A DNA stretch of 64,000 nt from NCBI GenBank assembly GCA_013214065.1, contig JABSPK010000002.1:372001-436000 (forward strand), read 5' to 3'. Every line of letters starts with the position of its first letter. The first letter of the stretch is position 1. This document shows, piece by piece, positions 1 through 64,000 of this stretch. Both the position numbers and the translations under genes were made by a program. The stretch comes from Flavobacteriaceae bacterium (lineage in GTDB: Bacteria > Bacteroidota > Bacteroidia > Flavobacteriales > Flavobacteriaceae). The notes under the pieces are model-generated. The model was not told the origin of the DNA. It made no database searches and saw nothing but the letters and a program-made list of their open reading frames with translations.

Positions 1-728
1 TACCCCAAGGTCGTGGCCCCAATGGGGTCATAAAAACGTTGTCGTAAATACGCCTCATACGGCATGCCCGTCAAGTCTTCGATCAACTTTGGGAAAACCA
101 AAAAAGTCAGTCCGGAATACCGATAGGTTTTTTCGCCCACCGGTGATGCATTGATCTTGCGATACATGTGCCGGTCAAAACGATTGCTAACAAAACGATC
201 GGCATACGCCTTCTTTCGGAAACGCTTGCTCGATCGAGTTCGGACAAACCTTCTTTTAGGGTGTTCGCCACGAAGCACATCGCTCAAAAATACGATATAT
301 GGCTGGAGCCCCGCTTGGTGGGCTAGAATTTCCCTTAAGGTCAGCGATCGTTTGTCCTTACGTTTTCGCCATGGGGTCCAGTAGGTCGAAAAGGGGACGT
401 CCAAATCTAATTTCCCTTCCTCGACCAGCTTCATCAAGGCCGGTAAAGGCCCAAGGATCTTGGTGACCGATGCCAAATCGTACAGATGGTCCGCTGCAAC
501 CGGTTCAATACTATCATAGGTGTGAAAACCGTAGGTCTTATGCAATACCACTTTGCCTTTATGGGCCACTAAGACCTGCGCTCCAGGAAATGCCTGCTTT
601 CGGATGCCGTCTTCGACAATGGCATCGATCTTTGCCGTGAATTCATCTTGGGGGTCAGCTTCCTTTTGGCAAAAAGCCGAAGGCATCAGTAAACGCATGG
701 CACACATTAAGAAGAGGTACTGCTTCAT
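1..728 (-). CDS. Serine hydrolase (beta-lactamase/PBP4-like fold), 3' end cut by window
   Basis: Reading the minus strand from the ATG at 726-728 gives an open frame that runs off the left edge, so only about 242 residues are visible. A hydrophobic N-terminus ending near LMPSAFCQ looks like a signal peptide, so the protein is probably exported. The SxxK nucleophile motif is seen as SVTK (LASVTKILG, about residue 87), and a YSG triad stands where YxN is usual. This is the class C beta-lactamase / D-Ala-D-Ala carboxypeptidase-like superfamily; substrate unknown. The start codon directly follows the stop of the WYL regulator (TAAATG), so the two are almost certainly co-transcribed. Confidence 0.85.
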   Translation of the reverse strand, partial: MKQYLFLMCAMRLLMPSAFCQKEADPQDEFTAKIDAIVEDGIRKQAFPGAQVLVAHKGKVVLHKTYGFHTYDSIEPVAADHLYDLASVTKILGPLPALMKLVEEGKLDLDVPFSTYWTPWRKRKDKRSLTLREILAHQAGLQPYIVFLSDVLRGEHPKRRFVRTRSSKRFRKKAYADRFVSNRFDRHMYRKINASPVGEKTYRYSGLTFLVFPKLIEDLTGMPYEAYLRQRFYDPIGATTLG

Positions 729-1682
729 TTATAGGATAAGTCTTTGTTGTTGTTTGTCTAGTAATTGAGCAAGCCGTTCTTTAAGCGATTCAGGTTCGAT
801 CACAGTGGCATAATCCCCGAACATCAAATACCAGCGCGCAAAATGATTGTCGATATCATCGATCATGAAGGTCATTTCCACGGCATCGGGCAATTGCCTT
901 TCCGCGATAAAACCATAGCCTTTCCGGCTTCCTTTCAGAAATTTGGCCACTTTCTTGTCGACCGATATTTTGACTTTATGCTTCTGTGTCGGTCTAGGCC
1001 GTCGCAACTCCTCTAAGCTACCGTGTTGCAATAAAAATCGCTCCGAAGTCCTATTAATACGGTGTATGCGGTCGGTTCTAAACTGCCGGTACGCCTGCCT
1101 AAGATGGCAAAAACCCATAACGTACCAAAAGTTGTTCTCATTGAATATACCGACTGGTTCAATTTTTCTATCGACCGGTGCATCGGCATCAATAGCCTCA
1201 TAACTAAGAAAGACCTGGGTTTTTTCGGCGATACTTTCGAATAAAAGTTCCAAGGCGTTCGGCACTTTCTCATTGAAAATATCTTGCGACGGAAAAATGC
1301 GCACCTGCGCTTCCAAGGCCTCCACCCAGTCTTTTTCGGATCCCCGCAAGACCGATTTCAATTTCAACATGGCCGATTCATGATGGGCGCCTAACGATCG
1401 ATCGGTAAAGTGCTGCATCAATTTTTCGGCGGCTACGAAACTCCCGGCCTCTTTTTTGGTAAACATCACCGGGGGCAACCGATATCCTTCCATAATGGAA
1501 TAGCCGACACCCGCCTCGCTGGCGATGGGCACTCCAGCGGCTTCCAATGTTCGAATATCGCGATAGATCGTTCGGAGACTGACTTCGAAACGGTCTGAAA
1601 GTTCTTGGGCCTTCACGATGCGTTTCGACTGCAGTTGGATCAAAATGGCGACGATTCGATCAAAACGTTTAACGGTATCCAT
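729..1682 (-). CDS. YafY-type transcriptional regulator, HTH + WYL domain
   Basis: Transcription factor of 317 residues. An N-terminal winged HTH (about residues 5-60, with LSDRFEVSLRTIYRDIRTLE) is followed by a WYL domain whose signature is WYV at about 186-188, and a C-terminal extension. WYL domains are known ligand or nucleic-acid sensing modules. A longer frame starts at 1754, but a good promoter (1708-1739) lies inside that extension, so the start is 1682 or the ATG at 1688. It is divergent from a DinB-like gene with paired TGACA-N6-TGTCA sites between them, which suggests it controls that gene (inference). The serine hydrolase follows with no gap. Confidence 0.9.
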   Translation of the reverse strand: MDTVKRFDRIVAILIQLQSKRIVKAQELSDRFEVSLRTIYRDIRTLEAAGVPIASEAGVGYSIMEGYRLPPVMFTKKEAGSFVAAEKLMQHFTDRSLGAHHESAMLKLKSVLRGSEKDWVEALEAQVRIFPSQDIFNEKVPNALELLFESIAEKTQVFLSYEAIDADAPVDRKIEPVGIFNENNFWYVMGFCHLRQAYRQFRTDRIHRINRTSERFLLQHGSLEELRRPRPTQKHKVKISVDKKVAKFLKGSRKGYGFIAERQLPDAVEMTFMIDDIDNHFARWYLMFGDYATVIEPESLKERLAQLLDKQQQRLIL

Positions 1683-1707
1683 TCCCATAAGTAATCGACC
1701 TATATTC

Positions 1708-1739
1708 CAAAGATAGGATTTCAATGTAAGCGCTGTCAA
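1708..1739 (-). promoter_or_regulatory. Promoter of the WYL regulator operon
   Basis: On the minus strand TTGACA (1734-1739) is followed by TATCTTTG (1708-1715), spaced 18 bases from the hexamer or 21 from TTG. This fits the Bacteroidota housekeeping consensus TTG-N17-23-TAnnTTTG. It lies about 20 bases upstream of the ATG at 1688 and rules out the longer ORF start. Confidence 0.75.
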
Positions 1740-1836
1740 CCACCCTTTCATCATTTTCAGTTATACTCCCATTCGTTCGTCCGTACCATCGCACTGACCT
1801 TTGCAGGCCATGCTATGCGCAAAGTACACTGAGAAG

Positions 1837-1901
1837 GTGACAGCCCTATGTCAGTACGATTTTAAACAGTTCTTTTTTTACTACTGACAAAGGGCTGTCA
1901 C
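1837..1901. promoter_or_regulatory. Paired operator-like inverted repeats TGACA-N6-TGTCA
   Basis: Two 20-base arms, 1837-1856 and 1882-1901, are reverse complements of each other with one mismatch. Each arm is itself a dyad TGACA-N6-TGTCA (1838-1853 and 1885-1900). Their centres are 47 bases apart. The right-hand site ends 11 bases upstream of the -7 element of the DinB gene. The layout suggests the neighbouring WYL regulator binds here and represses or loops the region (inference). Confidence 0.7.
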
Positions 1902-1911
1902 TCCCCCCATT

Positions 1912-1919
1912 TACCTTTG
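1912..1919 (+). promoter_or_regulatory. -7 element of the DinB-like gene
   Basis: TACCTTTG matches TAnnTTTG exactly, 32 bases upstream of the ATG at 1952. No clear TTG lies at the usual spacing; that space is taken by the right-hand TGACA-N6-TGTCA site, as expected for a regulated promoter. Confidence 0.6.
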
Positions 1920-1951
1920 GTTCCAGAAGCAATAATCCTAAAAAACAACTC

Positions 1952-2440
1952 ATGGAAAAAACAATCGAACAAGGTAATGTCGTGCTTTCACCAGCACATC
2001 TTTTGGAACACTGGCAAGGGCATCGAAGCTTGACACGGAGGATCATCGAAGCCTTTCCGGAAAAAGAGCTGTTCGAATTCAGCATCGGGGGCATGCGCCC
2101 TTTCGCTGAAATGGTCAAAGAAATGTTGGCCATTGCAGAACCCGGACTGCGGGAATTGGTTACCGGCGAAAAGCAGGAACTGGATGAACATGGCGATTTC
2201 GGCACCACCAAAGCCGCCCTTTTACAACGTTGGGATGCAGCAACCGAAGGCATCAATGACCTTTGGCCACAATTGACTTTAGAACACTATTCGCAGTCAA
2301 GGATCTTGTTCGGGCAGTATGAATTTCCGGTCCGTTGGCACCTGTTTTACTTCATCGATAATGAAATCCATCATCGAGGTCAGGCATATGTGTACTTAAG
2401 GGCCCTTGGCATTGAACCTCCATTTTTTTGGGAGCGCTAG
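1952..2440 (+). CDS. DinB-family putative metal-dependent protein
   Basis: 162 residues with the DinB/YfiT four-helix-bundle pattern: an early histidine (LLEHWQGHR, about residue 17-21) and a C-terminal IDNEIHHRGQ (about 138-147), which together form the usual metal-binding histidine triad. DinB-like proteins include thiol-S-transferases and many of unknown substrate, so the reaction is not known. It is preceded by a TACCTTTG -7 element and the TGACA-N6-TGTCA operator, and is followed one base later by a small conserved gene that is probably in the same transcript. Confidence 0.85.
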   Translation: MEKTIEQGNVVLSPAHLLEHWQGHRSLTRRIIEAFPEKELFEFSIGGMRPFAEMVKEMLAIAEPGLRELVTGEKQELDEHGDFGTTKAALLQRWDAATEGINDLWPQLTLEHYSQSRILFGQYEFPVRWHLFYFIDNEIHHRGQAYVYLRALGIEPPFFWER

Positions 2441-2441
2441 T

Positions 2442-2660
2442 ATGAAAACGGTTTTGGTTTTTAAAACATCGGTATCGAACCACGGCAAGGTGTCGCATAT
2501 TGGCCCGTTCCTGGATCGGTTGATCAATGGTAGCGGACGATGGAATTTTGACTTGGAGGATTGTGACAACATCCTCCGGGTCGAAACCGAACGCCCCAAT
2601 GCCTTGGCGATTTCCCGGTTATTACACGACAAGGGGTTTTTATGTGAAGAGCTTGATTAA
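2442..2660 (+). CDS. Small conserved protein with HMA/ferredoxin-like look
   Basis: A 72-residue protein starting MKTVLVFKTSV. The longer frame from 2406 would overlap the DinB gene, so the ATG at 2442, one base after its TAG stop, is preferred. The alternating beta-alpha pattern and WNFDLEDCDNILRVE core resemble small heavy-metal-associated-like proteins common in Bacteroidota, but no CxxC metal site is present. Function unknown; probably co-transcribed with the DinB-like gene. Confidence 0.7.
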   Translation: MKTVLVFKTSVSNHGKVSHIGPFLDRLINGSGRWNFDLEDCDNILRVETERPNALAISRLLHDKGFLCEELD

Positions 2661-2681
2661 AAAGGATCAATTCAACAAGGG

Positions 2682-2825
2682 ATGAGAAACTGGATTTGGC
2701 AAAAAGCGACCCCCGATGTTGATTGGGAGCGGAAATTCGCCCGTCGAAAAACCCAATTTTCTTTTTCCGCCACCAGAGCGGTACCCCAACCCATGGCAAA
2801 GAAAAAGGAAGCCCCGGATCAATGA
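2682..2825 (+). CDS. Possible 47-residue ORF
   Basis: An ATG frame starting MRNWIWQKATPDVDWERKF, rich in basic and aromatic residues, lies between the small HMA-like gene and the convergent bestrophin gene. It could be a real small protein or chance. There is no promoter or homology I can recognise; position and codon use are the only support. Confidence 0.25.
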   Translation: MRNWIWQKATPDVDWERKFARRKTQFSFSATRAVPQPMAKKKEAPDQ

Positions 2826-2836
2826 CGCCAACGTCC

Positions 2837-3898
2837 TTACATCTGCACATGGAAATTCTCAGGGAACTGGTCGGGTATGGTTTGGGCCTGTTCGCCCAAC
2901 TGTTGCCTCAAATCGATTTCAATACCCCTAGCAATGGTCGATATCGGTACATCGTTTGCGGTGCCTTCAAAAGGATTCTCCCCGGCCCTGGCGATACGTT
3001 CCATGACATAAAACACCCATGACACCGCACCGCAGAAAGGTACGGCCAACCAAATAAAGTGGTCGGCGATCTTCGGGAAGTTTTCAGCGATCGAAGCACC
3101 GATTTCGGCAAATTCAGGAATGATACCAAAGGGTAGTAAAATCAGAAAGACCCGAACGAAGTAAAATGCCAAACTCGCGTATTGCCTCGGGTACGGAAAG
3201 TTCTTGATGCGTTCCGATTTACCTTGTAGGGTAAAAAGTTCTTCAAGCACATCCTCCAAATTCAGAAAGGCGAATTGCCACAACAAACCTTGCTGTTTCA
3301 ATTCGCGCAAATGTTTTGATTGTAAATACAACAAGGTCGTCGCTTTGTTCCCTTTCGACATGACGTAATCCAACTCCTCTTTGGAAAGGTATTCCAAAAG
3401 GTCGTCTTCAAGGGACGTAACTTTTTCGGGAATATGGATGATGCGGAGCCATTCGCGGTTGGTATGTTCTTTTTCGAATACTTCCCACTTGCGCTTTTGG
3501 CGCATGCCATGCCGCAAGGCGGTCAACCAGGCAATATGGCGGTACACCAATCTTTTGTGATGATCGTACAGTTCCTCCGAAGCGATCGATCCCCCGTCGT
3601 GATCCCCATTGACCATGTCTTTGGTCTTCATGCCCCAGGTGCGTGAAGTGTTGACGATACCGCCCCAAATCTTACGGGCTTCCCAAATTCGCCCATAGGC
3701 CGAATTGTTCTGAAAACCGACAATGAAGGCTACCGCGGTACCGATCAAAGCTACGGGTGTCCAGGGTACTTCGAGAAAGGTAAGTTCGAATACATGGTAT
3801 AAGACGGTGACTATGGATGCGAAAATCAGGAAAAGTAAGGTCTCCCAACGAGACCAAAGGGCCATATCCTTAGTCGAATATCTTTTTTTGGTTAGCAT
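2837..3898 (-). CDS. Bestrophin family ion channel
   Basis: 353 residues with the bestrophin/UPF0187 arrangement: N-terminal hydrophobic helices (LFLIFASIVTVLYHVF, ALIGTAVAFIVGF), the family block NNSAYGRIWEARKIWG near residue 65, and two further C-terminal hydrophobic segments (FYFVRVFLILLPFGIIP and DHFIWLAVPFCGAVSWVFYV), then NPFEGTANDVP. Bacterial bestrophins form pentameric inner-membrane anion or cation channels. The gene lies 55 bases after hemB on the same strand but has its own good promoter, so it can be expressed separately from the heme operon. Confidence 0.92.
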   Translation of the reverse strand: MLTKKRYSTKDMALWSRWETLLFLIFASIVTVLYHVFELTFLEVPWTPVALIGTAVAFIVGFQNNSAYGRIWEARKIWGGIVNTSRTWGMKTKDMVNGDHDGGSIASEELYDHHKRLVYRHIAWLTALRHGMRQKRKWEVFEKEHTNREWLRIIHIPEKVTSLEDDLLEYLSKEELDYVMSKGNKATTLLYLQSKHLRELKQQGLLWQFAFLNLEDVLEELFTLQGKSERIKNFPYPRQYASLAFYFVRVFLILLPFGIIPEFAEIGASIAENFPKIADHFIWLAVPFCGAVSWVFYVMERIARAGENPFEGTANDVPISTIARGIEIDLRQQLGEQAQTIPDQFPENFHVQM

Positions 3899-3920
3899 AA
3901 TGATAAGGTTGGATTCCTAT

Positions 3921-3949
3921 CAAATATAACCAAGAATCCGTAAGTTCAA
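3921..3949 (-). promoter_or_regulatory. Promoter of the bestrophin gene
   Basis: On the minus strand TTG (3947-3949) is followed after 18 bases by TATATTTG (3921-3928), a full match to the Bacteroidota consensus, 22 bases before the ATG. The -33 element lies 5 bases past the hemB stop codon. Confidence 0.75.
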
Positions 3950-3953
3950 TTGC

Positions 3954-5731
<1,778 letters not shown>

Positions 5732-5744
5732 TGTTCTTGTTGGT

Positions 5745-6659
5745 TTAAGATACCCAGCTTTTGGGTGATTTCAACACGCCCAACAACCGGGCTTCTTCAC
5801 TATCCACAGCCGGGGCATGGTCATAACGCCATTGCACCACGGGTGGCAGACTCATCAGAATACTTTCAATTCGACCGTTGGTCTTCAAACCGAAAAGGGT
5901 GCCCTTATCGTGTACCAGGTTGAATTCGACATAACGCCCTCTTCTGATCTCTTGCCAATGCCTTTGGGCTGCAGTGTAAGGCATATCCTTACGACGTTCT
6001 ACGATCGGAAGGTAGGCGTGAATAAAACTATCGCCCACTTCGGTGACGAAATCGTACCAAGCGTCCATACTTTTCGATTCGGAGGCCTTGCAATAATCAA
6101 AGAACAACCCGCCTACCCCCCGGGCTTCCTGCCGGTGGGTGTTCCAAAAGTACGAATCGCATCGCGCTTTGAATTTTGCATAGAACTCCGCGTCATGAGC
6201 ATCACAAGCCTGTTTGCAAATGCTGTGGAAATGTTCGGCATCGGCATCGAAAAGATAATACGGAGTGAGGTCTTGGCCCCCACCGAACCATTGATCGACG
6301 ATATTACCGGACTTGTCATACATTTCAAAATAGCGCCAATTGGCATGTACTGTTGGAACCATGGGATTTTTGGGATGCAGAACCAAGCTAAGGCCGCAGG
6401 CGAAGAAATCGGCTTCTTCGACCCCGAAATAGGCTTGCATGCTTTCAGGAAGTGCTCCATGGACCCCTGAAATATTGACGCCCCCCTTTTCGAAAACGCC
6501 ACCATTTTCAATGACGCGGGTCCGGCCCCCACCTCCCTCAGAACGGGTCCAAAGGTCTTGGTGAAAGCGCGCTTCCCCATCAACCGTTTCCAAAGCCCCG
6601 GTGATGCGGTCTTGAAGGGACTCTATATATCCGTAAAATCGATCTTTAAGTTTCATCAT
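5745..6659 (-). CDS. hemF: Oxygen-dependent coproporphyrinogen III oxidase
   Basis: Converts coproporphyrinogen III to protoporphyrinogen IX using O2. 304 residues with the full set of HemF blocks: TRSEGGGGRTRV (about 38-49), FEKGGVNISGVHG, HPKNPMVPTVHANWRYFE (His105 region), WFGGGQDLTPYY, and FNLVHDKGTLFGLKTNGR near the C-terminus. The presence of the aerobic enzyme suits a marine aerobe; no hemN is in the window. The start overlaps the end of the upstream unknown gene by 14 bases, implying translational coupling. A second ATG directly follows the first. Confidence 0.97.
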   Translation of the reverse strand: MMKLKDRFYGYIESLQDRITGALETVDGEARFHQDLWTRSEGGGGRTRVIENGGVFEKGGVNISGVHGALPESMQAYFGVEEADFFACGLSLVLHPKNPMVPTVHANWRYFEMYDKSGNIVDQWFGGGQDLTPYYLFDADAEHFHSICKQACDAHDAEFYAKFKARCDSYFWNTHRQEARGVGGLFFDYCKASESKSMDAWYDFVTEVGDSFIHAYLPIVERRKDMPYTAAQRHWQEIRRGRYVEFNLVHDKGTLFGLKTNGRIESILMSLPPVVQWRYDHAPAVDSEEARLLGVLKSPKSWVS

Positions 6660-7140
6660 GTATATGTACCATTTGGTATTTTAATGGTTCGAGATCCGTA
6701 TTCGCATCGATCAAGACCGATTGTACGGCCATTGCCATGAAATGTGCCGCCGCTTGTTCTTCATCGTTCAACTCGAGTTTCTTTGCCCAATGCCTTCCGA
6801 TCTCATTGTTGTGTTCATCCATCATCCGGGCCAGATCCGTACTGAAAAACGCATCTTCATGCCAATCGGTAATCGCCTTGACCCAACGAAGCGCGCGATC
6901 CTTGTTCGGTCGCCAACGCCAACAGCGGAAAGCGATCAGAAAATTCCAATAGGCATGACGAAACGCATTGGCCGGTCCATTCTGGTAATGGGCAAATCCA
7001 TACTGTTCCGTTGCGACCGCCATACAGTTCTTCGTGGCCAAAAAAGTCGGTATCAAGTAAAGCGGATGCCACAGCGCCAGACCGACCAAGCGGATAAACG
7101 ATTTGGGTTGAACCCTACACAAGGTCTTAAACCATTTCAC
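6646..7140 (-). CDS. Conserved protein embedded in heme operon, DUF6973-like
   Basis: 164 residues. The N-terminus has a hydrophobic stretch ([19 protein letters not shown], about 17-36) that may be membrane associated. The core has [12 protein letters not shown] (about 54-65), WHEDAF and [11 protein letters not shown], a histidine-rich pattern resembling proteins annotated as DUF6973; that assignment is from memory. It overlaps hemE upstream and hemF downstream by 14 bases each, so its expression is tightly tied to the two enzymes it separates. Function unknown; its histidines could bind metal or heme, which is inference. Confidence 0.8.
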
Positions 7141-8161
7141 CCGAATACGATTTTACCGCTTCGATAAAGGCTCCTGCATGATCAACCGGGATGTTCGGCA
7201 AAATACCGTGACCCAAATTGACGATATAGCGATCCTTCCCGAACTCATCGATCATTTGATGTACCATCCTCTTGATTTCCTTCGGTGGCGACAACAATCG
7301 CGATGGGTCGAAATTACCTTGTAGGGTAATCTTACCTCCCGATAGATAGCGCGCATTTCGCGGTGAACAAGTCCAATCCACACCCAAGGCCGAAGCTCCT
7401 GAACGGGCCATCTGATCCAGGGCGAACCAACACCCTTTCCCGAACAAAATGACCGGGGCATGCTCTTTCAACGCGGCCACGATCTGATCCATATACTGTA
7501 AGGAGAACTCTTGATAATCGGTCGGCGACAACATGCCTCCCCAGGAGTCGAACACTTGCACCACGTTGCAACCCGCTTTGACCTTCGCCTTCAAATAAGC
7601 AATGGTGGTGTCGGTGATCTTTTGCAATAAAGCGTGTGCCGCCTCCGGTTGGGTAAAACAAAACCCTTTGGCCAAATCGAAGTTCTTGCTTCCCTGACCT
7701 TGCACACAATAGCACAAGATGGTCCATGGCGAACCTGCAAACCCGATAAGGGGTACTGCATCGTCCAACTTCTCTTTGGTCATGGCAATCGCTTTCATGA
7801 CATAATCCAAGCGATCATATACATCGGGTACGATGATGTCCTCCACTTGTTTTGGGGTTCTGATCGGTTCCGGAAGAAAGGGCCCGAAATTCGGTTTCAT
7901 TTCGACAGTGATCCCCATGGCTTGAGGAATGACAAGGATGTCACTGAACAATATGGCCGCATCCATCCCAAACCTCCGTATCGGCTGAACCGTGATTTCG
8001 GAGGCGAGTTCAGGGGTTTCGCAACGGGTGAAGAAATCATACTTCGCACGCAGTTCCATGAATTCGGGTAGATACCTACCTGCTTGCCGCATCATCCAAA
8101 CCGGTGGTCGTTCTACGGTTTCCCCTCGAAGGGCACGTAAAAACAAATCGTTCTTTAGCAT
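7127..8161 (-). CDS. hemE: Uroporphyrinogen decarboxylase
   Basis: Decarboxylates the four acetate side chains of uroporphyrinogen III to give coproporphyrinogen III. 344 residues, a normal length. The N-terminal signature [15 protein letters not shown] (about 19-33) and the catalytic aspartate in [13 protein letters not shown] (Asp74) are intact, as are [12 protein letters not shown] and the C-terminal [11 protein letters not shown]. The stop of hemD directly abuts its start codon with no spacer. Confidence 0.97.
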
Positions 8162-8821
8162 TTATGTATAATATTTTATGGCCTGTACCAAAACATTCTC
8201 AATGGTGGGCCGATTGGCAATAATGATATGATCCGTATGTACTTTGGCAACTTCGGCCGTGGTTTCACCGATACAAAAAGCAACGCTTCCCGCAATGGAA
8301 TTTGCACTACAATGACTGGTCACCGCACTCGGACTGAAGAACAACACCCCGTCAAAGCTTCGTTGGTACGATCTCGGGGTAAGCTCGGTCCGATAGGCCT
8401 GAATAATGTCATACCGTACGTTATTTTTTTTTAGGATTCGGCCTAGTTCGGGTCGCGCCATATTCCCTTGAACCAGGGTGAACCGCTGGTCTGCATGGGT
8501 GTTAACAAGCTGGTTCGCAAGGTCCTCGGCCTTGTCAGCCACTAGCTTGACCCTGATGCCATGCGATTCGAGCATTGCCCGTGTCTTGTCACCAACGCAA
8601 TAGCCCACTACTTTTTCAAGAGTTTCGGAATCGGTCTGTTTTACGAAAGACCGTACTCCGTTCTGGCTTGTGAAAACAATATGTTCGGAACTGATTGCGG
8701 TTTGCCAAGGCTCTAACTCGATAGCGATGGCGTTGTAGCCTACCAATCCGAGATCCGCATTTAAGATGCGTTGTTGTTGAGGGTAGTTCAAGACCTTAGT
8801 TGACAGTATCGTTGAGTTCAT
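8162..8821 (-). CDS. hemD: Uroporphyrinogen-III synthase
   Basis: Cyclises hydroxymethylbilane with inversion of ring D. 219 residues, slightly short but within the range of this divergent family. Recognisable elements are IVFTSQNGVRSFVKQ (about 48-62), YCVGDKTRAMLESHG, VLFFSPSAVTSH (about 159-170) and CIGETTAEVAKVH. Position decides the call: it sits between hemC, whose 3' end it overlaps by 26 bases, and hemE. Confidence 0.92.
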   Translation of the reverse strand: MNSTILSTKVLNYPQQQRILNADLGLVGYNAIAIELEPWQTAISSEHIVFTSQNGVRSFVKQTDSETLEKVVGYCVGDKTRAMLESHGIRVKLVADKAEDLANQLVNTHADQRFTLVQGNMARPELGRILKKNNVRYDIIQAYRTELTPRSYQRSFDGVLFFSPSAVTSHCSANSIAGSVAFCIGETTAEVAKVHTDHIIIANRPTIENVLVQAIKYYT

Positions 8822-9722
8822 CTTTGATCGCTTTCATCAATTGCGTCCCGCCTGATTCCAACGCCTCATAAGCGCAGCTTTTACCGAAACCTTTACTTTT
8901 TCCGAGCGGTCGCTGTTTTTCTATGATGACCGCTGTACTCCCATCAAGGGCGAACAAACCACCTTTAAAATAAACCATTTGGTCTTTTATAGTGGCGATG
9001 GCACCGATCGGAGCCGTACACCCCCCTTCAAGGGTGCGCAAAAACTCCCTTTCGATCTGGGTACACACTTCACTTTCCTCATGGTTCAATTGTTTCGAAA
9101 TCGAAATGGCGCGTTCATTATTGCCGTGAGCCATGATGACCATAGCGCCCTGGGCCGGTGCGGGAATCATCCAATTCAGTTCGATGGCGTCTTTAGGCAG
9201 GAGTTTGATGCGTTCCAATCCAGCTTTGGCAAAAATCGCCCCTTGCCAATCATTTTCTATGAGCTTGATCAACCGGGTATTGACGTTACCGCGTAAATCG
9301 ACGATGCTATGCCCTGGGTATCGATATAACCATTGTGCCCGTCTTCGCAAACTGCCCGTGGCCAACGTGCCCTCACCATCCAAAAAATCCAAACCCTTAT
9401 GCACCAAAATGTCTTGGGTCGATGCCCGTTCCAAGACCGCGGTCTGCACCAGTCCTTTCGGTAATTGAGTAGGTACATCCTTCATCGAATGTACGGCCAG
9501 ATCGATTTCGCCCTTGAGTAAGGCGACATCCAAGGTCTTGGTAAAAATACCGGTTACCCCGAGATCGTATAGGGGTTTGTCCAACTCGAGATCCCCCTTT
9601 GATTTCACCGGTACCAAGGTGCTATCATGGCCCATGGCTTCCAAGAGTCGTTGTACTTGGGTGGCCTGCCAAAGGGCGAGTTCACTATCTCGGGTTCCGA
9701 TTCTTAGGATTTGGTGCTTCAT
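8796..9722 (-). CDS. hemC: Porphobilinogen deaminase (hydroxymethylbilane synthase)
   Basis: Polymerises four porphobilinogen units. 308 residues. The dipyrromethane cofactor cysteine is in EGGCTAPIGA (Cys235), and the substrate-binding blocks IGTRDSELALWQ, VHSMKDVPTQLP and GSLRRRAQW...DLRGNVNTRL are present. The start ATG overlaps the hemA stop (ATGA), a classic coupled arrangement. Confidence 0.97.
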   Translation of the reverse strand: MKHQILRIGTRDSELALWQATQVQRLLEAMGHDSTLVPVKSKGDLELDKPLYDLGVTGIFTKTLDVALLKGEIDLAVHSMKDVPTQLPKGLVQTAVLERASTQDILVHKGLDFLDGEGTLATGSLRRRAQWLYRYPGHSIVDLRGNVNTRLIKLIENDWQGAIFAKAGLERIKLLPKDAIELNWMIPAPAQGAMVIMAHGNNERAISISKQLNHEESEVCTQIEREFLRTLEGGCTAPIGAIATIKDQMVYFKGGLFALDGSTAVIIEKQRPLGKSKGFGKSCAYEALESGGTQLMKAIKDELNDTVN

Positions 9723-10975
9723 TTACGGTCGATTTCCAATTGAAAAACCTTTTGGATCAACTCGAGACTGTCATCGGTATCGACGTCTTGTTTTTTAAGG
9801 TGGTTGGCGAACTGTTTGGTGATTTTGTGAATGATGCGCTCCGAAACCATTTCGGCTTGTTCGTGGTTGAAATCCCCCAATTTTTTTGAATGGAAGTCCA
9901 ATTCCTCTTCTTTCATCACCATGAGCTTTTTCTTTAATGCGCTAATGACCGGAGCGAATTTTCGGCTTTCCAACCATTTCAAAAAGTCGGTCTTGACCTC
10001 GCAGATGATCGCTTCAGCCTTCGGAATATGCCCTTTTCGACGCTCAAGGGTCTCATCGGTGATCTGGGAAAGGCGATCCAAATGGACCAGGCTCACGTTG
10101 GGCAACTCCATCACATCATCGGCCACGTTCTTCGGTACGGAAAGATCCAAAATCAATAAGGGTTTTTTAGTGTGAACCAGCGCTTTGGAAATGGTCGGGA
10201 GTTGGGCCCCTGTGGCCACCACCAAGATGTCAGACTTCCGTATCTCGGTTTGAAGATCCCCGTAATCCTTCACTTCCAATTGAAACTTGCCGGCGATATG
10301 CTCGGCTTTCTCGCGGGTTCGATTAATGAGGGTGATCTTCGGGTTTTTGGCATGTTTGATCAAGTTCTCACAGGTATTCCGCCCGATTTTGCCCGTACCG
10401 AACAACAAGATTTTCGGTGCCTCTTGTTGGGCTGCATGTTGCAGGATATACTTGACCGAAGCAAAAGCGACCGAGGTAGCCCCGGTCGAGAGTTCGGTTT
10501 CGTTCTTGATCCGTTTACTGGCTTGGATCACCGAATTGCAAAGGCGTTCCAAAAACGGATTGGTCATGCCGTTCTTTTTCGAACGGTAAAAGCCCTGTTT
10601 GATCTGACTGATGATCTCAAAATCGCCCAATATCTGACTATCCAAACCCGTGCCGACCCGAAACAAATGGTCGAAGGCCTCATGGTTCTTCAAGACATAG
10701 GCCACCTCTTGGAACTCCTCAACGGTTCCTTCCGTCTGGGCACAGAGTAATTTAATCAGTTGGTAGGGGTGTTGGGCAAAACCGAAAAGCTCGGTACGGT
10801 TGCAGGTCGACATCGCCAAAAGGCCCTCAATACCTTCCTGCTTCGCAGCTGCCATGATCGCATCGATTTTCGGAACATCAAGACTGAACTTGCCCCGAAT
10901 CACGGCGTCGGCCTTCTTGTAGCTCAAACCGATGGCATAGAACGAACTGTGACGTGAAAGGTTGTAATGTTCCAT
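9719..10975 (-). CDS. hemA: Glutamyl-tRNA reductase
   Basis: First committed step of C5-pathway tetrapyrrole synthesis: reduces glutamyl-tRNA to glutamate-1-semialdehyde with NADPH. 418 residues from the ATG at 10975; the upstream in-frame extension to 11005 adds a non-conserved stretch and is rejected. The catalytic cysteine lies in MSTCNRTELFG (Cys58) and the NADPH Rossmann motif is LLFGTGKIGRN (about 184-194). It heads the heme run and faces an AraC/PchR-like regulator. No hemL is present in the window. Confidence 0.97.
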   Translation of the reverse strand: MEHYNLSRHSSFYAIGLSYKKADAVIRGKFSLDVPKIDAIMAAAKQEGIEGLLAMSTCNRTELFGFAQHPYQLIKLLCAQTEGTVEEFQEVAYVLKNHEAFDHLFRVGTGLDSQILGDFEIISQIKQGFYRSKKNGMTNPFLERLCNSVIQASKRIKNETELSTGATSVAFASVKYILQHAAQQEAPKILLFGTGKIGRNTCENLIKHAKNPKITLINRTREKAEHIAGKFQLEVKDYGDLQTEIRKSDILVVATGAQLPTISKALVHTKKPLLILDLSVPKNVADDVMELPNVSLVHLDRLSQITDETLERRKGHIPKAEAIICEVKTDFLKWLESRKFAPVISALKKKLMVMKEEELDFHSKKLGDFNHEQAEMVSERIIHKITKQFANHLKKQDVDTDDSLELIQKVFQLEIDRK

Positions 10976-10990
10976 AAGCTGCAACACCTG

Positions 10991-10998
10991 CAAAAATA
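10991..10998 (-). promoter_or_regulatory. Candidate -7 element for the hemA operon
   Basis: Minus-strand TATTTTTG matches TAnnTTTG 15 bases upstream of the hemA ATG. No TTG is found at 17-23 bases, so a regulator may be needed; the divergent AraC-type gene is an obvious candidate (inference). Confidence 0.4.
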
Positions 10999-11160
10999 AC
11001 AGCAAGGAAAAATAAAAAATAACGCTGGCGGGTCAATTAATATCAGAATTGCGTAAATTGAGGGCACTTTGTGCAAAAAATCCGTCTAGCCACTATTTTC
11101 CAGGGGGAAAGCACAAATTTTATTGTAATTTAGAATAGCTCTAAATAATAGATTACCGCT

Positions 11161-12048
11161 ATGGACACTACAAAAAATATCGCTATCGGTTCGGCGACCG
11201 AGGTTTTTATCGAAGAGGGCTTCTATGTCCTTAAGATCCAAAATGATACCGGCGCCGATCAGGTCTTTGAACGGCCAATCGACCGCACCCACATCCAATT
11301 CCATTTTTCCTTAAAGGGAAACGCGAAATTCTCGTTCAATGATGGGGCGTATCATCTTCCAGTTTCCGAAGAGAATTCGTTATTGCTGTTCAATACGCAA
11401 AAAGACCTGCCCTTACACGCCGAACTCAGTCCAGATGCATGGTTGCTTTCTATCATTCTGAGCATCCGAAAGTTCCATTCGCTTTTCTCGGATCAAGCCG
11501 ACCACATTCCCTTCCTCAACGAATCGTTCAGTGAGAAAAAGTACTACTCGCAAGAGCGATTGACCCCCGGCATCGCCGTTGTCTTAAGTCAATTGATGAG
11601 CTACAACCTGCATCCCTCCATTAAAAAACTTTATGTGAAGGGCAAAGTGTACGAATTGATATCACTTTATTTCAACCGTACGCCCGATGCCGATCTGGAA
11701 CAATGTCCTTTCTTGGTCGACGAAGAAAACGTGCGTAAGATCAAGCAGGCCAAGGAGATTATGATCCAGCGAATGGCCGAGCCCCCGACCTTGGCAGCAC
11801 TTTCTGAAGAAATCGGTCTGTCATTGAAAAAACTCAAAGAAGGGTTCAAACAGATCTATGGTGATTCGGTCTATGGGTTCCTTTTCGACTACAAAATGGA
11901 AGTCGCTCGAAAAATGCTCGAAACCGGAAAACACAATGTGAACGAGGTCGGTTTAAAAGTCGGGTATAGCACCGCCAGTCACTTCATCACTTCCTTCAAA
12001 AAGAAGTTTGGCACCACTCCGAAAAAATACCTAACTTCAATAGCCTAA
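11161..12048 (+). CDS. AraC-family regulator, PchR-like
   Basis: 295 residues: an N-terminal sensing half (about 1-190) and a C-terminal double HTH (about 200-292). The block LKKLKEGFKQIYGDSVYGFL followed by YKMEVARKMLE is characteristic of the PchR branch of AraC regulators, which respond to iron or siderophores in other bacteria. The C-terminal VGYSTASHFITSFKKKFG is the second HTH. Divergent from hemA with 185 bases between the start codons, so control of heme synthesis is likely (inference). Nine bases downstream the thuA-like gene begins. Confidence 0.9.
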   Translation: MDTTKNIAIGSATEVFIEEGFYVLKIQNDTGADQVFERPIDRTHIQFHFSLKGNAKFSFNDGAYHLPVSEENSLLLFNTQKDLPLHAELSPDAWLLSIILSIRKFHSLFSDQADHIPFLNESFSEKKYYSQERLTPGIAVVLSQLMSYNLHPSIKKLYVKGKVYELISLYFNRTPDADLEQCPFLVDEENVRKIKQAKEIMIQRMAEPPTLAALSEEIGLSLKKLKEGFKQIYGDSVYGFLFDYKMEVARKMLETGKHNVNEVGLKVGYSTASHFITSFKKKFGTTPKKYLTSIA

Positions 12049-12057
12049 AAACCCGCC

Positions 12058-12825
12058 ATGGACTTCTTGAAACAACTACTGCTTTTCTGTTGTTGCCTGC
12101 CGTTTCTATGCTGCGCGCAAAGAGAAGCGTCGGCCCCTTCTGCCCCGATACCCGAATTGGTCTTGGTCTACAGTAAGACCCTCGGTTACCGGCACCAATC
12201 CATTGAAAAAGGGGTGGCCACCTTAAGGCAAATCGGCCGAAACAATGGGTTCATCGTACTCCAGACCGAAACCCCCGAAGACTTTAATGCCCAGAATCTC
12301 AAAAACTACAAACTGGTCATCTTCCTGAGCACTACTATGGACGTGCTCAACGACGAACAGCAGGCCGCGTTTGAAAATTACATTCGAAGCGGAGGCAGCT
12401 ATATGGGCATACACGCAGCGGCCGATACCGAATACGATTGGCCATGGTATGGCCGGTTGGTAGGGGGGTATTTTGACAGCCACCCCAATAACCCCAACGT
12501 ACGCCAAGCCCGAATCGAAGTGGTTGACCGAACCCATCGATCTACCGCCCACCTTAGCGAAAGTTGGTCGCGAAATGACGAATGGTACAACTACAAAAAC
12601 CTGAACCCCGATGTTTCCGTCGTGATGAACCTTGACGAAACGAGTTATGAAGGGGGCACCAATGGGGCGAACCATCCTATCGCCTGGTACCATGAATTCG
12701 AAGGCGGACGGGCGTATTACACCGGCGGGGGGCATACCGAAGCTTCTTTTGACGAACCCGATTTTCAAGAACATCTTTTGGGCGCCATCTTATGGTGTGT
12801 TGGCCGAAAGGAAATTATAGAATAA
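12058..12825 (+). CDS. ThuA-domain secreted protein
   Basis: 255 residues. An N-terminal hydrophobic segment rich in Cys (LLLFCCCLPFLCCAQ) acts as an export signal; a clean lipobox is not seen. The mature part is one ThuA/class I glutamine-amidotransferase-like domain: LVYSKTLGYRHQSIEKG, YIRSGGSYMGIHAAADTEYDWPWY and the C-terminal YTGGGHTEASFDEPDFQEHL. ThuA proteins occur in carbohydrate-use loci; the reaction is unsettled. It lies between the AraC-like regulator and the glycoside hydrolase with 9- and 3-base gaps. Confidence 0.9.
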   Translation: MDFLKQLLLFCCCLPFLCCAQREASAPSAPIPELVLVYSKTLGYRHQSIEKGVATLRQIGRNNGFIVLQTETPEDFNAQNLKNYKLVIFLSTTMDVLNDEQQAAFENYIRSGGSYMGIHAAADTEYDWPWYGRLVGGYFDSHPNNPNVRQARIEVVDRTHRSTAHLSESWSRNDEWYNYKNLNPDVSVVMNLDETSYEGGTNGANHPIAWYHEFEGGRAYYTGGGHTEASFDEPDFQEHLLGAILWCVGRKEIIE

Positions 12826-12828
12826 GAA

Positions 12829-14211
12829 ATGGATAGACGAAAATTCAACCAAACCCTGGGTATGGGTACCCTTGCCGCGGGCACCTTGGTTTCCTGTCAA
12901 AATACAAGCAACCCGAGCGGTCACATGGAAAAACAAGACCAAGGATTTACCGTAAGCCCAGAACTGAGTGAACGCATGTATGCCAAGGCATTGGCCATCA
13001 CCAAACGAAAAGTAAGGGGTGGCGACAGCGAGCCTTTTTTCAAAAAACCCTTTGTCGATGCCGCTTTTTCGGACAATATATTTTTGTGGGACAGTTGTTT
13101 TATCGTCTGTTTCGCCAAATACCATTTGGATGAATTGCCGGTATACCAGGCCTTGGACAATTTCTATGATCGAATGGATGCCGACGGGTATATCTGTCGT
13201 GAATACCGTAAAAATGGGGAGCCCTTGTGGTCAAAAGACCATCCGGTTTCGATCAACCCGCCCCTATTGGCCCTGGCCGAGACCGAAATCTACGCGGTCA
13301 AAAAGGATAAGGACCGGCTGCGTTATGCCTATCCGATACTAAAAAAGAACTTTGAATTCCACATCGCCCGCTACCAGGGGGAAGACCGACTTTTCTGGGG
13401 CGATACCCTAGGCATGGGTATGGACAACATTCCCCGTTCACCTCGAGGATGGACTACCGATGAAGGCAATGGCATGACCCATCACGAGTTGGGCGAAAAA
13501 TTGGGCAAGATGGGCGGTTCGACCGCTGAAGAACGACTCAATATGTTCATTTCCGACTATGTCGACACCCTTCAAGGTGTCTGGAACAAACAAGGCAGAT
13601 TGGTTGATTTTACTGCGCAAATGGCCATGTTCGCCTTACAACTCAAGTTCATCGCTCAAGAAATCGGGGCCAGTGATGACATCGCTGCCTACGACGCTTT
13701 TCATGCCGAAGTCAAAGAGGCCTTGAATCGATTGTGTTGGAACGAAACGGATGCTTTTTATTATGATCTTGGGTTTGGTGAACAAGTGCCACGTAAACAT
13801 ATCGGGATGTATTGGACACTTTTGGGGGAGCTCGTTCCGGAAGAAAAGATGGAGGCCTTTTTGGCGCATTTGACCAACCCAGACGAATTTTATCGCAAAA
13901 CCCCCTTACCCGCGCTTTCAGCAGCCGACCCTGATTACAAAGGCTGGGGCGACTATTGGTTGGGCGGTGTATGGGCGCCGACTTCCTATATGGTCATCAA
14001 AGGATTGACAGCGGTCGGCAAACACGATTTGGCCCAAGATCTGGCCGAAAAAACCTATGCGGCCGTTGCCGAGGTATTCGAAGCCACGGACACCTTCTGG
14101 GAAAATTATGCCCCAGATCTGGTCTCGTATGGCATGCCAGCCAAACTTGATTTTTGTGGGTGGACCGGATCGGTCCCCATTGCGATTTATAACGAGTATA
14201 TCAAAACATAG
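12829..14211 (+). CDS. Glycoside hydrolase with (alpha/alpha)6 barrel, trehalase/GH63-like
   Basis: 460 residues. The N-terminus MDRRKFNQTLGMGTLAAG with RR and a lipobox cysteine (LVSC, Cys23) looks like a TAT-exported lipoprotein. The remainder has the features of the MGH1/GH63/GH37-like barrel: FLWDSCFIVCFAKYH, GWTTDEGNG, DFTAQMAMFALQL, GMYWTLLGELVPEE, and WGDYWLGGVWAPTSYMVIKGL. It likely cleaves an alpha-glucoside; substrate not deducible. With ThuA upstream this may be a small sugar-use unit inserted near the heme genes. Its stop overlaps the convergent DUF1460 gene by 11 bases. Confidence 0.85.
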   Translation: MDRRKFNQTLGMGTLAAGTLVSCQNTSNPSGHMEKQDQGFTVSPELSERMYAKALAITKRKVRGGDSEPFFKKPFVDAAFSDNIFLWDSCFIVCFAKYHLDELPVYQALDNFYDRMDADGYICREYRKNGEPLWSKDHPVSINPPLLALAETEIYAVKKDKDRLRYAYPILKKNFEFHIARYQGEDRLFWGDTLGMGMDNIPRSPRGWTTDEGNGMTHHELGEKLGKMGGSTAEERLNMFISDYVDTLQGVWNKQGRLVDFTAQMAMFALQLKFIAQEIGASDDIAAYDAFHAEVKEALNRLCWNETDAFYYDLGFGEQVPRKHIGMYWTLLGELVPEEKMEAFLAHLTNPDEFYRKTPLPALSAADPDYKGWGDYWLGGVWAPTSYMVIKGLTAVGKHDLAQDLAEKTYAAVAEVFEATDTFWENYAPDLVSYGMPAKLDFCGWTGSVPIAIYNEYIKT

Positions 14212-15031
14212 GTCGGGCCACCATGATCCCGATATTACCCTTGACTTTTTTCAAGTACGTCACCAACGGGGTTTCGGTAATCACGACCGCACCTGAACTA
14301 CTCGCATGCAACAAATGGATGCGGCCGTCGGCTTCCCGTATGGCGATACCGGTATGGGTGACATCGAGTCCATTGATCGAGGTGGTCAAGGCGATGATGT
14401 CGCCTGAACGCAGCAGGTTTTCTTGGGCTGCAATGGCATCTTGGGGCAGGTAGCAAAGGGGTTCCTTTGCCAATTCTTCTTCCATGTCCAAGATACCTTG
14501 GTAGTTGGTATCATCGGCAAGAAAAGGATAGAGCTCGCGATGCGACCCCATAAAATCAATGGGTTTCTCTAAGATCACCCCACCGAGCTCGGCGGTGATA
14601 TCGCGCACGAGGCCTTTCTGGGCATTGGTCCGTATCCAATCCGTAAAGTAATGTAGTCGAGAGGCATAGCCATTAAGGTTGCCATTTTTATACCGAATGG
14701 TTTCCAGGGTTTTGGCAAAGGCCTCAAAGTCCTGTTCCTCTTGGCCCAAAAGCTGCGCAAAGGCCAAAGTGTTCTCTACAAAAGTGGTGCAATCAAAGCC
14801 CCTTAGGTTCACGACAACGGTTTCCGTTGTTCCGATTTCGAGGGTTTTCTCCACATAGGGTGTTCCGAGAAAATGCTTCCCGATCTCTGAAAGATCTTGG
14901 GGGTCATCGAGTTTGGCCAATTGTGTCAAATTCGCTTCGAACAGCATTCGATCTTCAGGAAGAAAGGTCGTCTGTCCCCATCCCCAGACCATAACGGTCA
15001 AGGCAAATCCTAAAAGTCCCGTTTTTTTCAT
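14201..15031 (-). CDS. DUF1460 N-acetylmuramoyl-L-alanine amidase-like protein
   Basis: 276 residues from the ATG at 15031 (a GTG precedes it). A signal peptide ends near GWGQ. The NlpC/P60-like catalytic cysteine lies in GFDCTTFVENTLAF (Cys81), with the histidine in VTHTGIAIRE and the C-terminal HLLHASSSGAVVI. Members of DUF1460 studied in Bacteroides hydrolyse N-acetylmuramoyl-L-alanine bonds, so cell-wall turnover or recycling is likely. Convergent with the glycoside hydrolase and divergent from hemH. Confidence 0.9.
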   Translation of the reverse strand: MKKTGLLGFALTVMVWGWGQTTFLPEDRMLFEANLTQLAKLDDPQDLSEIGKHFLGTPYVEKTLEIGTTETVVVNLRGFDCTTFVENTLAFAQLLGQEEQDFEAFAKTLETIRYKNGNLNGYASRLHYFTDWIRTNAQKGLVRDITAELGGVILEKPIDFMGSHRELYPFLADDTNYQGILDMEEELAKEPLCYLPQDAIAAQENLLRSGDIIALTTSINGLDVTHTGIAIREADGRIHLLHASSSGAVVITETPLVTYLKKVKGNIGIMVARPMF

Positions 15032-15153
15032 CACCTAAAAATACAATCAAATCGGCAATTGACATTCTCTATGAATCAATAAGAAAAGTTGTATTGAAAA
15101 TAAATTCGCAACTCATTGTCAAGTTGTATTTTAGCGGCAAAATTTCCAACGCT

Positions 15154-16188
15154 GTGCAAAAAGGAGTGTTATTGGTGAATCTGGGCTCTCCCGACAGTCC
15201 CACCGCCAAAGATGTAAAACCGTATTTGGATCAATTCTTGATGGATGAACGGGTCATTGACGTTCCTCCCCTTTTACGGAATTTGTTGGTTCGGGGTATC
15301 ATTTTACAGACCCGACCTAAAAAATCGGCCAAGGCCTATCAAAAAATATGGTGGGATGAAGGCTCGCCCTTGATCGTCATATCCAAACGATTCACGAAAA
15401 AACTCCGTGAGCTTACCGAGCTGCCGGTCGCCCTGGGTATGCGTTACGGTTCGATGAGTATCAAGGAAGGCTTGCAAGAATTACAAGACCAAAATGTCGA
15501 TGAGGTATTATTGGTTCCTTTGTATCCACATTACGCCATGTCGTCTTACGAAACCGTGGTCGTTAAGGCCCTCGAAGTGCAACAGGCCCTTTTTCCTGAA
15601 ATGAAGGTGAGCACCATGCCCGCTTTTTATAAAAACAAGGATTACGTCAAGGTCCTTTCAGACAGTATCGCCGAAAGCCTTCGTGATTTCGAATACGACC
15701 ACATCCTCTTTTCGTATCACGGCATCCCGGAGCGGCACATTAGAAAATCGGACCCAACCAAATTCCATTGTAAAATCGACGGACAATGTTGTGCGACGAA
15801 CTCAGTGGCACACCATAGCTGTTACCGCCATCAGTGTTATGACACCACTGAATTGGTCACCCAGCAGCTTGGGCTCGATAAGGCAAAGGTGAGCACCTCT
15901 TTCCAATCGCGACTGGCTGGAGATCCGTGGTTGAAACCCTATACCGATTTTGAATTCGAGCGTTTGGCGAAAGAAGGCAAAAGCCGTTTGGCAGTCATAA
16001 CCCCTGCTTTTGTGAGTGATTGTCTCGAGACCTTGGAAGAAATCGCCATGGAAGGCAAAGAACAGTTCGAGGAAGCCGGCGGAAGCGACTACATCCATAT
16101 TCCTTGTTTGAACGATCGTCAGGAGTGGGTCGAACTGATGGCACAATGGATCGGTTCTTGGGAAAAAGAGGCACAACTTCCGGTTTAA
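15154..16188 (+). CDS. hemH: Ferrochelatase
   Basis: Inserts Fe2+ into protoporphyrin IX, the last step of heme synthesis. 344 residues when started at the GTG (15154), giving MQKGVLLVNLGSPDSP, the normal family N-terminus; an upstream TTG frame from 15094 adds an unconserved tail. The active-site histidine is in LFSYHGIPERH. A cysteine-rich segment follows (FHCKIDGQCCATN, then HHSCYRHQCY). TPAFVSDCLETLEEI is the C-terminal family block. It is separated from the hemA-hemB run by the AraC, ThuA, GH and DUF1460 genes. Confidence 0.95.
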   Translation: MQKGVLLVNLGSPDSPTAKDVKPYLDQFLMDERVIDVPPLLRNLLVRGIILQTRPKKSAKAYQKIWWDEGSPLIVISKRFTKKLRELTELPVALGMRYGSMSIKEGLQELQDQNVDEVLLVPLYPHYAMSSYETVVVKALEVQQALFPEMKVSTMPAFYKNKDYVKVLSDSIAESLRDFEYDHILFSYHGIPERHIRKSDPTKFHCKIDGQCCATNSVAHHSCYRHQCYDTTELVTQQLGLDKAKVSTSFQSRLAGDPWLKPYTDFEFERLAKEGKSRLAVITPAFVSDCLETLEEIAMEGKEQFEEAGGSDYIHIPCLNDRQEWVELMAQWIGSWEKEAQLPV

Positions 16189-16261
16189 GCACAACTAAGA
16201 CCAACGGCAAAAAAGGGACTGTTCGGAGCAGCTATCCCATCGGGTTAAAACAGCAATCGAA

Positions 16262-17653
16262 ATGGCCAAAACCACATCGGATCAACTTGGGGTAGAACCC
16301 ATCGGAAAGCTACTGGTCAAACAGGCCGTACCTGCATCGATCGGTATTTTGGTCATGTCGTTGAACGTCTTGGTCGATACCATCTTCGTAGGCAATTGTA
16401 TCGGCTCTATGGCCATCGCGGCCATCAATGTGGTCTTGCCCGTTTCGTTTTTTATCGCCGCATTGGGTATGGCCATCGGTATCGGGGGTTCAAGCATCAT
16501 TTCACGGGCCTTGGGGGCAGAGAACAAAAGCAAGGCCCTACGAACTTTCGGCAACCAAATCAGTCTTACTTTGGTATTGACCATCGCTTTGGTGGCTTTG
16601 GGTCTGGCCTATGCCGATGATTTGATCCCTGCCTTCGGGGGTAAAGGCCAAATCTTCGAGCCTGCCAAGATCTATTATGTCATCGTGCTGTACGGGGTTC
16701 CTTTTCTGGCCCTTTGTATGATGGGGAATACCGTGATCCGGGCCGAAGGAAAACCGAAGTTCGCGATGACGGCCATGATCATTCCTTCAGTAGGCAACCT
16801 TTTTTTGGATTACCTCTTCATCTATGTTTTCGATTGGGGCATGCATGGGGCGGCCTGGGCCACCACCGCCGGCTATTTGTTGTGCTTTGCCTACATCCTG
16901 TATTTTTTTCTATCGAAAAATTCGGAGTTGAAAATCGAATGGTCCCATTTTCGGTTCCGCCTACCCCTTTTAAAGGAAATCGGTTCATTGGGCTTCGTAA
17001 CCCTATCACGCCAAGCCGTAACCAGTGTGACCTATTTATTGCTGAACAATATTCTTTTCAATCTCGGAGGGGAATCGATGATCGCCGTCTACGCCATCAT
17101 CGGCCGCATGTTGATGTTCGCCCTTTTTCCCGTTTTTGGGGTCACCCAAGGTTTTTTGCCCATCGCCGGTTACAACTATGGCGCACAACATTACGAACGG
17201 GTCAAGAAATCGATCTATACCGCGATCAAATACGCCGCCTTGGTAGCCAGTTTGGTCTTCGCGCTGCTCATGCTCTTCCCTGCCGAAATCGCCTCACTGT
17301 TTTTAAGCAGTCGTTCCGACCTGCCCATGGCCGAACTAGAGACGAACGCCTTTGTGCTATCGCATGCCCCATTGGCCATGCGTTTGGTATTCGCCGCTAC
17401 ACCGATCATCGCGCTTCAGCTGATCGGGGCCGCATATTTTCAAGCCATTGGAAAGGCGATTCCCGCCTTGCTCTTGACCTTGACCCGACAAGGGTTCTTC
17501 TTTATCCCGCTAATCCTCATCTTACCCGGTTTCTGGGGAGAGCTGGGGGTGTGGCTTTCTTTTCCTATTGCCGACGTATTGGCGACCCTGGTTACCGGGG
17601 CCTATTTGCGAAAAGAAATCAAAACCAACCTCATGGGCGTTTCCAAAACCTAA
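16262..17653 (+). CDS. MATE-family multidrug/sodium antiporter
   Basis: 463 residues with about twelve hydrophobic segments in two six-helix halves, starting PIGKLLVKQAVPASIGILVMS and including the MATE-typical DTIFVGNCIGSMAIAAINVV and TQGFLPIAGYNYGAQHYERV. Cation-coupled efflux of drugs or metabolites across the inner membrane; substrate unknown. 73 bases after hemH with no obvious promoter, so it may share that transcript. Its TAA stop shares the tetranucleotide CTAA with the stop of the convergent NTF2-like gene. Confidence 0.93.
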   Translation: MAKTTSDQLGVEPIGKLLVKQAVPASIGILVMSLNVLVDTIFVGNCIGSMAIAAINVVLPVSFFIAALGMAIGIGGSSIISRALGAENKSKALRTFGNQISLTLVLTIALVALGLAYADDLIPAFGGKGQIFEPAKIYYVIVLYGVPFLALCMMGNTVIRAEGKPKFAMTAMIIPSVGNLFLDYLFIYVFDWGMHGAAWATTAGYLLCFAYILYFFLSKNSELKIEWSHFRFRLPLLKEIGSLGFVTLSRQAVTSVTYLLLNNILFNLGGESMIAVYAIIGRMLMFALFPVFGVTQGFLPIAGYNYGAQHYERVKKSIYTAIKYAALVASLVFALLMLFPAEIASLFLSSRSDLPMAELETNAFVLSHAPLAMRLVFAATPIIALQLIGAAYFQAIGKAIPALLLTLTRQGFFFIPLILILPGFWGELGVWLSFPIADVLATLVTGAYLRKEIKTNLMGVSKT

Positions 17654-18072
17654 TCGACGCGCTGGGTAGCCGCCTTGCTGATGATCTTCCACTTCCCGGT
17701 GAGTTTCTTCAACAAAAAGATATCGATGAAATAGAGTTTTCGTGACGGAATCTTGATTTCCGCCTTTGCCATGGCGATATCGTTGGCATAATCGATGGAA
17801 AGGACGGTGCCCTCACGACCGTTGAATTCACCCTTGGCCCTATTGGCGAAAAGATCCGCATAGCTTTTCGGGTTAAGGATGTATAGCTCTTGTCCTTCTT
17901 TGGAAAGAAAAAGGTCGGCTTCGGCATAAAATGCGGATTGTATCAATTCACCATCGTTGTATGCAGAGCCATTGATATAGGCCATTAGGGTTTTTTGAAT
18001 GGCCTGGACCTCCGTTTGGGCACTACAAAGCACCGTGAACAGGAAGCAAAAAAGGGACATTGTTTTTTTCAT
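17650..18072 (-). CDS. NTF2-like / putative lumazine-binding secreted protein
   Basis: 140 residues from the ATG at 18072 (a longer frame to 18138 overlaps the upstream gene). Signal peptide MKKTMSLFCFLFTVLCSAQ, then one cystatin-like NTF2 domain: LMAYINGSAYNDGELIQSAFY, EGQELYILNPKSYADLF and GKWKIISKAA. Such proteins are commonly annotated as putative lumazine-binding (SnoaL/NTF2 fold). The role is not known. It starts 7 bases after the PQQ dehydrogenase gene and is likely co-transcribed with it. Confidence 0.85.
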   Translation of the reverse strand: MKKTMSLFCFLFTVLCSAQTEVQAIQKTLMAYINGSAYNDGELIQSAFYAEADLFLSKEGQELYILNPKSYADLFANRAKGEFNGREGTVLSIDYANDIAMAKAEIKIPSRKLYFIDIFLLKKLTGKWKIISKAATQRVD

Positions 18073-18079
18073 GACTGTT

Positions 18080-19258
18080 TTATTTGATTGTTGTTGTTCG
18101 TTGTTTGGGTCGGATCCGAATGATCTGACCGTTCTCATTATCGGTCAGGAGATACAATCTTCCATCGGGACTCTGCACCACTTTTCGAGACCTTACCCGG
18201 CTGTCAAGAAACAGTTCCTCGGCACTTTTCAATGTGTCACCCTCCATTTGGAAACGCCACAAACTTCCCCGTGATAGACCGGGCACAAAAAGATCCCCTT
18301 TCCAATTGGGGAATTCGTCACCCGTGTAGAAACAGAGTCCGGTCGGGGCTACCGTATGCAGCCAAAACCAATGAGGGTCTGTAAAGGTGGCCCCTTCGAT
18401 AGAAGGTGGTTTATAATCGGCGCTCCGCAATTTACCCGTGGTCACGTTCGGCCACCCATAGTTTGCTTTGGGGTACAGTATATTGAGCTCATCACCTTGT
18501 ATGGTACCGTGTTCGGTAAACCACAGCTGACCGGTTTGGGGATGCAAAGCAATTCCTTGGGTATTTCGAATGCCCACCGCATATAAGCTGGGTACGGCTT
18601 CGCTTCCAAAATCGGGGTTGTCCTCGGGGATACTTCCGTCCAAATTGAAACGATGGATCTTACCCCTAGGATCGGTTAGATCTTGGGCAATGGGTATTTC
18701 CGGTTCATCATGCTCCCAAAAAAGCCGCTCGCCAACAGTTAGGTATAAGGCGTTATCGGCCCCGATCGCCATACCACCCCCATAGTGGTAGTTACCGTGC
18801 GTATAAGGTGTGGCGATCAAGATCGTTCGTATATCGGTCAGTCGATCCCCTTGCAAGCGGGCACTGATATATTTTGTGGTCTTTCCGACCCCTGGTTTTT
18901 TGGCAGCATACGAAAGGAAGATGCGTTGGTTCTTTTTGAAATCGGGATGCTTGAGCACTTCATACATTCCAGAGTTGTCACCAATATGAACCACCCCGAT
19001 ACTATCAGTCAAATCGGCAGGAAAACCCTCAATTACGGTTTTCGTTCCACTCGATAGGTTTACACGAACCAAATCCCCGTTCTTTTCGGTGACCAAGGCC
19101 TCTTCTTCAGAAAGGAAGGCCATACTCCAAGGACGATTCAGGCCCTCGAAGACCAGCTGTTTTTCTGCACGTACAGCCTGCAACCCATTGCGTTGGGTGT
19201 CGTTTGGCGCACATGAAAAAAAAAGGAGGGACGCTAGGGCTAAAACAAGACTTCGCAT
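18080..19258 (-). CDS. PQQ-dependent sugar dehydrogenase (glucose/sorbosone type)
   Basis: 392 residues. Lipoprotein signal with cysteine at 16 (LLFFSC). The mature part is a six-bladed propeller of the soluble aldose dehydrogenase family: NRPWSMAFL, HGNYHYGGGMAIGADNALYL, DPRGKIHRFNLDGSIPEDNP, GIRNTQGIALHPQTGQLWFTEHG, GDELNILYPKANYGWP and a C-terminal DGRLYLLTDNENGQIIRI. It would oxidise sugars in the periplasm if PQQ is supplied; no pqq genes are in the window. A long palindrome lies just upstream. Confidence 0.9.
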   Translation of the reverse strand: MRSLVLALASLLFFSCAPNDTQRNGLQAVRAEKQLVFEGLNRPWSMAFLSEEEALVTEKNGDLVRVNLSSGTKTVIEGFPADLTDSIGVVHIGDNSGMYEVLKHPDFKKNQRIFLSYAAKKPGVGKTTKYISARLQGDRLTDIRTILIATPYTHGNYHYGGGMAIGADNALYLTVGERLFWEHDEPEIPIAQDLTDPRGKIHRFNLDGSIPEDNPDFGSEAVPSLYAVGIRNTQGIALHPQTGQLWFTEHGTIQGDELNILYPKANYGWPNVTTGKLRSADYKPPSIEGATFTDPHWFWLHTVAPTGLCFYTGDEFPNWKGDLFVPGLSRGSLWRFQMEGDTLKSAEELFLDSRVRSRKVVQSPDGRLYLLTDNENGQIIRIRPKQRTTTIK

Positions 19259-19296
19259 GATTTGGTTTTAGCACAAAAGAGCGGCGAAAAACCGAT

Positions 19297-19329
19297 ATCG
19301 TCTTTAAGAATCACGATTCTTAAAACGAT
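19297..19329. promoter_or_regulatory. Long palindrome upstream of the sugar dehydrogenase
   Basis: ATCGTCTTTAAGAATC (19297-19312), two bases, then GATTCTTAAAACGAT (19315-19329): a near-perfect inverted repeat with ten exact central pairs each side. It is 39 bases before the dehydrogenase start and just past the stop of the AraC-type gene. No U-run follows on either strand, so an operator is more likely than a terminator. Confidence 0.55.
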
Positions 19330-19338
19330 TTTATGTCA

Positions 19339-20346
19339 TCAACCGAATTTTTGACGATAAGCCGATGGGGTCATTTTCGTATGCTCCTTAAAAGCCGTAT
19401 TAAACGAAGTGACATTGTTAAAGCCCGAGTCATAAGCGATCGATGCGATCTTATCATTGCGATATGCGGGATCGACCAAACGATTCTTGGCGGTTTCGAT
19501 CCGATAAGTATTCAGGAAGTCTGAAAAATTCTGGCCGGTCTGTTCGTTGATTACCCGAGACAAGGTCTTGGGTGCCGTATCGATCGATCGGGCAACTTCG
19601 GCCAAGGATACTTTCTGGTTCAGATAAACGGCATCCGTTTTAATAAGCTCATCCAATTTTCGGAGCAAGGCATCAGCAATCGAACGGTCCATTTTCCGGC
19701 CTTGGTATTTTTCCAATTGGAAACTGTGCTTCCGCAAAAGCAGAAATGAAAATACATAGACCAAAAAGGTATAGCAAATAGCCCCCCCGATATAGAATGG
19801 GATGAACCCGGAAACATTACCGATATAAAATCCCCAAATCACGGCGACACCGATGATCAGATTACGGTACCAATTCGAAACGGTCGTTTGGGCAGTAGGC
19901 TTCGTACGATGCCAAAGACGGATCGAACCAATCAAGTAAACCAATAAATGGGCAAAAACCGCGTAGTAAACAAGCATGGATACCAGGTCGAATCGGTTCG
20001 GAATAAGGTCCGACAACAAACTGAACAGAAGGTAGGGCGAAAAATGGTAGAAGGGTCGCCACTTGGAGTTCTCGGTGATATGAAAGACCGCCTTGCCGTA
20101 CTGCCACAATGCCGCGCCGACCATCAAGATTCCGGCGATGCCCAAGTTGCGCTCCCAAGCTTCGAGGTCAATATAGGTGTTCAGTATCGATTTGCCGATA
20201 CGAACGGTCAATCCCAAAATGAGCAGCCCTAAGAACCAATGGGCCTTGCGGTTTCCTTTCTTGAGGGTGAAGAGGTAGGCGCACAAAAAGAGGGCCTGGG
20301 CGATACCCAAGCAACTCAACACCAAAATGACCGATGAAGCATCCAT
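19339..20346 (-). CDS. Membrane-bound AraC-family regulator
   Basis: 335 residues. The N-terminal 215 residues hold about six or seven hydrophobic helices (VILVLSCLGIAQALFLCAYLF, WFLGLLILGLTV, LLVYLIGSI, NLIIGVAVIWGFYIG, and others). After a basic linker, an AraC double HTH occupies about 235-333 (VSLAEVARSIDTAPKTLSRV and IASIAYDSGFNNVTSFNTAF). It probably senses a signal in the membrane and acts on nearby DNA; the adjacent dehydrogenase and its upstream palindrome are candidate targets (inference). Divergent from the lactonase gene. Confidence 0.92.
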   Translation of the reverse strand: MDASSVILVLSCLGIAQALFLCAYLFTLKKGNRKAHWFLGLLILGLTVRIGKSILNTYIDLEAWERNLGIAGILMVGAALWQYGKAVFHITENSKWRPFYHFSPYLLFSLLSDLIPNRFDLVSMLVYYAVFAHLLVYLIGSIRLWHRTKPTAQTTVSNWYRNLIIGVAVIWGFYIGNVSGFIPFYIGGAICYTFLVYVFSFLLLRKHSFQLEKYQGRKMDRSIADALLRKLDELIKTDAVYLNQKVSLAEVARSIDTAPKTLSRVINEQTGQNFSDFLNTYRIETAKNRLVDPAYRNDKIASIAYDSGFNNVTSFNTAFKEHTKMTPSAYRQKFG

Positions 20347-20412
20347 GATTTAAAGATAAAAATAGTAGGGATGCCCGACATCATGTATTTTTGGATAAAC
20401 AAACCGTTCGCC

Positions 20413-21507
20413 ATGAAACGACCTTTATCCCTCTTGCTCCTCCTTCTCTTGATGATCGCCTGTGGTGAAAAAACAACGCCCCCTATGGAAACCCTATATA
20501 TCGGAACGTACACTGATGGCACGAGCGAAGGCATCTATTCGTTGCAATTCGATCCGGAAACCGGGAGTTTGGACTCCCTAGAGCTGAAAGCCATTCTACC
20601 CAACCCTTCGTTTTTAGCGATTTCCGAAGATCGAAGCATGCTATACGCCGTTCAAGAAACGGCCGATTTCGATTCACTGGGTGGCGGTGTCACTGCGTTC
20701 AGTTTGAAGGAAGGGGTTTTGAAAGAACTGAACAGTATGGGAAGCGGAGGCGCCCACCCCTGTCATGTGGCCTTAGCGACCGACGGGCAGTTGGCAGTTT
20801 CGAACTATACCGGTGGCAATCTTTCCATTTTCGATCTCGATGAAGATGGCCGTTTGGGTAAACGTCAACTCATCGACCATAAAGTCTTGGACACGACTAA
20901 AACCGCCCATGTACACAAAGCCGAATTCAATGAAGACGGATTGTTGGTTTCGGATTTGGGCTTGGATCGTCTACAACGGTATTCCTTTAACGAAGGGGAA
21001 TGGCAAGCCGCGAAACAGACTTCAATTGCACTACCTGATGGCGCAGGACCTAGGCATTTCACCTTTAATACCGATAGGTCTATTTTATATGTGATCAACG
21101 AATTGAATGCGACCATTACCGTCTTCAAAAAGAACGATAAGCAAGAATACCACTCGGTACAAACTATAGCGACTCTGGCTGAGGGCTTTGACGGCCCAAA
21201 GGCGTGCGCCGACATTCACCTTTCGCCTGATGGTCGATTTCTGTATGGTACCAATCGTGGTGAGAACACCTTGGTCATCTATTCGGTTGCCCGTGATTCG
21301 GGACTTTTGGAGTTGATCGGCCGGACCTCGGTAGAGGGGGATTGGCCAAGAAATTTCTGCATGGACCCTTCTGGAAAGTTCCTTCTGGTAGCGAATCAAT
21401 TCAGTGATGCGATTACCGTCTTCCAGCGAAATCAAGAGGACGGCGGCTTGACTTTCCTACACGAATTCGTATTGTCAAAACCGGTATGTTTGGTATTCGC
21501 CGATTAA
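20413..21507 (+). CDS. Lactonase family protein (6-phosphogluconolactonase-like propeller), lipoprotein
   Basis: 364 residues from the ATG at 20413, which gives a clean lipoprotein signal (LLLLLLLMIAC, Cys17). The mature chain is a seven-bladed propeller of the Pgl/YbhE type: LYIGTYTDGTSEGIYS, GGAHPCHVAL, GAGPRHFTFNTDRSILYVINE, IHLSPDGRFLYGTNRGENTLVIY and DWPRNFCMDPSGKFLLVANQ. The lipid anchor suggests a periplasmic sugar lactone substrate. Together with the neighbouring sugar dehydrogenase, which yields lactones, this suggests a periplasmic aldose-oxidation pair (inference). Confidence 0.9.
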   Translation: MKRPLSLLLLLLLMIACGEKTTPPMETLYIGTYTDGTSEGIYSLQFDPETGSLDSLELKAILPNPSFLAISEDRSMLYAVQETADFDSLGGGVTAFSLKEGVLKELNSMGSGGAHPCHVALATDGQLAVSNYTGGNLSIFDLDEDGRLGKRQLIDHKVLDTTKTAHVHKAEFNEDGLLVSDLGLDRLQRYSFNEGEWQAAKQTSIALPDGAGPRHFTFNTDRSILYVINELNATITVFKKNDKQEYHSVQTIATLAEGFDGPKACADIHLSPDGRFLYGTNRGENTLVIYSVARDSGLLELIGRTSVEGDWPRNFCMDPSGKFLLVANQFSDAITVFQRNQEDGGLTFLHEFVLSKPVCLVFAD

Positions 21508-21514
21508 AGGTGAC

Positions 21515-22807
21515 CTAAGCGTTCATCAAAGTTTCGATTTCCTCAGCCTCGATCGGGATGTTCCGCATTAAATTGAAGGGTTCACCCTGTTCTTGAATAA
21601 CGACATCGTCTTCTAAGCGAATGCCCATTTTTTCATCGGGTATGTAAATTCCGGGTTCGACCGTAAAGACCATATTGGCCTGCATGGGGGTTTTTAGTTC
21701 ACCGTAATCGTGGGTGTCCAGGCCGATATGATGGCTGGTGCCGTGCATAAAGTACTTCTTATAAGCGGGCCAGTCCGGGTTTTCATTCTGTACATCCGCC
21801 TTTGTCAAAAGTCCGAGCCCAAGTAATTCCGAAGTCATGATCTTCCCTACTTCTTTATGGTATTCGGCCCAAATCGTTCCGGGCACCAACAATTTCGTCG
21901 CTTCATTCTTCACACGTAATACGGCATCATAGACCTGACGTTGCCTTTCGGTGAACCTACCGTTGACCGGTATCGTCCGTGTCATGTCGCTGGAGTAATT
22001 CGCGTACTCGGCCCCAACATCCATTAAGATCAAATCGCCGCTTTGGCATTGTTGGTTGTTTTCGATATAGTGGAGCACGTTGGCGTTATCCCCTGATGCA
22101 ATGATCGGGGTATACGCAAACCCCTTACTTCGGTTTCGGATGAATTCATGCAAATACTCCGCCTCAAGTTCATACTCCCAGACCCCAGGTCTCGTATAGG
22201 CCAAAATACGTCGAAACCCTTTTTCGGTAATCGAACAGGCCTGTTGCATTAAATCGAGTTCTTGGGTTTCCTTGACTCCTCGGATGCGTTGCAAGATAGG
22301 ATTGCTCTTGGCCATTTGATGGGCCGGAAATTCCTTTTTGCAATGCGCGATGAACCGATCTTCACGAGTTTCGGTCTCTACCGCCTGCCGGTAGTGTTCG
22401 TTCGTATTGAAATAAATGGTTTCGGCTTCGGTCATCAAATCGAAGAAAACCTTTTTGAAATCGGTCAACCAATAAATCGTAGGAATGCCGGATACCTGGG
22501 TAGCAGCTTCTTTGGTCAATTTCGCCCCTTCCCAGACAGCGATATGTTCGTTGGTCTCGCGAACGAAGAGCACCTCACGATGCTTGGGATCCATAGCTTC
22601 AGGAAACAACAACAAGATCGTTTCCTCTTGATCGGCCCCACTTAAATAAAAGATGTCGCTATGTTGCTCGAAAGGCATGGTGCTATCGGCACTGATCGGA
22701 TAGATATCGTTTGAATTGAATACCGCGATGCTTTTCGGGCGCATTTGCGCCATGAACTTTTGTCGGTTCTTGATGAAAAGTGCATTATCGATCGGGTCGT
22801 ATTTCAT
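21515..22807 (-). CDS. pepP: Aminopeptidase P (Xaa-Pro aminopeptidase)
   Basis: 430 residues, the normal length. An N-terminal creatinase-type domain (about 1-170) is followed by the pita-bread metallopeptidase domain. The dinuclear metal ligands are visible: aspartates in DVGAEYANYSSDMTRT, histidine in HGTSHHIGLDTHD, and glutamates in TVEPGIYI and RLEDDVVI. Removes N-terminal residues preceding proline. It has its own strong promoter, whose -33 region touches the terminator of the gene upstream, and ends 7 bases from the convergent lactonase. Confidence 0.95.
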   Translation of the reverse strand: MKYDPIDNALFIKNRQKFMAQMRPKSIAVFNSNDIYPISADSTMPFEQHSDIFYLSGADQEETILLLFPEAMDPKHREVLFVRETNEHIAVWEGAKLTKEAATQVSGIPTIYWLTDFKKVFFDLMTEAETIYFNTNEHYRQAVETETREDRFIAHCKKEFPAHQMAKSNPILQRIRGVKETQELDLMQQACSITEKGFRRILAYTRPGVWEYELEAEYLHEFIRNRSKGFAYTPIIASGDNANVLHYIENNQQCQSGDLILMDVGAEYANYSSDMTRTIPVNGRFTERQRQVYDAVLRVKNEATKLLVPGTIWAEYHKEVGKIMTSELLGLGLLTKADVQNENPDWPAYKKYFMHGTSHHIGLDTHDYGELKTPMQANMVFTVEPGIYIPDEKMGIRLEDDVVIQEQGEPFNLMRNIPIEAEEIETLMNA

Positions 22808-22822
22808 GTCGGACTATTTGTT

Positions 22823-22852
22823 CAAATGTAGCGAATTGACCAACGGTCGCAA
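22823..22852 (-). promoter_or_regulatory. Promoter of pepP
   Basis: Minus-strand TTG (22850-22852, within TTTTG) then 19 bases then TACATTTG (22823-22830), a full consensus match 15 bases upstream of the start codon. Confidence 0.75.
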
Positions 22853-22880
22853 AACAAAAAAAGGCCCCGAGGGGCCTCTG
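22852..22880 (-). terminator. Intrinsic terminator of the glycine-rich gene
   Basis: Minus-strand hairpin AGGCCCC/GGGGCCT (22862-22868 with 22871-22877) is followed by a run of Ts (A-rich 22852-22862 on the plus strand). The T-run overlaps the -33 region of the pepP promoter. Confidence 0.85.
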
Positions 22881-22899
22881 AAAAAAGTTCGGTCCGTGA

Positions 22900-23181
22900 T
22901 TATTTGGACATCGCTCCTTTGATCGCTCCGATCACGGCCATAATGACGCCGCCACCGACACCACCACCGGCGATGCTTCCCAAGATTCCGGAAACATCCA
23001 TGCCACCGTCAGTGCCAAGACCGAGCATGCCGAGCAAGTAGCCTCCAAGTCCCCCTCCTAAAATTCCCGAAATGGAATTACCAAGGGTGCCCAAGTTCAA
23101 TTTCGGTAACAGTTTTCCTGCCAGATTGCCTCCGACAGCTCCTGAAACTAGTTGAATAATCAACGGCAAATACTCTTCCAT
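22900..23181 (-). CDS. Small glycine-zipper membrane protein
   Basis: 93 residues from the ATG at 23181 (a longer frame to 23232 adds an unlikely tail). After MEEYLPLIIQLVSGAVGGN the sequence is dominated by Gly/Leu/Ile/Ala repeats (ISGILGGGLGGYLLG, GSIAGGGVGGGVIMAVIGAI), suggesting two or three tightly packed helices like those of glycine-zipper membrane proteins. Function unknown. The unit ends at a good intrinsic terminator and appears monocistronic. Confidence 0.75.
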   Translation of the reverse strand: MEEYLPLIIQLVSGAVGGNLAGKLLPKLNLGTLGNSISGILGGGLGGYLLGMLGLGTDGGMDVSGILGSIAGGGVGGGVIMAVIGAIKGAMSK

Positions 23182-23359
23182 GTTTATAGTTTTTATGGTT
23201 ACTTGGCAATAAATTAAACCTTTTTTTATCAATTTCGCAAAATAGAGGGTCTATAATTAGCATTTTTTCATTTTTTTGTAGTAATTTTTCTATAATTCCA
23301 CGTTTGTTCCTACACGGCGGAATTCATACCTTCCACATTCAATTCAACACCACATTTTC

Positions 23360-26206
23360 ATGAGATCACTCCTTGTCTTCAGCCTATTGCTTTCGGCCCA
23401 AATCACATGGGCCCAGCAGGCCACCGATGCCCAATCCGTTCAAAAGGCCCTCGAGGCCAAATCGGAAATGGCACAAAGCTCGTTGGTAAAGAACATTCCC
23501 TTGACAAACGTCGGTCCGGCCATCATGAGCGGACGGGTGGTCGATTTGGAGGTCAACCCCCAAGACCCCAACGAATTTTATGTGGCTTACGCTTCGGGTG
23601 GACTTTGGCATACCCAAAGCAATGGGATTTCATTCGAACCGGTGATGGACAATGCCGTGACCCAAAATTTAGGGGATATCGCCGTTGATTGGAAAAACGG
23701 TATTCTTTGGGCAGGAACAGGAGAAAACAATGCCTCGCGTTCCTCCTACGCGGGCATCGGATTGCTCAAGTCGACCGATAACGGCAAAACCTGGGAACAT
23801 GTCGGCCTATCGGACTCCCATCATATCGGTAGGATTTTGATCAACCCCGACGACCCCAATGAAGTAGTTGTGGGCGTCACGGGTCATTTGTACTCCACCA
23901 ATTCCGAACGCGGTATTTACAAAACCAACGATGGTGGGGCAAGCTGGACCAAAACCCTTTTCGTCAACGATGCTACGGGTATCATCGACATGGCCTGTTC
24001 ACCTGAAAACTTCGACATCCAATATGCGGCTGCTTGGCAAAAAGACCGAAAAGCATGGGATTTTATCGGTAATGGTACCGGCTCGGGCATTTATAAAAGT
24101 ACGGATGGGGGTGACAGTTGGACCTTGGTCAGCACCGCAGATAGCGGTTTCCCGACAGGTGATGGTGTAGGTCGCATCGGTTTGGCGGTGTTCGATGACA
24201 ACACCGTATATGCCGTTCATGATAGCCAGTTCAGACGGGCCAAAAAAGAAAAGGAAACGAAAAAGTCGGATGCCCTGACTAAAGACGATTTTAAAACCAT
24301 GGACCAAGCGACCTTCTTGGCCCTCGATAACAAAAAACTGAATACCTATCTAAAGACGAACGGGTTTCAAGAAAAATACCGCGCTGAAAACGTTAAGAAT
24401 ATGGTTCGTGATGGTGCGGTAAAACCGCTTGACTTGGCCAAATACCTCGAAAATGCGAACTCGGCCCTCTTCGATACCCCGGTTATCGGGGCCGAAGTCT
24501 ATCGCAGCGACGATGCGGGAACAAGCTGGACCAAACAAAACGAAAATTACATCGATGACCTTTTCTATAGTTACGGATACTATTTCGCCCAAATCAGGGT
24601 CGACCCCAGTGATAAAGAGAAAATCTACTTGGCCGGAGTGCCCTTGATCATGTCAACGGATGGTGGCAACACCTATACTTCGATCAGTAAAGAAAACGTG
24701 CACTCCGACCACCATGCCCTTTGGGTCAATCCGAATCGGTCGGGCCATCTGATCAATGGAAACGACGGAGGGGTCAACATAAGCTATGATGATGGCGGTC
24801 ATTGGATGAAAAACAACTCCCCATCGGTCGGGCAGTTTTATGCGATCAATGTCGATAACCAAGAACCCTACCATATCTATGGGGGGCTCCAAGACAATGG
24901 GGTGTGGAAAGGTGCGCACACCTCCAAAGAAGACAACCGTTGGCAATCGACCGGTAAAAACCCGTGGCAGAGCATCATGGGTGGTGACGGCATGCAGGTA
25001 CAGATCGACGACCGAAACCCCGATATCGTTTATACCGGATTCCAATTCGGAAACTACTACCGTTTGGATCTGGCACAAGAGAAATTCGACCCCATCCAAC
25101 CCAAGCATGAACTGGGTGAGGCCCCATATCGATTCAACTGGCAAACCCCGATATTATTGAGTGGCCATAACCAAGATATTCTGTATCTGGGCGGGAATAA
25201 GTTACACCGATCCCTCAACCAGGGCGAAGACTGGGAGGCGATTTCAGGAGACCTGACCCAAGGACCCAAAAAAGGGAATGTCGCCTACGGCACCTTGACC
25301 ACGATTTCGGAATCCCCCTTCAAATTCGGATGGCTTTATGTCGGAAGTGATGACGGACTGGTTCATGTCAGCACCAATGGTGGGGGCAACTGGACACGGA
25401 TTTCGGACAGTTTCCCGAAAGACCTTTGGGTGAGCGAAGTCGCCGCATCGAAACATAAAAAAGAACGGGTCTATGTGACCTTGAACGGCTACCGCTGGGA
25501 TGACTTTACCCCCTATGTGTATGTCAGTGATGATATGGGAAAAAGTTGGAAGAACATCACCAACAACATTCCTGCTTCACCGGTCAATGCCCTGGTCGAA
25601 GATCCTTCAAATGAAAACTTGTTGTTCGTAGGCACCGACAACGGATTGTACGCTTCTATGGATCGCGGGGCAAGTTGGGAGTTGATGCAAAACGGTATGC
25701 CCAATGTCGCCGTTCACGATTTGGTCATCCAACCTACGGCCAAACATTTGGTGGTCGGCACCCATGGCCGCAGTATTTACAGGGCCGATATCGCGAACTT
25801 ACAAGAATTGACCGCTGGGGTCATGGGCAAGGCATTGCATCTATTCGCACTGGAGAACATCAAACATTCAGCTCGCTGGGGAACTAGTTGGAGCAGCTGG
25901 GGCAACCCGAATACCCCAGGAGTCGATCTCAGCTTCTTCGCCGCCAGGGGCGGGACCTACACGGCCTCCGTGCAGACCGCGAATGGTGTTGAAGTCAGCG
26001 CGGTAAGCCTTGATGCCCATCGCGGAATGAACGTGCTATCGTACGATGTGGCTTTTACCAAAGAGGGTAAGAAGAACTTTTTGAAAAAGAACAAAATGCG
26101 ATTGACCGAAGCCAAAAACGGCAAGACCTATTTGCCTAAAGGGGCCTATTCCATTACCATCAGTGGTCATGGGGTTTCCGAAAAAACGAGCTTTGAAATC
26201 GAATAG
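23360..26206 (+). CDS. Large secreted BNR/VPS10-type beta-propeller protein
   Basis: 948 residues with a cleavable signal peptide (LLLSAQITWAQ). About ten BNR-type repeats (S/T-x-D-x-G-x-x-W) are spread over the chain: STDNGKTW, TNDGGASW, STDGGDSW, SDDAGTSW, STDGGNTY, SYDDGGHW, STNGGGNW, SDDMGKSW, SMDRGASW and a degenerate SLNQGEDW. This fits two stacked propellers as in sortilin/VPS10 or xyloglucanase-like proteins, with a C-terminal 120-residue beta domain. A charged insert (about 295-370) interrupts the first half. Catalysis cannot be assumed. Neither a canonical T9SS C-terminal motif nor a lipobox is evident. Confidence 0.88.
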   Translation: MRSLLVFSLLLSAQITWAQQATDAQSVQKALEAKSEMAQSSLVKNIPLTNVGPAIMSGRVVDLEVNPQDPNEFYVAYASGGLWHTQSNGISFEPVMDNAVTQNLGDIAVDWKNGILWAGTGENNASRSSYAGIGLLKSTDNGKTWEHVGLSDSHHIGRILINPDDPNEVVVGVTGHLYSTNSERGIYKTNDGGASWTKTLFVNDATGIIDMACSPENFDIQYAAAWQKDRKAWDFIGNGTGSGIYKSTDGGDSWTLVSTADSGFPTGDGVGRIGLAVFDDNTVYAVHDSQFRRAKKEKETKKSDALTKDDFKTMDQATFLALDNKKLNTYLKTNGFQEKYRAENVKNMVRDGAVKPLDLAKYLENANSALFDTPVIGAEVYRSDDAGTSWTKQNENYIDDLFYSYGYYFAQIRVDPSDKEKIYLAGVPLIMSTDGGNTYTSISKENVHSDHHALWVNPNRSGHLINGNDGGVNISYDDGGHWMKNNSPSVGQFYAINVDNQEPYHIYGGLQDNGVWKGAHTSKEDNRWQSTGKNPWQSIMGGDGMQVQIDDRNPDIVYTGFQFGNYYRLDLAQEKFDPIQPKHELGEAPYRFNWQTPILLSGHNQDILYLGGNKLHRSLNQGEDWEAISGDLTQGPKKGNVAYGTLTTISESPFKFGWLYVGSDDGLVHVSTNGGGNWTRISDSFPKDLWVSEVAASKHKKERVYVTLNGYRWDDFTPYVYVSDDMGKSWKNITNNIPASPVNALVEDPSNENLLFVGTDNGLYASMDRGASWELMQNGMPNVAVHDLVIQPTAKHLVVGTHGRSIYRADIANLQELTAGVMGKALHLFALENIKHSARWGTSWSSWGNPNTPGVDLSFFAARGGTYTASVQTANGVEVSAVSLDAHRGMNVLSYDVAFTKEGKKNFLKKNKMRLTEAKNGKTYLPKGAYSITISGHGVSEKTSFEIE

Positions 26207-26243
26207 ATTATCTTATTGAGACCCTATCCTAAACCGTAGTCCC

Positions 26244-26633
26244 ATGGTATTGAGTTTAAGCATACCGGCCTTACTGTTTCCTGCAATATCGTTGACGATG
26301 TTGGCCTATAACGCCAGGTATCTTGCCATCGCGGCTTTGATCCGACAATTGTACGCCCAGTTCGAAGAAAGTCAGGATACGCCTTTGAAGCGGCAAATCG
26401 AATCGTTACGCAAACGGCTCAATATTATCAAGAACATGCAGGCCACGGCGATAATCAGTTTTTTACTGGCCGCGGTCACCATGTTCTTGATTTACGTGGA
26501 ACATGAAGTCTGGGCGAACGTTTGTTTCGGTATCAGTTTGGTGTTCTTGATGCTATCATTGGTCTTATCGCTGATCGAAGTGCAATTGTCGACCAAGGCT
26601 TTGGGCATCCAGTTGAACAATATGGATAGCTAG
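26244..26633 (+). CDS. DUF2721 membrane protein
   Basis: 129 residues with three hydrophobic segments (ALLFPAISLTMLAYNARYL, ATAIISFLLAAVTMFLIYV, VCFGISLVFLMLSLVLSLI) and a charged loop between the first two, the DUF2721 layout. Function unknown. It starts 37 bases after the BNR protein and may be read from the same transcript. Confidence 0.85.
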   Translation: MVLSLSIPALLFPAISLTMLAYNARYLAIAALIRQLYAQFEESQDTPLKRQIESLRKRLNIIKNMQATAIISFLLAAVTMFLIYVEHEVWANVCFGISLVFLMLSLVLSLIEVQLSTKALGIQLNNMDS

Positions 26634-26745
26634 CGATCTCGTAGGAATATCAGAATTAAGAAGCGGTTAGGCGTGGTATTTTCCTGCACTTTTTTTCCCA
26701 TGGAATTAGTATATTTAAGGTCCAACTAAGCTAAAATTCCCTACC

Positions 26746-27180
26746 ATGAAAAGGGTGGCCGATATTCCCTTTTTTAAGAATATCCGAGAAATTCGGGAGT
26801 ACGAGTTCGGAAAATTCTATTTTTTCCGGGGTCTGGTGATTTCTGAAATCAAAGGCGGTATCGTTTTTGATTACGACATGGCGACACGTGCCATCAATGC
26901 GGCCCATGAGATTTTTGGGGAAGATATGCCCATCGCTTATATCTCGAATCGGGTCAACGAATATGATGTCGCTGCCAAAGACTGGGTCCGTTTCTTTTCA
27001 AACCGCAACCAACTTGACTTTTACTCGGTCGTTGGTACTACCAAAGCGAGCTTCGCCAGTTTGGTCTTGGAACGCATGTTTTTCAAAAATTCGATCAAGC
27101 AGTTCACCGACCTTGAGGAAGCCATAGCGTGGAGTGTCGATAAGATCCAGAAACGCGATAGCTCGATCAGTTACGTCTAA
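26746..27180 (+). CDS. Conserved hypothetical, STAS/SpoIIAA-like fold suspected
   Basis: 144 residues with alternating beta and alpha segments (REYEFGKFYFFRGLVISEI, MPIAYISNRVNEYDVAAKDW, SVVGTTKASFASLVLERMFF, FTDLEEAIAWSVDKI). The order and the C-terminal DLEEAIAWV-like helix recall STAS/SpoIIAA-like Bacteroidota proteins of unknown role; this is a fold guess only. No signal peptide. Its TAA stop shares CTAA with the stop of the convergent AstE-like gene. Confidence 0.75.
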   Translation: MKRVADIPFFKNIREIREYEFGKFYFFRGLVISEIKGGIVFDYDMATRAINAAHEIFGEDMPIAYISNRVNEYDVAAKDWVRFFSNRNQLDFYSVVGTTKASFASLVLERMFFKNSIKQFTDLEEAIAWSVDKIQKRDSSISYV

Positions 27181-28142
27181 CCTTTTTGGCCCATATGGAA
27201 TAGGGCGTCGCCTTGGTTCACCACCGCTTGGTTGTTGATACAGAAGACCCAACCATCGAAAGGGGCCTTTATTTTTTTCGTCTTTTTGGCAAAGGTATCG
27301 CTGACCATCCCTAGGCAATCCCCCTTTTTCACTTCGGCCCCATTGGCGATTTCCGGAACGAACATGCCCGCCCGTGGTGCCCGAATCCATCGGGTCGCAC
27401 CTAAACGGATGCTCGATACTGATTTGCCTTTTTTGGGTGGGGTCACCATGCCAAAACCACCCAACACCTTCTTGATGCCCGAAATGGCCATTTCGATCGC
27501 CGTTTCATCAAACCGCATGCTTTCTCCGGCCTCATAGACCACAATGGGTTTCCCCATGCGATAGGCCGCTTTACGAAACGAACCCGCGATCAATCGCGAC
27601 GCAAAATAAAACGGGGCATCGAACCGCTCGGCCAAGGCCTCGCTTTGTGTATCTCCTTCGGTAAATCGGATTTGGGGGTAATTATGACGTTGCCCTCCAC
27701 CCGTATGCAAATCGATCCCGAAATCGATCTGTGGCAAAATCTCTTGGGTATAATGGTAGGCGATCCGACTCGCCAATGAACCGTTCTTGCGACCGGGAAA
27801 ACTACGGTTGACATCTTTGCCGTCGGGCACGTCTCTTGAAAAGTGGATGAAGCCGAAAATGTTCAAGATGGGCACCACGATCACCGCCCCTTTCTTGATT
27901 TGGAAATCATCATTTTCCAACATGCGCCTTAAGGTCTCTACCCCATTGATCTCATCGCCGTGCAAGCCCGCTTGCAACAACACCGTCGGGCCTTTCTTTT
28001 TGGCGTTGAACACGTGTACGGGAATATCGATCAGCGTTCCGGTTGGCAAGCGTGCGATATTGATCTTGACCAACTTCCGTTGCCCCGGAAAGACCGATTC
28101 GCCATTGATGGTTATCGATTTATTTTCTTCTTCGAAAGGCAT
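27177..28142 (-). CDS. Succinylglutamate desuccinylase/aspartoacylase-family zinc hydrolase
   Basis: 321 residues, M14-like AstE/ASPA family. Zinc ligands and catalytic region are seen in AGLHGDEINGVE (His61, Glu64) and in DLHTGGG (about 155). A C-terminal beta domain with IRAPRAGMF and GDCLGMVSDTF (biotinyl-like hammerhead look) follows. Such enzymes hydrolyse N-acyl amino acids or peptide-type amides. It directly follows, and overlaps by 23 bases, a RimK-like ligase, a pairing that suggests removal of residues the ligase adds (inference). Confidence 0.9.
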   Translation of the reverse strand: MPFEEENKSITINGESVFPGQRKLVKINIARLPTGTLIDIPVHVFNAKKKGPTVLLQAGLHGDEINGVETLRRMLENDDFQIKKGAVIVVPILNIFGFIHFSRDVPDGKDVNRSFPGRKNGSLASRIAYHYTQEILPQIDFGIDLHTGGGQRHNYPQIRFTEGDTQSEALAERFDAPFYFASRLIAGSFRKAAYRMGKPIVVYEAGESMRFDETAIEMAISGIKKVLGGFGMVTPPKKGKSVSSIRLGATRWIRAPRAGMFVPEIANGAEVKKGDCLGMVSDTFAKKTKKIKAPFDGWVFCINNQAVVNQGDALFHMGQKG

Positions 28143-29010
28143 TGCGTTCTACGAATTGAATGATATGTTTGGCCACGTTGATCCCACTGGCCGCTTCGAT
28201 ACCCTTGAGGCCGGGCGAAGCGTTCACCTCGATCAATACAGGGCCCTTTTTGGAGCGCATCAAGTCGACCCCGGCCACTCCCAAACCCAAATATCGGGTC
28301 GCCTTTAGGGCGATTTCCTTTTCTTTAGAGGTCGGTTCTATCGCTACCGTATCGGCCCCTCGATGCACATTGGATCGAAAATCGTCAAGATCGCTTTTGC
28401 GCTTCATACTGGCCACCACGCGATTGCCGACTACGATAATTCGGATGTCTTCACCATTGGCCTCTTCGATATACCGTTGTAGCAAAATACTGGTATCCAT
28501 CTTATAAAAGGTATCGATGATCGATTTGGCCGATTTTTTGGTCTCGGCCAAGATCACCCCCAGACCTTGGGTGCCTTCTTGCAACTTGATGATTACAGGT
28601 GCCCCACCCAGTAATTTGATCTGGGCCTCGATGTTGTTCGGATTGATTGAAAACAAGGTCTCCGGAATGGGAATGCCTTTTCGGGCCATGATCTGTAGGG
28701 TGCGCACCTTGTTTCGCGCGCGGGTGATCCCCAGCGAACGGGCCGTACTGAACACCTCGTTCATTTCGAATTGCTTGACGATGGCCGAACCGTGTTTGGT
28801 GACCTTGGCGCCGATGCGCGGAATGATGGCATCGAATTCGTTGGTGACATCTTCTTCACCTAAAAAAATTCGTGGCCTTCCTTCACCTAATTTAACCGAG
28901 CATTTCGTGTGGTCGATCAGCTCGACATAATGGCCCAATGCTTGGGCCTCCTCCACGATACGACGTGTCGAATGCACAGTAAGGCTGACGGAAAGTATGG
29001 CGATATCCAT
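28120..29010 (-). CDS. rimK: RimK-family ATP-grasp ligase
   Basis: 296 residues. An N-terminal domain (about 1-95) is followed by ATP-grasp: PVIIKLQEGTQGLGVILAE (about 135-153), LLQRYIEEANGEDIRIIVVGN, and the metal-binding EVNASPGLKGIEAASG near the C-terminus. In E. coli RimK adds glutamates to the C-terminus of ribosomal protein S6; other members make poly-alpha-glutamate or amino-acid-tagged products. Substrate here is unknown. Upstream, minus-strand TTG (29072-29074)-N17-TTATTTTG (29047-29054) may be its promoter. Confidence 0.92.
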   Translation of the reverse strand: MDIAILSVSLTVHSTRRIVEEAQALGHYVELIDHTKCSVKLGEGRPRIFLGEEDVTNEFDAIIPRIGAKVTKHGSAIVKQFEMNEVFSTARSLGITRARNKVRTLQIMARKGIPIPETLFSINPNNIEAQIKLLGGAPVIIKLQEGTQGLGVILAETKKSAKSIIDTFYKMDTSILLQRYIEEANGEDIRIIVVGNRVVASMKRKSDLDDFRSNVHRGADTVAIEPTSKEKEIALKATRYLGLGVAGVDLMRSKKGPVLIEVNASPGLKGIEAASGINVAKHIIQFVERNAFRRRK

Positions 29011-29207
29011 AGGATAGCAGCAAGTCGATTACGACTCAATATCGCTCAAAATAACCGAAAAGCAGGCGTATCAAGATGAAATTGCCGTTAATAATCGCTT
29101 TTTGTTGAGGGTTTCATACCGAAAATAGCGCTTAAGCCCGGTAAATTTGAAACAGTTTGTAGCTTGGTTATAACGTTTCTAAATAAGAGCGGCCAAATCA
29201 GCAACAT

Positions 29208-29238
29208 TTGTTAAAAACTCAGTCGTGACGTACCTTTG
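29208..29238 (+). promoter_or_regulatory. Promoter of the sdh operon
   Basis: TTG (29208-29210), 20 bases, TACCTTTG (29231-29238): exact consensus, 16 bases upstream of the sdhC ATG. Confidence 0.8.
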
Positions 29239-29254
29239 TTAAAATTCAAATCAC

Positions 29255-29923
29255 ATGGGTGGATTGATAAAATCTTCGCTTGCCCGAAAATATGTCATGG
29301 CGCTTTCGGGTCTTTTTTTGGTCACATTTTTAGTCTTACACGTAACCATTAACCTCGCCTCGGTATTTTCACCGGATTTCTTTAACGAAGCGTCCCATTT
29401 TATGGGGTACAACCCGATCGTCCAATTCATCATGCAGCCGATCCTCATTGTGGGGGTCATCGTGCATTTCGTCATGGGTTTCGTATTGGAAATCAAAAAC
29501 AAAAAAGCGCGAACCGTGTCTTATGCGAAATTCAAAGGCAGTGCCAATGCCCCTTGGGTCTCGCGCAACATGATCTACAGCGGTTTGGTGGTCTTGGCTT
29601 TTTTAGGTTTGCATTTCTACGATTTCTGGATCCATGAAATGACCTATAAATATTTAGCTGCCAACCCCGAAGATCCCACGCGTTATTACGCCGAAACGGT
29701 AGAGAAATTCGCGCCTTTTTGGAGAACCGTGATTTATGTGGTTTCCTTTTTGCTTTTGAGTTTGCACCTATGGCACGGCTTTGCATCGTCGTTCCAGTCC
29801 ATGGGTCTGAACAATAAATACACGCCGGCGATCAAGCAATTCGCCAAAGCGTTCGCCGTGGTGGTTCCGTTAGCTTTCGCCTTCATCGCACTCTACCACC
29901 ACCTTAACCCGATAACACATTAA
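29255..29923 (+). CDS. sdhC: Succinate dehydrogenase cytochrome b subunit
   Basis: 222 residues, single-subunit type B membrane anchor with five hydrophobic helices ([98 protein letters not shown]). Histidines within the helices (LHV, IVHF, GLHF, SLHLWHG) provide the diheme ligands expected for this type. It passes electrons from SdhB to menaquinone in the inner membrane. First gene of the operon, two bases before sdhA. Confidence 0.95.
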
Positions 29924-29925
29924 TT

Positions 29926-31929
29926 ATGGGAGTATTGGAATCCAAAGCCCCACAAGGACCCTTGGCCCAAAAATGGACCAAGCATAAGAACGAAATCAAT
30001 TTGGTCAACCCGGCCAATAAGCGGAACATCGATATCATCGTGGTAGGTACAGGCCTTGCCGGTGGATCGGCCGCAGCCACGCTGGCCGAGCTCGGTTATA
30101 ACGTCAAGACCTTCTGCTACCAAGATTCTCCGCGAAGGGCGCACTCGATTGCGGCCCAAGGTGGGGTCAATGCCGCTAAAAACTATCAGGGTGACGGTGA
30201 TAGCGTCTACCGCCTTTTTTACGATACCATCAAAGGGGGTGACTACCGTTCACGTGAAGCCAACGTACACCGATTGGCAGAAGTTTCAACCAATATCATC
30301 GACCAATGCGTCGCCCAAGGAGTGCCCTTTGCCCGTGAGTACGGGGGCTTATTGGACAACCGTTCGTTCGGAGGGGTATTGGTTTCGCGTACCTTCTACG
30401 CCAAAGGACAGACCGGACAACAATTGTTGCTCGGGGCCTATGCCGCCATGAACCGGCAGATCCAAAGGGGAAAGATCAAGAGCCATACCCGTCATGAAAT
30501 GCTCGACCTGGTTTTGGTCGATGGCAAGGCGCGTGGAATCATCGCCCGAAATTTGGTGACCGGTGAAATCGAACGCCACAGTGCCCATGCCGTGGTCTTG
30601 GCCACCGGCGGATACGGTAACCTATTCTTCTTGTCGACCTATTGTATGGGGGCCAACGTAATGGCCGCCTGGAAAGCACATAAGCGTGGGGCGTATTTCG
30701 CAAATCCGTGTTTTACGCAAATCCACCCAACCTGCATTCCGGTCTCTGGCGACCACCAATCGAAATTGACCTTGATGTCCGAATCGCTTCGGAACGACGG
30801 TCGAATCTGGGTGCCCAAGAAAAAAGAAGATGCCATCGCGATACGCGAAGGGCGTTTAAAACCGACCGAATTGGCCGAAGAAGATCGTGACTACTATTTG
30901 GAACGTCGTTATCCGGCCTTTGGAAACCTAGTGCCTCGCGATGTGGCGTCGCGGGCCGCGAAAGAACGTTGCGATGCAGGTTTTGGGGTGAACAAAACCG
31001 GAGAGGCCGTATACCTTGACTTTAGTTCGGCCATCATGCGGTATGGGCGTGAAAAGGCCTTGACCTCGGGTATGAAGAACCCTGATGATGCCACCGTACG
31101 GCAATTGGGTGAAGAAGTGGTCGAAGCCAAATATGGGAACCTCTTCCAGATGTATGAAAAAATCGTGGATGAAAATCCATACAAGACCCCGATGAAAATC
31201 TACCCGGCCGTACACTATACCATGGGCGGACTTTGGGTCGATTACAACCTACAAACCACGATTCCCGGTTGTTATGCCGCCGGTGAAGCGAACTTCAGCG
31301 ACCACGGGGCGAACCGCCTTGGGGCCTCGGCCTTGATGCAAGGGTTGGCCGATGGGTATTTCGTTTTGCCCTACACCATTGGCGATTACCTTTCACACGA
31401 TATCCGTACCGGGGCCATCCCGACGGATTCAGCCGAGTTCGAAGCCGCTGAAAAGAACGTTCGCGAACGCATCGATAAATTAATGTCAGGTGCCGGTATC
31501 AACTCCGTAGACCATTACCACAAAAAGTTGGGCAAGATCATGTGGAATAAATGTGGCATGTCGCGTAACGAAAAGGACTTGAAGTCGGCCATTAAGGAAA
31601 TCGCCGAATTACGAGCTGATTTTTGGGCCAATGTGAAGGTGCCCGGAAGTGCCGATGGAAAAAACCAAGAGTTGGAAAAAGCCGGTAGGGTCGCCGACTT
31701 TTTGGAATTGGGTGAACTCTTCGCTAAAGATGCCCTTGAACGCAATGAATCTTGCGGCGGCCATTTTAGGGAAGAATACCAAACCCCTGAAGGTGAAGCC
31801 TTGCGTGATGACGAAAACTTCAAGTTCGTCTCTGCCTGGGAATACCAAGGGGATCCGAGCAAGGCCAAGTTGCACAAAGAAGACCTGGTCTATGAAAACA
31901 TCGAACTGAAAACACGAAGCTATAAATAA
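29926..31929 (+). CDS. sdhA: Succinate dehydrogenase flavoprotein subunit
   Basis: 667 residues, the long form typical of type B SQR/QFR in Bacteroidota. FAD-binding [19 protein letters not shown] (about 37-55), the covalent-flavin histidine region [17 protein letters not shown], the active-site block SYCMG-like [13 protein letters not shown] with HPTCIP, and [23 protein letters not shown] are all present. Oxidises succinate to fumarate in the TCA cycle. Confidence 0.97.
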
Positions 31930-31933
31930 GCCT

Positions 31934-32248
31934 ATGAAGACCATTACCCTTACCCTTAAGAAAATCGATGCCTTGAAATGGGGCATGATCGCGGGGGCGC
32001 TTTACGCCTTATTATCGTTGATCATCATCGTTCCCATGTTTTTGTTCATTTCTTTGATCGGGGCGGCGGCTGATTTTGAAAATGCCGGTTTAGGTATTTT
32101 GGGTACTGGGGTCTTTATGCTTTTTATGCCGATCCTGTACGGTGTGATCGGGTTCATCATCGGATGGATCGGAGCCATGCTGTTCAATTTTATATTAGGA
32201 AGGACCAGTGGCCTTGACATGGTCTTTGACAAAAAAGAAGAAATATAG
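31934..32248 (+). CDS. Small membrane protein inside the sdh operon
   Basis: 104 residues with two long hydrophobic helices ([29 protein letters not shown] and [36 protein letters not shown]) and a charged tail ending DKKEEI; DUF3566-like in appearance. It lies 4 bases after sdhA and 2 bases before sdhB, so it must be co-transcribed. It is not a recognised SDH subunit: no heme-ligand histidine is visible. An assembly or unrelated role is open. Confidence 0.85.
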
Positions 32249-32250
32249 CT

Positions 32251-32997
32251 ATGAAATTGTATTTGAAAATATGGCGACAGGCCAATGCCGGAGCCAAAGG
32301 AAAAATGGTCGATTATACCCTTGACGGGGTCGAGAGCGATATGTCGTTCTTGGAAATGCTCGACATTTTGAACGAAGAATTGATTTCAAAAGGGGAAGAA
32401 CCCGTAGAATTCGACCACGATTGTCGCGAAGGGATCTGTGGCACCTGTTCGTTGATGATCAACGGAAGGCCCCACGGACCGGATTCGCGCATCACCGTGT
32501 GCCAATTGCACATGAGAAGCTTTAACGATGGTGACGAGATCGTCATTGAACCATGGCGGGCCACGGCTTTTCCAGTCATCAAGGACCTTATCGTCGATCG
32601 TAGTTCTTTCGATCGGATCCAACAAGCCGGGGGGTACATTTCGGTGAACACCTCAGGAAGACCGGTCGATGCCAACGCCATACCGATTGAAAAGGAAATG
32701 GCCGACAAGTCATTCAACGCAGCGACCTGCATCGGGTGCGGTGCTTGTGTGGCCGCGTGTAAAAATGCCAGTGCCATGTTGTTCACCTCAGCCAAGGTCT
32801 CACAATTCGCCCTGTTGCCACAAGGTCAGGTCGAGGCCGCCGAAAGGGTACAGAACATGGTGCGCCAAATGGACTTGGAAGGTTTCGGAAACTGCACCAA
32901 TACCGGGGCTTGCGAAGTAGAATGCCCGAAAGGCATCTCCTTGGAGAACATCGCGCGTATGAACCGCGAGTTTCTATCGGCCTCCTTTAAAGGATAA
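32251..32997 (+). CDS. sdhB: Succinate dehydrogenase iron-sulfur subunit
   Basis: 248 residues. [2Fe-2S] ligands CREGICGTC and a later C in ITVCQLH (Cys58, 63, 66, 84); [4Fe-4S]/[3Fe-4S] ligands [11 protein letters not shown] (about 157-167) and [14 protein letters not shown] near residue 210-225. Passes electrons from the flavoprotein to the cytochrome b subunit. Followed by a strong terminator that closes the operon. Confidence 0.97.
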
Positions 32998-33022
32998 CCA
33001 TTGATATTCCTATAGTATACCG

Positions 33023-33046
33023 ACCCGCCCAATGGCGGGTTTTTTC
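33023..33046 (+). terminator. Intrinsic terminator of the sdh operon
   Basis: ACCCGCC (33023-33029), loop CAAT, GGCGGGT (33034-33040), then TTTTT. Confidence 0.9.
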
Positions 33047-33099
33047 ATTTGGGGCCATATCGAAAATTTAAACTAATTTTAAGGAAACTCCCCCACGCT

Positions 33100-33750
33100 A
33101 TGAACTATTGGCATACCTTTTTGTGCTGTATCCTTACTTCGTATTTGGCAGCCCAGATTGATTCAGGTTCCGTTATGGGACTTCCGACCGGTACCTTGGC
33201 AGAAATCACGGCCATTACCGGGGCAGCTGAGGGCGACTTGGCCTATGCCACCGACACGAATAGGATCTATGTCTTTGACGGGGCCGTGTGGACCGAGCAA
33301 TACAACCAATCCTCTTCGGCATATTTCGGGCAATTCATCATCACCGGTACCGGAACGATTACGATTTCCGGAATTCCGTTTCAACCCTCGCAGATCAGTT
33401 TTGTAGGCCATGCCAATGTGGAAGTCTTGAACTTGAATTCTGACAATGCCGTCGGCAACAACAATTCCGGTTTGGCGAATTCTTTCGGTACGGCCAACGG
33501 TTTTGCACGCGACGATGCCGGCAGCATCGTGCAACAGACCATTTATCTAGGAGGGTCGGGCAATTCCATCAACGATATCTCACGCTATGCCTCGAGTAGC
33601 CATTGCCTGGGTATTCGCTACGGCAATCAGAACGGCAACCTTCTCGGTTTGACGACCATGGCCTTGACCGCCTTTACGGTTGACGGCTTCACCCTGAACG
33701 TCGACAACCATGCCGACGATGTGGTCGTGCTCTTCCATGCCTATGACTAA
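33100..33750 (+). CDS. Secreted protein with phage-tail/collagen-like look, function unknown
   Basis: 216 residues from the ATG at 33100, which gives a signal peptide ending LTSYLAAQ. A short repeat-unit-like block (GTLAEITAITGAAEGDLAYATDTNRIYVFDG, cited from parts at about 26-58) is of the kind found in adhesin and phage-tail structural proteins of Flavobacteriia. The C-terminal beta-rich domain (IPFQPSQISFVGHANVE, GFARDDAGSIVQQ, ISRYASSSHCLGIRYGNQNG) resembles receptor-binding or tail-fibre tips, from memory only. It stands alone between the sdh terminator and the Vsr-like gene. Confidence 0.7.
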   Translation: MNYWHTFLCCILTSYLAAQIDSGSVMGLPTGTLAEITAITGAAEGDLAYATDTNRIYVFDGAVWTEQYNQSSSAYFGQFIITGTGTITISGIPFQPSQISFVGHANVEVLNLNSDNAVGNNNSGLANSFGTANGFARDDAGSIVQQTIYLGGSGNSINDISRYASSSHCLGIRYGNQNGNLLGLTTMALTAFTVDGFTLNVDNHADDVVVLFHAYD

Positions 33751-33799
33751 GGAACCTTTCGTTTTGATTTTCTGAACTAGGCGGGGTATCTTGTGGTTT

Positions 33800-34279
33800 A
33801 TGGGAACGTCTTACGAACAAGAACGGATCAAAGTACCCCGCTTCAACGAAGCCTCGGGTTTTTACACCACGCCCGAACGTTCGAAGATCATGGGCAAGAT
33901 CCGCGGTAAGAACACCCAGCCCGAATTGGAATTTCGCAAAGCATTATGGCAAGCCGGGTATAGCTATCGCATTGACTATAAAAAACTGATCGGACGCCCC
34001 GATATCGCCTTAAACCGGTACAAAACCGTGATCTTTATCGATGGGGAATTCTGGCACGGCCACGATTGGGAACGGCGTAAGGCCAAATTGAAACGCAACC
34101 GGGAGTTTTGGATCGCTAAGATCGAACGCAATATGCAACGCGACCGTGAGGTCAACCAAGCCTTGCAAGAACTGGGGTATACCGTTTTCCGGTTCTGGGA
34201 CAAGGAAATCAAAAAAGAACTCGACCGCTGCTTACAACAGGTACTCGACCATTTAGATACACTACAACATGCCGATTGA
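33800..34279 (+). CDS. Vsr-like very-short-patch repair endonuclease
   Basis: 159 residues from the ATG at 33800. The restriction-endonuclease-like core of Vsr is clear: MGKIRGKNTQPELEFRKALW (about 31-50), GRPDIAL (Asp68) and VIFIDGEFWHGHDWE (His86, His88). In E. coli Vsr this enzyme nicks next to T:G mismatches left by deamination of Dcm-methylated cytosine. The zinc-binding cysteines of E. coli Vsr (GCFWHHHDC) are replaced by Glu and Trp. No cytosine methylase gene is nearby, so this may be a different mismatch or restriction-like role. A TTTTG-N20-TATCTTGT promoter-like stretch lies just upstream. Confidence 0.85.
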   Translation: MGTSYEQERIKVPRFNEASGFYTTPERSKIMGKIRGKNTQPELEFRKALWQAGYSYRIDYKKLIGRPDIALNRYKTVIFIDGEFWHGHDWERRKAKLKRNREFWIAKIERNMQRDREVNQALQELGYTVFRFWDKEIKKELDRCLQQVLDHLDTLQHAD

Positions 34280-35411
34280 ATCGAAACTGCCCCAAGTGGG
34301 TACGACCATCTTTACCGTTATGGGGCAAATGGCCCATGAACATGGGGCCGTCAATCTCTCGCAGGGGTTCCCGAATTTCGAGGTGGCCCCACAGCTGCTG
34401 CAACTGGTCGACCAGGCCCAAAAAGAAGGCTTCAACCAATACGCCCCCATGCAGGGCATCTATTCACTGCGCGAACGCATTGCCGAAAAAATGGAAGTAC
34501 TATATGGGGCCGATTATGATCCAGCGACCGAGGTCACGGTGACCGCCGGGGCGACCCAAGCACTCTTTACGGCCATCTCAGCCTTCGTGCACCCGGGTAA
34601 TGAGGTGATCGTCTTCAAACCGGCCTATGACAGTTACGAGCCGGCCATCGAACTCTATGGAGGGGTCTGTGTGCCTTTGCAATTGGTCGGAAAGGAGTAC
34701 CGCATCGATTGGGATGCGTTTAAGCAAGTACTCGGGCCCAAAACCCGGATGATCATCATCAATACCCCGCACAACCCCTCAGGAAGCATCTTGACCTCCA
34801 GCGATCTGGAGACCCTGCAACGCCTTTTACGTGACACCGATGTTTTGGTGTTGAGCGACGAGGTCTATGAGCATATCGTCTTTGACGGGCAGTCGCATGA
34901 AAGTATGGCCAAATACAACGACCTGCGGGCCCGAAGCCTGATCTGTGCCTCGTTCGGCAAGACCTTCCATGTGACCGGTTGGAAAATGGGCTACTGCCTC
35001 GCCCCCAAAGCCCTGATGCAAGAGTTTCAAAAGGTGCACCAATACAATGTGTTCTGTGTCAACCACCCGGTGCAGCGGGCGTTGGCGACCTACTTTAAGA
35101 CCCCAGAGCACTATTTGGGGCTGTCAGCCTTTTACCAAGAGAAACGCGATTACTTTTTACAAGCCATCGAAGGCTCCCGCTTTAGGTTCACCCCTGCCCA
35201 GGGAACCTACTTTCAGTTGTTGGAGTATTCGGCGGTCACCGACGAGGGCGATGTCGCCTTTGCCGAACGCCTGGTGAAAGAACACGGGCTGGCCAGCATC
35301 CCCGTTTCGGTCTTTAATGTGAATGGGTTGGATCTTAAGCAACTCCGCTTTTGTTTTGCCAAGACCCAAGCGACCTTGGATCGGGCAGCGGAGATACTAT
35401 GTGCCATCTAA
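34269..35411 (+). CDS. PLP-dependent aminotransferase, YbdL/kynurenine-aminotransferase-like
   Basis: 380 residues, fold type I class-I aminotransferase. Start MPIESKLPQVGTTIFTVM with NLSQGFPNF and NQYAPMQGIYSLRERIAEKM matches the methionine-preferring YbdL group. The PLP lysine is in ASFGKTFHVTGWKMGY (Lys231); NTPHNPSG (about 165-172) and SDEVYEHIVFDG hold other cofactor contacts. Likely transaminates methionine or aromatic amino acids. The start overlaps the end of the Vsr gene by 11 bases. Confidence 0.93.
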   Translation: MPIESKLPQVGTTIFTVMGQMAHEHGAVNLSQGFPNFEVAPQLLQLVDQAQKEGFNQYAPMQGIYSLRERIAEKMEVLYGADYDPATEVTVTAGATQALFTAISAFVHPGNEVIVFKPAYDSYEPAIELYGGVCVPLQLVGKEYRIDWDAFKQVLGPKTRMIIINTPHNPSGSILTSSDLETLQRLLRDTDVLVLSDEVYEHIVFDGQSHESMAKYNDLRARSLICASFGKTFHVTGWKMGYCLAPKALMQEFQKVHQYNVFCVNHPVQRALATYFKTPEHYLGLSAFYQEKRDYFLQAIEGSRFRFTPAQGTYFQLLEYSAVTDEGDVAFAERLVKEHGLASIPVSVFNVNGLDLKQLRFCFAKTQATLDRAAEILCAI

Positions 35412-35469
35412 GAAAGCTTACCCACTTAAAGGTGACTTAAGGAAAGATTCTATTCGAAATCGTAAAGGA

Positions 35470-36177
35470 CTATAGTTGTTTGCGAACAAGAACGAATACT
35501 TCATTGATCTGTTCAAAAGGAATCGAAAAATCCTGATACTCTGGAGCCCTATTCAAATTGCGACACTGCACCTCTTGCTTTTCCATATCGATATCGATTA
35601 GCGCCCGGCAAATGATTCGTTCTTGTAGCACAAAAATCAAGGGCTCGGCTTGGTGATCGGCCACGAGTTGTACCCATTCCCCAAAGGATACTTTTCTTCC
35701 CAAAACCAAGGTGCCATTGGGGATGGCGTTTTTGGTCCTATCGTCCATAGCGTCCCCACGGATTTCAAAAGCAAGGTGCAATCCATCCCCCACAAAATCC
35801 AAAAGAAAGCCGTTTTGAAATAGCTCTTGAATGAAGGCCGTTTTGTCAATGGCCTGCAGATACCGTTGTTGATCTTCCAACAATAATACAGGAGCCATGA
35901 CCATGACCTTACCGTTGGCAATAGGATAACCAATAGTCCCATTCTTGGCAAAGACTTTCTTACTCAAATAAGGACTCGCTTCCTCATTGACCTCATGGAT
36001 ATAGAGTTCAGCGATACTCATTCCAAAATAGTCGGCGATCTTCGTTAAGTTTTTGTTCGGGATATTCGCATCCTTCTTTTCATACAATTGGATGGTACGT
36101 AAACTAACTTCGATGGCCTCGGCCAAATCCGTTTGGCTGATTTGCTTTTTTTGTCGCAGTCGCTTAATAATATACAC
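35470..36177 (-). CDS. XRE-family repressor with inactive S24/LexA-like C-terminal domain
   Basis: 235 residues from the GTG at 36177; a TTG at 36198 would add seven residues but overlaps the operator palindrome. The HTH (about 1-60: ISQTDLAEAIEVSLRTIQLYEK) is joined to an S24-like domain (about 85-235). The usual GDSM catalytic serine site reads RGDAMD (Ala143), so RecA-stimulated self-cleavage is not expected. This looks like a phage-CI-type regulator that no longer cleaves itself. It is divergent from a small HTH-like gene across an operator-rich spacer. Confidence 0.88.
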   Translation of the reverse strand: MYIIKRLRQKKQISQTDLAEAIEVSLRTIQLYEKKDANIPNKNLTKIADYFGMSIAELYIHEVNEEASPYLSKKVFAKNGTIGYPIANGKVMVMAPVLLLEDQQRYLQAIDKTAFIQELFQNGFLLDFVGDGLHLAFEIRGDAMDDRTKNAIPNGTLVLGRKVSFGEWVQLVADHQAEPLIFVLQERIICRALIDIDMEKQEVQCRNLNRAPEYQDFSIPFEQINEVFVLVRKQL

Positions 36178-36193
36178 GAATATTGTATTATTA

Positions 36194-36270
36194 TGCAAAT
36201 ATTTTACATATCTGCATTTTATCTGTTGAAATAATTAGCATATCTGTAATTCGGTTACAAGCAAATATAG
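36194..36270. promoter_or_regulatory. Operator-rich spacer between XRE repressor and small HTH gene
   Basis: TGCAAATAT (36194-36202), 5 bases, ATATCTGCA (36208-36216) is an inverted repeat with one mismatch. CATATCTG occurs at 36207-36214 and again at 36239-36246, 32 bases apart (three helical turns), with a related TTATCTG between at 36219-36225. CTGTAA-N5-TTACAAG forms another dyad at about 36244-36261. These are likely binding sites of the XRE protein (inference). Confidence 0.55.
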
Positions 36271-36321
36271 AAAAAGCTACTCCCATCGAAATACTGTTGA
36301 ACCACTAATTCTCAAAATCCA

Positions 36322-36642
36322 ATGAAATCAGCAAAGAAGTATGGACTCGTCTTACAGCACGACACCTTGTTTCAAGACGAGGCCTATGGCAAACCGATCA
36401 GCGAACGGCTTTCGAACCTGTTGCGACGCAATACCAGTAAAAACGATTTCGCCAATGTCGCCCTACGAAGCAATGTGAGTTTCTCGACCATTCGCGATGT
36501 CGTCTACCGCACCAACAGCTTGACCAAGGGTAATGCCAAGGCCATCGCCCTTTTGTTGCATGCCGCTTTCGAAAACTCGATCGCCGCACGCCTTCAGGCC
36601 GAGGCCGATGCGCTTTTTCTCGAAGATATGATGGGCCTGTAA
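36322..36642 (+). CDS. Small HTH-like protein divergent from the XRE repressor
   Basis: 106 residues, no signal peptide. The middle (NDFANVALRSNVSFSTIRDVVYRT, cited as residues about 40-63, then LTKGNAKAIALLLHAAF) has the spacing of a Cro/CI-type helix-turn-helix, so it may be a second DNA-binding protein facing the repressor. I do not recognise the family. It ends 5 bases before the convergent serine hydrolase pseudogene. Confidence 0.7.
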   Translation: MKSAKKYGLVLQHDTLFQDEAYGKPISERLSNLLRRNTSKNDFANVALRSNVSFSTIRDVVYRTNSLTKGNAKAIALLLHAAFENSIAARLQAEADALFLEDMMGL

Positions 36643-36647
36643 GCGGG

Positions 36648-37796
36648 TTAACGCAAGGCCTGGGTCACCAGCCCCATGAATTCGCCGATCTTATTGGGTT
36701 CTAACCAACGGGTCACCACTACCAACCCATTGTTGGGGTCGACCACGATGAAATTGCCCCCGAAACCGGCGGCGTAGAACAGGTTCTCGGCAAGGCCGTC
36801 CCAATGGCGGGATCCCTTTTGGTTCAACCACCACATATAGCCGTAGTTGGCGTTGGGGGTCGATGGCGTCAAAGCCTTTTCGATCCAGGCTTCGCTGAGC
36901 AGGCGTTCGCCCTTCCACACGCCTTTGTTCAAAAAAAGCAGTCCAAATCGGGCCATGTCTTCAGCGCTGATAAAGATCCCCGCTCCTGAATGGCCGCCGC
37001 CGGTCACCGATTTCATTTGAAGGCCGTCGATCTCGGTCCAGGCGTGGTCGTATCCGAACCAACGCCAGGTCGTCGAAGCGCCTATGGGATCCATGAGGTG
37101 TTCTTTCAAGACTTGGGGCAAAGGCTGACGCCAAAGATGTGTCAATGAATAGGCCAATACATTGACGCGTACGTCATTGTACTCCATCACCGTACCTGGT
37201 TCTTTGAGCTCACGAAACTTCCAATCGTCGAGGCTGCCCTCTCGCGGTGGCCGGTCGGCCCAGTCTTTGATACCCCACAACGACCCCGACCAATCGGAAT
37301 TCTGTTGGAGCAAATGCGCCCAGCTGATCTTTTCATTATGTGGCCCGCGAAAGGTGCCGTCCCAAATCGTTTCGGCGACCTTGGCCTACGGGTCGGGTAA
37401 CAATTGGCGGTCGAAGGCCAATCCGGCCACGGTCGATAAAAAGCTCTTGGTCACACTAAAGGTCATGTCGACCCGTTTGGTATCGCCCCAGCTTGCGACC
37501 ACATAGCCGTTCTTCAAGATCATGCCCGCAGGGCCACCCCGCTTTTTGGTGGGGCCCAATAGTTCATGAAAGGGTTCGCGTTCGAACCCCTTGATGATGG
37601 CAAGCCGAAGATTGCGACTGCCGGAGTATTCATTGTCTTTGGCAAATTGTACGGCTTTCTGCAACCGATCGGCATTAAAGGCCGCTTCTTGTCCGTTCGG
37701 CCAATCGGCTACACGTTCAGGAAAGTGCATGTCTTGGGCTTGGAGTCCGCTAGCCATTAGCAAGAGTATCCAAATGGAGGCAAGTATTCTTTTCAT
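36648..37796 (-). pseudogene. Serine hydrolase (beta-lactamase family) interrupted by an in-frame amber codon
   Basis: A single reading frame of 383 codons is broken only by TAG at codon 137 (37386-37388); both halves stay in frame and read as one family member. The first half has a signal peptide (LLLMASGLQAQ) and the SxxK nucleophile in FSVTKSFLS; the second half has the YxN motif in VMEYNDVR and a C-terminal YAAGFGGN. The family covers class C beta-lactamase-like esterases and carboxypeptidases. One base change explains the stop, so recent inactivation, an assembly error or readthrough are all possible. It starts one base after the GNAT stop, so the two form one unit. Confidence 0.85.
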
Positions 37797-37797
37797 C

Positions 37798-38313
37798 TTA
37801 TAATGTTTTGCGCATGAGCCAATCGGTCTGTTCGTCAGTGCCGATCAGGTAAGGGTGGGTGCCGAATTTCTCAAAGCCATGGCGCTCATAAAAACGGATC
37901 GCTTTAAAATTGCGTTCCCACACCCCTAACCAAAGATATCGCTTTGATCGGGCTTTGGCAATGTCCAACGCCTGTTGCAACAGGTACTGACCGATCTTTC
38001 GGTTTTGGAATTCGGGCAAGACGTAAATCCGTTCGAGTTCCATCCCCTCAGGTTCCCGCAGTTCCGACTGCGCATCGAAAGCGTTCAACTTCATATACCC
38101 TACCAAGCCATCGGCCCCATGGCAGAAATAAAAATCGGTATGGGTTTGGGCGAGTTCGTCGGCCAGGGTTTCTTTTGAAAAGGCCGAGGTCAAATAGGCA
38201 GCAAAGTCATCTGCGTCATTTTGCGCTTCAAATGCCGCCTTGAAGGTGGCACGCGATACCTTGACCAAGAGGTCAACATCATTGAGGGTGCAGGCTTCGA
38301 GTCTTAAGGACAT
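37798..38313 (-). CDS. GNAT-family N-acetyltransferase
   Basis: 171 residues with the GNAT acetyl-CoA block LERIYVLPEFQNRKIGQYLLQQAL (cited in parts, about 93-116), then YLWLGVWERNFKAIRFYERHGF near residue 130-150. Substrate unknown; members acetylate small amines, amino acids or peptides. First gene of a two-gene unit with the broken serine hydrolase. Confidence 0.92.
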   Translation of the reverse strand: MSLRLEACTLNDVDLLVKVSRATFKAAFEAQNDADDFAAYLTSAFSKETLADELAQTHTDFYFCHGADGLVGYMKLNAFDAQSELREPEGMELERIYVLPEFQNRKIGQYLLQQALDIAKARSKRYLWLGVWERNFKAIRFYERHGFEKFGTHPYLIGTDEQTDWLMRKTL

Positions 38314-38327
38314 GCCTAAAAATAGCG

Positions 38328-38362
38328 CAAAAAAAAACGGGACCGCATTGGCAATCCCGTTT
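38328..38362 (-). terminator. Intrinsic terminator of the 35-codon unit
   Basis: Minus-strand AAACGGGA (38355-38362) pairs with TCCCGTTT (38335-38342); an inner GG/CC pairing shortens the loop. A run of about nine Ts follows. It lies 28 bases past the small ORF stop. Confidence 0.8.
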
Positions 38363-38390
38363 AATCTTGTTGAGTAGTTGTTGGTCTGTC

Positions 38391-38498
38391 TTATAACATA
38401 AAGAGCTTTTTGACCAATCTGGTGAAACCGCTAAAAAAATCAGAGCGGTAGACCTGTATTTCTTCTTCTACAGGTGCTTGGTTAAATTCGGTGACCAT
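38391..38498 (-). CDS. 35-residue peptide gene, unknown
   Basis: An ATG frame encoding a 35-residue peptide: an acidic, polar N-terminus (MVTEFNQAPVEEEIQVY) and a basic, hydrophobic C-terminal end (SGFTRLVKKLFML) that could form an amphipathic helix on a membrane. Support comes from context: a strong promoter 46 bases upstream and an intrinsic terminator 28 bases downstream enclose this frame and nothing else, so it is a free-standing transcription unit. I know no family. It could instead be a small RNA in which the frame is incidental. Confidence 0.6.
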   Translation of the reverse strand: MVTEFNQAPVEEEIQVYRSDFFSGFTRLVKKLFML

Positions 38499-38543
38499 GG
38501 TACAAAAATTAGTAGGTTAATTTCACGAAAAATTTACACTTAT

Positions 38544-38573
38544 CAAAACTATCAAACGATAATCTTACCGCAA
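38544..38573 (-). promoter_or_regulatory. Promoter of the 35-codon unit
   Basis: Minus-strand TTG (38571-38573, within TTTTTG), 19 bases, TAGTTTTG (38544-38551): full consensus match. Confidence 0.75.
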
Positions 38574-38646
38574 AAATTGTGTTGTCAAACCCACTGATGT
38601 TGTGGCAAGTAGAACACTTGGTCTATTTTTTAGCAAAATCGGGGCC

Positions 38647-39300
38647 CTATATCACCATTTCAGGCGTGTTCGCGCCCACTACCAAATCGCCTTCGGTGGC
38701 CGCTTCGATTTCAGCAACGGTGATCCCAGGAGCACGTTCCAAGAGGTGGAATTTTCCATCTTTGACCTCAAGAACGGCCATATTGGTCACGATCTTTTTT
38801 ACACAACCGACCCCGGTCAGCGGCAAACTACACTGCTTCAATAACTTCGACTGCCCGGCCTTGTTGGTGTGCATCATAGCCACGATGATGTTTTCGGCAG
38901 AGGCGACGAGGTCCATGGCCCCGCCCATGCCCTTGACCATTTTACCGGGTATTTTCCAATTGGCGATATCGCCGTTCTCGGCGACTTCCATCGCCCCCAA
39001 TATGGTCAGGTCGACATGTCGCCCCCTAATCATGGAAAAGCTTAGTGCCGAGTCGAAAAATGAGGCCCCGGGCAAGGTAGTGATGGTCTGCTTACCGGCA
39101 TTGATGATGTCGGCATCTTCTTCACCATCAAATGGAAATGGCCCCATACCGAGCACCCCGTTCTCACTTTGAAATTCGACACTGATATCATCACGGACGA
39201 AATTGGCCACCAAAGTGGGAATCCCGATTCCGAGGTTGACATAATACCCGTCTTGTACTTCTTGGGCGATGCGCTTCGCGATTCCGTTTTTATCAAGCAT
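38647..39300 (-). CDS. scoB: 3-oxoacid CoA-transferase subunit B
   Basis: 217 residues. The CoA-transferase catalytic glutamate lies in [13 protein letters not shown] (Glu about residue 47), with [12 protein letters not shown] upstream and [19 protein letters not shown] in the middle, the standard subunit B pattern. With subunit A it transfers CoA between succinate and acetoacetate (or a related ketoacid). It overlaps the subunit A gene by 8 bases. Confidence 0.95.
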
Positions 39301-40000
39301 CTTCTCTCGTTCTTACGGTTCGTTGTTCAATACGTTTTTCATAGGCCGATCCCTGGAAAATACGTTGCACGAAGATTCCGGGAATATGGATTTCATTGGG
39401 GTCCAAACTACCGGCTGGCAACAACTCCTCGACCTCAGCGACCGTGATAGTGGCCGCACCGCACATACAGGGGTTGAAATTACGGGCCGTGCCCTTAAAG
39501 ACCAGGTTGCCCGCCTCATCGCCCTTCCAGGCTTTTACAAAGGCGAAATCGGCCTTGAACGCGGGTTCCAAAACATGCATTTTGCCATCGAATTCACGGG
39601 TCTCCTTGCCTTCGGCGACTTCGGTACCATAACCCGCCGGGGTATAAAATGCAGGGAAACCGGCTTGGGCGGCCCGGCACTTTTCAGCCAAGGTGCCTTG
39701 AGGGGTCAATTCGACCTCCAATTCACCGCTGAGCATCTGACGTTCGAACTCATCGTTCTCGCCCACATAAGACGATATCATTTTTTTGATTTGACGTTGT
39801 TGCAACAACAGTCCCAAGCCGAAATCGTCGACCCCCGCATTGTTCGAGATACAGGTCAGGTTGGAGACGCCCAAACGCACCAGTTCGGCAATGGCATTTT
39901 CAGGGATACCGCAGAGACCGAAGCCCCCGAGCATGAGCGTCATGTTGTCTTTGACCCCATGGACGGCCGCACCGACATCGGCTACTTTTTTATTGATCAT
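39293..40000 (-). CDS. scoA: 3-oxoacid CoA-transferase subunit A
   Basis: 235 residues. Typical blocks: [20 protein letters not shown] (about 22-41), [15 protein letters not shown] (about 54-68), [30 protein letters not shown] (in parts, about 77-106) and [22 protein letters not shown]. Coupled to scoB by overlap. Used in ketone-body or branched-chain acid breakdown. Confidence 0.95.
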
Positions 40001-40064
40001 AGGTTTCTTGTGATGATGACAATCCCACTAAAGATATAACAATTCGAAAGGGCGGACAACCGCT

Positions 40065-42395
40065 TTAGAAGTCGAGATCATCGAGGTCGTCCTCGGTGTC
40101 GACTTCCTCTTTCTTTTCTTCCAAGATCTTGGTACAATCGACATTGATGGAAAGTTCTTCCGGTTCTTCAAAGGCTTCTTTGGAAACCCCCAGTTCGTCG
40201 TTCGCATAATTGGCCTTCATGTACAAGGCCCAAATCGGCAGGGCCATTGAAGCCCCTTGTCCGTATTTCAACGATTTGAAATGCGTCGATCGTTCTTCAC
40301 CACCGACCCAAACACCGGTCACCAAATTGGGTACCATGCCCATGAACCATCCGTCACTTTGGTTTTGTGTGGTACCGGTCTTACCGGCGATGGGGTTGGT
40401 CAACTCATACGGATAGCCCGTGATGATTTCTTTATAGACGGTTTGGTCTTTGGCGAAGCTGTGCCGCAAACGCCCACCCGAACCGAATTGGGTCACCCCT
40501 TCCATAAGGTTGACCATGGTATAGGCCACATCTTTACTCAAGACATCTTTGGTCTCCGGTACGTATTCGTACAGGACAGTCCCGTTCTTGTCTTCGATAC
40601 GGGTGACCATGACCGGTTTGACATACACCCCTTGATTCGCGAAAGTCCCGAAAGCTCCGACCATTTCATAGACATTAAAGTCATAAGTCCCCAAGGCGAT
40701 TGAAGGTACCGGTAGCATTTCACGGTTCAAACCCATTCCATTGGCGATATTGACTACCGCCCCTGGGCCTACTTGATCGATCAATCGTGCAGTGACCGAA
40801 TTCACTGAATTCGCCAAGGCTTGCTTTAAGGTCAAAAGGTCGCCCGAATATTTGCCGTCGGAGTTCTTTGGGCACCAGGCTTCCATGTTGCCGTGCTTCA
40901 GGGGTTCGATACAATATTGGGTGTCGGGGAGCGAATCGCAAGGCGAATAACGCAATTGATCGATCGCCGCGGCATAGACCAACGGCTTGAACGTCGACCC
41001 GGCCTGCCGAGCCCCTTGTTTGACATTGTCGTATTGAAAGTGCTTGTAATCGACACCACCGACCCAAGCCTTGACGTGACCTGTTTGGGGTTCCATCGAC
41101 ATCATGGCGGCCCTTAGAAAGGTCTTATAATAACGGATTGAATCCAACGGGGTGAAAATGGTATCCTTTTCATACGAATCGCTCTTCCAATCAAATACCG
41201 TCATTTCGGTGGGTTCATTGAAGGAAGCCCGAATCTCTTTTTCCGATTTCCCTTGACGGCTCATGGCACGCCAACGTGCTGAACTTTTCATGGCACGCTC
41301 CATAATGCTATTGATCTGCTCGCGTTCCAAATCCAAAAAAGGTGCGGTCGGGTTCCGCTCCGGCGTGTTTTGAACGAAAAACTCGGCCTGCAATCGTTGC
41401 ATATGGGCTTCGACCGCATCTTCGGCATTCTTTTGCATGCGCGAGTCGATGGTGGTATAGATCTTCAATCCATCCAAATAGATATTATACGTATCCCCAT
41501 CGGGTTTGGGGTTCGCTTTTACCCATTGGTTCATCCAACGCTGCATGTACATCCGAAAATAAGTCGCCAGACCCTCGCGATGGGATTCCGGACTAAAATT
41601 AATGTCCATTTCCAAGGCCTGAAGGGAGTCTTTTTCGGTTTCGGTCAGGTAGCCATACTTGGCCATTTGTGCCAAGACCGTATTTCTACGATCGAACACC
41701 AAGGCTTCTCGCCGCAACGGATTATAGTAGGAAGAATTCTTCAACATCCCCACCAACATGGCCGATTCTTCGGTGCGCAAATCGATGGGTTCCTTGCCAA
41801 AATAAATACGTGCCGCAGAGCGGATGCCATCGGCCGCATATCCGAAATCGTAGATATTGAGGTACATAGCAATGATCTCTTCTTTGGTGTATTGGCGTTC
41901 CAGTCGGGTGGCCAAAACCCATTCCTTGGCTTTTTGCAATATGGTATTGGCCGTGTTGGACTTGTCCCTTCTTCCGATGAACAATTGGCGGGCCAACTGT
42001 TGCGAAATCGTACTCGCCCCCCCTCGTCTGCCCAAAAAGGCAACGGCACGTAAGGTGCCCCTGGCATCGATCCCTGCATGATCGTAGTAACGGGCATCTT
42101 CGGTCGCGACCAAAGCTTGCACTAAATTGTCAGGAAGTTGGCGAAAGGAAACCGGGGTGCGGTTGTCATCAAGGTACAACTTGCCCAAGGTGACCCCGTC
42201 TGAAGAAATGAACTCGGTGGCCAAGTTCGTTTTCGGATTCTCTAAGTGTTCGTATGGGGGCATTTCACCAAAGGCCCCCCAAGAGGCCAATAAAAACAGC
42301 ATGACGAATGCGATCAATCCGCTGCCGAAAAGGATCCAAAACCATTTGATGAACCCGAAAAAACGGGGTTTCTGTTTTTTCTTTGAAGTAGCCAT
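40065..42395 (-). CDS. Class A penicillin-binding protein 1A
   Basis: 776 residues, bifunctional peptidoglycan synthase. A basic cytoplasmic tail and one transmembrane helix (about 14-38) precede the glycosyltransferase domain, with catalytic Glu99 in VATEDARYYDHAGIDARG and GGASTISQQLARQLF. The transpeptidase domain has SxxK in GSTFKPLVYAA, SxN in ANSVNSV and KTG in GKTGTTQNQSDGWF. A very acidic C-terminal tail (EEKKEEVDTEDDLDDLDF) is seen. It follows gldH by 5 bases. Confidence 0.96.
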   Translation of the reverse strand: MATSKKKQKPRFFGFIKWFWILFGSGLIAFVMLFLLASWGAFGEMPPYEHLENPKTNLATEFISSDGVTLGKLYLDDNRTPVSFRQLPDNLVQALVATEDARYYDHAGIDARGTLRAVAFLGRRGGASTISQQLARQLFIGRRDKSNTANTILQKAKEWVLATRLERQYTKEEIIAMYLNIYDFGYAADGIRSAARIYFGKEPIDLRTEESAMLVGMLKNSSYYNPLRREALVFDRRNTVLAQMAKYGYLTETEKDSLQALEMDINFSPESHREGLATYFRMYMQRWMNQWVKANPKPDGDTYNIYLDGLKIYTTIDSRMQKNAEDAVEAHMQRLQAEFFVQNTPERNPTAPFLDLEREQINSIMERAMKSSARWRAMSRQGKSEKEIRASFNEPTEMTVFDWKSDSYEKDTIFTPLDSIRYYKTFLRAAMMSMEPQTGHVKAWVGGVDYKHFQYDNVKQGARQAGSTFKPLVYAAAIDQLRYSPCDSLPDTQYCIEPLKHGNMEAWCPKNSDGKYSGDLLTLKQALANSVNSVTARLIDQVGPGAVVNIANGMGLNREMLPVPSIALGTYDFNVYEMVGAFGTFANQGVYVKPVMVTRIEDKNGTVLYEYVPETKDVLSKDVAYTMVNLMEGVTQFGSGGRLRHSFAKDQTVYKEIITGYPYELTNPIAGKTGTTQNQSDGWFMGMVPNLVTGVWVGGEERSTHFKSLKYGQGASMALPIWALYMKANYANDELGVSKEAFEEPEELSINVDCTKILEEKKEEVDTEDDLDDLDF

Positions 42396-42400
42396 GGGGG

Positions 42401-42883
42401 TTATTTGCTTTTTTCGATTGCGATTCCAATGTCAGTGATCCCTTCTAGATTTTCAATGCCTTCGACCTCACCGTTCTTCCGCATTGCATGGGATACCTTT
42501 AAGGTATATACGCCCGAATCGGCAAAAACGATCTTTTCTTTCAACCACAATTTGCTTTCTTTCACACTCCCCATGCCTTTACCCAACCAACTGCCATCGG
42601 GTAAGGCCATTTCATATTCGAGGGTATCGATCAAGGTTTCGCCGTTTGGAAAATCGAATTCGGTGATCAAAAACAAATTGCTGAACGCATAGCGATCGTC
42701 ATTTCGAACATTGAGAAAAAGGTCGTGAGTGACCGTGGAATCTAGGCTGGGCAATTCAAACCGAACGGTATCTTTTTCACGCCACATTCCGTTCGATAAG
42801 GCCACGTACTCCGAATGTACCACGTTTTCATTGCAAGAAGCCAAGGCAACAAGCAGCGCGATGACAAGGGTTTTCTTAAGCAT
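42401..42883 (-). CDS. gldH: Gliding motility lipoprotein GldH
   Basis: 160 residues from the ATG at 42883 (an upstream frame to 42961 lies inside the previous gene). Lipobox cysteine at 17 (LLVALASC). The body matches GldH: NGMWREKDTVRFELP, LFLNVRNDDRYAFSNLFLITEF and the C-terminal GVYTLKVSHAMRKN and GITDIGIAIEK. GldH is an envelope lipoprotein required for gliding and chitin use in Flavobacterium johnsoniae. Gene order ricT-gldH-pbp1A is familiar from Flavobacteriia. The start overlaps the upstream gene by 8 bases. Confidence 0.93.
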   Translation of the reverse strand: MLKKTLVIALLVALASCNENVVHSEYVALSNGMWREKDTVRFELPSLDSTVTHDLFLNVRNDDRYAFSNLFLITEFDFPNGETLIDTLEYEMALPDGSWLGKGMGSVKESKLWLKEKIVFADSGVYTLKVSHAMRKNGEVEGIENLEGITDIGIAIEKSK

Positions 42884-44042
42884 TCTTCGAAGTCTGTTTG
42901 TTTCGGTTCGGGCGTCTTTTTTTCTTCTTTCGCCGGTTGTTTCGTTTCTTGGGTTTATCAAAACGGGTCAAACTATCTTGCCCGACCACATTTTCGAAGA
43001 CCAGTTCGTCTCGAGGTTCGACATCCAATACGAAGGCTTCAAGGCTGGCGATCTTTTTGCCTTTTTTGTTGCTTTCAATAATCTCTTGAACTTGCTCTTT
43101 ACCCAAGGCATGCCAACTCGCCAGGTCGTTTTTGTATGAAAACCAGAGGGTCTCTTTGAAAATATCGGCCTTCTGGCAAAAGGCTACCCCCTTTTCGGTC
43201 TGTAATTTGGTGTCTGGGGATGGAAAGTCCTTCAAGGCCTCCAAGTACATATCGAGCTCATAGTTGAGACAGCATTTCAATTTTCCGCATTGCCCCGCCA
43301 ATTTCTGTGGGTTCAATGCCAGCTGTTGGTACCGGGCGGATGCGGTACTCACCGACCTAAAATCGGTCAGCCAGGTCGAACAGCAAAGTTCACGGCCACA
43401 AGAACCGATGCCACCTAGGCGTTGGGCTTCTTGACGGTATCCGATCTGCCGCATCTCGATCCGGATGCCGAACGCCTTGGCCATGTCTTTGATCAATTGT
43501 CTAAAATCGACGCGTTCTTCGGCAGTGTAATAAAACGTGGCCTTGGACCCATCGCCTTGAAACTCAACATCGCTCAATTTCATTTCGAGACGGAGTGAAA
43601 TCGCGATCTCTCGGGAGCGTTTTTTGATTTCTTCTTCCTTATCTCGGCATTTTTGCCAAATATCGATATCGCGTTGGGAAGCTTTTCGGTACACCTTGGG
43701 CAAGGCCGGGTCATCACTGGCGACCTTTTTGCGTTTCATTTGCACCTTGACCAGTTCGCCCGTCAGGGTTACAATACCCACATCATGGCCTGATTTGGCC
43801 TGGGTAGCTACCACATCACCGATCGATAAGGGGAGTTTTTCGGTATTCCTGAAGAATTCTTTTCGACTGTTCTTGAAGCGGACCTCGACACAGTCGAAGG
43901 CGTGTTGGCCGTTGGGGAGCGCCATATTGGAAAGCCAATCGAAAACAGTAAGTTTATTACAACCATCGGTGCCGCAAGTCCCATTGTTCTTGCACCCACG
44001 CGGTTGTCCACCAGAGCTGGTCGAACAACTGCTACATCCCAT
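42876..44042 (-). CDS. ricT: PSP1-domain protein (RicT/YaaT-like)
   Basis: 388 residues. Cys-rich N-terminus (MGCSSCSTSS, then CKNNGTCGTDGC), the PSP1 core with VATQAKSGHDVGIVTLTGEL, KATFYYTAEERVDFRQLIKDMA and the cysteine cluster GGIGSCGRELCCSTWL ... QCGKLKCCLNYELD. In Bacillus RicT works with RicA/RicF in an iron-sulfur complex that affects RNase Y; the role in Bacteroidota is less clear. A strongly basic C-terminal tail (RNNRRKKKKRRPNRNK) suggests nucleic-acid contact. Overlaps gldH. Confidence 0.9.
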   Translation of the reverse strand: MGCSSCSTSSGGQPRGCKNNGTCGTDGCNKLTVFDWLSNMALPNGQHAFDCVEVRFKNSRKEFFRNTEKLPLSIGDVVATQAKSGHDVGIVTLTGELVKVQMKRKKVASDDPALPKVYRKASQRDIDIWQKCRDKEEEIKKRSREIAISLRLEMKLSDVEFQGDGSKATFYYTAEERVDFRQLIKDMAKAFGIRIEMRQIGYRQEAQRLGGIGSCGRELCCSTWLTDFRSVSTASARYQQLALNPQKLAGQCGKLKCCLNYELDMYLEALKDFPSPDTKLQTEKGVAFCQKADIFKETLWFSYKNDLASWHALGKEQVQEIIESNKKGKKIASLEAFVLDVEPRDELVFENVVGQDSLTRFDKPKKRNNRRKKKKRRPNRNKQTSKNA

Positions 44043-44121
44043 ATCGTATATCTTGAATCAAGAAAAGGTCGCTTTTCTCGATAGGGGTTCATATCTTAAC
44101 TTCAAGTAAAGATAGCACAAT

Positions 44122-45171
44122 TTACCCAGTGGGCGTCGTTCCCTTTTTAAACTTTAGGACTTCGGATCGGCCTTTCTTGAATATTTTATTGCTGACCGTT
44201 TTCCCCTTGCGCAGGCGTTTTTGTTCTTCATAAGGCAGGGCCACGACCTCCTTGCATTCGTTCGAACAACAGTGGTTCATTTTCGCCGCGCATTCCTCAC
44301 ATTGGATGAACAACAAATGGCAAGCCTCATTGGCACAATTGACATGGGTGTCACAGGGTTTGCCACATTGGTGGCAATTCGCGATCACGTCGTCCGATAT
44401 GCGTTCGCCCCTTCGATGGTCGAAGACGAAGTTCTTGCCCAAGAACTTGTTCTCGAGTTGGTTCGCCTTTACTTGCCGGGTGTATTCGATGATCCCCCCT
44501 TCCAATTGATACACGTTCTTGAACCCTTTGTGCTTGTAATAGGCGCTGGCTTTTTCACATCGGATCCCCCCGGTACAGTACATGACCAGTTTCTTGTCTT
44601 CCTTGTGGTCGGCCAATTGTTCTTCGATCAGGTCCAACGAATCGCGAAAGGTATCGACATCGGGGGTGATCGCGTTTTTGAAATGTCCGATCTCACTCTC
44701 GTAATGGTTGCGCATGTCGACCAAAACGGTATCAGGATCTTCAATGAGATCGTTGAAGGTTTCGGCCCCGACATGAATGCCCTTGTTCGTGACATCGAAG
44801 GTGTCGTCATCCAAACCGTCGGCCACGATTTTCTTACGCACCTTGACCTTGAGTTTCAGAAAGGACTTGTTGTCTTGTTCAATGGCGATGTTCAGGCGTA
44901 CCCCTTCAAGAAATACAATGCTATCGAGATGGTCCTTGAACGCTTCGAAATTCTCTGCGGGTACCGAAAGCTGGGCGTTGATCCCCTCATGGGCCACATA
45001 AATCCGGCCCAAGACATCGAGCTCGTTCCAAGCAATGAATAAATGGTTCCTGAATATTTTCGGGTTTCCGATACGTGCGTATTGATAGAAAGAGATGGTC
45101 AGCCGGTCTTTACCGGCCTCCTCGATCAGTTTTTCCCTTTCTTTCGCACTTAGTGTATTGTACAGTTGCAT
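44122..45171 (-). CDS. trhO: tRNA uridine(34) hydroxylase, rhodanese family
   Basis: 349 residues, the YceA/TrhO layout: an N-terminal acylphosphatase-like domain (about 1-105), a rhodanese domain with the active cysteine in VMYCTGGIRCEKASAYY (Cys199) and a C-terminal cysteine-rich zinc-binding region (CHQCGKPCDTHVNC, CEECAAKM, CCSNEC). TrhO hydroxylates U34 of certain tRNAs. It may lead the trhO-ricT-gldH-pbp1A series (79 bases to ricT). A TATTTTTG -7 element lies 42 bases upstream of its ATG. Confidence 0.94.
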   Translation of the reverse strand: MQLYNTLSAKEREKLIEEAGKDRLTISFYQYARIGNPKIFRNHLFIAWNELDVLGRIYVAHEGINAQLSVPAENFEAFKDHLDSIVFLEGVRLNIAIEQDNKSFLKLKVKVRKKIVADGLDDDTFDVTNKGIHVGAETFNDLIEDPDTVLVDMRNHYESEIGHFKNAITPDVDTFRDSLDLIEEQLADHKEDKKLVMYCTGGIRCEKASAYYKHKGFKNVYQLEGGIIEYTRQVKANQLENKFLGKNFVFDHRRGERISDDVIANCHQCGKPCDTHVNCANEACHLLFIQCEECAAKMNHCCSNECKEVVALPYEEQKRLRKGKTVSNKIFKKGRSEVLKFKKGTTPTG

Positions 45172-45213
45172 GCTATACCGCTACTTAAGTTAGAAGAAAA
45201 TTGTCGTAAGCCG

Positions 45214-45221
45214 CAAAAATA
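45214..45221 (-). promoter_or_regulatory. Candidate -7 element of trhO
   Basis: Minus-strand TATTTTTG, 42 bases before the ATG; no TTG at the usual spacing. It lies downstream of the hairpin at 45231-45257. Confidence 0.4.
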
Positions 45222-45230
45222 GGGAAAGAA

Positions 45231-45257
45231 AAGAAAAGGCACCCTTTCGGATGCCTT
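45231..45257 (-). terminator. Terminator-like hairpin upstream of trhO
   Basis: On the minus strand AAGGCATCC, loop GAAA, GGGTGCCTT (nine pairs with one G-U) followed by TTCTTTTCTTT. No recognised minus-strand gene ends here, since recA diverges to the right. It may end a short leader or RNA. Confidence 0.55.
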
Positions 45258-45424
45258 CAGACCACGTTTTTCTTTTTCATAGATAAAAATCGTCGGTGGT
45301 CACAACTTGACTAAACTTATAATTATTTGAATTAGCTGTCTTTGAGATGGCAGTTGATTAAAAAGGTTGCGTACTCCTTTTTTTGTGGATAAGAAGTGGT
45401 ATTTTAGTTGCCTAATTTTTGATT

Positions 45425-46432
45425 ATGGGCAACGATAACGCGGCGAAATTAAAAGCCTTACAGCTGACACTTGACAAATTGGACAAAACCTACGGCAAAG
45501 GCGCCGTAATGAAAATGGGTGACAGCGTCATCGAAGAGGTTGAGGTTATACCCACCGGCTCGTTGGGTCTCGACATCGCTTTAGGGGTAGGTGGTTACCC
45601 ACGCGGCAGGGTAGTGGAAATCTACGGCCCTGAATCGTCAGGTAAGACCACCTTGACCTTGCATGCCATAGCCGAAGCCCAAAAAAACGGCGGGATCGCG
45701 GCATTTATCGACGCGGAACACGCCTTTGATCGTTTTTACGCCCAAAAACTAGGGGTGGATATCGATAATCTGATTATTTCGCAACCCGACCATGGGGAAC
45801 AAGCCTTGGAAATCGCCGATAACCTGATCCGTTCGGGGGCCATTGATATCGTCATTATCGATTCGGTAGCGGCCTTGACCCCGAAAAGTGAGATCGAAGG
45901 GGAAATGGGGGATTCCAAAATGGGGCTCCACGCCCGATTGATGTCACAGGCCCTTCGAAAATTGACTTCTACCATCAGCAAGACCAATTGTACGGTTATT
46001 TTTATCAACCAATTGCGGGAAAAAATCGGTGTCATGTTCGGAAATCCGGAAACGACTACCGGGGGTAACGCCTTGAAATTCTATGCCTCGGTACGGTTGG
46101 ATATCCGCCGATCGACCCAAATCAAAGATACGGATGGGTCGGTCCAAGGGAACAAGACCCGGGTCAAAGTCGTCAAGAACAAGGTAGCCCCTCCATTTAA
46201 AACCGCCGAATTCGATATCATGTACGGCGAGGGCGTCTCAAAGGTCGGTGAGGTCTTAGACCTTGGTGTGGCTTACGAAATCGTCAAGAAAAGCGGTTCT
46301 TGGTTCAGTTATGGTGACACCAAATTGGGTCAGGGAAGGGATGCCGTGAAATCCTTGTTGGAAGACAATCCGGAACTGTCGGAAGAGCTTGAAGCCAAAA
46401 TCAAAGAGGCGATCAACGCGATCAAAGCATAA
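45425..46432 (+). CDS. recA: RecA recombinase
   Basis: 335 residues from the ATG at 45425. Walker [10 protein letters not shown] (about 68-76), Walker [10 protein letters not shown], the loop region [21 protein letters not shown] (in parts) and [19 protein letters not shown] are all intact. ATP-dependent strand exchange and SOS coprotease. No LexA-type box is recognised upstream; a TATTTTAG -7-like sequence lies at 45400-45407. The usual acidic C-terminal tail is short. Confidence 0.97.
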
Positions 46433-46515
46433 ATTCGAAAGCTTCCTAAGGGCGAAATGCCCTAAATACGCAACCTTTGCATTGGTATATCATCTATTCG
46501 GTACTAATTTTCGCT

Positions 46516-46938
46516 ATGAAAAGGAGATGGATATGGTCGATCATCGGTGTTTTTGCATTTACGTTCAGTGGATGTGACATCGATTCTGAGGAAAATTTCA
46601 ATTTCATCACATTGGAAATCGTGGATGTCGAATTGCCCGAAACCTTCGATTTCAATGCCACCTACGATATCAAAGTTTACTATCGCAGGCCTGATGATTG
46701 CCACTTTTTTCAAGGATTCGACGTGTTTACCGCCGATGAGAGCACCCGAAATATCGTAGCCATAGGTAGGGAACTGTCAGGAGAGACCTGTACCACGACC
46801 AATGACGAAATCGAGGCTACCTTCACGTTTAGGGTATTGTTTTCCAACACCTATACCTTACGCTTCTTTTCAGGCGAAGATCAGAACGGAGATCCCATCT
46901 ATCTGGAATATCAAGTTCCGGTCGTATTGGGAAATTGA
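46516..46938 (+). CDS. Hypothetical lipoprotein
   Basis: 140 residues from the ATG at 46516, which gives a lipoprotein signal with Cys20 (FTFSGC). The mature part is beta-rich (ITLEIVDVELPETFDFNATYDIKVYY, cited in part; FRVLFSNTYTLRFFSGED) with two cysteines that may pair. No recognised family. It lies just upstream of an ECF sigma factor (21-base gap) and may share its transcript. Confidence 0.75.
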   Translation: MKRRWIWSIIGVFAFTFSGCDIDSEENFNFITLEIVDVELPETFDFNATYDIKVYYRRPDDCHFFQGFDVFTADESTRNIVAIGRELSGETCTTTNDEIEATFTFRVLFSNTYTLRFFSGEDQNGDPIYLEYQVPVVLGN

Positions 46939-46959
46939 TTTATAAACTGACCAACAATT

Positions 46960-47490
46960 TTGAGTTTAGATGAGCTCATAAACAACTGCAAAAAAGGCAG
47001 TCGCAAGGCACAGGAAGAGCTATACCGGAAATATTCCGGTATTCTTTTCGGTATGTGCCTCAAGTACTCGCGCAATAAAACCGAGGCCGAAGACAACCTG
47101 CATGACAGTTTCATGACCATCTATGACAAAATAGGCCAGTTCAACAACAAAGGTTCTTTTGAAGGTTGGATGAAGCGGATCACGGTGAACACCGTTTTGC
47201 AGAAATACCGTAAGGAGCGGTATTTGGATGTGGTTTCGGAAAACACCCCCGAGGTCATCGACTTTGAAACGGAAGATCAAACGGTCAGTCTTTCGACACT
47301 CTTGAAATACATCCAAGAGTTGCCGAACAAGTACAGGCTCACCTTCAACCTTTATGTAATGGACGGTTACACCCACAATGAGATCAGTGAAATGCTGGGC
47401 ACCTCGCCCGGTACTTCAAAATCGAATTTGGCCAGGGCCCGAATGATATTGAAACAAAAAATTGAAGAAAAGAACATCAACATTGCTTAA
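46960..47490 (+). CDS. ECF RNA polymerase sigma factor
   Basis: 176 residues beginning at a TTG codon (no in-frame ATG fits). Region 2 (LYRKYSGILFGMCLKYSRNKTEAEDNLHDSFMTIYD, cited in parts, about 22-56) and region 4 (LPNKYRLTFNLYVMDGYTHNEISEMLGTSPGTSKSNLARAR, cited in parts, about 115-160) are clear. Followed 11 bases later by a membrane protein likely to be its regulator. Similar sigma factors in Flavobacteriia affect envelope or type IX secretion genes, but the target here is unknown. Confidence 0.93.
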   Translation: MSLDELINNCKKGSRKAQEELYRKYSGILFGMCLKYSRNKTEAEDNLHDSFMTIYDKIGQFNNKGSFEGWMKRITVNTVLQKYRKERYLDVVSENTPEVIDFETEDQTVSLSTLLKYIQELPNKYRLTFNLYVMDGYTHNEISEMLGTSPGTSKSNLARARMILKQKIEEKNINIA

Positions 47491-47501
47491 TTCTATTAAG
47501 A

Positions 47502-48995
47502 ATGGAAAAGAACAATTTCGATAAACTGTTCAAGAAGGAATTCGAGAATTTCGCCCCTGAACCCGACGATCGGGTTTGGAGGGCCATCGAGAATTCGTTG
47601 GACAAGAAACAAAAACGCAGGGTCGTTCCTATTTGGTGGCGATTGGGAGGAGTCGCCGCCCTGCTCGCATTACTGTTGTACGTGATCAATCCGTTCGACG
47701 CCGAGCCCCAACTTGAGGGCCCTTCGGTCAGCGATACGGAATTGCAAAACAAGACCGATGACCCCAATTCGGATCCCGCATCACCCTCCACCGATGCGAC
47801 TCCCGAATTTTTGGACGGCAAGGCCCAAGACGCTGAAGCGAGCCAAGTGGCCGATGTCGAATCGACCATAGAGGCGCAGGACGGAATAGAATCCGGTAAT
47901 ACCCGGCAGCAGACCGATGACGAAGGGGAGTCCACTAAGCGTTTGATCCAATCGAATCGAATCGATACGGCCGTGGCACAACAAACCGAAGCGAACCAGC
48001 AAGAAGCAAGGCCGGCATCGCAGAATGCGGAATCGGTCTTGTCTGAGTCAATCCAAGAAACCAATCCGGTAGCAGCGAACCGACAAGACCAGGGGCAACC
48101 CGCCATCAATGCAACCGATCCGGCTTCAAAGAACCCTCCTATTGCCCAAGGGGAGGAAGAAACAACGGAAACTGCGGTGGCCGAAACAACGATCATCGAC
48201 AAACAATCGATTTATGATGCCATCGAAGCCCAAGAAGAAGTTGCGGTAGCCGAAGAAAGCGATCCAACAAAACGGTGGAGTGTAGGGCCATCGATCGCCC
48301 CGGTCTATTTTGATGCCCTCGGGGAAGGGTCGCCCATCCATTCGAATTTCCAGACCAATTCGAAATCCGGGAAAATCAACTTAAGCTATGGTTTGACGGT
48401 CGCTTACAATCTGACTAAAAAGCTAAGTGTGCGTTCGGGTATCCATAAGGTAGATTACGGTTATGATACCAACGAAGTCGTCTTTTCATCTTCCTTACAG
48501 GCGTCAACGAACCAATTGATCGATAATATCAATTATTCACGGAGTTCTAGGAACCTCGTCGTACAAAGCGTCTCGAAAGGAGAGGTAGCCGCCGACGCAC
48601 AGAACCCTGAGTTCAGTGCGGCAAGTGCCTCATTGGACGGGCGTATGGTTCAGCAACTGGGCTATATCGAAGTCCCGATGGAATTCAATTATGCCATTCT
48701 AGATAAAAAGTTAGGCGTCAACCTCATCGGTGGGGTGAGTTCGCTCTTTTTGGTCGACAATATGGTTTCGCTGGAGTCTGGTGGCCTGGTCACCGATATC
48801 GGGCAGGCCAATAATGTGAACGATGTTAATTTCAGTACCAATGTCGGTATCGGGATCAACTACGAATTCAGTCAAAACCTACAGCTGAATGTCGAACCGA
48901 TGTTCAAATACCAGCTGAACACCTTTACGGAAACCGCTGGTGATTTCAGACCGTATGCCATTGGGGTGTACAGTGGGGTGCGCTATCGCTTCTGA
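47502..48995 (+). CDS. Sigma-factor partner: membrane helix, long linker and outer-membrane beta-barrel-like domain
   Basis: 497 residues. A short charged cytoplasmic segment (1-42: FKKEFENFAPEPDDRVW) resembles the N-termini of Bacteroidota anti-sigma factors. One hydrophobic helix follows (IWWRLGGVAALLALLLYVI, about 44-62), then an acidic, Gln/Asn/Ala-rich linker of about 190 residues, and a C-terminal part (about 258-497) with alternating hydrophobic strands ending YSGVRYRF, as in PorT-like outer-membrane barrels. It probably spans the periplasm or links both membranes. Immediately downstream of the ECF sigma factor; 13-base overlap with convergent plsC. Confidence 0.82.
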   Translation: MEKNNFDKLFKKEFENFAPEPDDRVWRAIENSLDKKQKRRVVPIWWRLGGVAALLALLLYVINPFDAEPQLEGPSVSDTELQNKTDDPNSDPASPSTDATPEFLDGKAQDAEASQVADVESTIEAQDGIESGNTRQQTDDEGESTKRLIQSNRIDTAVAQQTEANQQEARPASQNAESVLSESIQETNPVAANRQDQGQPAINATDPASKNPPIAQGEEETTETAVAETTIIDKQSIYDAIEAQEEVAVAEESDPTKRWSVGPSIAPVYFDALGEGSPIHSNFQTNSKSGKINLSYGLTVAYNLTKKLSVRSGIHKVDYGYDTNEVVFSSSLQASTNQLIDNINYSRSSRNLVVQSVSKGEVAADAQNPEFSAASASLDGRMVQQLGYIEVPMEFNYAILDKKLGVNLIGGVSSLFLVDNMVSLESGGLVTDIGQANNVNDVNFSTNVGIGINYEFSQNLQLNVEPMFKYQLNTFTETAGDFRPYAIGVYSGVRYRF

Positions 48996-49729
48996 TCGTC
49001 TTGCAGCTGTTGCAGCAGCAGTTCACGGGTCTCTTCACGCAAGGTGGCGGTATCGTCGGATGACAATATACCGGTTGGGATAAACTCGTTGACCCGTACC
49101 CGCAATGCCCCGGGGCCACCGCTGAAGAACGTCCATGAAAATCGTTTCTTACAATCGAAAAAGGTCATGGGCACCACTTTGATATTATGGGCAATGGCCA
49201 TTCGAAAGGCCCCGTCTTTAAATCTATCCAAAACCACATCTTCTTCGGGCACCCCGCCTTCGGGAAAAATACAGATACTCAAGCCTTGGTTCAAACGGTG
49301 TTGAACCCTCCGGTAGACCGCGGTCCTGCTTTTGGCGTCGTTGCGATCCACCAAAATACAGACCCTTTTATAAAAGAAGCCGAACACCGGGATTTTCACC
49401 AACTCTTGCTTGCCCACGAAAACAAAGGGGTTTTTGCTTACATAAAGCATCAGCATGATATCGACCATACTGGTGTGGTTGGCCACCAACATATAACTTT
49501 CGGTTCGGAGCATTCGCTCTTGCCACTCGACGTTGGGCCATAATCCCATGCCGAATAAAATCGTCTTCGCCCATAGATTTCGGGCTAACCAGAAAAAATA
49601 CCGATAAGTTTTTTCGGAAAGCGTGGCTAAAAGCAGCAGCGGGAAAAACAAAAATATGGGCAAGGCCACCAGAAAGTAGAACCAGATCCTGTAGAGCAAG
49701 TGGCCCCCGTTTTTTAACAGCTTCAACAC
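48983..49729 (-). CDS. plsC: 1-acyl-sn-glycerol-3-phosphate acyltransferase
   Basis: 248 residues starting at GTG (49729). The acyltransferase motifs are present: NHTSMVD (HX4D, about residue 84-90), the arginine block RNDAKSR, and FPEGGVPEED. Two hydrophobic N-terminal stretches (IWFYFLVALPIFLFFPLLLLA) anchor it in the inner membrane. Acylates lysophosphatidic acid in phospholipid synthesis. Divergent from trpS. Confidence 0.92.
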   Translation of the reverse strand: MLKLLKNGGHLLYRIWFYFLVALPIFLFFPLLLLATLSEKTYRYFFWLARNLWAKTILFGMGLWPNVEWQERMLRTESYMLVANHTSMVDIMLMLYVSKNPFVFVGKQELVKIPVFGFFYKRVCILVDRNDAKSRTAVYRRVQHRLNQGLSICIFPEGGVPEEDVVLDRFKDGAFRMAIAHNIKVVPMTFFDCKKRFSWTFFSGGPGALRVRVNEFIPTGILSSDDTATLREETRELLLQQLQDDQKR

Positions 49730-49751
49730 GGGTCTAAAATAGCCATTTGTA

Positions 49752-49780
49752 TTGGTTTATGCCGAATTCTTTTACCTTTG
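49752..49780 (+). promoter_or_regulatory. Promoter of trpS
   Basis: TTG (49752-49754), 18 bases, TACCTTTG (49773-49780): full consensus, 21 bases before the ATG. Confidence 0.75.
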
Positions 49781-49801
49781 CCCTTTGTTTTTCAATCAGC
49801 T

Positions 49802-50770
49802 ATGGCACGCATACTTACAGGCATACAGAGTACGGGGGTACCCCATTTAGGCAATATCTTAGGGGCGATCATGCCCGCTATCGAAATGGCCCAGGACCCC
49901 GAGAATGAATCGTTTTTGTTCATTGCCGATATGCATTCCTTGACCCAGATAAAAAACGGAGCGGAACTGCGAAACAACACCTATGCCACCGCAGCCACCT
50001 GGCTTGCTTTCGGGCTCGATGTCGATGCAACCGTCTTTTACCGGCAAAGCGATGTGCCACAAGTCACGGAATTGGCTTGGTATTTGGGTTGTTTTTTCCC
50101 ATATCAGCGGTTGACCCTGGCCCATTCCTTTAAAGACAAGGCCGATCGTTTGGACGATGTCAATGCCGGCATCTTCACCTATCCGATGTTAATGGCCGCC
50201 GATATCCTCTTGTATGATGCCGATATCGTGCCTGTGGGCAAAGACCAATCACAGCATTTGGAAATGACCCGCGACGTGGCTTCCCGATTCCATCATTTGT
50301 TCGGGGATACCTTCGTGCTTCCGGAAACGAAATTACAGGAAGCGACCATGTACGTACCGGGTACCGATGGAGGTAAAATGAGCAAAAGTCGTGGAAACAC
50401 CATCAACCTATTCCAGCCCGATAAAAAATTACGCAAGCAACTCATGGGTATCGTCACCGACAGCACCCCAATGGAGGACCCTAAAGACCCTACCAATGAT
50501 AACGTCTTCGCGCTCTACAAGCTGTTGGCATCACCAGAGCAAATCGAGGAGATGAGCGCCAACTATCTAGCCGGAAATTATGGTTATGGCCATGCGAAAC
50601 AAGCCTTGTACGAATTGATCCTTCAAAAATTCGAGGAACCCCGTGAACGGTTTGAATACTACATGAACCACCTTGATGAAGTTGACGAAGCGTTGGCCAT
50701 TGGGGCCGAAAAAGCGAAAAAAGTAGCCGATTCGGTCTTGGAACGTGTTCGTTCTAAGATCGGATACTAA
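49802..50770 (+). CDS. trpS: Tryptophanyl-tRNA synthetase
   Basis: 322 residues from the ATG at 49802. The HIGH-like motif is PHLGNILGA (about 15-23) and the KMSKS motif is GKMSKSRGN (about 192-200). VPVGKDQSQHLEMTRDVA is the tryptophan-binding block. Charges tRNA-Trp. Monocistronic with a clear promoter. Confidence 0.97.
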   Translation: MARILTGIQSTGVPHLGNILGAIMPAIEMAQDPENESFLFIADMHSLTQIKNGAELRNNTYATAATWLAFGLDVDATVFYRQSDVPQVTELAWYLGCFFPYQRLTLAHSFKDKADRLDDVNAGIFTYPMLMAADILLYDADIVPVGKDQSQHLEMTRDVASRFHHLFGDTFVLPETKLQEATMYVPGTDGGKMSKSRGNTINLFQPDKKLRKQLMGIVTDSTPMEDPKDPTNDNVFALYKLLASPEQIEEMSANYLAGNYGYGHAKQALYELILQKFEEPRERFEYYMNHLDEVDEALAIGAEKAKKVADSVLERVRSKIGY

Positions 50771-50953
50771 ATCCTTTACCATTGGTCGAACAAGGGTTAG
50801 GTAGCCATATCGGCGAAGAAAGGCCTTCATTTTCAGACAAATACCGAATTATATGGCTTTAATTCCGTTTAACGGTTAAAAAGGTCCTGATGAAATGCGG
50901 TTATAAACAGACCGCCTTTTCTGTCTCATTTTGCTCGATAAACGGTGTCGCCG

Positions 50954-52060
50954 CTATGAGACGATTTCAAATAACTTACCGGGCAACGGACGAACCATAC
51001 CTTTCATCTCAAGGTCCAACAAGGTTGCCGCGACTTCAAATATGGGCAGACTGCATCCGAAAGCCACGTTATCCAGTAATTGTTTGCCGTTGAACTGCAG
51101 GTATGAGTAGATTGACTGTTCTGTTTCAGTCAGCTCCGGAAACAAGGTCCTTTGCGGGCTAATATTCTTATTATCAGCAAGTTTCCATCCTAAAATGTAG
51201 ATTAAATCAGCTGCTGACGTCAATACATGGGCTTTCTGTTGCTTGAGCAAGTTGTTGCAGCCCACACTAAAAGTGTCGGTCGAACGACCCGGTACCGCAA
51301 ATACATTACGGTGGTACCCGTGGGCCAGATTGGCTGTGACCAGACTGCCCCCTTTTTCAGCGGATTCTACCACCACAGTGGCCTCACTAATGCCCGCGAT
51401 AATCCGGTTACGCTTCAGAAAATGCTCCCTTTCGGGCAAATCACTACTCCAAAATTCGGTCAACAACCCTCCATGACGGCACATCCGTTGTGCATACCCA
51501 CTGTGCTGCTTCGGATAAATGCGGTTTAGTCCGTGGGCAAAACAGCTTAAAGTCTGTAAGCCTTGCGCCATAGCGGCCCGTTGTATGGCAATGTCAACCC
51601 CAAAAGCCAAACCACTTACTATTACAGGTTCTAAGGGGGCGACTTCCTCGATAAAAGCCTCACAGAACGACCGACCATAGGCCGTAATGTTCCGAGTGCC
51701 GACCACGCTGATGATACGCCTGCCCACCAGATTGATGTTGCCTTTTCGGAAAAGCAAGATCGGCCCGTCGGCACAGTGCTTCAAGCCCTTCGGATAGGCG
51801 CCCTTTTGAAACCCCAAGCATTCGATCTCGGCCTTCTTGATGAATTCCAATTCTTTAAATGCCGCGTGTAACCAAGACGTCTCATGAAGACAGGCCAAGG
51901 TTCGCGTACCAATCCCTTCAATACCTAACAATGCTGCTGGGCGTTCTTTGAAGACCTTGGCCGCACTACCACAATGTTCGATGAGCTTTTTGGCCTTAAC
52001 GTCTCCAATGTTCGGAATCTTCTGTAGTCTAAGTAAGGCAATCAGTTCATTTTCAGACAT
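50954..52060 (-). CDS. dprA: DNA-processing protein DprA
   Basis: 368 residues. N-terminal SAM-like helices (LLRLQKIPNIGDVKAKKLIEH), then the Rossmann core: SVVGTRNITAYG (about 115-126), VSGLAFGVDIAIQRAAM, RNRIIAGISEATVVVESAEKGG, ALGHGR-type TANLAHGYHRNVFAVPG, and a C-terminal winged-helix (TETEQSIYSYLQFNGKQLLD). Loads RecA on incoming single-stranded DNA in transformation. Between it and trpS 183 bases hold no recognisable gene. Confidence 0.95.
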   Translation of the reverse strand: MSENELIALLRLQKIPNIGDVKAKKLIEHCGSAAKVFKERPAALLGIEGIGTRTLACLHETSWLHAAFKELEFIKKAEIECLGFQKGAYPKGLKHCADGPILLFRKGNINLVGRRIISVVGTRNITAYGRSFCEAFIEEVAPLEPVIVSGLAFGVDIAIQRAAMAQGLQTLSCFAHGLNRIYPKQHSGYAQRMCRHGGLLTEFWSSDLPEREHFLKRNRIIAGISEATVVVESAEKGGSLVTANLAHGYHRNVFAVPGRSTDTFSVGCNNLLKQQKAHVLTSAADLIYILGWKLADNKNISPQRTLFPELTETEQSIYSYLQFNGKQLLDNVAFGCSLPIFEVAATLLDLEMKGMVRPLPGKLFEIVS

Positions 52061-52164
52061 GGATTTGTGGGTAGCCGTTGTTCACAGTTCGGCAGCTTTA
52101 GAATGTTAATAAAAAGTTATGTCGGCTATTTTGCGCTTACCCAATTTTTGTAATATTTGCTGGA

Positions 52165-53118
52165 ATGCGCATCGAACACTATATCTCAGAACTCCTATAC
52201 CGCTACAACTGTGTGGTCGTTCCTGAGTTCGGTGCATTCTTGGCGAATACCACCTCTGCGAAGATCGATGTCGCCAACCATACGCTTTTTCCTCCGTCGA
52301 AATCCATCTCATTCAACCAACAATTGTCGAAGAACGACGGTCTTTTGGTTTCCCATATCGCCAAATCAAAGCATTTGGCTTATGACGACATTTTGGATAG
52401 TGTTCTAGAACATTCCAAAACCTGGAAAGAACGTCTGATCAATGGAGATCGTCTCGATTTGGACGATATCGGCTCGTTGACCAGTGATTCAGAGGGTCGC
52501 ATCCAATTCAAGCCCACTGAAAAGGTGAACTATTTGGTTTCGTCCTTTGGGCTTTCCACTTTTTCGGCAACTCCCATCGTTCGCGAAACCCTCAAACAGG
52601 AAGTCGTCGAAATCGAGGAAAAAATCCCCTTTATCATCACTCCCGAACAACGCGAAACCACATCATTTCGGCCGTTATTGAAATATGCGGCCCTGGTTTT
52701 ACTCACGTTTTCATTAGGCGCTAGCGGCTATCAATTCTACCGGCAAAACCAAACCAGACAGGCCCTAGTGCAGCAAGAAAGTGAGGTTCAGGTTGAAAAG
52801 TACATCCAAAAGGCCACTTTTTTTGACAGTGCCCCCTTGGAGCTACCGCCGATAACCATCACCTTGTCGCAAAAGAAGGAGGAAACAGGCCCACGACACC
52901 ATATCATCGCCGGGGCATTTCGCGTCAAAGCGAACGCCGAATCGAAAGTCTCCCAATTGAGCCGTCAAGGTTATGACGCAAGCTACATCGGACAAAACCG
53001 CTATGGCTTACATCAAGTCGCATATGCTTCGTTCACCGATTCGAAAGAAGGCCTCGTCTTTTTACGAAAAATAAAACGCGAGGTATCCACCGACGCCTGG
53101 ATGCTTTCAGAGAAATAA
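52165..53118 (+). CDS. HU-CCDC81/SPOR peptidoglycan-binding membrane protein
   Basis: 317 residues. N-terminal CCDC81-like HU repeats (IEHYISELLYRYNCVVVPEFGAFLAN, cited in part, about 3-28, and DDILDSVLEHSKTWKERL), one transmembrane helix (about 172-190), and a C-terminal SPOR domain (HHIIAGAFRVKANAESKVSQL to FLRKIKREVSTDAWML, about 244-315). SPOR domains bind denuded glycan strands at division sites. The architecture, a DNA-binding-like cytoplasmic part and a periplasmic SPOR part, is typical of Bacteroidota. Divergent from dprA. Confidence 0.9.
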   Translation: MRIEHYISELLYRYNCVVVPEFGAFLANTTSAKIDVANHTLFPPSKSISFNQQLSKNDGLLVSHIAKSKHLAYDDILDSVLEHSKTWKERLINGDRLDLDDIGSLTSDSEGRIQFKPTEKVNYLVSSFGLSTFSATPIVRETLKQEVVEIEEKIPFIITPEQRETTSFRPLLKYAALVLLTFSLGASGYQFYRQNQTRQALVQQESEVQVEKYIQKATFFDSAPLELPPITITLSQKKEETGPRHHIIAGAFRVKANAESKVSQLSRQGYDASYIGQNRYGLHQVAYASFTDSKEGLVFLRKIKREVSTDAWMLSEK

Positions 53119-53155
53119 AACGCCGCGCTTCGTACTTCCCTAAAAAAGTCTTGAA

Positions 53156-53163
53156 TATCTTTG
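53156..53163 (+). promoter_or_regulatory. -7 element of the thioesterase gene
   Basis: TATCTTTG, an exact TAnnTTTG match, 16 bases before the ATG at 53180. Only a TTC stands where TTG is expected. Confidence 0.5.
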
Positions 53164-53179
53164 CTGCAAATTTTTCGAA

Positions 53180-53695
53180 ATGCGCACCAAAACGCCTAAA
53201 GATTCCAGAACGGTCATGACCGATATGGTCTTGCCAAGTGAAACCAATCCGTTGAACAACCTTTTCGGAGGCGAATTATTGGCCCGAATGGACCGCGCTG
53301 CCAGTATTGCGGCCCGCCGTCATAGCCGAAGGATCACGGTCACCGCATCGGTCAATCACGTGGCTTTTAACCGTTCGGTACCCTTGGGGAGCGTGGTAAC
53401 CGTAGAAGCCGCCATTTCGAGGGCTTTCAAAACTTCTATGGAAGTCTATATCGATGTTTGGATGGAAGATCGATTCAGTGGGGAGCGTACCAAAGCCAAT
53501 GAGGCCATTTATACATTCGTCGCGGTCGATGAAACCGGGAACCCTACCGAAGTGCCCGGTATCGAACCGGAAAGTGAATTGGAAAAAGAACGCTTTGAAG
53601 GGGCGCTGCGCAGAAAACAACTCAGCCTGGTCTTAGCCGGCAAAATGAAGCCGGATCAGGCTAGCGAGCTTCGTGCCTTGTTCATGGGGTCATAA
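53180..53695 (+). CDS. Acyl-CoA thioesterase, YciA/hotdog family
   Basis: 171 residues with one hotdog domain: MVLPSETNPLNNLFGGELLARMDRAA (cited in part, about 16-40; the active aspartate follows in ARMD) and ASVNHVAFNRSVPLGSVVTVEA, then the family block TKANEAIYTFVAVDE. Hydrolyses acyl-CoA thioesters; chain length not deducible. Its TAA overlaps the stop of the convergent outer-membrane protein gene by 6 bases. Confidence 0.92.
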   Translation: MRTKTPKDSRTVMTDMVLPSETNPLNNLFGGELLARMDRAASIAARRHSRRITVTASVNHVAFNRSVPLGSVVTVEAAISRAFKTSMEVYIDVWMEDRFSGERTKANEAIYTFVAVDETGNPTEVPGIEPESELEKERFEGALRRKQLSLVLAGKMKPDQASELRALFMGS

Positions 53696-54304
53696 AATAA
53701 AGACCCGAATGCCCAGTGAAGGTGAAAAGAATTGCGACGAATTGAACAGATCGTCGATTTCCGGTGCGGCTTCAATATCAAGAAACCCCCAGTTCGCTTG
53801 GGCCCTCGCATAAAGTCCGAACCACTTATTCAGCCGATACGAAACTTGGGCGTTGACCATGACCGAAAAACCCGTATCGTGGAAACGCTGTACTCCTTTT
53901 TCATTTCGGATATCGATGAACCCTAGACCCATACCTACTTCAAAAAGTAGGTCTTTCTTTCGGTCAAAGGGAATGTAGCTGCCCACGGCATAGCCATGGA
54001 TCACACGACTGGCATCGATTGCCCCAACCAAAGTGGGGTCGATGACCCTGCCCTTAAAAGCTTCGACCTGAACACCCAAGGCGATCTGTTCGTTCACATA
54101 GGCCTTGGCATCAAAATGAAAGCCATTCCAGAAATCGTAGCCATCCAAATAACTTTCACCAAAGGTAGATGGAATCAGGTAACCTAGTTGGGCGGTTCCC
54201 AAGACATCGTAATAATAATCGGGTTTTGGGGTGGTCTCTTCTTGTCCTGTAACCCATAGGCTACAAAAAAGGACCGCCAAAACCGTGAGTCGCCTAGAAT
54301 TCAT
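53690..54304 (-). CDS. Putative outer-membrane beta-barrel protein
   Basis: 204 residues from the ATG at 54304. Signal peptide LTVLAVLFCSLWVTGQ. Beta-hairpin-like stretches with aromatic ends (YYYDVLGTAQLGYLIP, QVSYRLNKWFGLYARAQANWGF, FSPSLGIRVFIL) suggest an eight- to ten-stranded barrel. Family not recognised. Its start overlaps the upstream lipoprotein-like gene by 11 bases, so the two are coupled. Confidence 0.75.
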   Translation of the reverse strand: MNSRRLTVLAVLFCSLWVTGQEETTPKPDYYYDVLGTAQLGYLIPSTFGESYLDGYDFWNGFHFDAKAYVNEQIALGVQVEAFKGRVIDPTLVGAIDASRVIHGYAVGSYIPFDRKKDLLFEVGMGLGFIDIRNEKGVQRFHDTGFSVMVNAQVSYRLNKWFGLYARAQANWGFLDIEAAPEIDDLFNSSQFFSPSLGIRVFIL

Positions 54305-55022
54305 ATACAAAGTTTGGGGTGGTCGCGTCGATGATGATCTCAATTTGGCCTTGTCCGGTTTCGACCACATTACGCAAGCTGTAATCCAAAAAGACGGTAT
54401 CGCCCACTTGCACGGTCAAAGGTTCGATAGCGGAATCGGCCGCAGGGGTCAACTGCCCGCCCGCGAATTGGTCAGGAAAATTCGAACCGAATTCCTCAGG
54501 TCCGAAATTGATTTCCTTGACATTGGATCGATAAGTCAAGGAATAGGTCAGTGTATCGGTCAGGTTCACCGTTCGTTGCAATTCGACATTGAACGGGCGC
54601 AAGGTTTCCAATTGGACTTCCTGAAGATCGAAGGTGTTCGATTCCGAAGGTAATTGCCTCAAAAAGTTCAACACCAAGGGCGTCAATGATGGGTCAAAAG
54701 GGTCTAGTGATTCAAAATTGATCAGCGTATAGACGACCGATGCATTGACCGGACTAAGTGCGGTAACCCTAAAATCACCGTTGGTATCGGTCTCCCCGGC
54801 ACCAAGCACCACATCATTGTCAAAACCGAAAAAGGACCCATCGAAACCGGAGAACTGGGTCGATGCATAGACAGCCACGGGATAGCCGCTGAGTGGGCGA
54901 CCTTCGCCGTCAACTAGCCTGCCTTTGACCAATAGCCGGGTATTTTCTTCGAAATCAATCTGTGGGTCACACTCAAAGGCGAACAGGATCGGAAGTATCC
55001 AAAAGAGGTAGTGTTTTTTCAT
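54294..55022 (-). CDS. Secreted protein with carboxypeptidase-regulatory-like domain
   Basis: 242 residues. N-terminal hydrophobic signal with a cysteine at 18 (FAFEC, an imperfect lipobox). Residues about 30-110 look like a CarboxypepD_reg/transthyretin-like beta domain (VKGRLVDGEGRPLSGYPVAVYA, in part; AGETDTNGDFRVTAL). The rest is beta-rich without known motifs. Likely envelope-anchored; coupled to the downstream barrel gene, so the pair may work together. Confidence 0.75.
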   Translation of the reverse strand: MKKHYLFWILPILFAFECDPQIDFEENTRLLVKGRLVDGEGRPLSGYPVAVYASTQFSGFDGSFFGFDNDVVLGAGETDTNGDFRVTALSPVNASVVYTLINFESLDPFDPSLTPLVLNFLRQLPSESNTFDLQEVQLETLRPFNVELQRTVNLTDTLTYSLTYRSNVKEINFGPEEFGSNFPDQFAGGQLTPAADSAIEPLTVQVGDTVFLDYSLRNVVETGQGQIEIIIDATTPNFVYEF

Positions 55023-55087
55023 TGCCCTAAAGATGGCGCCTGTCCAAAAAGGTTGTCATCCACAATATTAACTTTGGGTTAAGGATG

Positions 55088-55924
55088 TCAGAAATCGAAA
55101 TTATCGGGGTCAGGCCCGAATCGCTTTCCTTGATCAAGACCGTCGAGCAATGCCATGTCTTCAGCGGCTAACTCAAAGTCGAATATAGCGGCATTCGCGA
55201 TGATCCGTTCTTTTTTCGTTGATTTCGGAATGGTCACCACCTCTTTCTGGAGGTCCCATCGCAAGGCGATTTGCGCAATGGTCTTTTGGTATTTCAAGGC
55301 GAGTGCCTCAAATTCCGGCATCGTAAAGATGTGCCCTTGCATCAAGGGTGACCACGCTTCATATTGAATCTTGTTTTTGGAACAAAAGTCAAGCAGTCCC
55401 TGTTGTACCAAATACGGATGGAATTCCATTTGGTTTACCATGGGTATGATGGAAGACCCTTGCATCAAATCGACCAACTGGTGTTCCAAAAAATTACTGA
55501 CCCCGATGGCCCTGACCCGTTTTTCAGCATACAGGCGTTCGAGGGCTTTCCAAGTATCTTTGTATTTACCTGCCACGGGCCAATGGATCAGATACAAGTC
55601 CAAATACTCCATATCCAATCGATCCAAGCTTTTATCAAAGGCCTTTAGCGTGTTATCATAGCCTTGATCGGCATTCCACACCTTACTGACCGTGAAGATC
55701 GATTCACGTTCGACATCGCTTTCCTTGATGCCCCTACCGACCCCAGCTTCATTTTTATAAATGGCGGCGGTATCGATATGTCGATACCCGGCCTCTAAGG
55801 CCCATTTGACCGCGTTCACGACTTCATCACCCTCTTCCGAAAGGTATACCCCCAATCCGAAGTAAGGCATTTCTACGCCGTTATGCAATGTAAAGGACCC
55901 TTGTAAATCAGTGATGTGTGCCAT
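55088..55924 (-). CDS. Aldo/keto reductase
   Basis: 278 residues. AKR catalytic residues: aspartate in HIDTAAIYKNE, lysine in SKVWNADQGY and histidine in YLIHWPV; NADPH-binding PKSTKKERI near the C-terminus. Reduces aldehydes or ketones; the 2,5-didehydrogluconate/morphine-type AKR5 group is nearest by memory. It lies 3 bases after the EnvC-like gene, at the end of the envelope run. Confidence 0.93.
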   Translation of the reverse strand: MAHITDLQGSFTLHNGVEMPYFGLGVYLSEEGDEVVNAVKWALEAGYRHIDTAAIYKNEAGVGRGIKESDVERESIFTVSKVWNADQGYDNTLKAFDKSLDRLDMEYLDLYLIHWPVAGKYKDTWKALERLYAEKRVRAIGVSNFLEHQLVDLMQGSSIIPMVNQMEFHPYLVQQGLLDFCSKNKIQYEAWSPLMQGHIFTMPEFEALALKYQKTIAQIALRWDLQKEVVTIPKSTKKERIIANAAIFDFELAAEDMALLDGLDQGKRFGPDPDNFDF

Positions 55925-55927
55925 AAT

Positions 55928-57151
55928 TCAAAGTTGGTATATCCAGTGTTCGGGATTCAACCGCTTGGTGTCTTCATAAAGATAAAACTTCAATTTCGTC
56001 GACCCGTTGATCCGGTTGGTGTGAATCTCACCCAAGGCTTCCTTTGCGGCGACCTTATCCCCTTTTTTCACGTAAACTTTCGAAAGGTTGTAGTACATGC
56101 TGATGTAGTTGCCATGCCGTACGAAAATCCCCTTTTGGCCCATGCGATAGGTTTCGACCGACATGACCTCCCCATCGAAAATGGCCCGGGCCTCAGCTCC
56201 TGAATCGGTCGCTATGGTCACTCCATTGTTGCGATGTTGTATGCCAGGATACACCTTGTCCTTATACACCCCGAACCCTTGGCTTTTTATCCCTTTCTCA
56301 ACCGGCCAGACCAGTTTGCCTTTGTTGGCGGTGAAACTGTTGGCGATCAGCTTTGCCTCAGGGGTCAATTCAAAACGCTCTCGGTTACTGCTTCCCGATT
56401 TCTTGTTCGAGCTGGCAATTGCCGACCGAATCAGACTTTTGATTTCACGATCGATCCTGCGGGTTTCCTTTTTCCTATCGTCGATTGCCGCTGCATACCG
56501 ACTTTCATTTTGACGTATACTACGCAATAGTTCTTTCTGACCATTGATTTCTTTCGAAAGCCCGTTTTTGACCCGGGTATTCTCCGCGATCAATTGCGCC
56601 TTTACCTTGCGTTGCTCGATCAAGCCTGAATTCAAGGCAGATAGTTCCTGGGCCGTGGCCATGATATCATCCCCTTGCTGTTTGCGATGTTGGGCATACT
56701 GTTTGAGATACTGCGCCCTTTTGAACGCTTGGAAAAAGTTGCTGGAAGAGAGCAAAAACAATAAGCGATTCTGCTCAGAGCGGTTTTGATACGATCTTAC
56801 GATCAACTGGGCATAGTCCTTTTTCAATAGCTCGAGGTCTTCCCTCAACTTTGAGATTTTGCGAACATTGGCATTGATCTGTCGGTTGAGCAAATTCGCC
56901 TGTTGGTTCGTTAGCCGGATCAATTGTTGGCTCATGTTGATTTTTCGATCCAGCGCTTCGACCTGTTCCAACACGCTTCCTTTTTGCTGTTGTTCCTCAG
57001 ATAATAACCGATCGTATTCCTTGATTTCCTTTTGTAGTCTTGCCCGTTTCGCCTCGAGGGCCTTTTGTTCTGAACTTTGCGCTTGAAGACCCCATGACCA
57101 CAGGCAAAGCAGCAAGATCGATAACAAGCGGTATGTATGGGTAAAGCGCAT
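55928..57151 (-). CDS. EnvC-like murein hydrolase activator
   Basis: 407 residues. Signal peptide (LLSILLLCLWSWGLQAQ), a long coiled coil (about 25-250, rich in Lys/Glu/Gln heptads), and a C-terminal LytM/M23 domain (about 285-405). Metal ligands of active LytM enzymes are missing: HRNNGVTIAT has Thr in place of Asp, and the HxH motif reads LKFYLY. It is thus likely a non-catalytic activator of amidases in daughter-cell separation, as for EnvC. Follows DUF4292 directly. Confidence 0.9.
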   Translation of the reverse strand: MRFTHTYRLLSILLLCLWSWGLQAQSSEQKALEAKRARLQKEIKEYDRLLSEEQQQKGSVLEQVEALDRKINMSQQLIRLTNQQANLLNRQINANVRKISKLREDLELLKKDYAQLIVRSYQNRSEQNRLLFLLSSSNFFQAFKRAQYLKQYAQHRKQQGDDIMATAQELSALNSGLIEQRKVKAQLIAENTRVKNGLSKEINGQKELLRSIRQNESRYAAAIDDRKKETRRIDREIKSLIRSAIASSNKKSGSSNRERFELTPEAKLIANSFTANKGKLVWPVEKGIKSQGFGVYKDKVYPGIQHRNNGVTIATDSGAEARAIFDGEVMSVETYRMGQKGIFVRHGNYISMYYNLSKVYVKKGDKVAAKEALGEIHTNRINGSTKLKFYLYEDTKRLNPEHWIYQL

Positions 57152-57937
57152 TTATTTTAAGACGATCTCTTTGTATCCTTTAGGTATCCGGTATGGAAAA
57201 TTCAGTTTTCTATTGAATTCGATGTTCCTGAAATCCAGGTCGATGGTATTGGTAGTGCCCTCGGTGATCGCCTCAATGGCCACGGTGTTGGGCAAGACTT
57301 TCCGTTCAACTTCTTGATAGCTATAGGCCATTTTCAAAAAACGATCTTCCCAGGGTTGCGAGATCTGCTGACTCGAAATCCTGAAGTTCTGGGGTTCCAA
57401 AAAGAAAAGGATCTTGAACAAATCGTTTTCTTTTTTAGGTTTCAACCCATAGGTGTCGGCGGTATTGGCAGCGATGTATTTACGGTCCCTGAGGTCCAAA
57501 ACCGCATTTCCCAAAAGGAGATCCTGCACTTGTCCGAAATCGAGCTCGGTGCCCAACAGTTGACTGAGGTAACTGAAATCACCGTCGAAGAATTCTTTTT
57601 CGAGCTTGTTGTAAAAGGACACTTTTTCCGGGGTGATCTTGGCTTTGAGTATCCCTAATGGCGCACTGATCCAAATGACCTCGTCCTTTTTCATGCGCAA
57701 GCTCACGGTCGTACCGCTGTCAGCCCTACCGTCAGAGTAATCGATTTTGACCCGCCCACTGATGGTCTCGAAATCAATGGCGTTGTCGTAGTGCTTCTCA
57801 ATGGCCTTTTTGGCAGAAACCGAGGTGTCGAGTTCCCCATTGGCTATTGCCTTCTTTGAGGTACAAGAAATCAGCATAACGCCACTAAACGTCAAAACCA
57901 GAAAGGGTCGGGTTATACTCATCATTGGCCTTATCAT
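57152..57937 (-). CDS. DUF4292 lipoprotein
   Basis: 261 residues with lipobox cysteine at 25 (GVMLISC). The mature part (FETISGRVKIDYSDG, TTVSLRMKKDEVIWISAPLG, and so on) has the half-open beta-barrel layout of LolA/LolB-like DUF4292 proteins, suggesting binding of a lipid or envelope lipoprotein at the outer membrane (inference). Co-transcribed with the TPR gene upstream (4-base overlap) and the EnvC-like gene downstream. Confidence 0.88.
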   Translation of the reverse strand: MIRPMMSITRPFLVLTFSGVMLISCTSKKAIANGELDTSVSAKKAIEKHYDNAIDFETISGRVKIDYSDGRADSGTTVSLRMKKDEVIWISAPLGILKAKITPEKVSFYNKLEKEFFDGDFSYLSQLLGTELDFGQVQDLLLGNAVLDLRDRKYIAANTADTYGLKPKKENDLFKILFFLEPQNFRISSQQISQPWEDRFLKMAYSYQEVERKVLPNTVAIEAITEGTTNTIDLDFRNIEFNRKLNFPYRIPKGYKEIVLK

Positions 57938-58878
57938 AATCCTGATTTCACTTTACTAAGGTATTCATTTGCTTTCGAAGTATTGCCCAAGGCCGTATGC
58001 GCCGCGGCCATTTCTTGGTAGATCTTGTTCATGGTTATACCTGGTTCAAAAAGATAGTCCAACCCGGTCTGTAGGACCTCCAGAGCCTCATTAGGCTTCC
58101 CGTTCTTGTTCAAGGCAGCTCCATAGAAATAATAGAATTCGGGTTGTAAGGGGAAGGTCTCTACCGCATCAACGGCCACGTCCTCGAGGGCTTTGAAATC
58201 TTCAGCTTCCAAGAGCTCCATCATTCTATCACGAACAGCATCAGTGGGATTCTTCGCATCCGATGTTGGAGGTTTGGTAGTTGCCGATGTATTGACGGTT
58301 ATAGCCGATTTCTTCGATCGAAGGGTGTCGTTGATCTTTAGGGTAAGTTCGCGTGCCAAATCGCTTTTTTGGTGCTCCAAGACCTTCAATGCGGCTTCGT
58401 ACTGGGCGTTCTTGAAATAAATAAGGGCCAGATTGGCCTGCAACTTTTCGTCGGTGTAGGGCAAGGTGTCGGACAAAGATTGGATACTCGTGTCTTGTTT
58501 ATCCAGGACCTTGATCAAGGTGTCGAGAAACCAATAATTCGATGCTTCGGCGACCACACACTCGATAGCATAGCGTTGCGCCGTAAAATACCGGCCGTCT
58601 AGAAAATAGGTCTTGGCGAGTTCATGGTCGACGGCGATCACCGTGGGATCCATCTGCTTGCATGACAACAAGAGGTTGATCGCCCGGTCGTAGTTTTGGA
58701 TGCCTTTTTGTTTCAGGGCTTCAAAAAAGGTTTCTTGAAAATCATCGGTGTATTCTTCCAGAAAGACCTCGGCACTCTCTTCTTCGGGCAACACTTTGGG
58801 TGATTCTTGGGCACAGAGCGTCCCAAGCGTTGTCAACGCCACCAGCACTAAAAGCGAATATGTTTTTAAACCATTCAT
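57934..58878 (-). CDS. Tetratricopeptide-repeat secreted protein
   Basis: 314 residues from the ATG at 58878. Signal peptide (LLVLVALTTLGTLCAQ). Several TPR-like helix pairs are seen: FFEALKQKGIQNYDRAINLLLSCKQ (in part), ANLALIYFKNAQYEAALKVLE, FYYFYGAALNKNGKPNEALEVL and MAAAHTALGNTSKANEYLSKV. A protein-protein scaffold in the periplasm; partners unknown, the DUF4292 lipoprotein and EnvC-like protein being the obvious candidates. Confidence 0.87.
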   Translation of the reverse strand: MNGLKTYSLLVLVALTTLGTLCAQESPKVLPEEESAEVFLEEYTDDFQETFFEALKQKGIQNYDRAINLLLSCKQMDPTVIAVDHELAKTYFLDGRYFTAQRYAIECVVAEASNYWFLDTLIKVLDKQDTSIQSLSDTLPYTDEKLQANLALIYFKNAQYEAALKVLEHQKSDLARELTLKINDTLRSKKSAITVNTSATTKPPTSDAKNPTDAVRDRMMELLEAEDFKALEDVAVDAVETFPLQPEFYYFYGAALNKNGKPNEALEVLQTGLDYLFEPGITMNKIYQEMAAAHTALGNTSKANEYLSKVKSGL

Positions 58879-58911
58879 CTTCTTTTGCTTCAAGTCGGCC
58901 CTCAATTCCGA

Positions 58912-59928
58912 TTACTCCAATACTGAAAAATCACCGATGCTCAGTGTCTCGAAATTCCCATTATACCGCACATGGTTGCCTATCATGGCATTATCCAAAT
59001 TAGCGTTTTTGATGCTGCTATTGCTTTGGATTAAGCTATTTTTAACGGTTGACGACTCGATTTCGGTATGATCCCCGATCGACACATATGGCCCAACGGT
59101 CGTATTTTTCAATACCACGCCTTTTCCGATATAACAAGGCGGTACGATGTTGGCATTCTCGGTCCGTACCGAGGCGTCTATCAAGGGTTCTCCGTCGTTT
59201 TCCAAAAATCCCAGCATGCGTTGGTTGGTTTCAACGGTCACGTTTTTGTTCCCACAGTCCATCCATTCATCCACTTTCCCACTTACGAAAACCTTGCCGT
59301 CGGCCATCATGCGTTTGATCCCATCATTGATCTGGTATTCACCGCCATTGATGATCTCATTATCCAAGACGAATTGCAACTCTTTTCGTAACACCGCGAT
59401 GTCTTTAAAATAATAGATGCCGATGACCGCTTGATCACTGACAAAGGTCTGGGGCTTTTCGACCAGTTCGACGATATGTCCTTTTTCGTTGAGATTCACG
59501 ACACCGAAGGCTTCAGGATTGGCCACTTTCTTTGTCCAAATCACACTGTCGGCCTCTTTGTCCAAATCAAAGTCGGCCCGAATCAAGGTATCGGCATAGG
59601 CGACCACGGCAGGCCCCGATAAAGAAGGTTCGGCACACATGATGGCATGACCGGTGCCCTTGGGGTCCAATTGTCTGTAAATACTGGCTTTTGCATCCAA
59701 TTCGTTCGCCAAGCGTTCGAGACTCGCTACGACGCTGTCATCGAAAAATGCGGGGTCGCCCAAAATAAAGGCCACTTCTTCTATGGGTTCGCCTAAAACC
59801 TTGGCAATATCGCCCACCAAACGATGCACGATGGGTTTTCCGGCGACTGGAATCAACGGTTTCGGAACCGTAAGGGTATGAGGGCGCAATCGAGATCCTC
59901 GACCGGCCATGGGCACAATAATTTTCAT
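58912..59928 (-). CDS. Sugar-1-phosphate nucleotidyltransferase
   Basis: 338 residues. N-terminal nucleotidyltransferase domain begins MKIIVPMAGRGSRLRPHTLT and PKPLIPVAGKP (GxGxRLxPxT...PK signature, about 8-32), with FVYADTLI-like VAYADTLIRADFDLD. The C-terminal part (about 250-335) has left-handed beta-helix hexapeptides (IGKGVVLKNTTVGPYVSIGD, SSTVKNSLIQSN). Makes an NDP-sugar for glycan synthesis; sugar not deducible. Confidence 0.92.
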   Translation of the reverse strand: MKIIVPMAGRGSRLRPHTLTVPKPLIPVAGKPIVHRLVGDIAKVLGEPIEEVAFILGDPAFFDDSVVASLERLANELDAKASIYRQLDPKGTGHAIMCAEPSLSGPAVVAYADTLIRADFDLDKEADSVIWTKKVANPEAFGVVNLNEKGHIVELVEKPQTFVSDQAVIGIYYFKDIAVLRKELQFVLDNEIINGGEYQINDGIKRMMADGKVFVSGKVDEWMDCGNKNVTVETNQRMLGFLENDGEPLIDASVRTENANIVPPCYIGKGVVLKNTTVGPYVSIGDHTEIESSTVKNSLIQSNSSIKNANLDNAMIGNHVRYNGNFETLSIGDFSVLE

Positions 59929-59954
59929 AGGGTATAGCTTAGTTGCAATCTTTA

Positions 59955-60398
59955 TTATTTCGTTCCGGTACTTCCGAACCCCCCTTCACCCCTTTCGGTG
60001 ATCGACAAGGAAGCTACTTCGGTCCAATCGGCCCTTTCGTGTTTTGCAATGACGAGCTGGGCGACTCGTTCCCCGTCTTCGACCACGAAATCTTCATTTG
60101 AAAGGTTGACCAAAATTACTCCGATCTCACCTCGGTAATCGGCATCTATAGTGCCTGGGGCATTCAAAACGGTAATCCCTTTCTTAGCCGACAAGCCACT
60201 TCGGGGACGGACTTGGGCTTCGAAACCGACAGGTAATTCGATGAACAAACCGGTTTTGATGATCGCCCGCTCCAAGGGTTTCAATCGAATGCTTTCGGAA
60301 AGGTCGGCACGTAGGTCCATTCCAGCGGAAGCCTCGGTCTCATAATGGGGTAACGGATGTTTGGATTTGTTTATTATGGGAATGGTCATGGATCTCAT
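59955..60398 (-). CDS. dut: dUTP diphosphatase
   Basis: 147 residues (or 144 if started at the ATG at 60389). All five trimeric dUTPase motifs are present: [39 protein letters not shown] and [10 protein letters not shown]. Hydrolyses dUTP to dUMP, keeping uracil out of DNA. Between the flippase and nucleotidyltransferase genes with short gaps. Confidence 0.97.
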
Positions 60399-60428
60399 CC
60401 TATGGGTGGTAAAATGGCTTTGCGATTT

Positions 60429-61904
60429 CTATTTGGGAGAGAGCGGCTTATTCAAGAACACGCTTTTCAATCGCGCTCCTTCCATCTTATAAATCAATCC
60501 CAAAAATAACAAAAGTAGGAGGCTTCCTAAGATTAAATTGCGATCAAATACATAAAAGGACAAGGCGGAAAACAAGATGGAGAGCCCCCCATAAAAAAGG
60601 ATTTTACGCATGTTGTATGGGATGGGATAGTACCTTCTTCCGAAGAAAAACGACAACAGCATCATGCTGCCATAGGCCGCCAAGGTGGCCCATGCCGAGG
60701 CCATATAGCCGATTTTATCGATCAAGGCCAAATTGATGATCAGGGTCAACAAGGCGCCGATCGAAGAAATATAGGCGCCGAATTTGGTGCGGTCGGTGAT
60801 TTTGTACCAAACCGACAGGTTGTGGTAAATGCCGAGGCAAAAACTGGCCAAAACCACGATGGGTACGATTTCCATGGCCTCCCAATACGCTTCGTCCCTA
60901 ACGAACAACACTTTCAGGACATCAGCGAATACCACTACACCCAATAAGATGACACTGCCCAAGATGACGAAGTAGTTGGTGATTTGGGCATAGGTCTTTT
61001 GGGGATTCTCACTTTTGGCATGGCTGAAGAAAAAGGGTTCGATCCCCATTCGAAAAGCGGTTCCGAACAGCGTCATGAAAAGGGCCAACTTCAAACAGGC
61101 TGCATATTTGCCGACCTCACTGCGCGCGGTATCCTGTGGCAACAGCTCATCTAGTAATATTCGATTTGCCACTTCATTGACCGTAAAGGCAATACCAGCG
61201 ATCAATACCGGGGCGGCATAGACCATCATGCGCCTCCACAAGCCGGAGTCGAAACGGTAATCACTTTGAAAATACAATCGCAGCATCAAAAATAGGGTTA
61301 CCCCACTGGCTACGAGCATGGCGATAAAAATGTAGGCGATCTCGAAATCGGGCTTATAGAGGCGCGCCATAAAGCCGTCCGGGTCGGCTTCGGCCATACC
61401 AGGTAGAATGAGTAAAAAAAAGATATTCAGCCCAAGATTAATGACCACATTGGTGAATTTAACCACCGCATAGCGCATCGGTTTTTCATTGGCCCTCAGC
61501 CAAGCGAAAGGTATGATCACCAAGGCGTCCAAAGCCAAGATGAATATGGCGAAGCGAATGTATCGAGCTTCGATCCCCACACTTGAGGCGATGGCTTCCA
61601 ATCCGAACAGTCCGATCAACACGAACAATGTGGTAGATAACAATAGGGACCAAAGGGATGTGGACACAACGAGCCTAGGGTCATCGTCGCCATTGTAAAA
61701 CCTGAAAAACGCCGTTTCCATACCGTACGCCAAAACCACATTGAATATGGCGAACCACGCAAAGATTACCGAAACCTCACCATACCCTGCCGTTGCCAAA
61801 ACCCCGGTATAAAGCGGGAGCAATAAAAATGAGAGCATTCGTGGCAAGACCGTCGCCAATCCGTAGATAAAGGTCTGCTTGAAAAGTTTTTTAAGTGGGT
61901 TCAC
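60429..61904 (-). CDS. Polysaccharide flippase (Wzx/MATE-like)
   Basis: 491 residues with about fourteen hydrophobic helices; begins FKQTFIYGLATVLPRMLSFLLLPLYTGVL, the usual start of oligosaccharide-lipid flippases. Polar helix residues and GMETAFFRFYNGDDD, NEVANRILLDELLPQD are typical. Moves a lipid-linked glycan across the inner membrane. It heads the seven-gene minus-strand envelope run that ends at the aldo/keto reductase. Confidence 0.9.
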   Translation of the reverse strand: MNPLKKLFKQTFIYGLATVLPRMLSFLLLPLYTGVLATAGYGEVSVIFAWFAIFNVVLAYGMETAFFRFYNGDDDPRLVVSTSLWSLLLSTTLFVLIGLFGLEAIASSVGIEARYIRFAIFILALDALVIIPFAWLRANEKPMRYAVVKFTNVVINLGLNIFFLLILPGMAEADPDGFMARLYKPDFEIAYIFIAMLVASGVTLFLMLRLYFQSDYRFDSGLWRRMMVYAAPVLIAGIAFTVNEVANRILLDELLPQDTARSEVGKYAACLKLALFMTLFGTAFRMGIEPFFFSHAKSENPQKTYAQITNYFVILGSVILLGVVVFADVLKVLFVRDEAYWEAMEIVPIVVLASFCLGIYHNLSVWYKITDRTKFGAYISSIGALLTLIINLALIDKIGYMASAWATLAAYGSMMLLSFFFGRRYYPIPYNMRKILFYGGLSILFSALSFYVFDRNLILGSLLLLLFLGLIYKMEGARLKSVFLNKPLSPK

Positions 61905-61928
61905 TACCTAACCGCTATTAACTACGGA

Positions 61929-61949
61929 CCCCGAAGTTTAGCTTCGGGG
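61929..61949. other. Perfect 8-bp hairpin upstream of the flippase gene
   Basis: CCCCGAAG (61929-61936), TTTAG, CTTCGGGG (61942-61949). No T-run follows on either strand. It separates the lipoprotein gene from the flippase run and may act as a weak terminator or as an mRNA-stabilising stem. Confidence 0.5.
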
Positions 61950-62004
61950 CCGCATCGTATAAAAGTAACCAATAAGGCAGTTCGCGCAAAATGCGGTATC
62001 GTAC

Positions 62005-62499
62005 TTATTGGTAAATCAAAGGTTTCTTTTCTTTGATCCCGTCGATTTTGACATAGACCAGTTTTCCACCATCCAAATAACTGACCACGCATTCGGTGGG
62101 TTCCAATTCGAAGGGGAATTTCCCTTTTAACTTGGGCGGCTGGTTGCCGACTTCCTTGTTGCCATCGGAGTGCATGACCATGTCTGCCTTTTCCTCGCTT
62201 ACGTCCATGAAGTTGGCTTTGGCCATCCAGACCCCATCCTTCGAAGCGAAAGTGACCGGTGCGACCTTACCCCGAAAATAGGCTTCCTGCATTTTGAGAT
62301 TATCGAGGTTATCACCCATGACCGGAATCTCGAGCAACATTCCCGAACCTGTTTCGGCACGGCCTCCCTTCCAAGACTGGCAGCTGGCTTCACCCAACTC
62401 GAACGGAGGATTGTCGACCAGTTTCTTTTGGGAAGAACAACTGGATAGTGAAAAAGCGATAACGATCATGGCAAACGTAAAGAGTTTCATAGATTCCAA
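62005..62499 (-). CDS. Hypothetical lipoprotein
   Basis: 161 to 164 residues; the ATG at 62490 gives a better signal, with lipobox cysteine at 18 (AFSLSSC). The mature part begins SSQKKLVDNPPFELGEASCQSW and continues beta-rich (VMGDNLDNLKMQEAYFRGKV, LKGKFPFELEPTECVVSYLDG), a small outer-membrane-type lipoprotein seen in Flavobacteriia. Function unknown. A TAAATTTG -7-like element lies at 62525-62532 on the minus strand. Confidence 0.82.
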   Translation of the reverse strand: MESMKLFTFAMIVIAFSLSSCSSQKKLVDNPPFELGEASCQSWKGGRAETGSGMLLEIPVMGDNLDNLKMQEAYFRGKVAPVTFASKDGVWMAKANFMDVSEEKADMVMHSDGNKEVGNQPPKLKGKFPFELEPTECVVSYLDGGKLVYVKIDGIKEKKPLIYQ

Positions 62500-62541
62500 T
62501 TTAAGTGTCTTAAAGATATGAAACCAAATTTAGTGCCACGA

Positions 62542-63105
62542 TTATCGAAGGGACTTTAATTCAAACAGTTCGCGCTGTGTCTGCCTGTAGATGATGACCG
62601 CCAATACGATCAGGGATAGTGCCCCCGAACAGACCAAATACAGGAAAAAACCGGTCGAAAATACCACTTTGAAGGTCGGTAGCAATAACACGAATCCCAC
62701 ACAATACAAGAGGTATAGGATCGGGGTAATGATCGTATGCAACCTTTTGCGACGTTGATAGTACCCCAACAAAGCCGACGCGAATGTTTGTGCGTTGACC
62801 GTGGGATCCAATGTCGCCAGTTGTCTTTTATCCATGACCTCGATGATGATCCTGATGACCAGTACGGAGGCCATCAATATGAGGCCAAAGTTCAATAGGG
62901 TCTTCCCGAACCGTAGCGCATACATCAGATACCCCAAAAGCACCAGAACAGTGATGGTCATGACCCAATTTCCTATTTTTTGGCCCCGTTTGATTTGGGA
63001 TAGCTTTTGTTGGATTTGTAGGATATCGTTCGCCGTGTTCGTAGGCGCACCGGATTCCTTTCTCCAGCTTGCCTTTATTTCTTCATAATTTTCCATGGTG
63101 TACAC
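62542..63105 (-). CDS. Membrane protein paired with ECF sigma factor
   Basis: 187 residues (184 from the second ATG at 63096). The N-terminal segment (MENYEEIKASWRKESG, NDILQIQQKLSQIKRGQKIG) is polar, then four hydrophobic helices in two pairs (WVMTITVLVLLGYLMYAL, FGLILMASVLVIRIIIEVM, ITPILYLLYCVGFVLLLP, LVCSGALSLIVLAVIIYR). It overlaps the sigma factor by 23 bases, so it is probably its membrane regulator (inference), although no zinc-finger anti-sigma motif is present. Confidence 0.8.
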   Translation of the reverse strand: MYTMENYEEIKASWRKESGAPTNTANDILQIQQKLSQIKRGQKIGNWVMTITVLVLLGYLMYALRFGKTLLNFGLILMASVLVIRIIIEVMDKRQLATLDPTVNAQTFASALLGYYQRRKRLHTIITPILYLLYCVGFVLLLPTFKVVFSTGFFLYLVCSGALSLIVLAVIIYRQTQRELFELKSLR

Positions 63106-63568
63106 AATGGGATAAGGTTTTTTTTATTCTATGGATGCGTACCCTGACGGCTTCATGGGTCGTTCCCATAATGGCCGCGATTTCCTTTTGGGGTACGTCT
63201 TCGAGATCCAATAATATCATGGTTTTCTCGTCTTTCTTCAGTCGATCGATACAACGATGGAGTTTTTTATAGCGGTCTTCTTCCCGTTGTGTATCTGAAG
63301 GTGTTTCCGCATCCTCCAACACCTGCTCCGGCAAGGAGACGTATTTTGATTTTCGCAATTCCATCAAACAGGTATTGACCGCTATACGATACAACCAGGT
63401 GGTGATCTTCGCTTCGTTCCTAAATCCATCAAGATGGGTCAGTACCTTTAGAAACACTTCCTGGGTCAAGTCTTCTGCCAGAGCCGCGTTGCCTTTGACA
63501 TAACCGAGACAGACCCGATAAATGGCCTCGCGGTGTTCCCCATAGATGGTTTCGAAGTTGGTCTTCAT
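63083..63568 (-). CDS. ECF RNA polymerase sigma factor
   Basis: 161 residues from the ATG at 63568; a longer frame to 63610 would overlap the upstream gene. Region 2 (YRVCLGYVKGNAALAEDLTQEVFLKVL, in part, about 16-42; ITTWLYRIAVNTCLMELRK) and region 4 (LKKDEKTMILLDLEDVPQKEIAAIMG, in part; THEAVRVRIHRIKKTL) are clear. Signal and targets unknown. Five bases separate it from the upstream alpha/beta hydrolase gene. Confidence 0.94.
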   Translation of the reverse strand: MKTNFETIYGEHREAIYRVCLGYVKGNAALAEDLTQEVFLKVLTHLDGFRNEAKITTWLYRIAVNTCLMELRKSKYVSLPEQVLEDAETPSDTQREEDRYKKLHRCIDRLKKDEKTMILLDLEDVPQKEIAAIMGTTHEAVRVRIHRIKKTLSHCVHHGKL

Positions 63569-63573
63569 CGGTA

Positions 63574-64000
63574 TTATTCCAAAAAGCCGTTGATCTGTTC
63601 GAGCATCCAATCGGGAGCGTCGTACATGATGAAATGGGCCGATCCTTCGGCAATCCTGAGATCGTAGGCTTCAGCTTGTTCAAATTGTTTCGTATACGTG
63701 GCCGTAGCCATTTCCTTCCCATAAGGATGGGCCGCCCCCAAGACCAGGATTTCAGCCCCGATCTTGGCAAGATCGTCCCTCAAATCGACCTTTAGCAAAT
63801 CGGTATACCCGTATACATACGTTTTCCGATCTGCTTTCTCGATCCATTCTTGGATTTTGGGTCGCTGTGTTTCATTTAAGGTCATGCCCGTAGCGAATTG
63901 TTTGGCCATTGCCGAAAAATCGGCATCGGAGAGCTGTAGTAGCTGTTGGTTGTACGGATTGTCATAGACCATATGCTCGCTGTTGTAGTTGGGAATCATC
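63574..64000 (-). CDS. Alpha/beta hydrolase, 5' part beyond window
   Basis: The frame is open to the right edge, so only the C-terminal 142 or so residues are seen. The pattern LLKVDLRDDLAKIGAEILVLGAAHPYG (cited in part) and the catalytic histidine region EGSAHFIMYDAPDWMLEQINGFL (in part) are those of the alpha/beta-hydrolase C-terminal half. The nucleophile elbow would lie outside the window. Apparently co-transcribed with the sigma factor and its partner. Confidence 0.82.
   Translation of the reverse strand, partial: MIPNYNSEHMVYDNPYNQQLLQLSDADFSAMAKQFATGMTLNETQRPKIQEWIEKADRKTYVYGYTDLLKVDLRDDLAKIGAEILVLGAAHPYGKEMATATYTKQFEQAEAYDLRIAEGSAHFIMYDAPDWMLEQINGFLE

What the first reader, a model, noticed from the sequence alone, without database searches (positions are those of the whole stretch)
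1837..1901. Two inverted TGACA-N6-TGTCA sites in the WYL-regulator/DinB intergenic region
Two 20-base arms are reverse complements of each other with one mismatch, and each arm contains its own dyad TGACA-N6-TGTCA. The right-hand copy lies just upstream of the DinB -7 element, and the WYL regulator gene is adjacent and divergent with its own clean promoter. This is a good candidate for a regulator-operator pair controlling a DinB-like protein. A serine hydrolase is co-transcribed with the regulator, giving a three-part unit (regulator, hydrolase, DinB/HMA-like pair) whose physiological role I cannot name.
Basis: partly seen in the sequence, partly recalled or inferred. Interest (0 to 1): 0.55.

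Follow-up and report, generated by a model that had tools for sequence, protein, structure and literature searches.

The report
Conserved WYL switch for DinB gene
Next to a gene of the stress-linked DinB family lie two copies of a short mirror-image DNA tag that sits at a fixed distance from a promoter in many related bacteria and travels with a neighbouring regulator gene, pointing to a damage- or toxin-responsive gene switch of a kind described before in other bacterial groups.

Summary
Two TGACA-N6-TGTCA boxes (1838-1853, 1885-1900) are the only ones in the window (0.04 expected) and two of three in the genome. An exact box lies upstream of dinB in 80 of 80 related loci, and with at most one mismatch in all 22 dinB-bearing genomes of a 198-genome phylum sample; all 22 carry a WYL regulator. 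In the window's class, 15 of 18 genomes with a close WYL homologue have the promoter-form box, against 0 of 31 others. Spacing is rigid: box, 11 nt, -7 element (78 of 81). The boxes are not one operator pair: the left one, read on the other strand, has the same spacing to its own -7 element in 28 two-box loci, so they head divergent promoters, right for dinB, left for the WYL gene. The downstream half-site has the spacing of the mycobacterial PafBC promoter, and the PafB residues that bind single-stranded DNA are nearly invariant. Best reading: a SiwR/PafBC-like activator inducing DinB-type protective proteins. Activation rather than repression, and the signal, are inferred, not shown.

The parts
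1885..1900 (+). proximal box TGACAAAGGGCTGTCA, predicted WYL-regulator site of the dinB promoter (about -39 to -24)
   Evidence: exact in 80 of 80 other dinB loci
1912..1919 (+). -7 element TACCTTTG of the dinB promoter, 11 nt after the box; predicted start near 1924
   Evidence: sequence; spacing 11 nt in 78 of 81, 10 nt in 3 of 81; numbering from PMC9723704
1838..1853 (-). distal box (minus strand TGACATAGGGCTGTCA), predicted WYL-regulator site of the divergent WYL-gene promoter
   Evidence: a second box is present in 27 of 80 loci, all with a divergent WYL gene
1819..1826 (-). -7-like element TACTTTGC 11 nt after the distal box; fits the TAnnTTGY variant; predicted start near 1814
   Evidence: 28 of 28 keep A at the second position of the element; TAnnTTGY class described in PMC9723704
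729..1754 (-). WYL transcriptional regulator, long form 341 aa; the short form begins at 1682 or 1688
   Evidence: Pfam HTH_11, WYL, WCX; in-frame extension in 28 of 28 two-box loci
1708..1715 (-). internal basal -7 element TATCTTTG of the WYL gene, inside the extension codons TCC TAT CTT TGG; TTG at 1737-1739, spacer 21
   Evidence: 33 nt before the MD start in 28 of 28; codons S13, Y14, L15 identical in all 28
1952..2440 (+). dinB, DinB-family protein (not the polymerase), target gene
   Evidence: Pfam PF05163 E 9.2e-18; closest solved chain 6iz2 E 1.9e-30
2442..2660 (+). HMA-like 72-aa protein, probable co-target
   Evidence: no Pfam match; homologue in 35 of 80 loci; homologue with its own box in G084 (L095)
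3..728 (-). serine hydrolase (beta-lactamase family), abuts the WYL gene, only locally conserved
   Evidence: Pfam PF00144; 2 of 80 loci

Best explanation
TGACA-N6-TGTCA is the binding site of the adjacent WYL regulator. The regulator is most likely an activator of the SiwR/PafBC/DriD type: a dimer sits on the box at about -39 to -24, in place of a conventional upstream promoter element, and recruits or re-aims RNA polymerase at a -7 element exactly 11 nt downstream. The right box drives dinB and the HMA-like gene; the left box drives a second, divergent promoter of the WYL gene itself (positive autoregulation) on top of a basal internal promoter. The likely signal is DNA damage by reactive (electrophilic) compounds, sensed as single-stranded DNA in the WYL domain; the products would detoxify the agent. 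Shown here: conservation, rigid promoter geometry, co-occurrence and adjacency with WYL genes, conserved ligand residues. Inferred: physical binding (about 0.95), activation rather than repression (about 0.7), DNA-damage signal (about 0.6), detoxification role (about 0.6).
For: Box exact in 80 of 80 dinB loci. Box to -7 spacing 11 nt in 78 of 81, 10 nt in 3 of 81, repeated by the distal boxes of the 28 two-box loci. In 198 phylum genomes the promoter-form box is in 50 of 69 genomes with a WYL homologue (E<=1e-30) and 6 of 129 without; by genus 28 of 40 against 3 of 63; in the own class 15 of 18 (E<=1e-60) against 0 of 31. dinB homologues occur in 22 of 198, all WYL-positive, all with a box (19 exact, 3 with one mismatch). 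Of 20 further WYL genes fetched, 16 have a box with at most one mismatch just 3' of the gene on the same strand, 15 of them with a -7 element at 10-11 nt; 0.086 hits per 1.7 kb expected. Geometry equals the PafBC promoter tTGTCRgtg-8nt-TannnT (PMC5656591, passage). Residues R172, Y187, R195, R199 match PafB R181, Y196, R204, R208 (my mapping, from the alignment and the residue numbers in PMC11804915) and are kept in 107, 99, 105, 107 of 107; recognition-helix R37 and R41 in 104 of 104 ungapped. Other box targets: DinB, VOC/glyoxalase, GyrI-like, alpha/beta hydrolases, OmdA, SnoaL, UvrB, methyladenine glycosylase. SiwR of M. smegmatis activates divergent DinB-family genes from a -26 site (PMC10693628, passages).
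Against: No binding or expression data. Absence of a TTG upstream element in the dinB promoters (0 of 81) is weak support: in 148 ordinary TAnnTTTG sites of the same loci TTG at spacers 17-23 is not enriched either (16 against 21 in a control range). VIA-align ties the model with BrxR and CapW (Z 12.0-13.9) as well as PafBC and DriD (Z 9.8-13.3), and the model is mediocre (pLDDT 71, pTM 0.46). CapW also binds single-stranded DNA (title of 9c5g) and is a repressor (recalled). Box without WYL at E<=1e-30 in 6 genomes; no box near 4 of 20 WYL genes nor in 4.8 kb around the WYL gene of G146. In 3 of 80 loci no WYL gene lies within the fetched stretch. The window's own distal -7 element departs from TAnnTTTG. 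Genomes are related, so the Fisher values overstate independence.
Confidence: 0.6

Rival explanations
1. Same regulator-box pair, but the WYL protein is a repressor of the BrxR/CapW kind: it covers the -39 to -24 region and blocks polymerase until a ligand, perhaps single-stranded DNA, releases it.
For: Box overlaps the promoter; BrxR and CapW share the fold; divergent autoregulated regulator-target pairs are typical of repressors (general knowledge).
Against: Spacing to the -7 element is rigid (78 of 81) and recurs for many different target genes across the phylum, as expected from contact with polymerase; geometry equals the PafBC promoter; the ligand residues are those of PafB; the functional parallel SiwR is an activator.
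Confidence: 0.25
2. The box is the site of another regulator (for example a LexA-type SOS repressor), and the WYL gene is a bystander.
For: In other classes the box precedes recA, ssb, recR, classical SOS genes; 6 box-positive genomes lack a WYL homologue at E<=1e-30.
Against: 20 lexA upstream regions carry no box; [quoted passage not shown] box and WYL genes are adjacent again and again.
Confidence: 0.05
3. The 65-bp inverted repeat is a chance repeat, a hairpin/terminator or a mobile-element remnant.
For: The arms are 95% complementary over 20 nt.
Against: 53 of 80 loci carry a single box and so no such inverted repeat; between loci the spacer and flanks vary while each dyad stays intact; no further exact copy in the loci.
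Confidence: 0.01

Closest known systems
SiwR-msmeg_1357-56 of Mycobacterium smegmatis (PMC10693628, passages read)
   Same: WYL regulator (HTH-WYL-WCX) next to and divergent from DinB-family genes; palindrome between -35 and -10; -26 region needed; activation by genotoxic stress
   Different: Other phylum; SiwR site is a 19-bp imperfect palindrome with a conserved GGA at -26, not TGACA-N6-TGTCA; here two back-to-back boxes, HMA-like co-target, apparent WYL autoregulation and a split start of the WYL gene; orthology to SiwR not tested
PafBC and its RecA-independent promoter (PMC5656591, PMC11804915, PMC6789036, passages read)
   Same: TTGTC-type half-site with the same 17-nt distance to the TA of the -10/-7 element; same ligand residues as PafB
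   Different: PafBC is a heterodimer with a non-palindromic site; here one WYL gene and a palindrome
DriD of Caulobacter crescentus (PMC12340889, passages read)
   Same: Homodimeric WYL activator, palindromic site with GAC...GTC half-sites at constant distance from -10
   Different: ATACGAC-N7-GTCGTAT (GAC-N7-GTC) against GAC-N8-GTC here; different targets (bapE, didA, recJ, dnaG)
DR0053 of Deinococcus radiodurans (PMC4338110, passages read)
   Same: DinB/YfiT-family gene induced by radiation and mitomycin C; mutant sensitive
   Different: Regulated through PprI, RecA and DrtR/S, not a WYL protein

Membership tests
SiwR-type WYL/DinB module | HTH-WYL-WCX regulator | tested here: met
   Pfam HTH_11, WYL, WCX above cut-offs
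SiwR-type WYL/DinB module | DinB-family gene next to and divergent from the regulator | tested here: met
   window, and 28 of 80 loci; in 49 of 80 the WYL gene is downstream and convergent, in 3 not in the stretch
SiwR-type WYL/DinB module | palindrome upstream of the -10/-7 element | tested here: met
   78 of 81 at 11 nt, 3 of 81 at 10 nt
SiwR-type WYL/DinB module | GGA triplet at -26 | tested here: not met
   TGTCA occupies -28 to -24 here (numbering)
SiwR-type WYL/DinB module | induction by genotoxic stress, activator role | not testable with these tools
   no expression data
PafBC-type -26 promoters | TTGTC half-site 17 nt before TA of the -10 element | tested here: met
   against the consensus in PMC5656591; first base T in 53, C in 28 of 81
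PafBC-type -26 promoters | heterodimeric PafB/PafC regulator | tested here: not met
   a single WYL gene at the locus
ssDNA-binding WYL regulators | PafB ligand residues R181, Y196, R204, R208 | tested here: met
   conserved as R172, Y187, R195, R199
ssDNA-binding WYL regulators | binding of single-stranded DNA | not testable with these tools
   needs purified protein
BrxR/CapW WYL repressors | fold | tested here: inconclusive
   Z tied with PafBC and DriD
LexA SOS box | box upstream of lexA | tested here: not met
   0 of 20 lexA upstream regions, all from other classes
DinB/YfiT metal-dependent enzymes | three-histidine metal site | tested here: inconclusive
   N137, E138, H140, H141 are invariant in 92 sequences; the solved chain 3gor has His where Asn 137 stands; which residues bind metal is recalled

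The most novel reading that the evidence does not exclude
Bacteroidota possess a phylum-wide, LexA-independent genotoxin response made of many small WYL-box-effector cassettes that all use one promoter code (TGACA-N6-TGTCA, 11 nt, TAnnTTTG), the same geometry as the PafBC promoter of mycobacteria. In some lineages the code has spread to recA, ssb, recR and uvrB. In the window's lineage the regulator activates itself from a back-to-back promoter and makes a longer isoform, whose added N-terminus is encoded across its own basal promoter.
Probability: 0.4. Interest if true: 0.75.

Novelty: new variant of a known kind. Interest (0 to 1): 0.6.

Why it matters
Regulators of the WYL kind are widespread and mostly uncharacterised in Bacteroidota (general knowledge). 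One readable promoter code ties many of them to their targets, so regulons can be read straight from genomes. If they work like PafBC and SiwR, sigma adaptation or a close relative of it operates far outside Actinobacteria, and Bacteroidota have a damage response separate from LexA. The prediction can be tested directly in Flavobacterium or Muricauda.

Tried and rejected
Rejected: LexA box (and PMC8565304); chance or hairpin. Weakened: 'no -33 element, hence activator', because ordinary promoters of the same loci show no -33 enrichment in my crude set. Fold comparison does not separate activators from repressors: Foldseek ranks PafBC and DriD first, VIA-align ties them with BrxR and CapW. A scan of viral contigs for the WYL protein found no relative. 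G146, WYL-positive without a box near the WYL gene, stays unexplained. Literature: no paper describing this box came up in the searches (open-access library only; one search was for the promoter consensus and for DR0053).

Full report
1. The observation. The two arms (1837-1856, 1882-1901) and the two TGACA-N6-TGTCA dyads (1838-1853, 1885-1900) are as described. Two hits in 64 kb against 0.04 expected. The genome has three exact sites; the third is inside a coding frame.

2. Conservation. 80 loci with the best dinB relatives (of 428 found; the rest were not kept) were chosen by protein similarity, not by the box. All 80 have an exact box upstream of dinB, and none has another exact box elsewhere. 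Arrangement: two boxes with divergent WYL gene 27, one box with WYL gene downstream and convergent 49, one box with divergent WYL gene 1, no WYL gene in the fetched stretch 3.

3. Geometry. TAnnTTTG starts 11 nt after the box in 72 of 81 promoters (80 loci plus the window); 6 more have an imperfect element at 11 nt (L007, L014, L034, L036, L038, L052); 3 have 10 nt (L023, L046, L076). The flank before the box is nearly invariant at two positions (C at -4 and T at -3 of the box, 80 of 81 each). With TAnnTTTG at -12 to -5 (PMC9723704, passage) the half-sites lie at -39 to -35 and -28 to -24. The mycobacterial PafBC promoter, tTGTCRgtg-8nt-TannnT (PMC5656591, passage), has the same 17 nt from the start of its TTGTC to TA.

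4. The second box. In the 28 two-box loci (27 plus the window) the distal box, read on the minus strand, also has a -7 element at 11 nt: A at its second position 28 of 28, final G 26 of 28, first T 24 of 28. Spacing between the box starts is 46-49 nt. So the inverted repeat is two promoters back to back. The window's distal element, TACTTTGC, fits the TAnnTTGY class.

5. WYL gene start. In 28 of 28 two-box loci an in-frame ATG lies 24 codons upstream of the short start (in L009, L010, L011 and L018 the frame has a still earlier ATG as well). The extension (..LKSYLW[EN]I..MGMD) is conserved, and TATCTTTG lies inside it, 33 nt before the short start. Of 161 amino-acid-invariant codons (M and W left out) 7 use one codon in all 28, all within codons 13-31, including the three that spell TATCTTT. 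I infer a basal promoter embedded in coding sequence and two protein forms. The loci are related; the upstream regions of 16 one-box relatives shown do not have this conserved extension by eye.

6. Co-occurrence. In 198 genomes of the phylum the pattern TGACA-N6-TGTCA-N11-TAnnTT is in 56. WYL homologues at E<=1e-30: 69. Both: 50; box only: 6 (G022, G035, G062, G104, G112, G123); WYL only: 19. By genus: both 28, WYL only 12, box only 3, neither 60. In the class (49 genomes) with E<=1e-60: 15 of 18 against 0 of 31; of the 3 exceptions G002 has an exact box with a 10-nt spacer at dinB and G049 a one-mismatch box at dinB; G146 has none near its WYL gene. Thresholds were chosen after looking, and genomes are related. 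dinB homologues (E<=1e-15): 22 of 198, all WYL-positive, all with a box: 19 exact, 3 with one mismatch (G049, G096, G175).

7. A wider family. In several genomes the WYL gene directly precedes the box (for example G192, G143, G187, G139, G108, G077, G092; coordinates). Of 20 WYL genes chosen from the list, 16 have a box (at most one mismatch) 3' of the gene on the same strand, 14 of them within 37-75 nt, 15 with a -7 element at 10-11 nt; none in L223, L234, L237, L239. One of the 16 (G175) is also among the 22 dinB genomes. The window's genome has a second such unit: a short WYL paralogue (C5:2107-2760) followed by CGACATAGGGTTGTCA-N11-GATCTTTG and a 125-aa gene; that search, with two mismatches allowed, found 4 places against 6 for the reversed control pattern, so only the position next to a WYL gene makes it credible.

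8. Targets. Pfam of box-downstream genes: in the own class DinB, SnoaL, UvrB, alpha/beta hydrolase, glyoxalase/3-dmu-9_3-mt, OmdA, GyrI-like/Cass2, L-PSP, AHSA1; elsewhere also methyladenine glycosylase, HlyD, ABC ATPase, DUF1801, DUF4345, ABM; outside the class RecA, SSB, RecR, Rad52-like. No Pfam match for L095 (HMA-like), L097, L107, L115, L149, L220. These are first open frames after a box, picked by script; a few will be wrong genes or chance boxes (for example L090, an AT-rich palindrome without a following frame).

9. The regulator. Closest solved sequences are PafBC. Ligand and recognition-helix residues are conserved in 106 open frames, one per locus, some loci overlapping one another. 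AlphaFold model pLDDT 71, pTM 0.46; Foldseek puts PafBC and DriD first, VIA-align ties them with BrxR and CapW.

10. The target. Window dinB belongs to DinB (PF05163), nearest solved chain 6iz2. In 92 relatives H24, R25, R29, R49, E57, W94, D95, N137, E138, H140, H141, R142, Q144 are invariant. A DinB-family protein of Deinococcus, DR0053, is induced by radiation and mitomycin C and its mutant is sensitive (PMC4338110, passages).

11. Verdict. The regulator-operator pair is well supported by sequence. Activation is favoured by fixed spacing, PafBC-like geometry, PafB-type residues and the SiwR parallel; the missing -33 element adds little. SiwR (PMC10693628) makes this a variant of a known kind; I found no description of this box or of the cassette family in the searches named under Tried and rejected.

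Noticed in passing
L132, L162, L166 (recA); L155, L158, L164 (ssb); L159, L160, L163 (recR); L169, L170: In genomes of other classes the promoter-form box precedes recA, ssb, recR and (read by eye from the protein start) ruvB and radA genes, though 20 lexA upstream regions examined there lack it; a WYL regulator may control core recombination genes in those lineages.
   Followed up: partly
G000:C5:2107-2828 (L220): Possible second WYL-box unit in the window's genome: short WYL paralogue, variant box, 125-aa gene, with a YdeI-like gene upstream; possible cross-talk with the window's regulator.
   Followed up: partly
window 1680-1754, minus: Conserved N-terminal extension of the WYL gene that overlaps its basal promoter in 28 of 28 two-box relatives; suggests two isoforms.
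   Followed up: partly
window 1952-2440: This DinB subfamily has invariant N137-E138-x-H140-H141-R142; the solved DinB-like chain 3gor has a histidine where Asn 137 stands, so the usual metal site may be altered.
   Followed up: partly
L107, L108, L110-L113, L115, L116: Conserved ~110-115-aa protein without Pfam match (L107 and L115 tested) downstream of a box, often TGACACTATGTTGTCAC, in genomes of another class.
   Followed up: no
window 2682-2825, +: Possible small gene after the HMA-like gene (begins MRNWIWQKATPDVDW, read by eye); conservation not checked.
   Followed up: no
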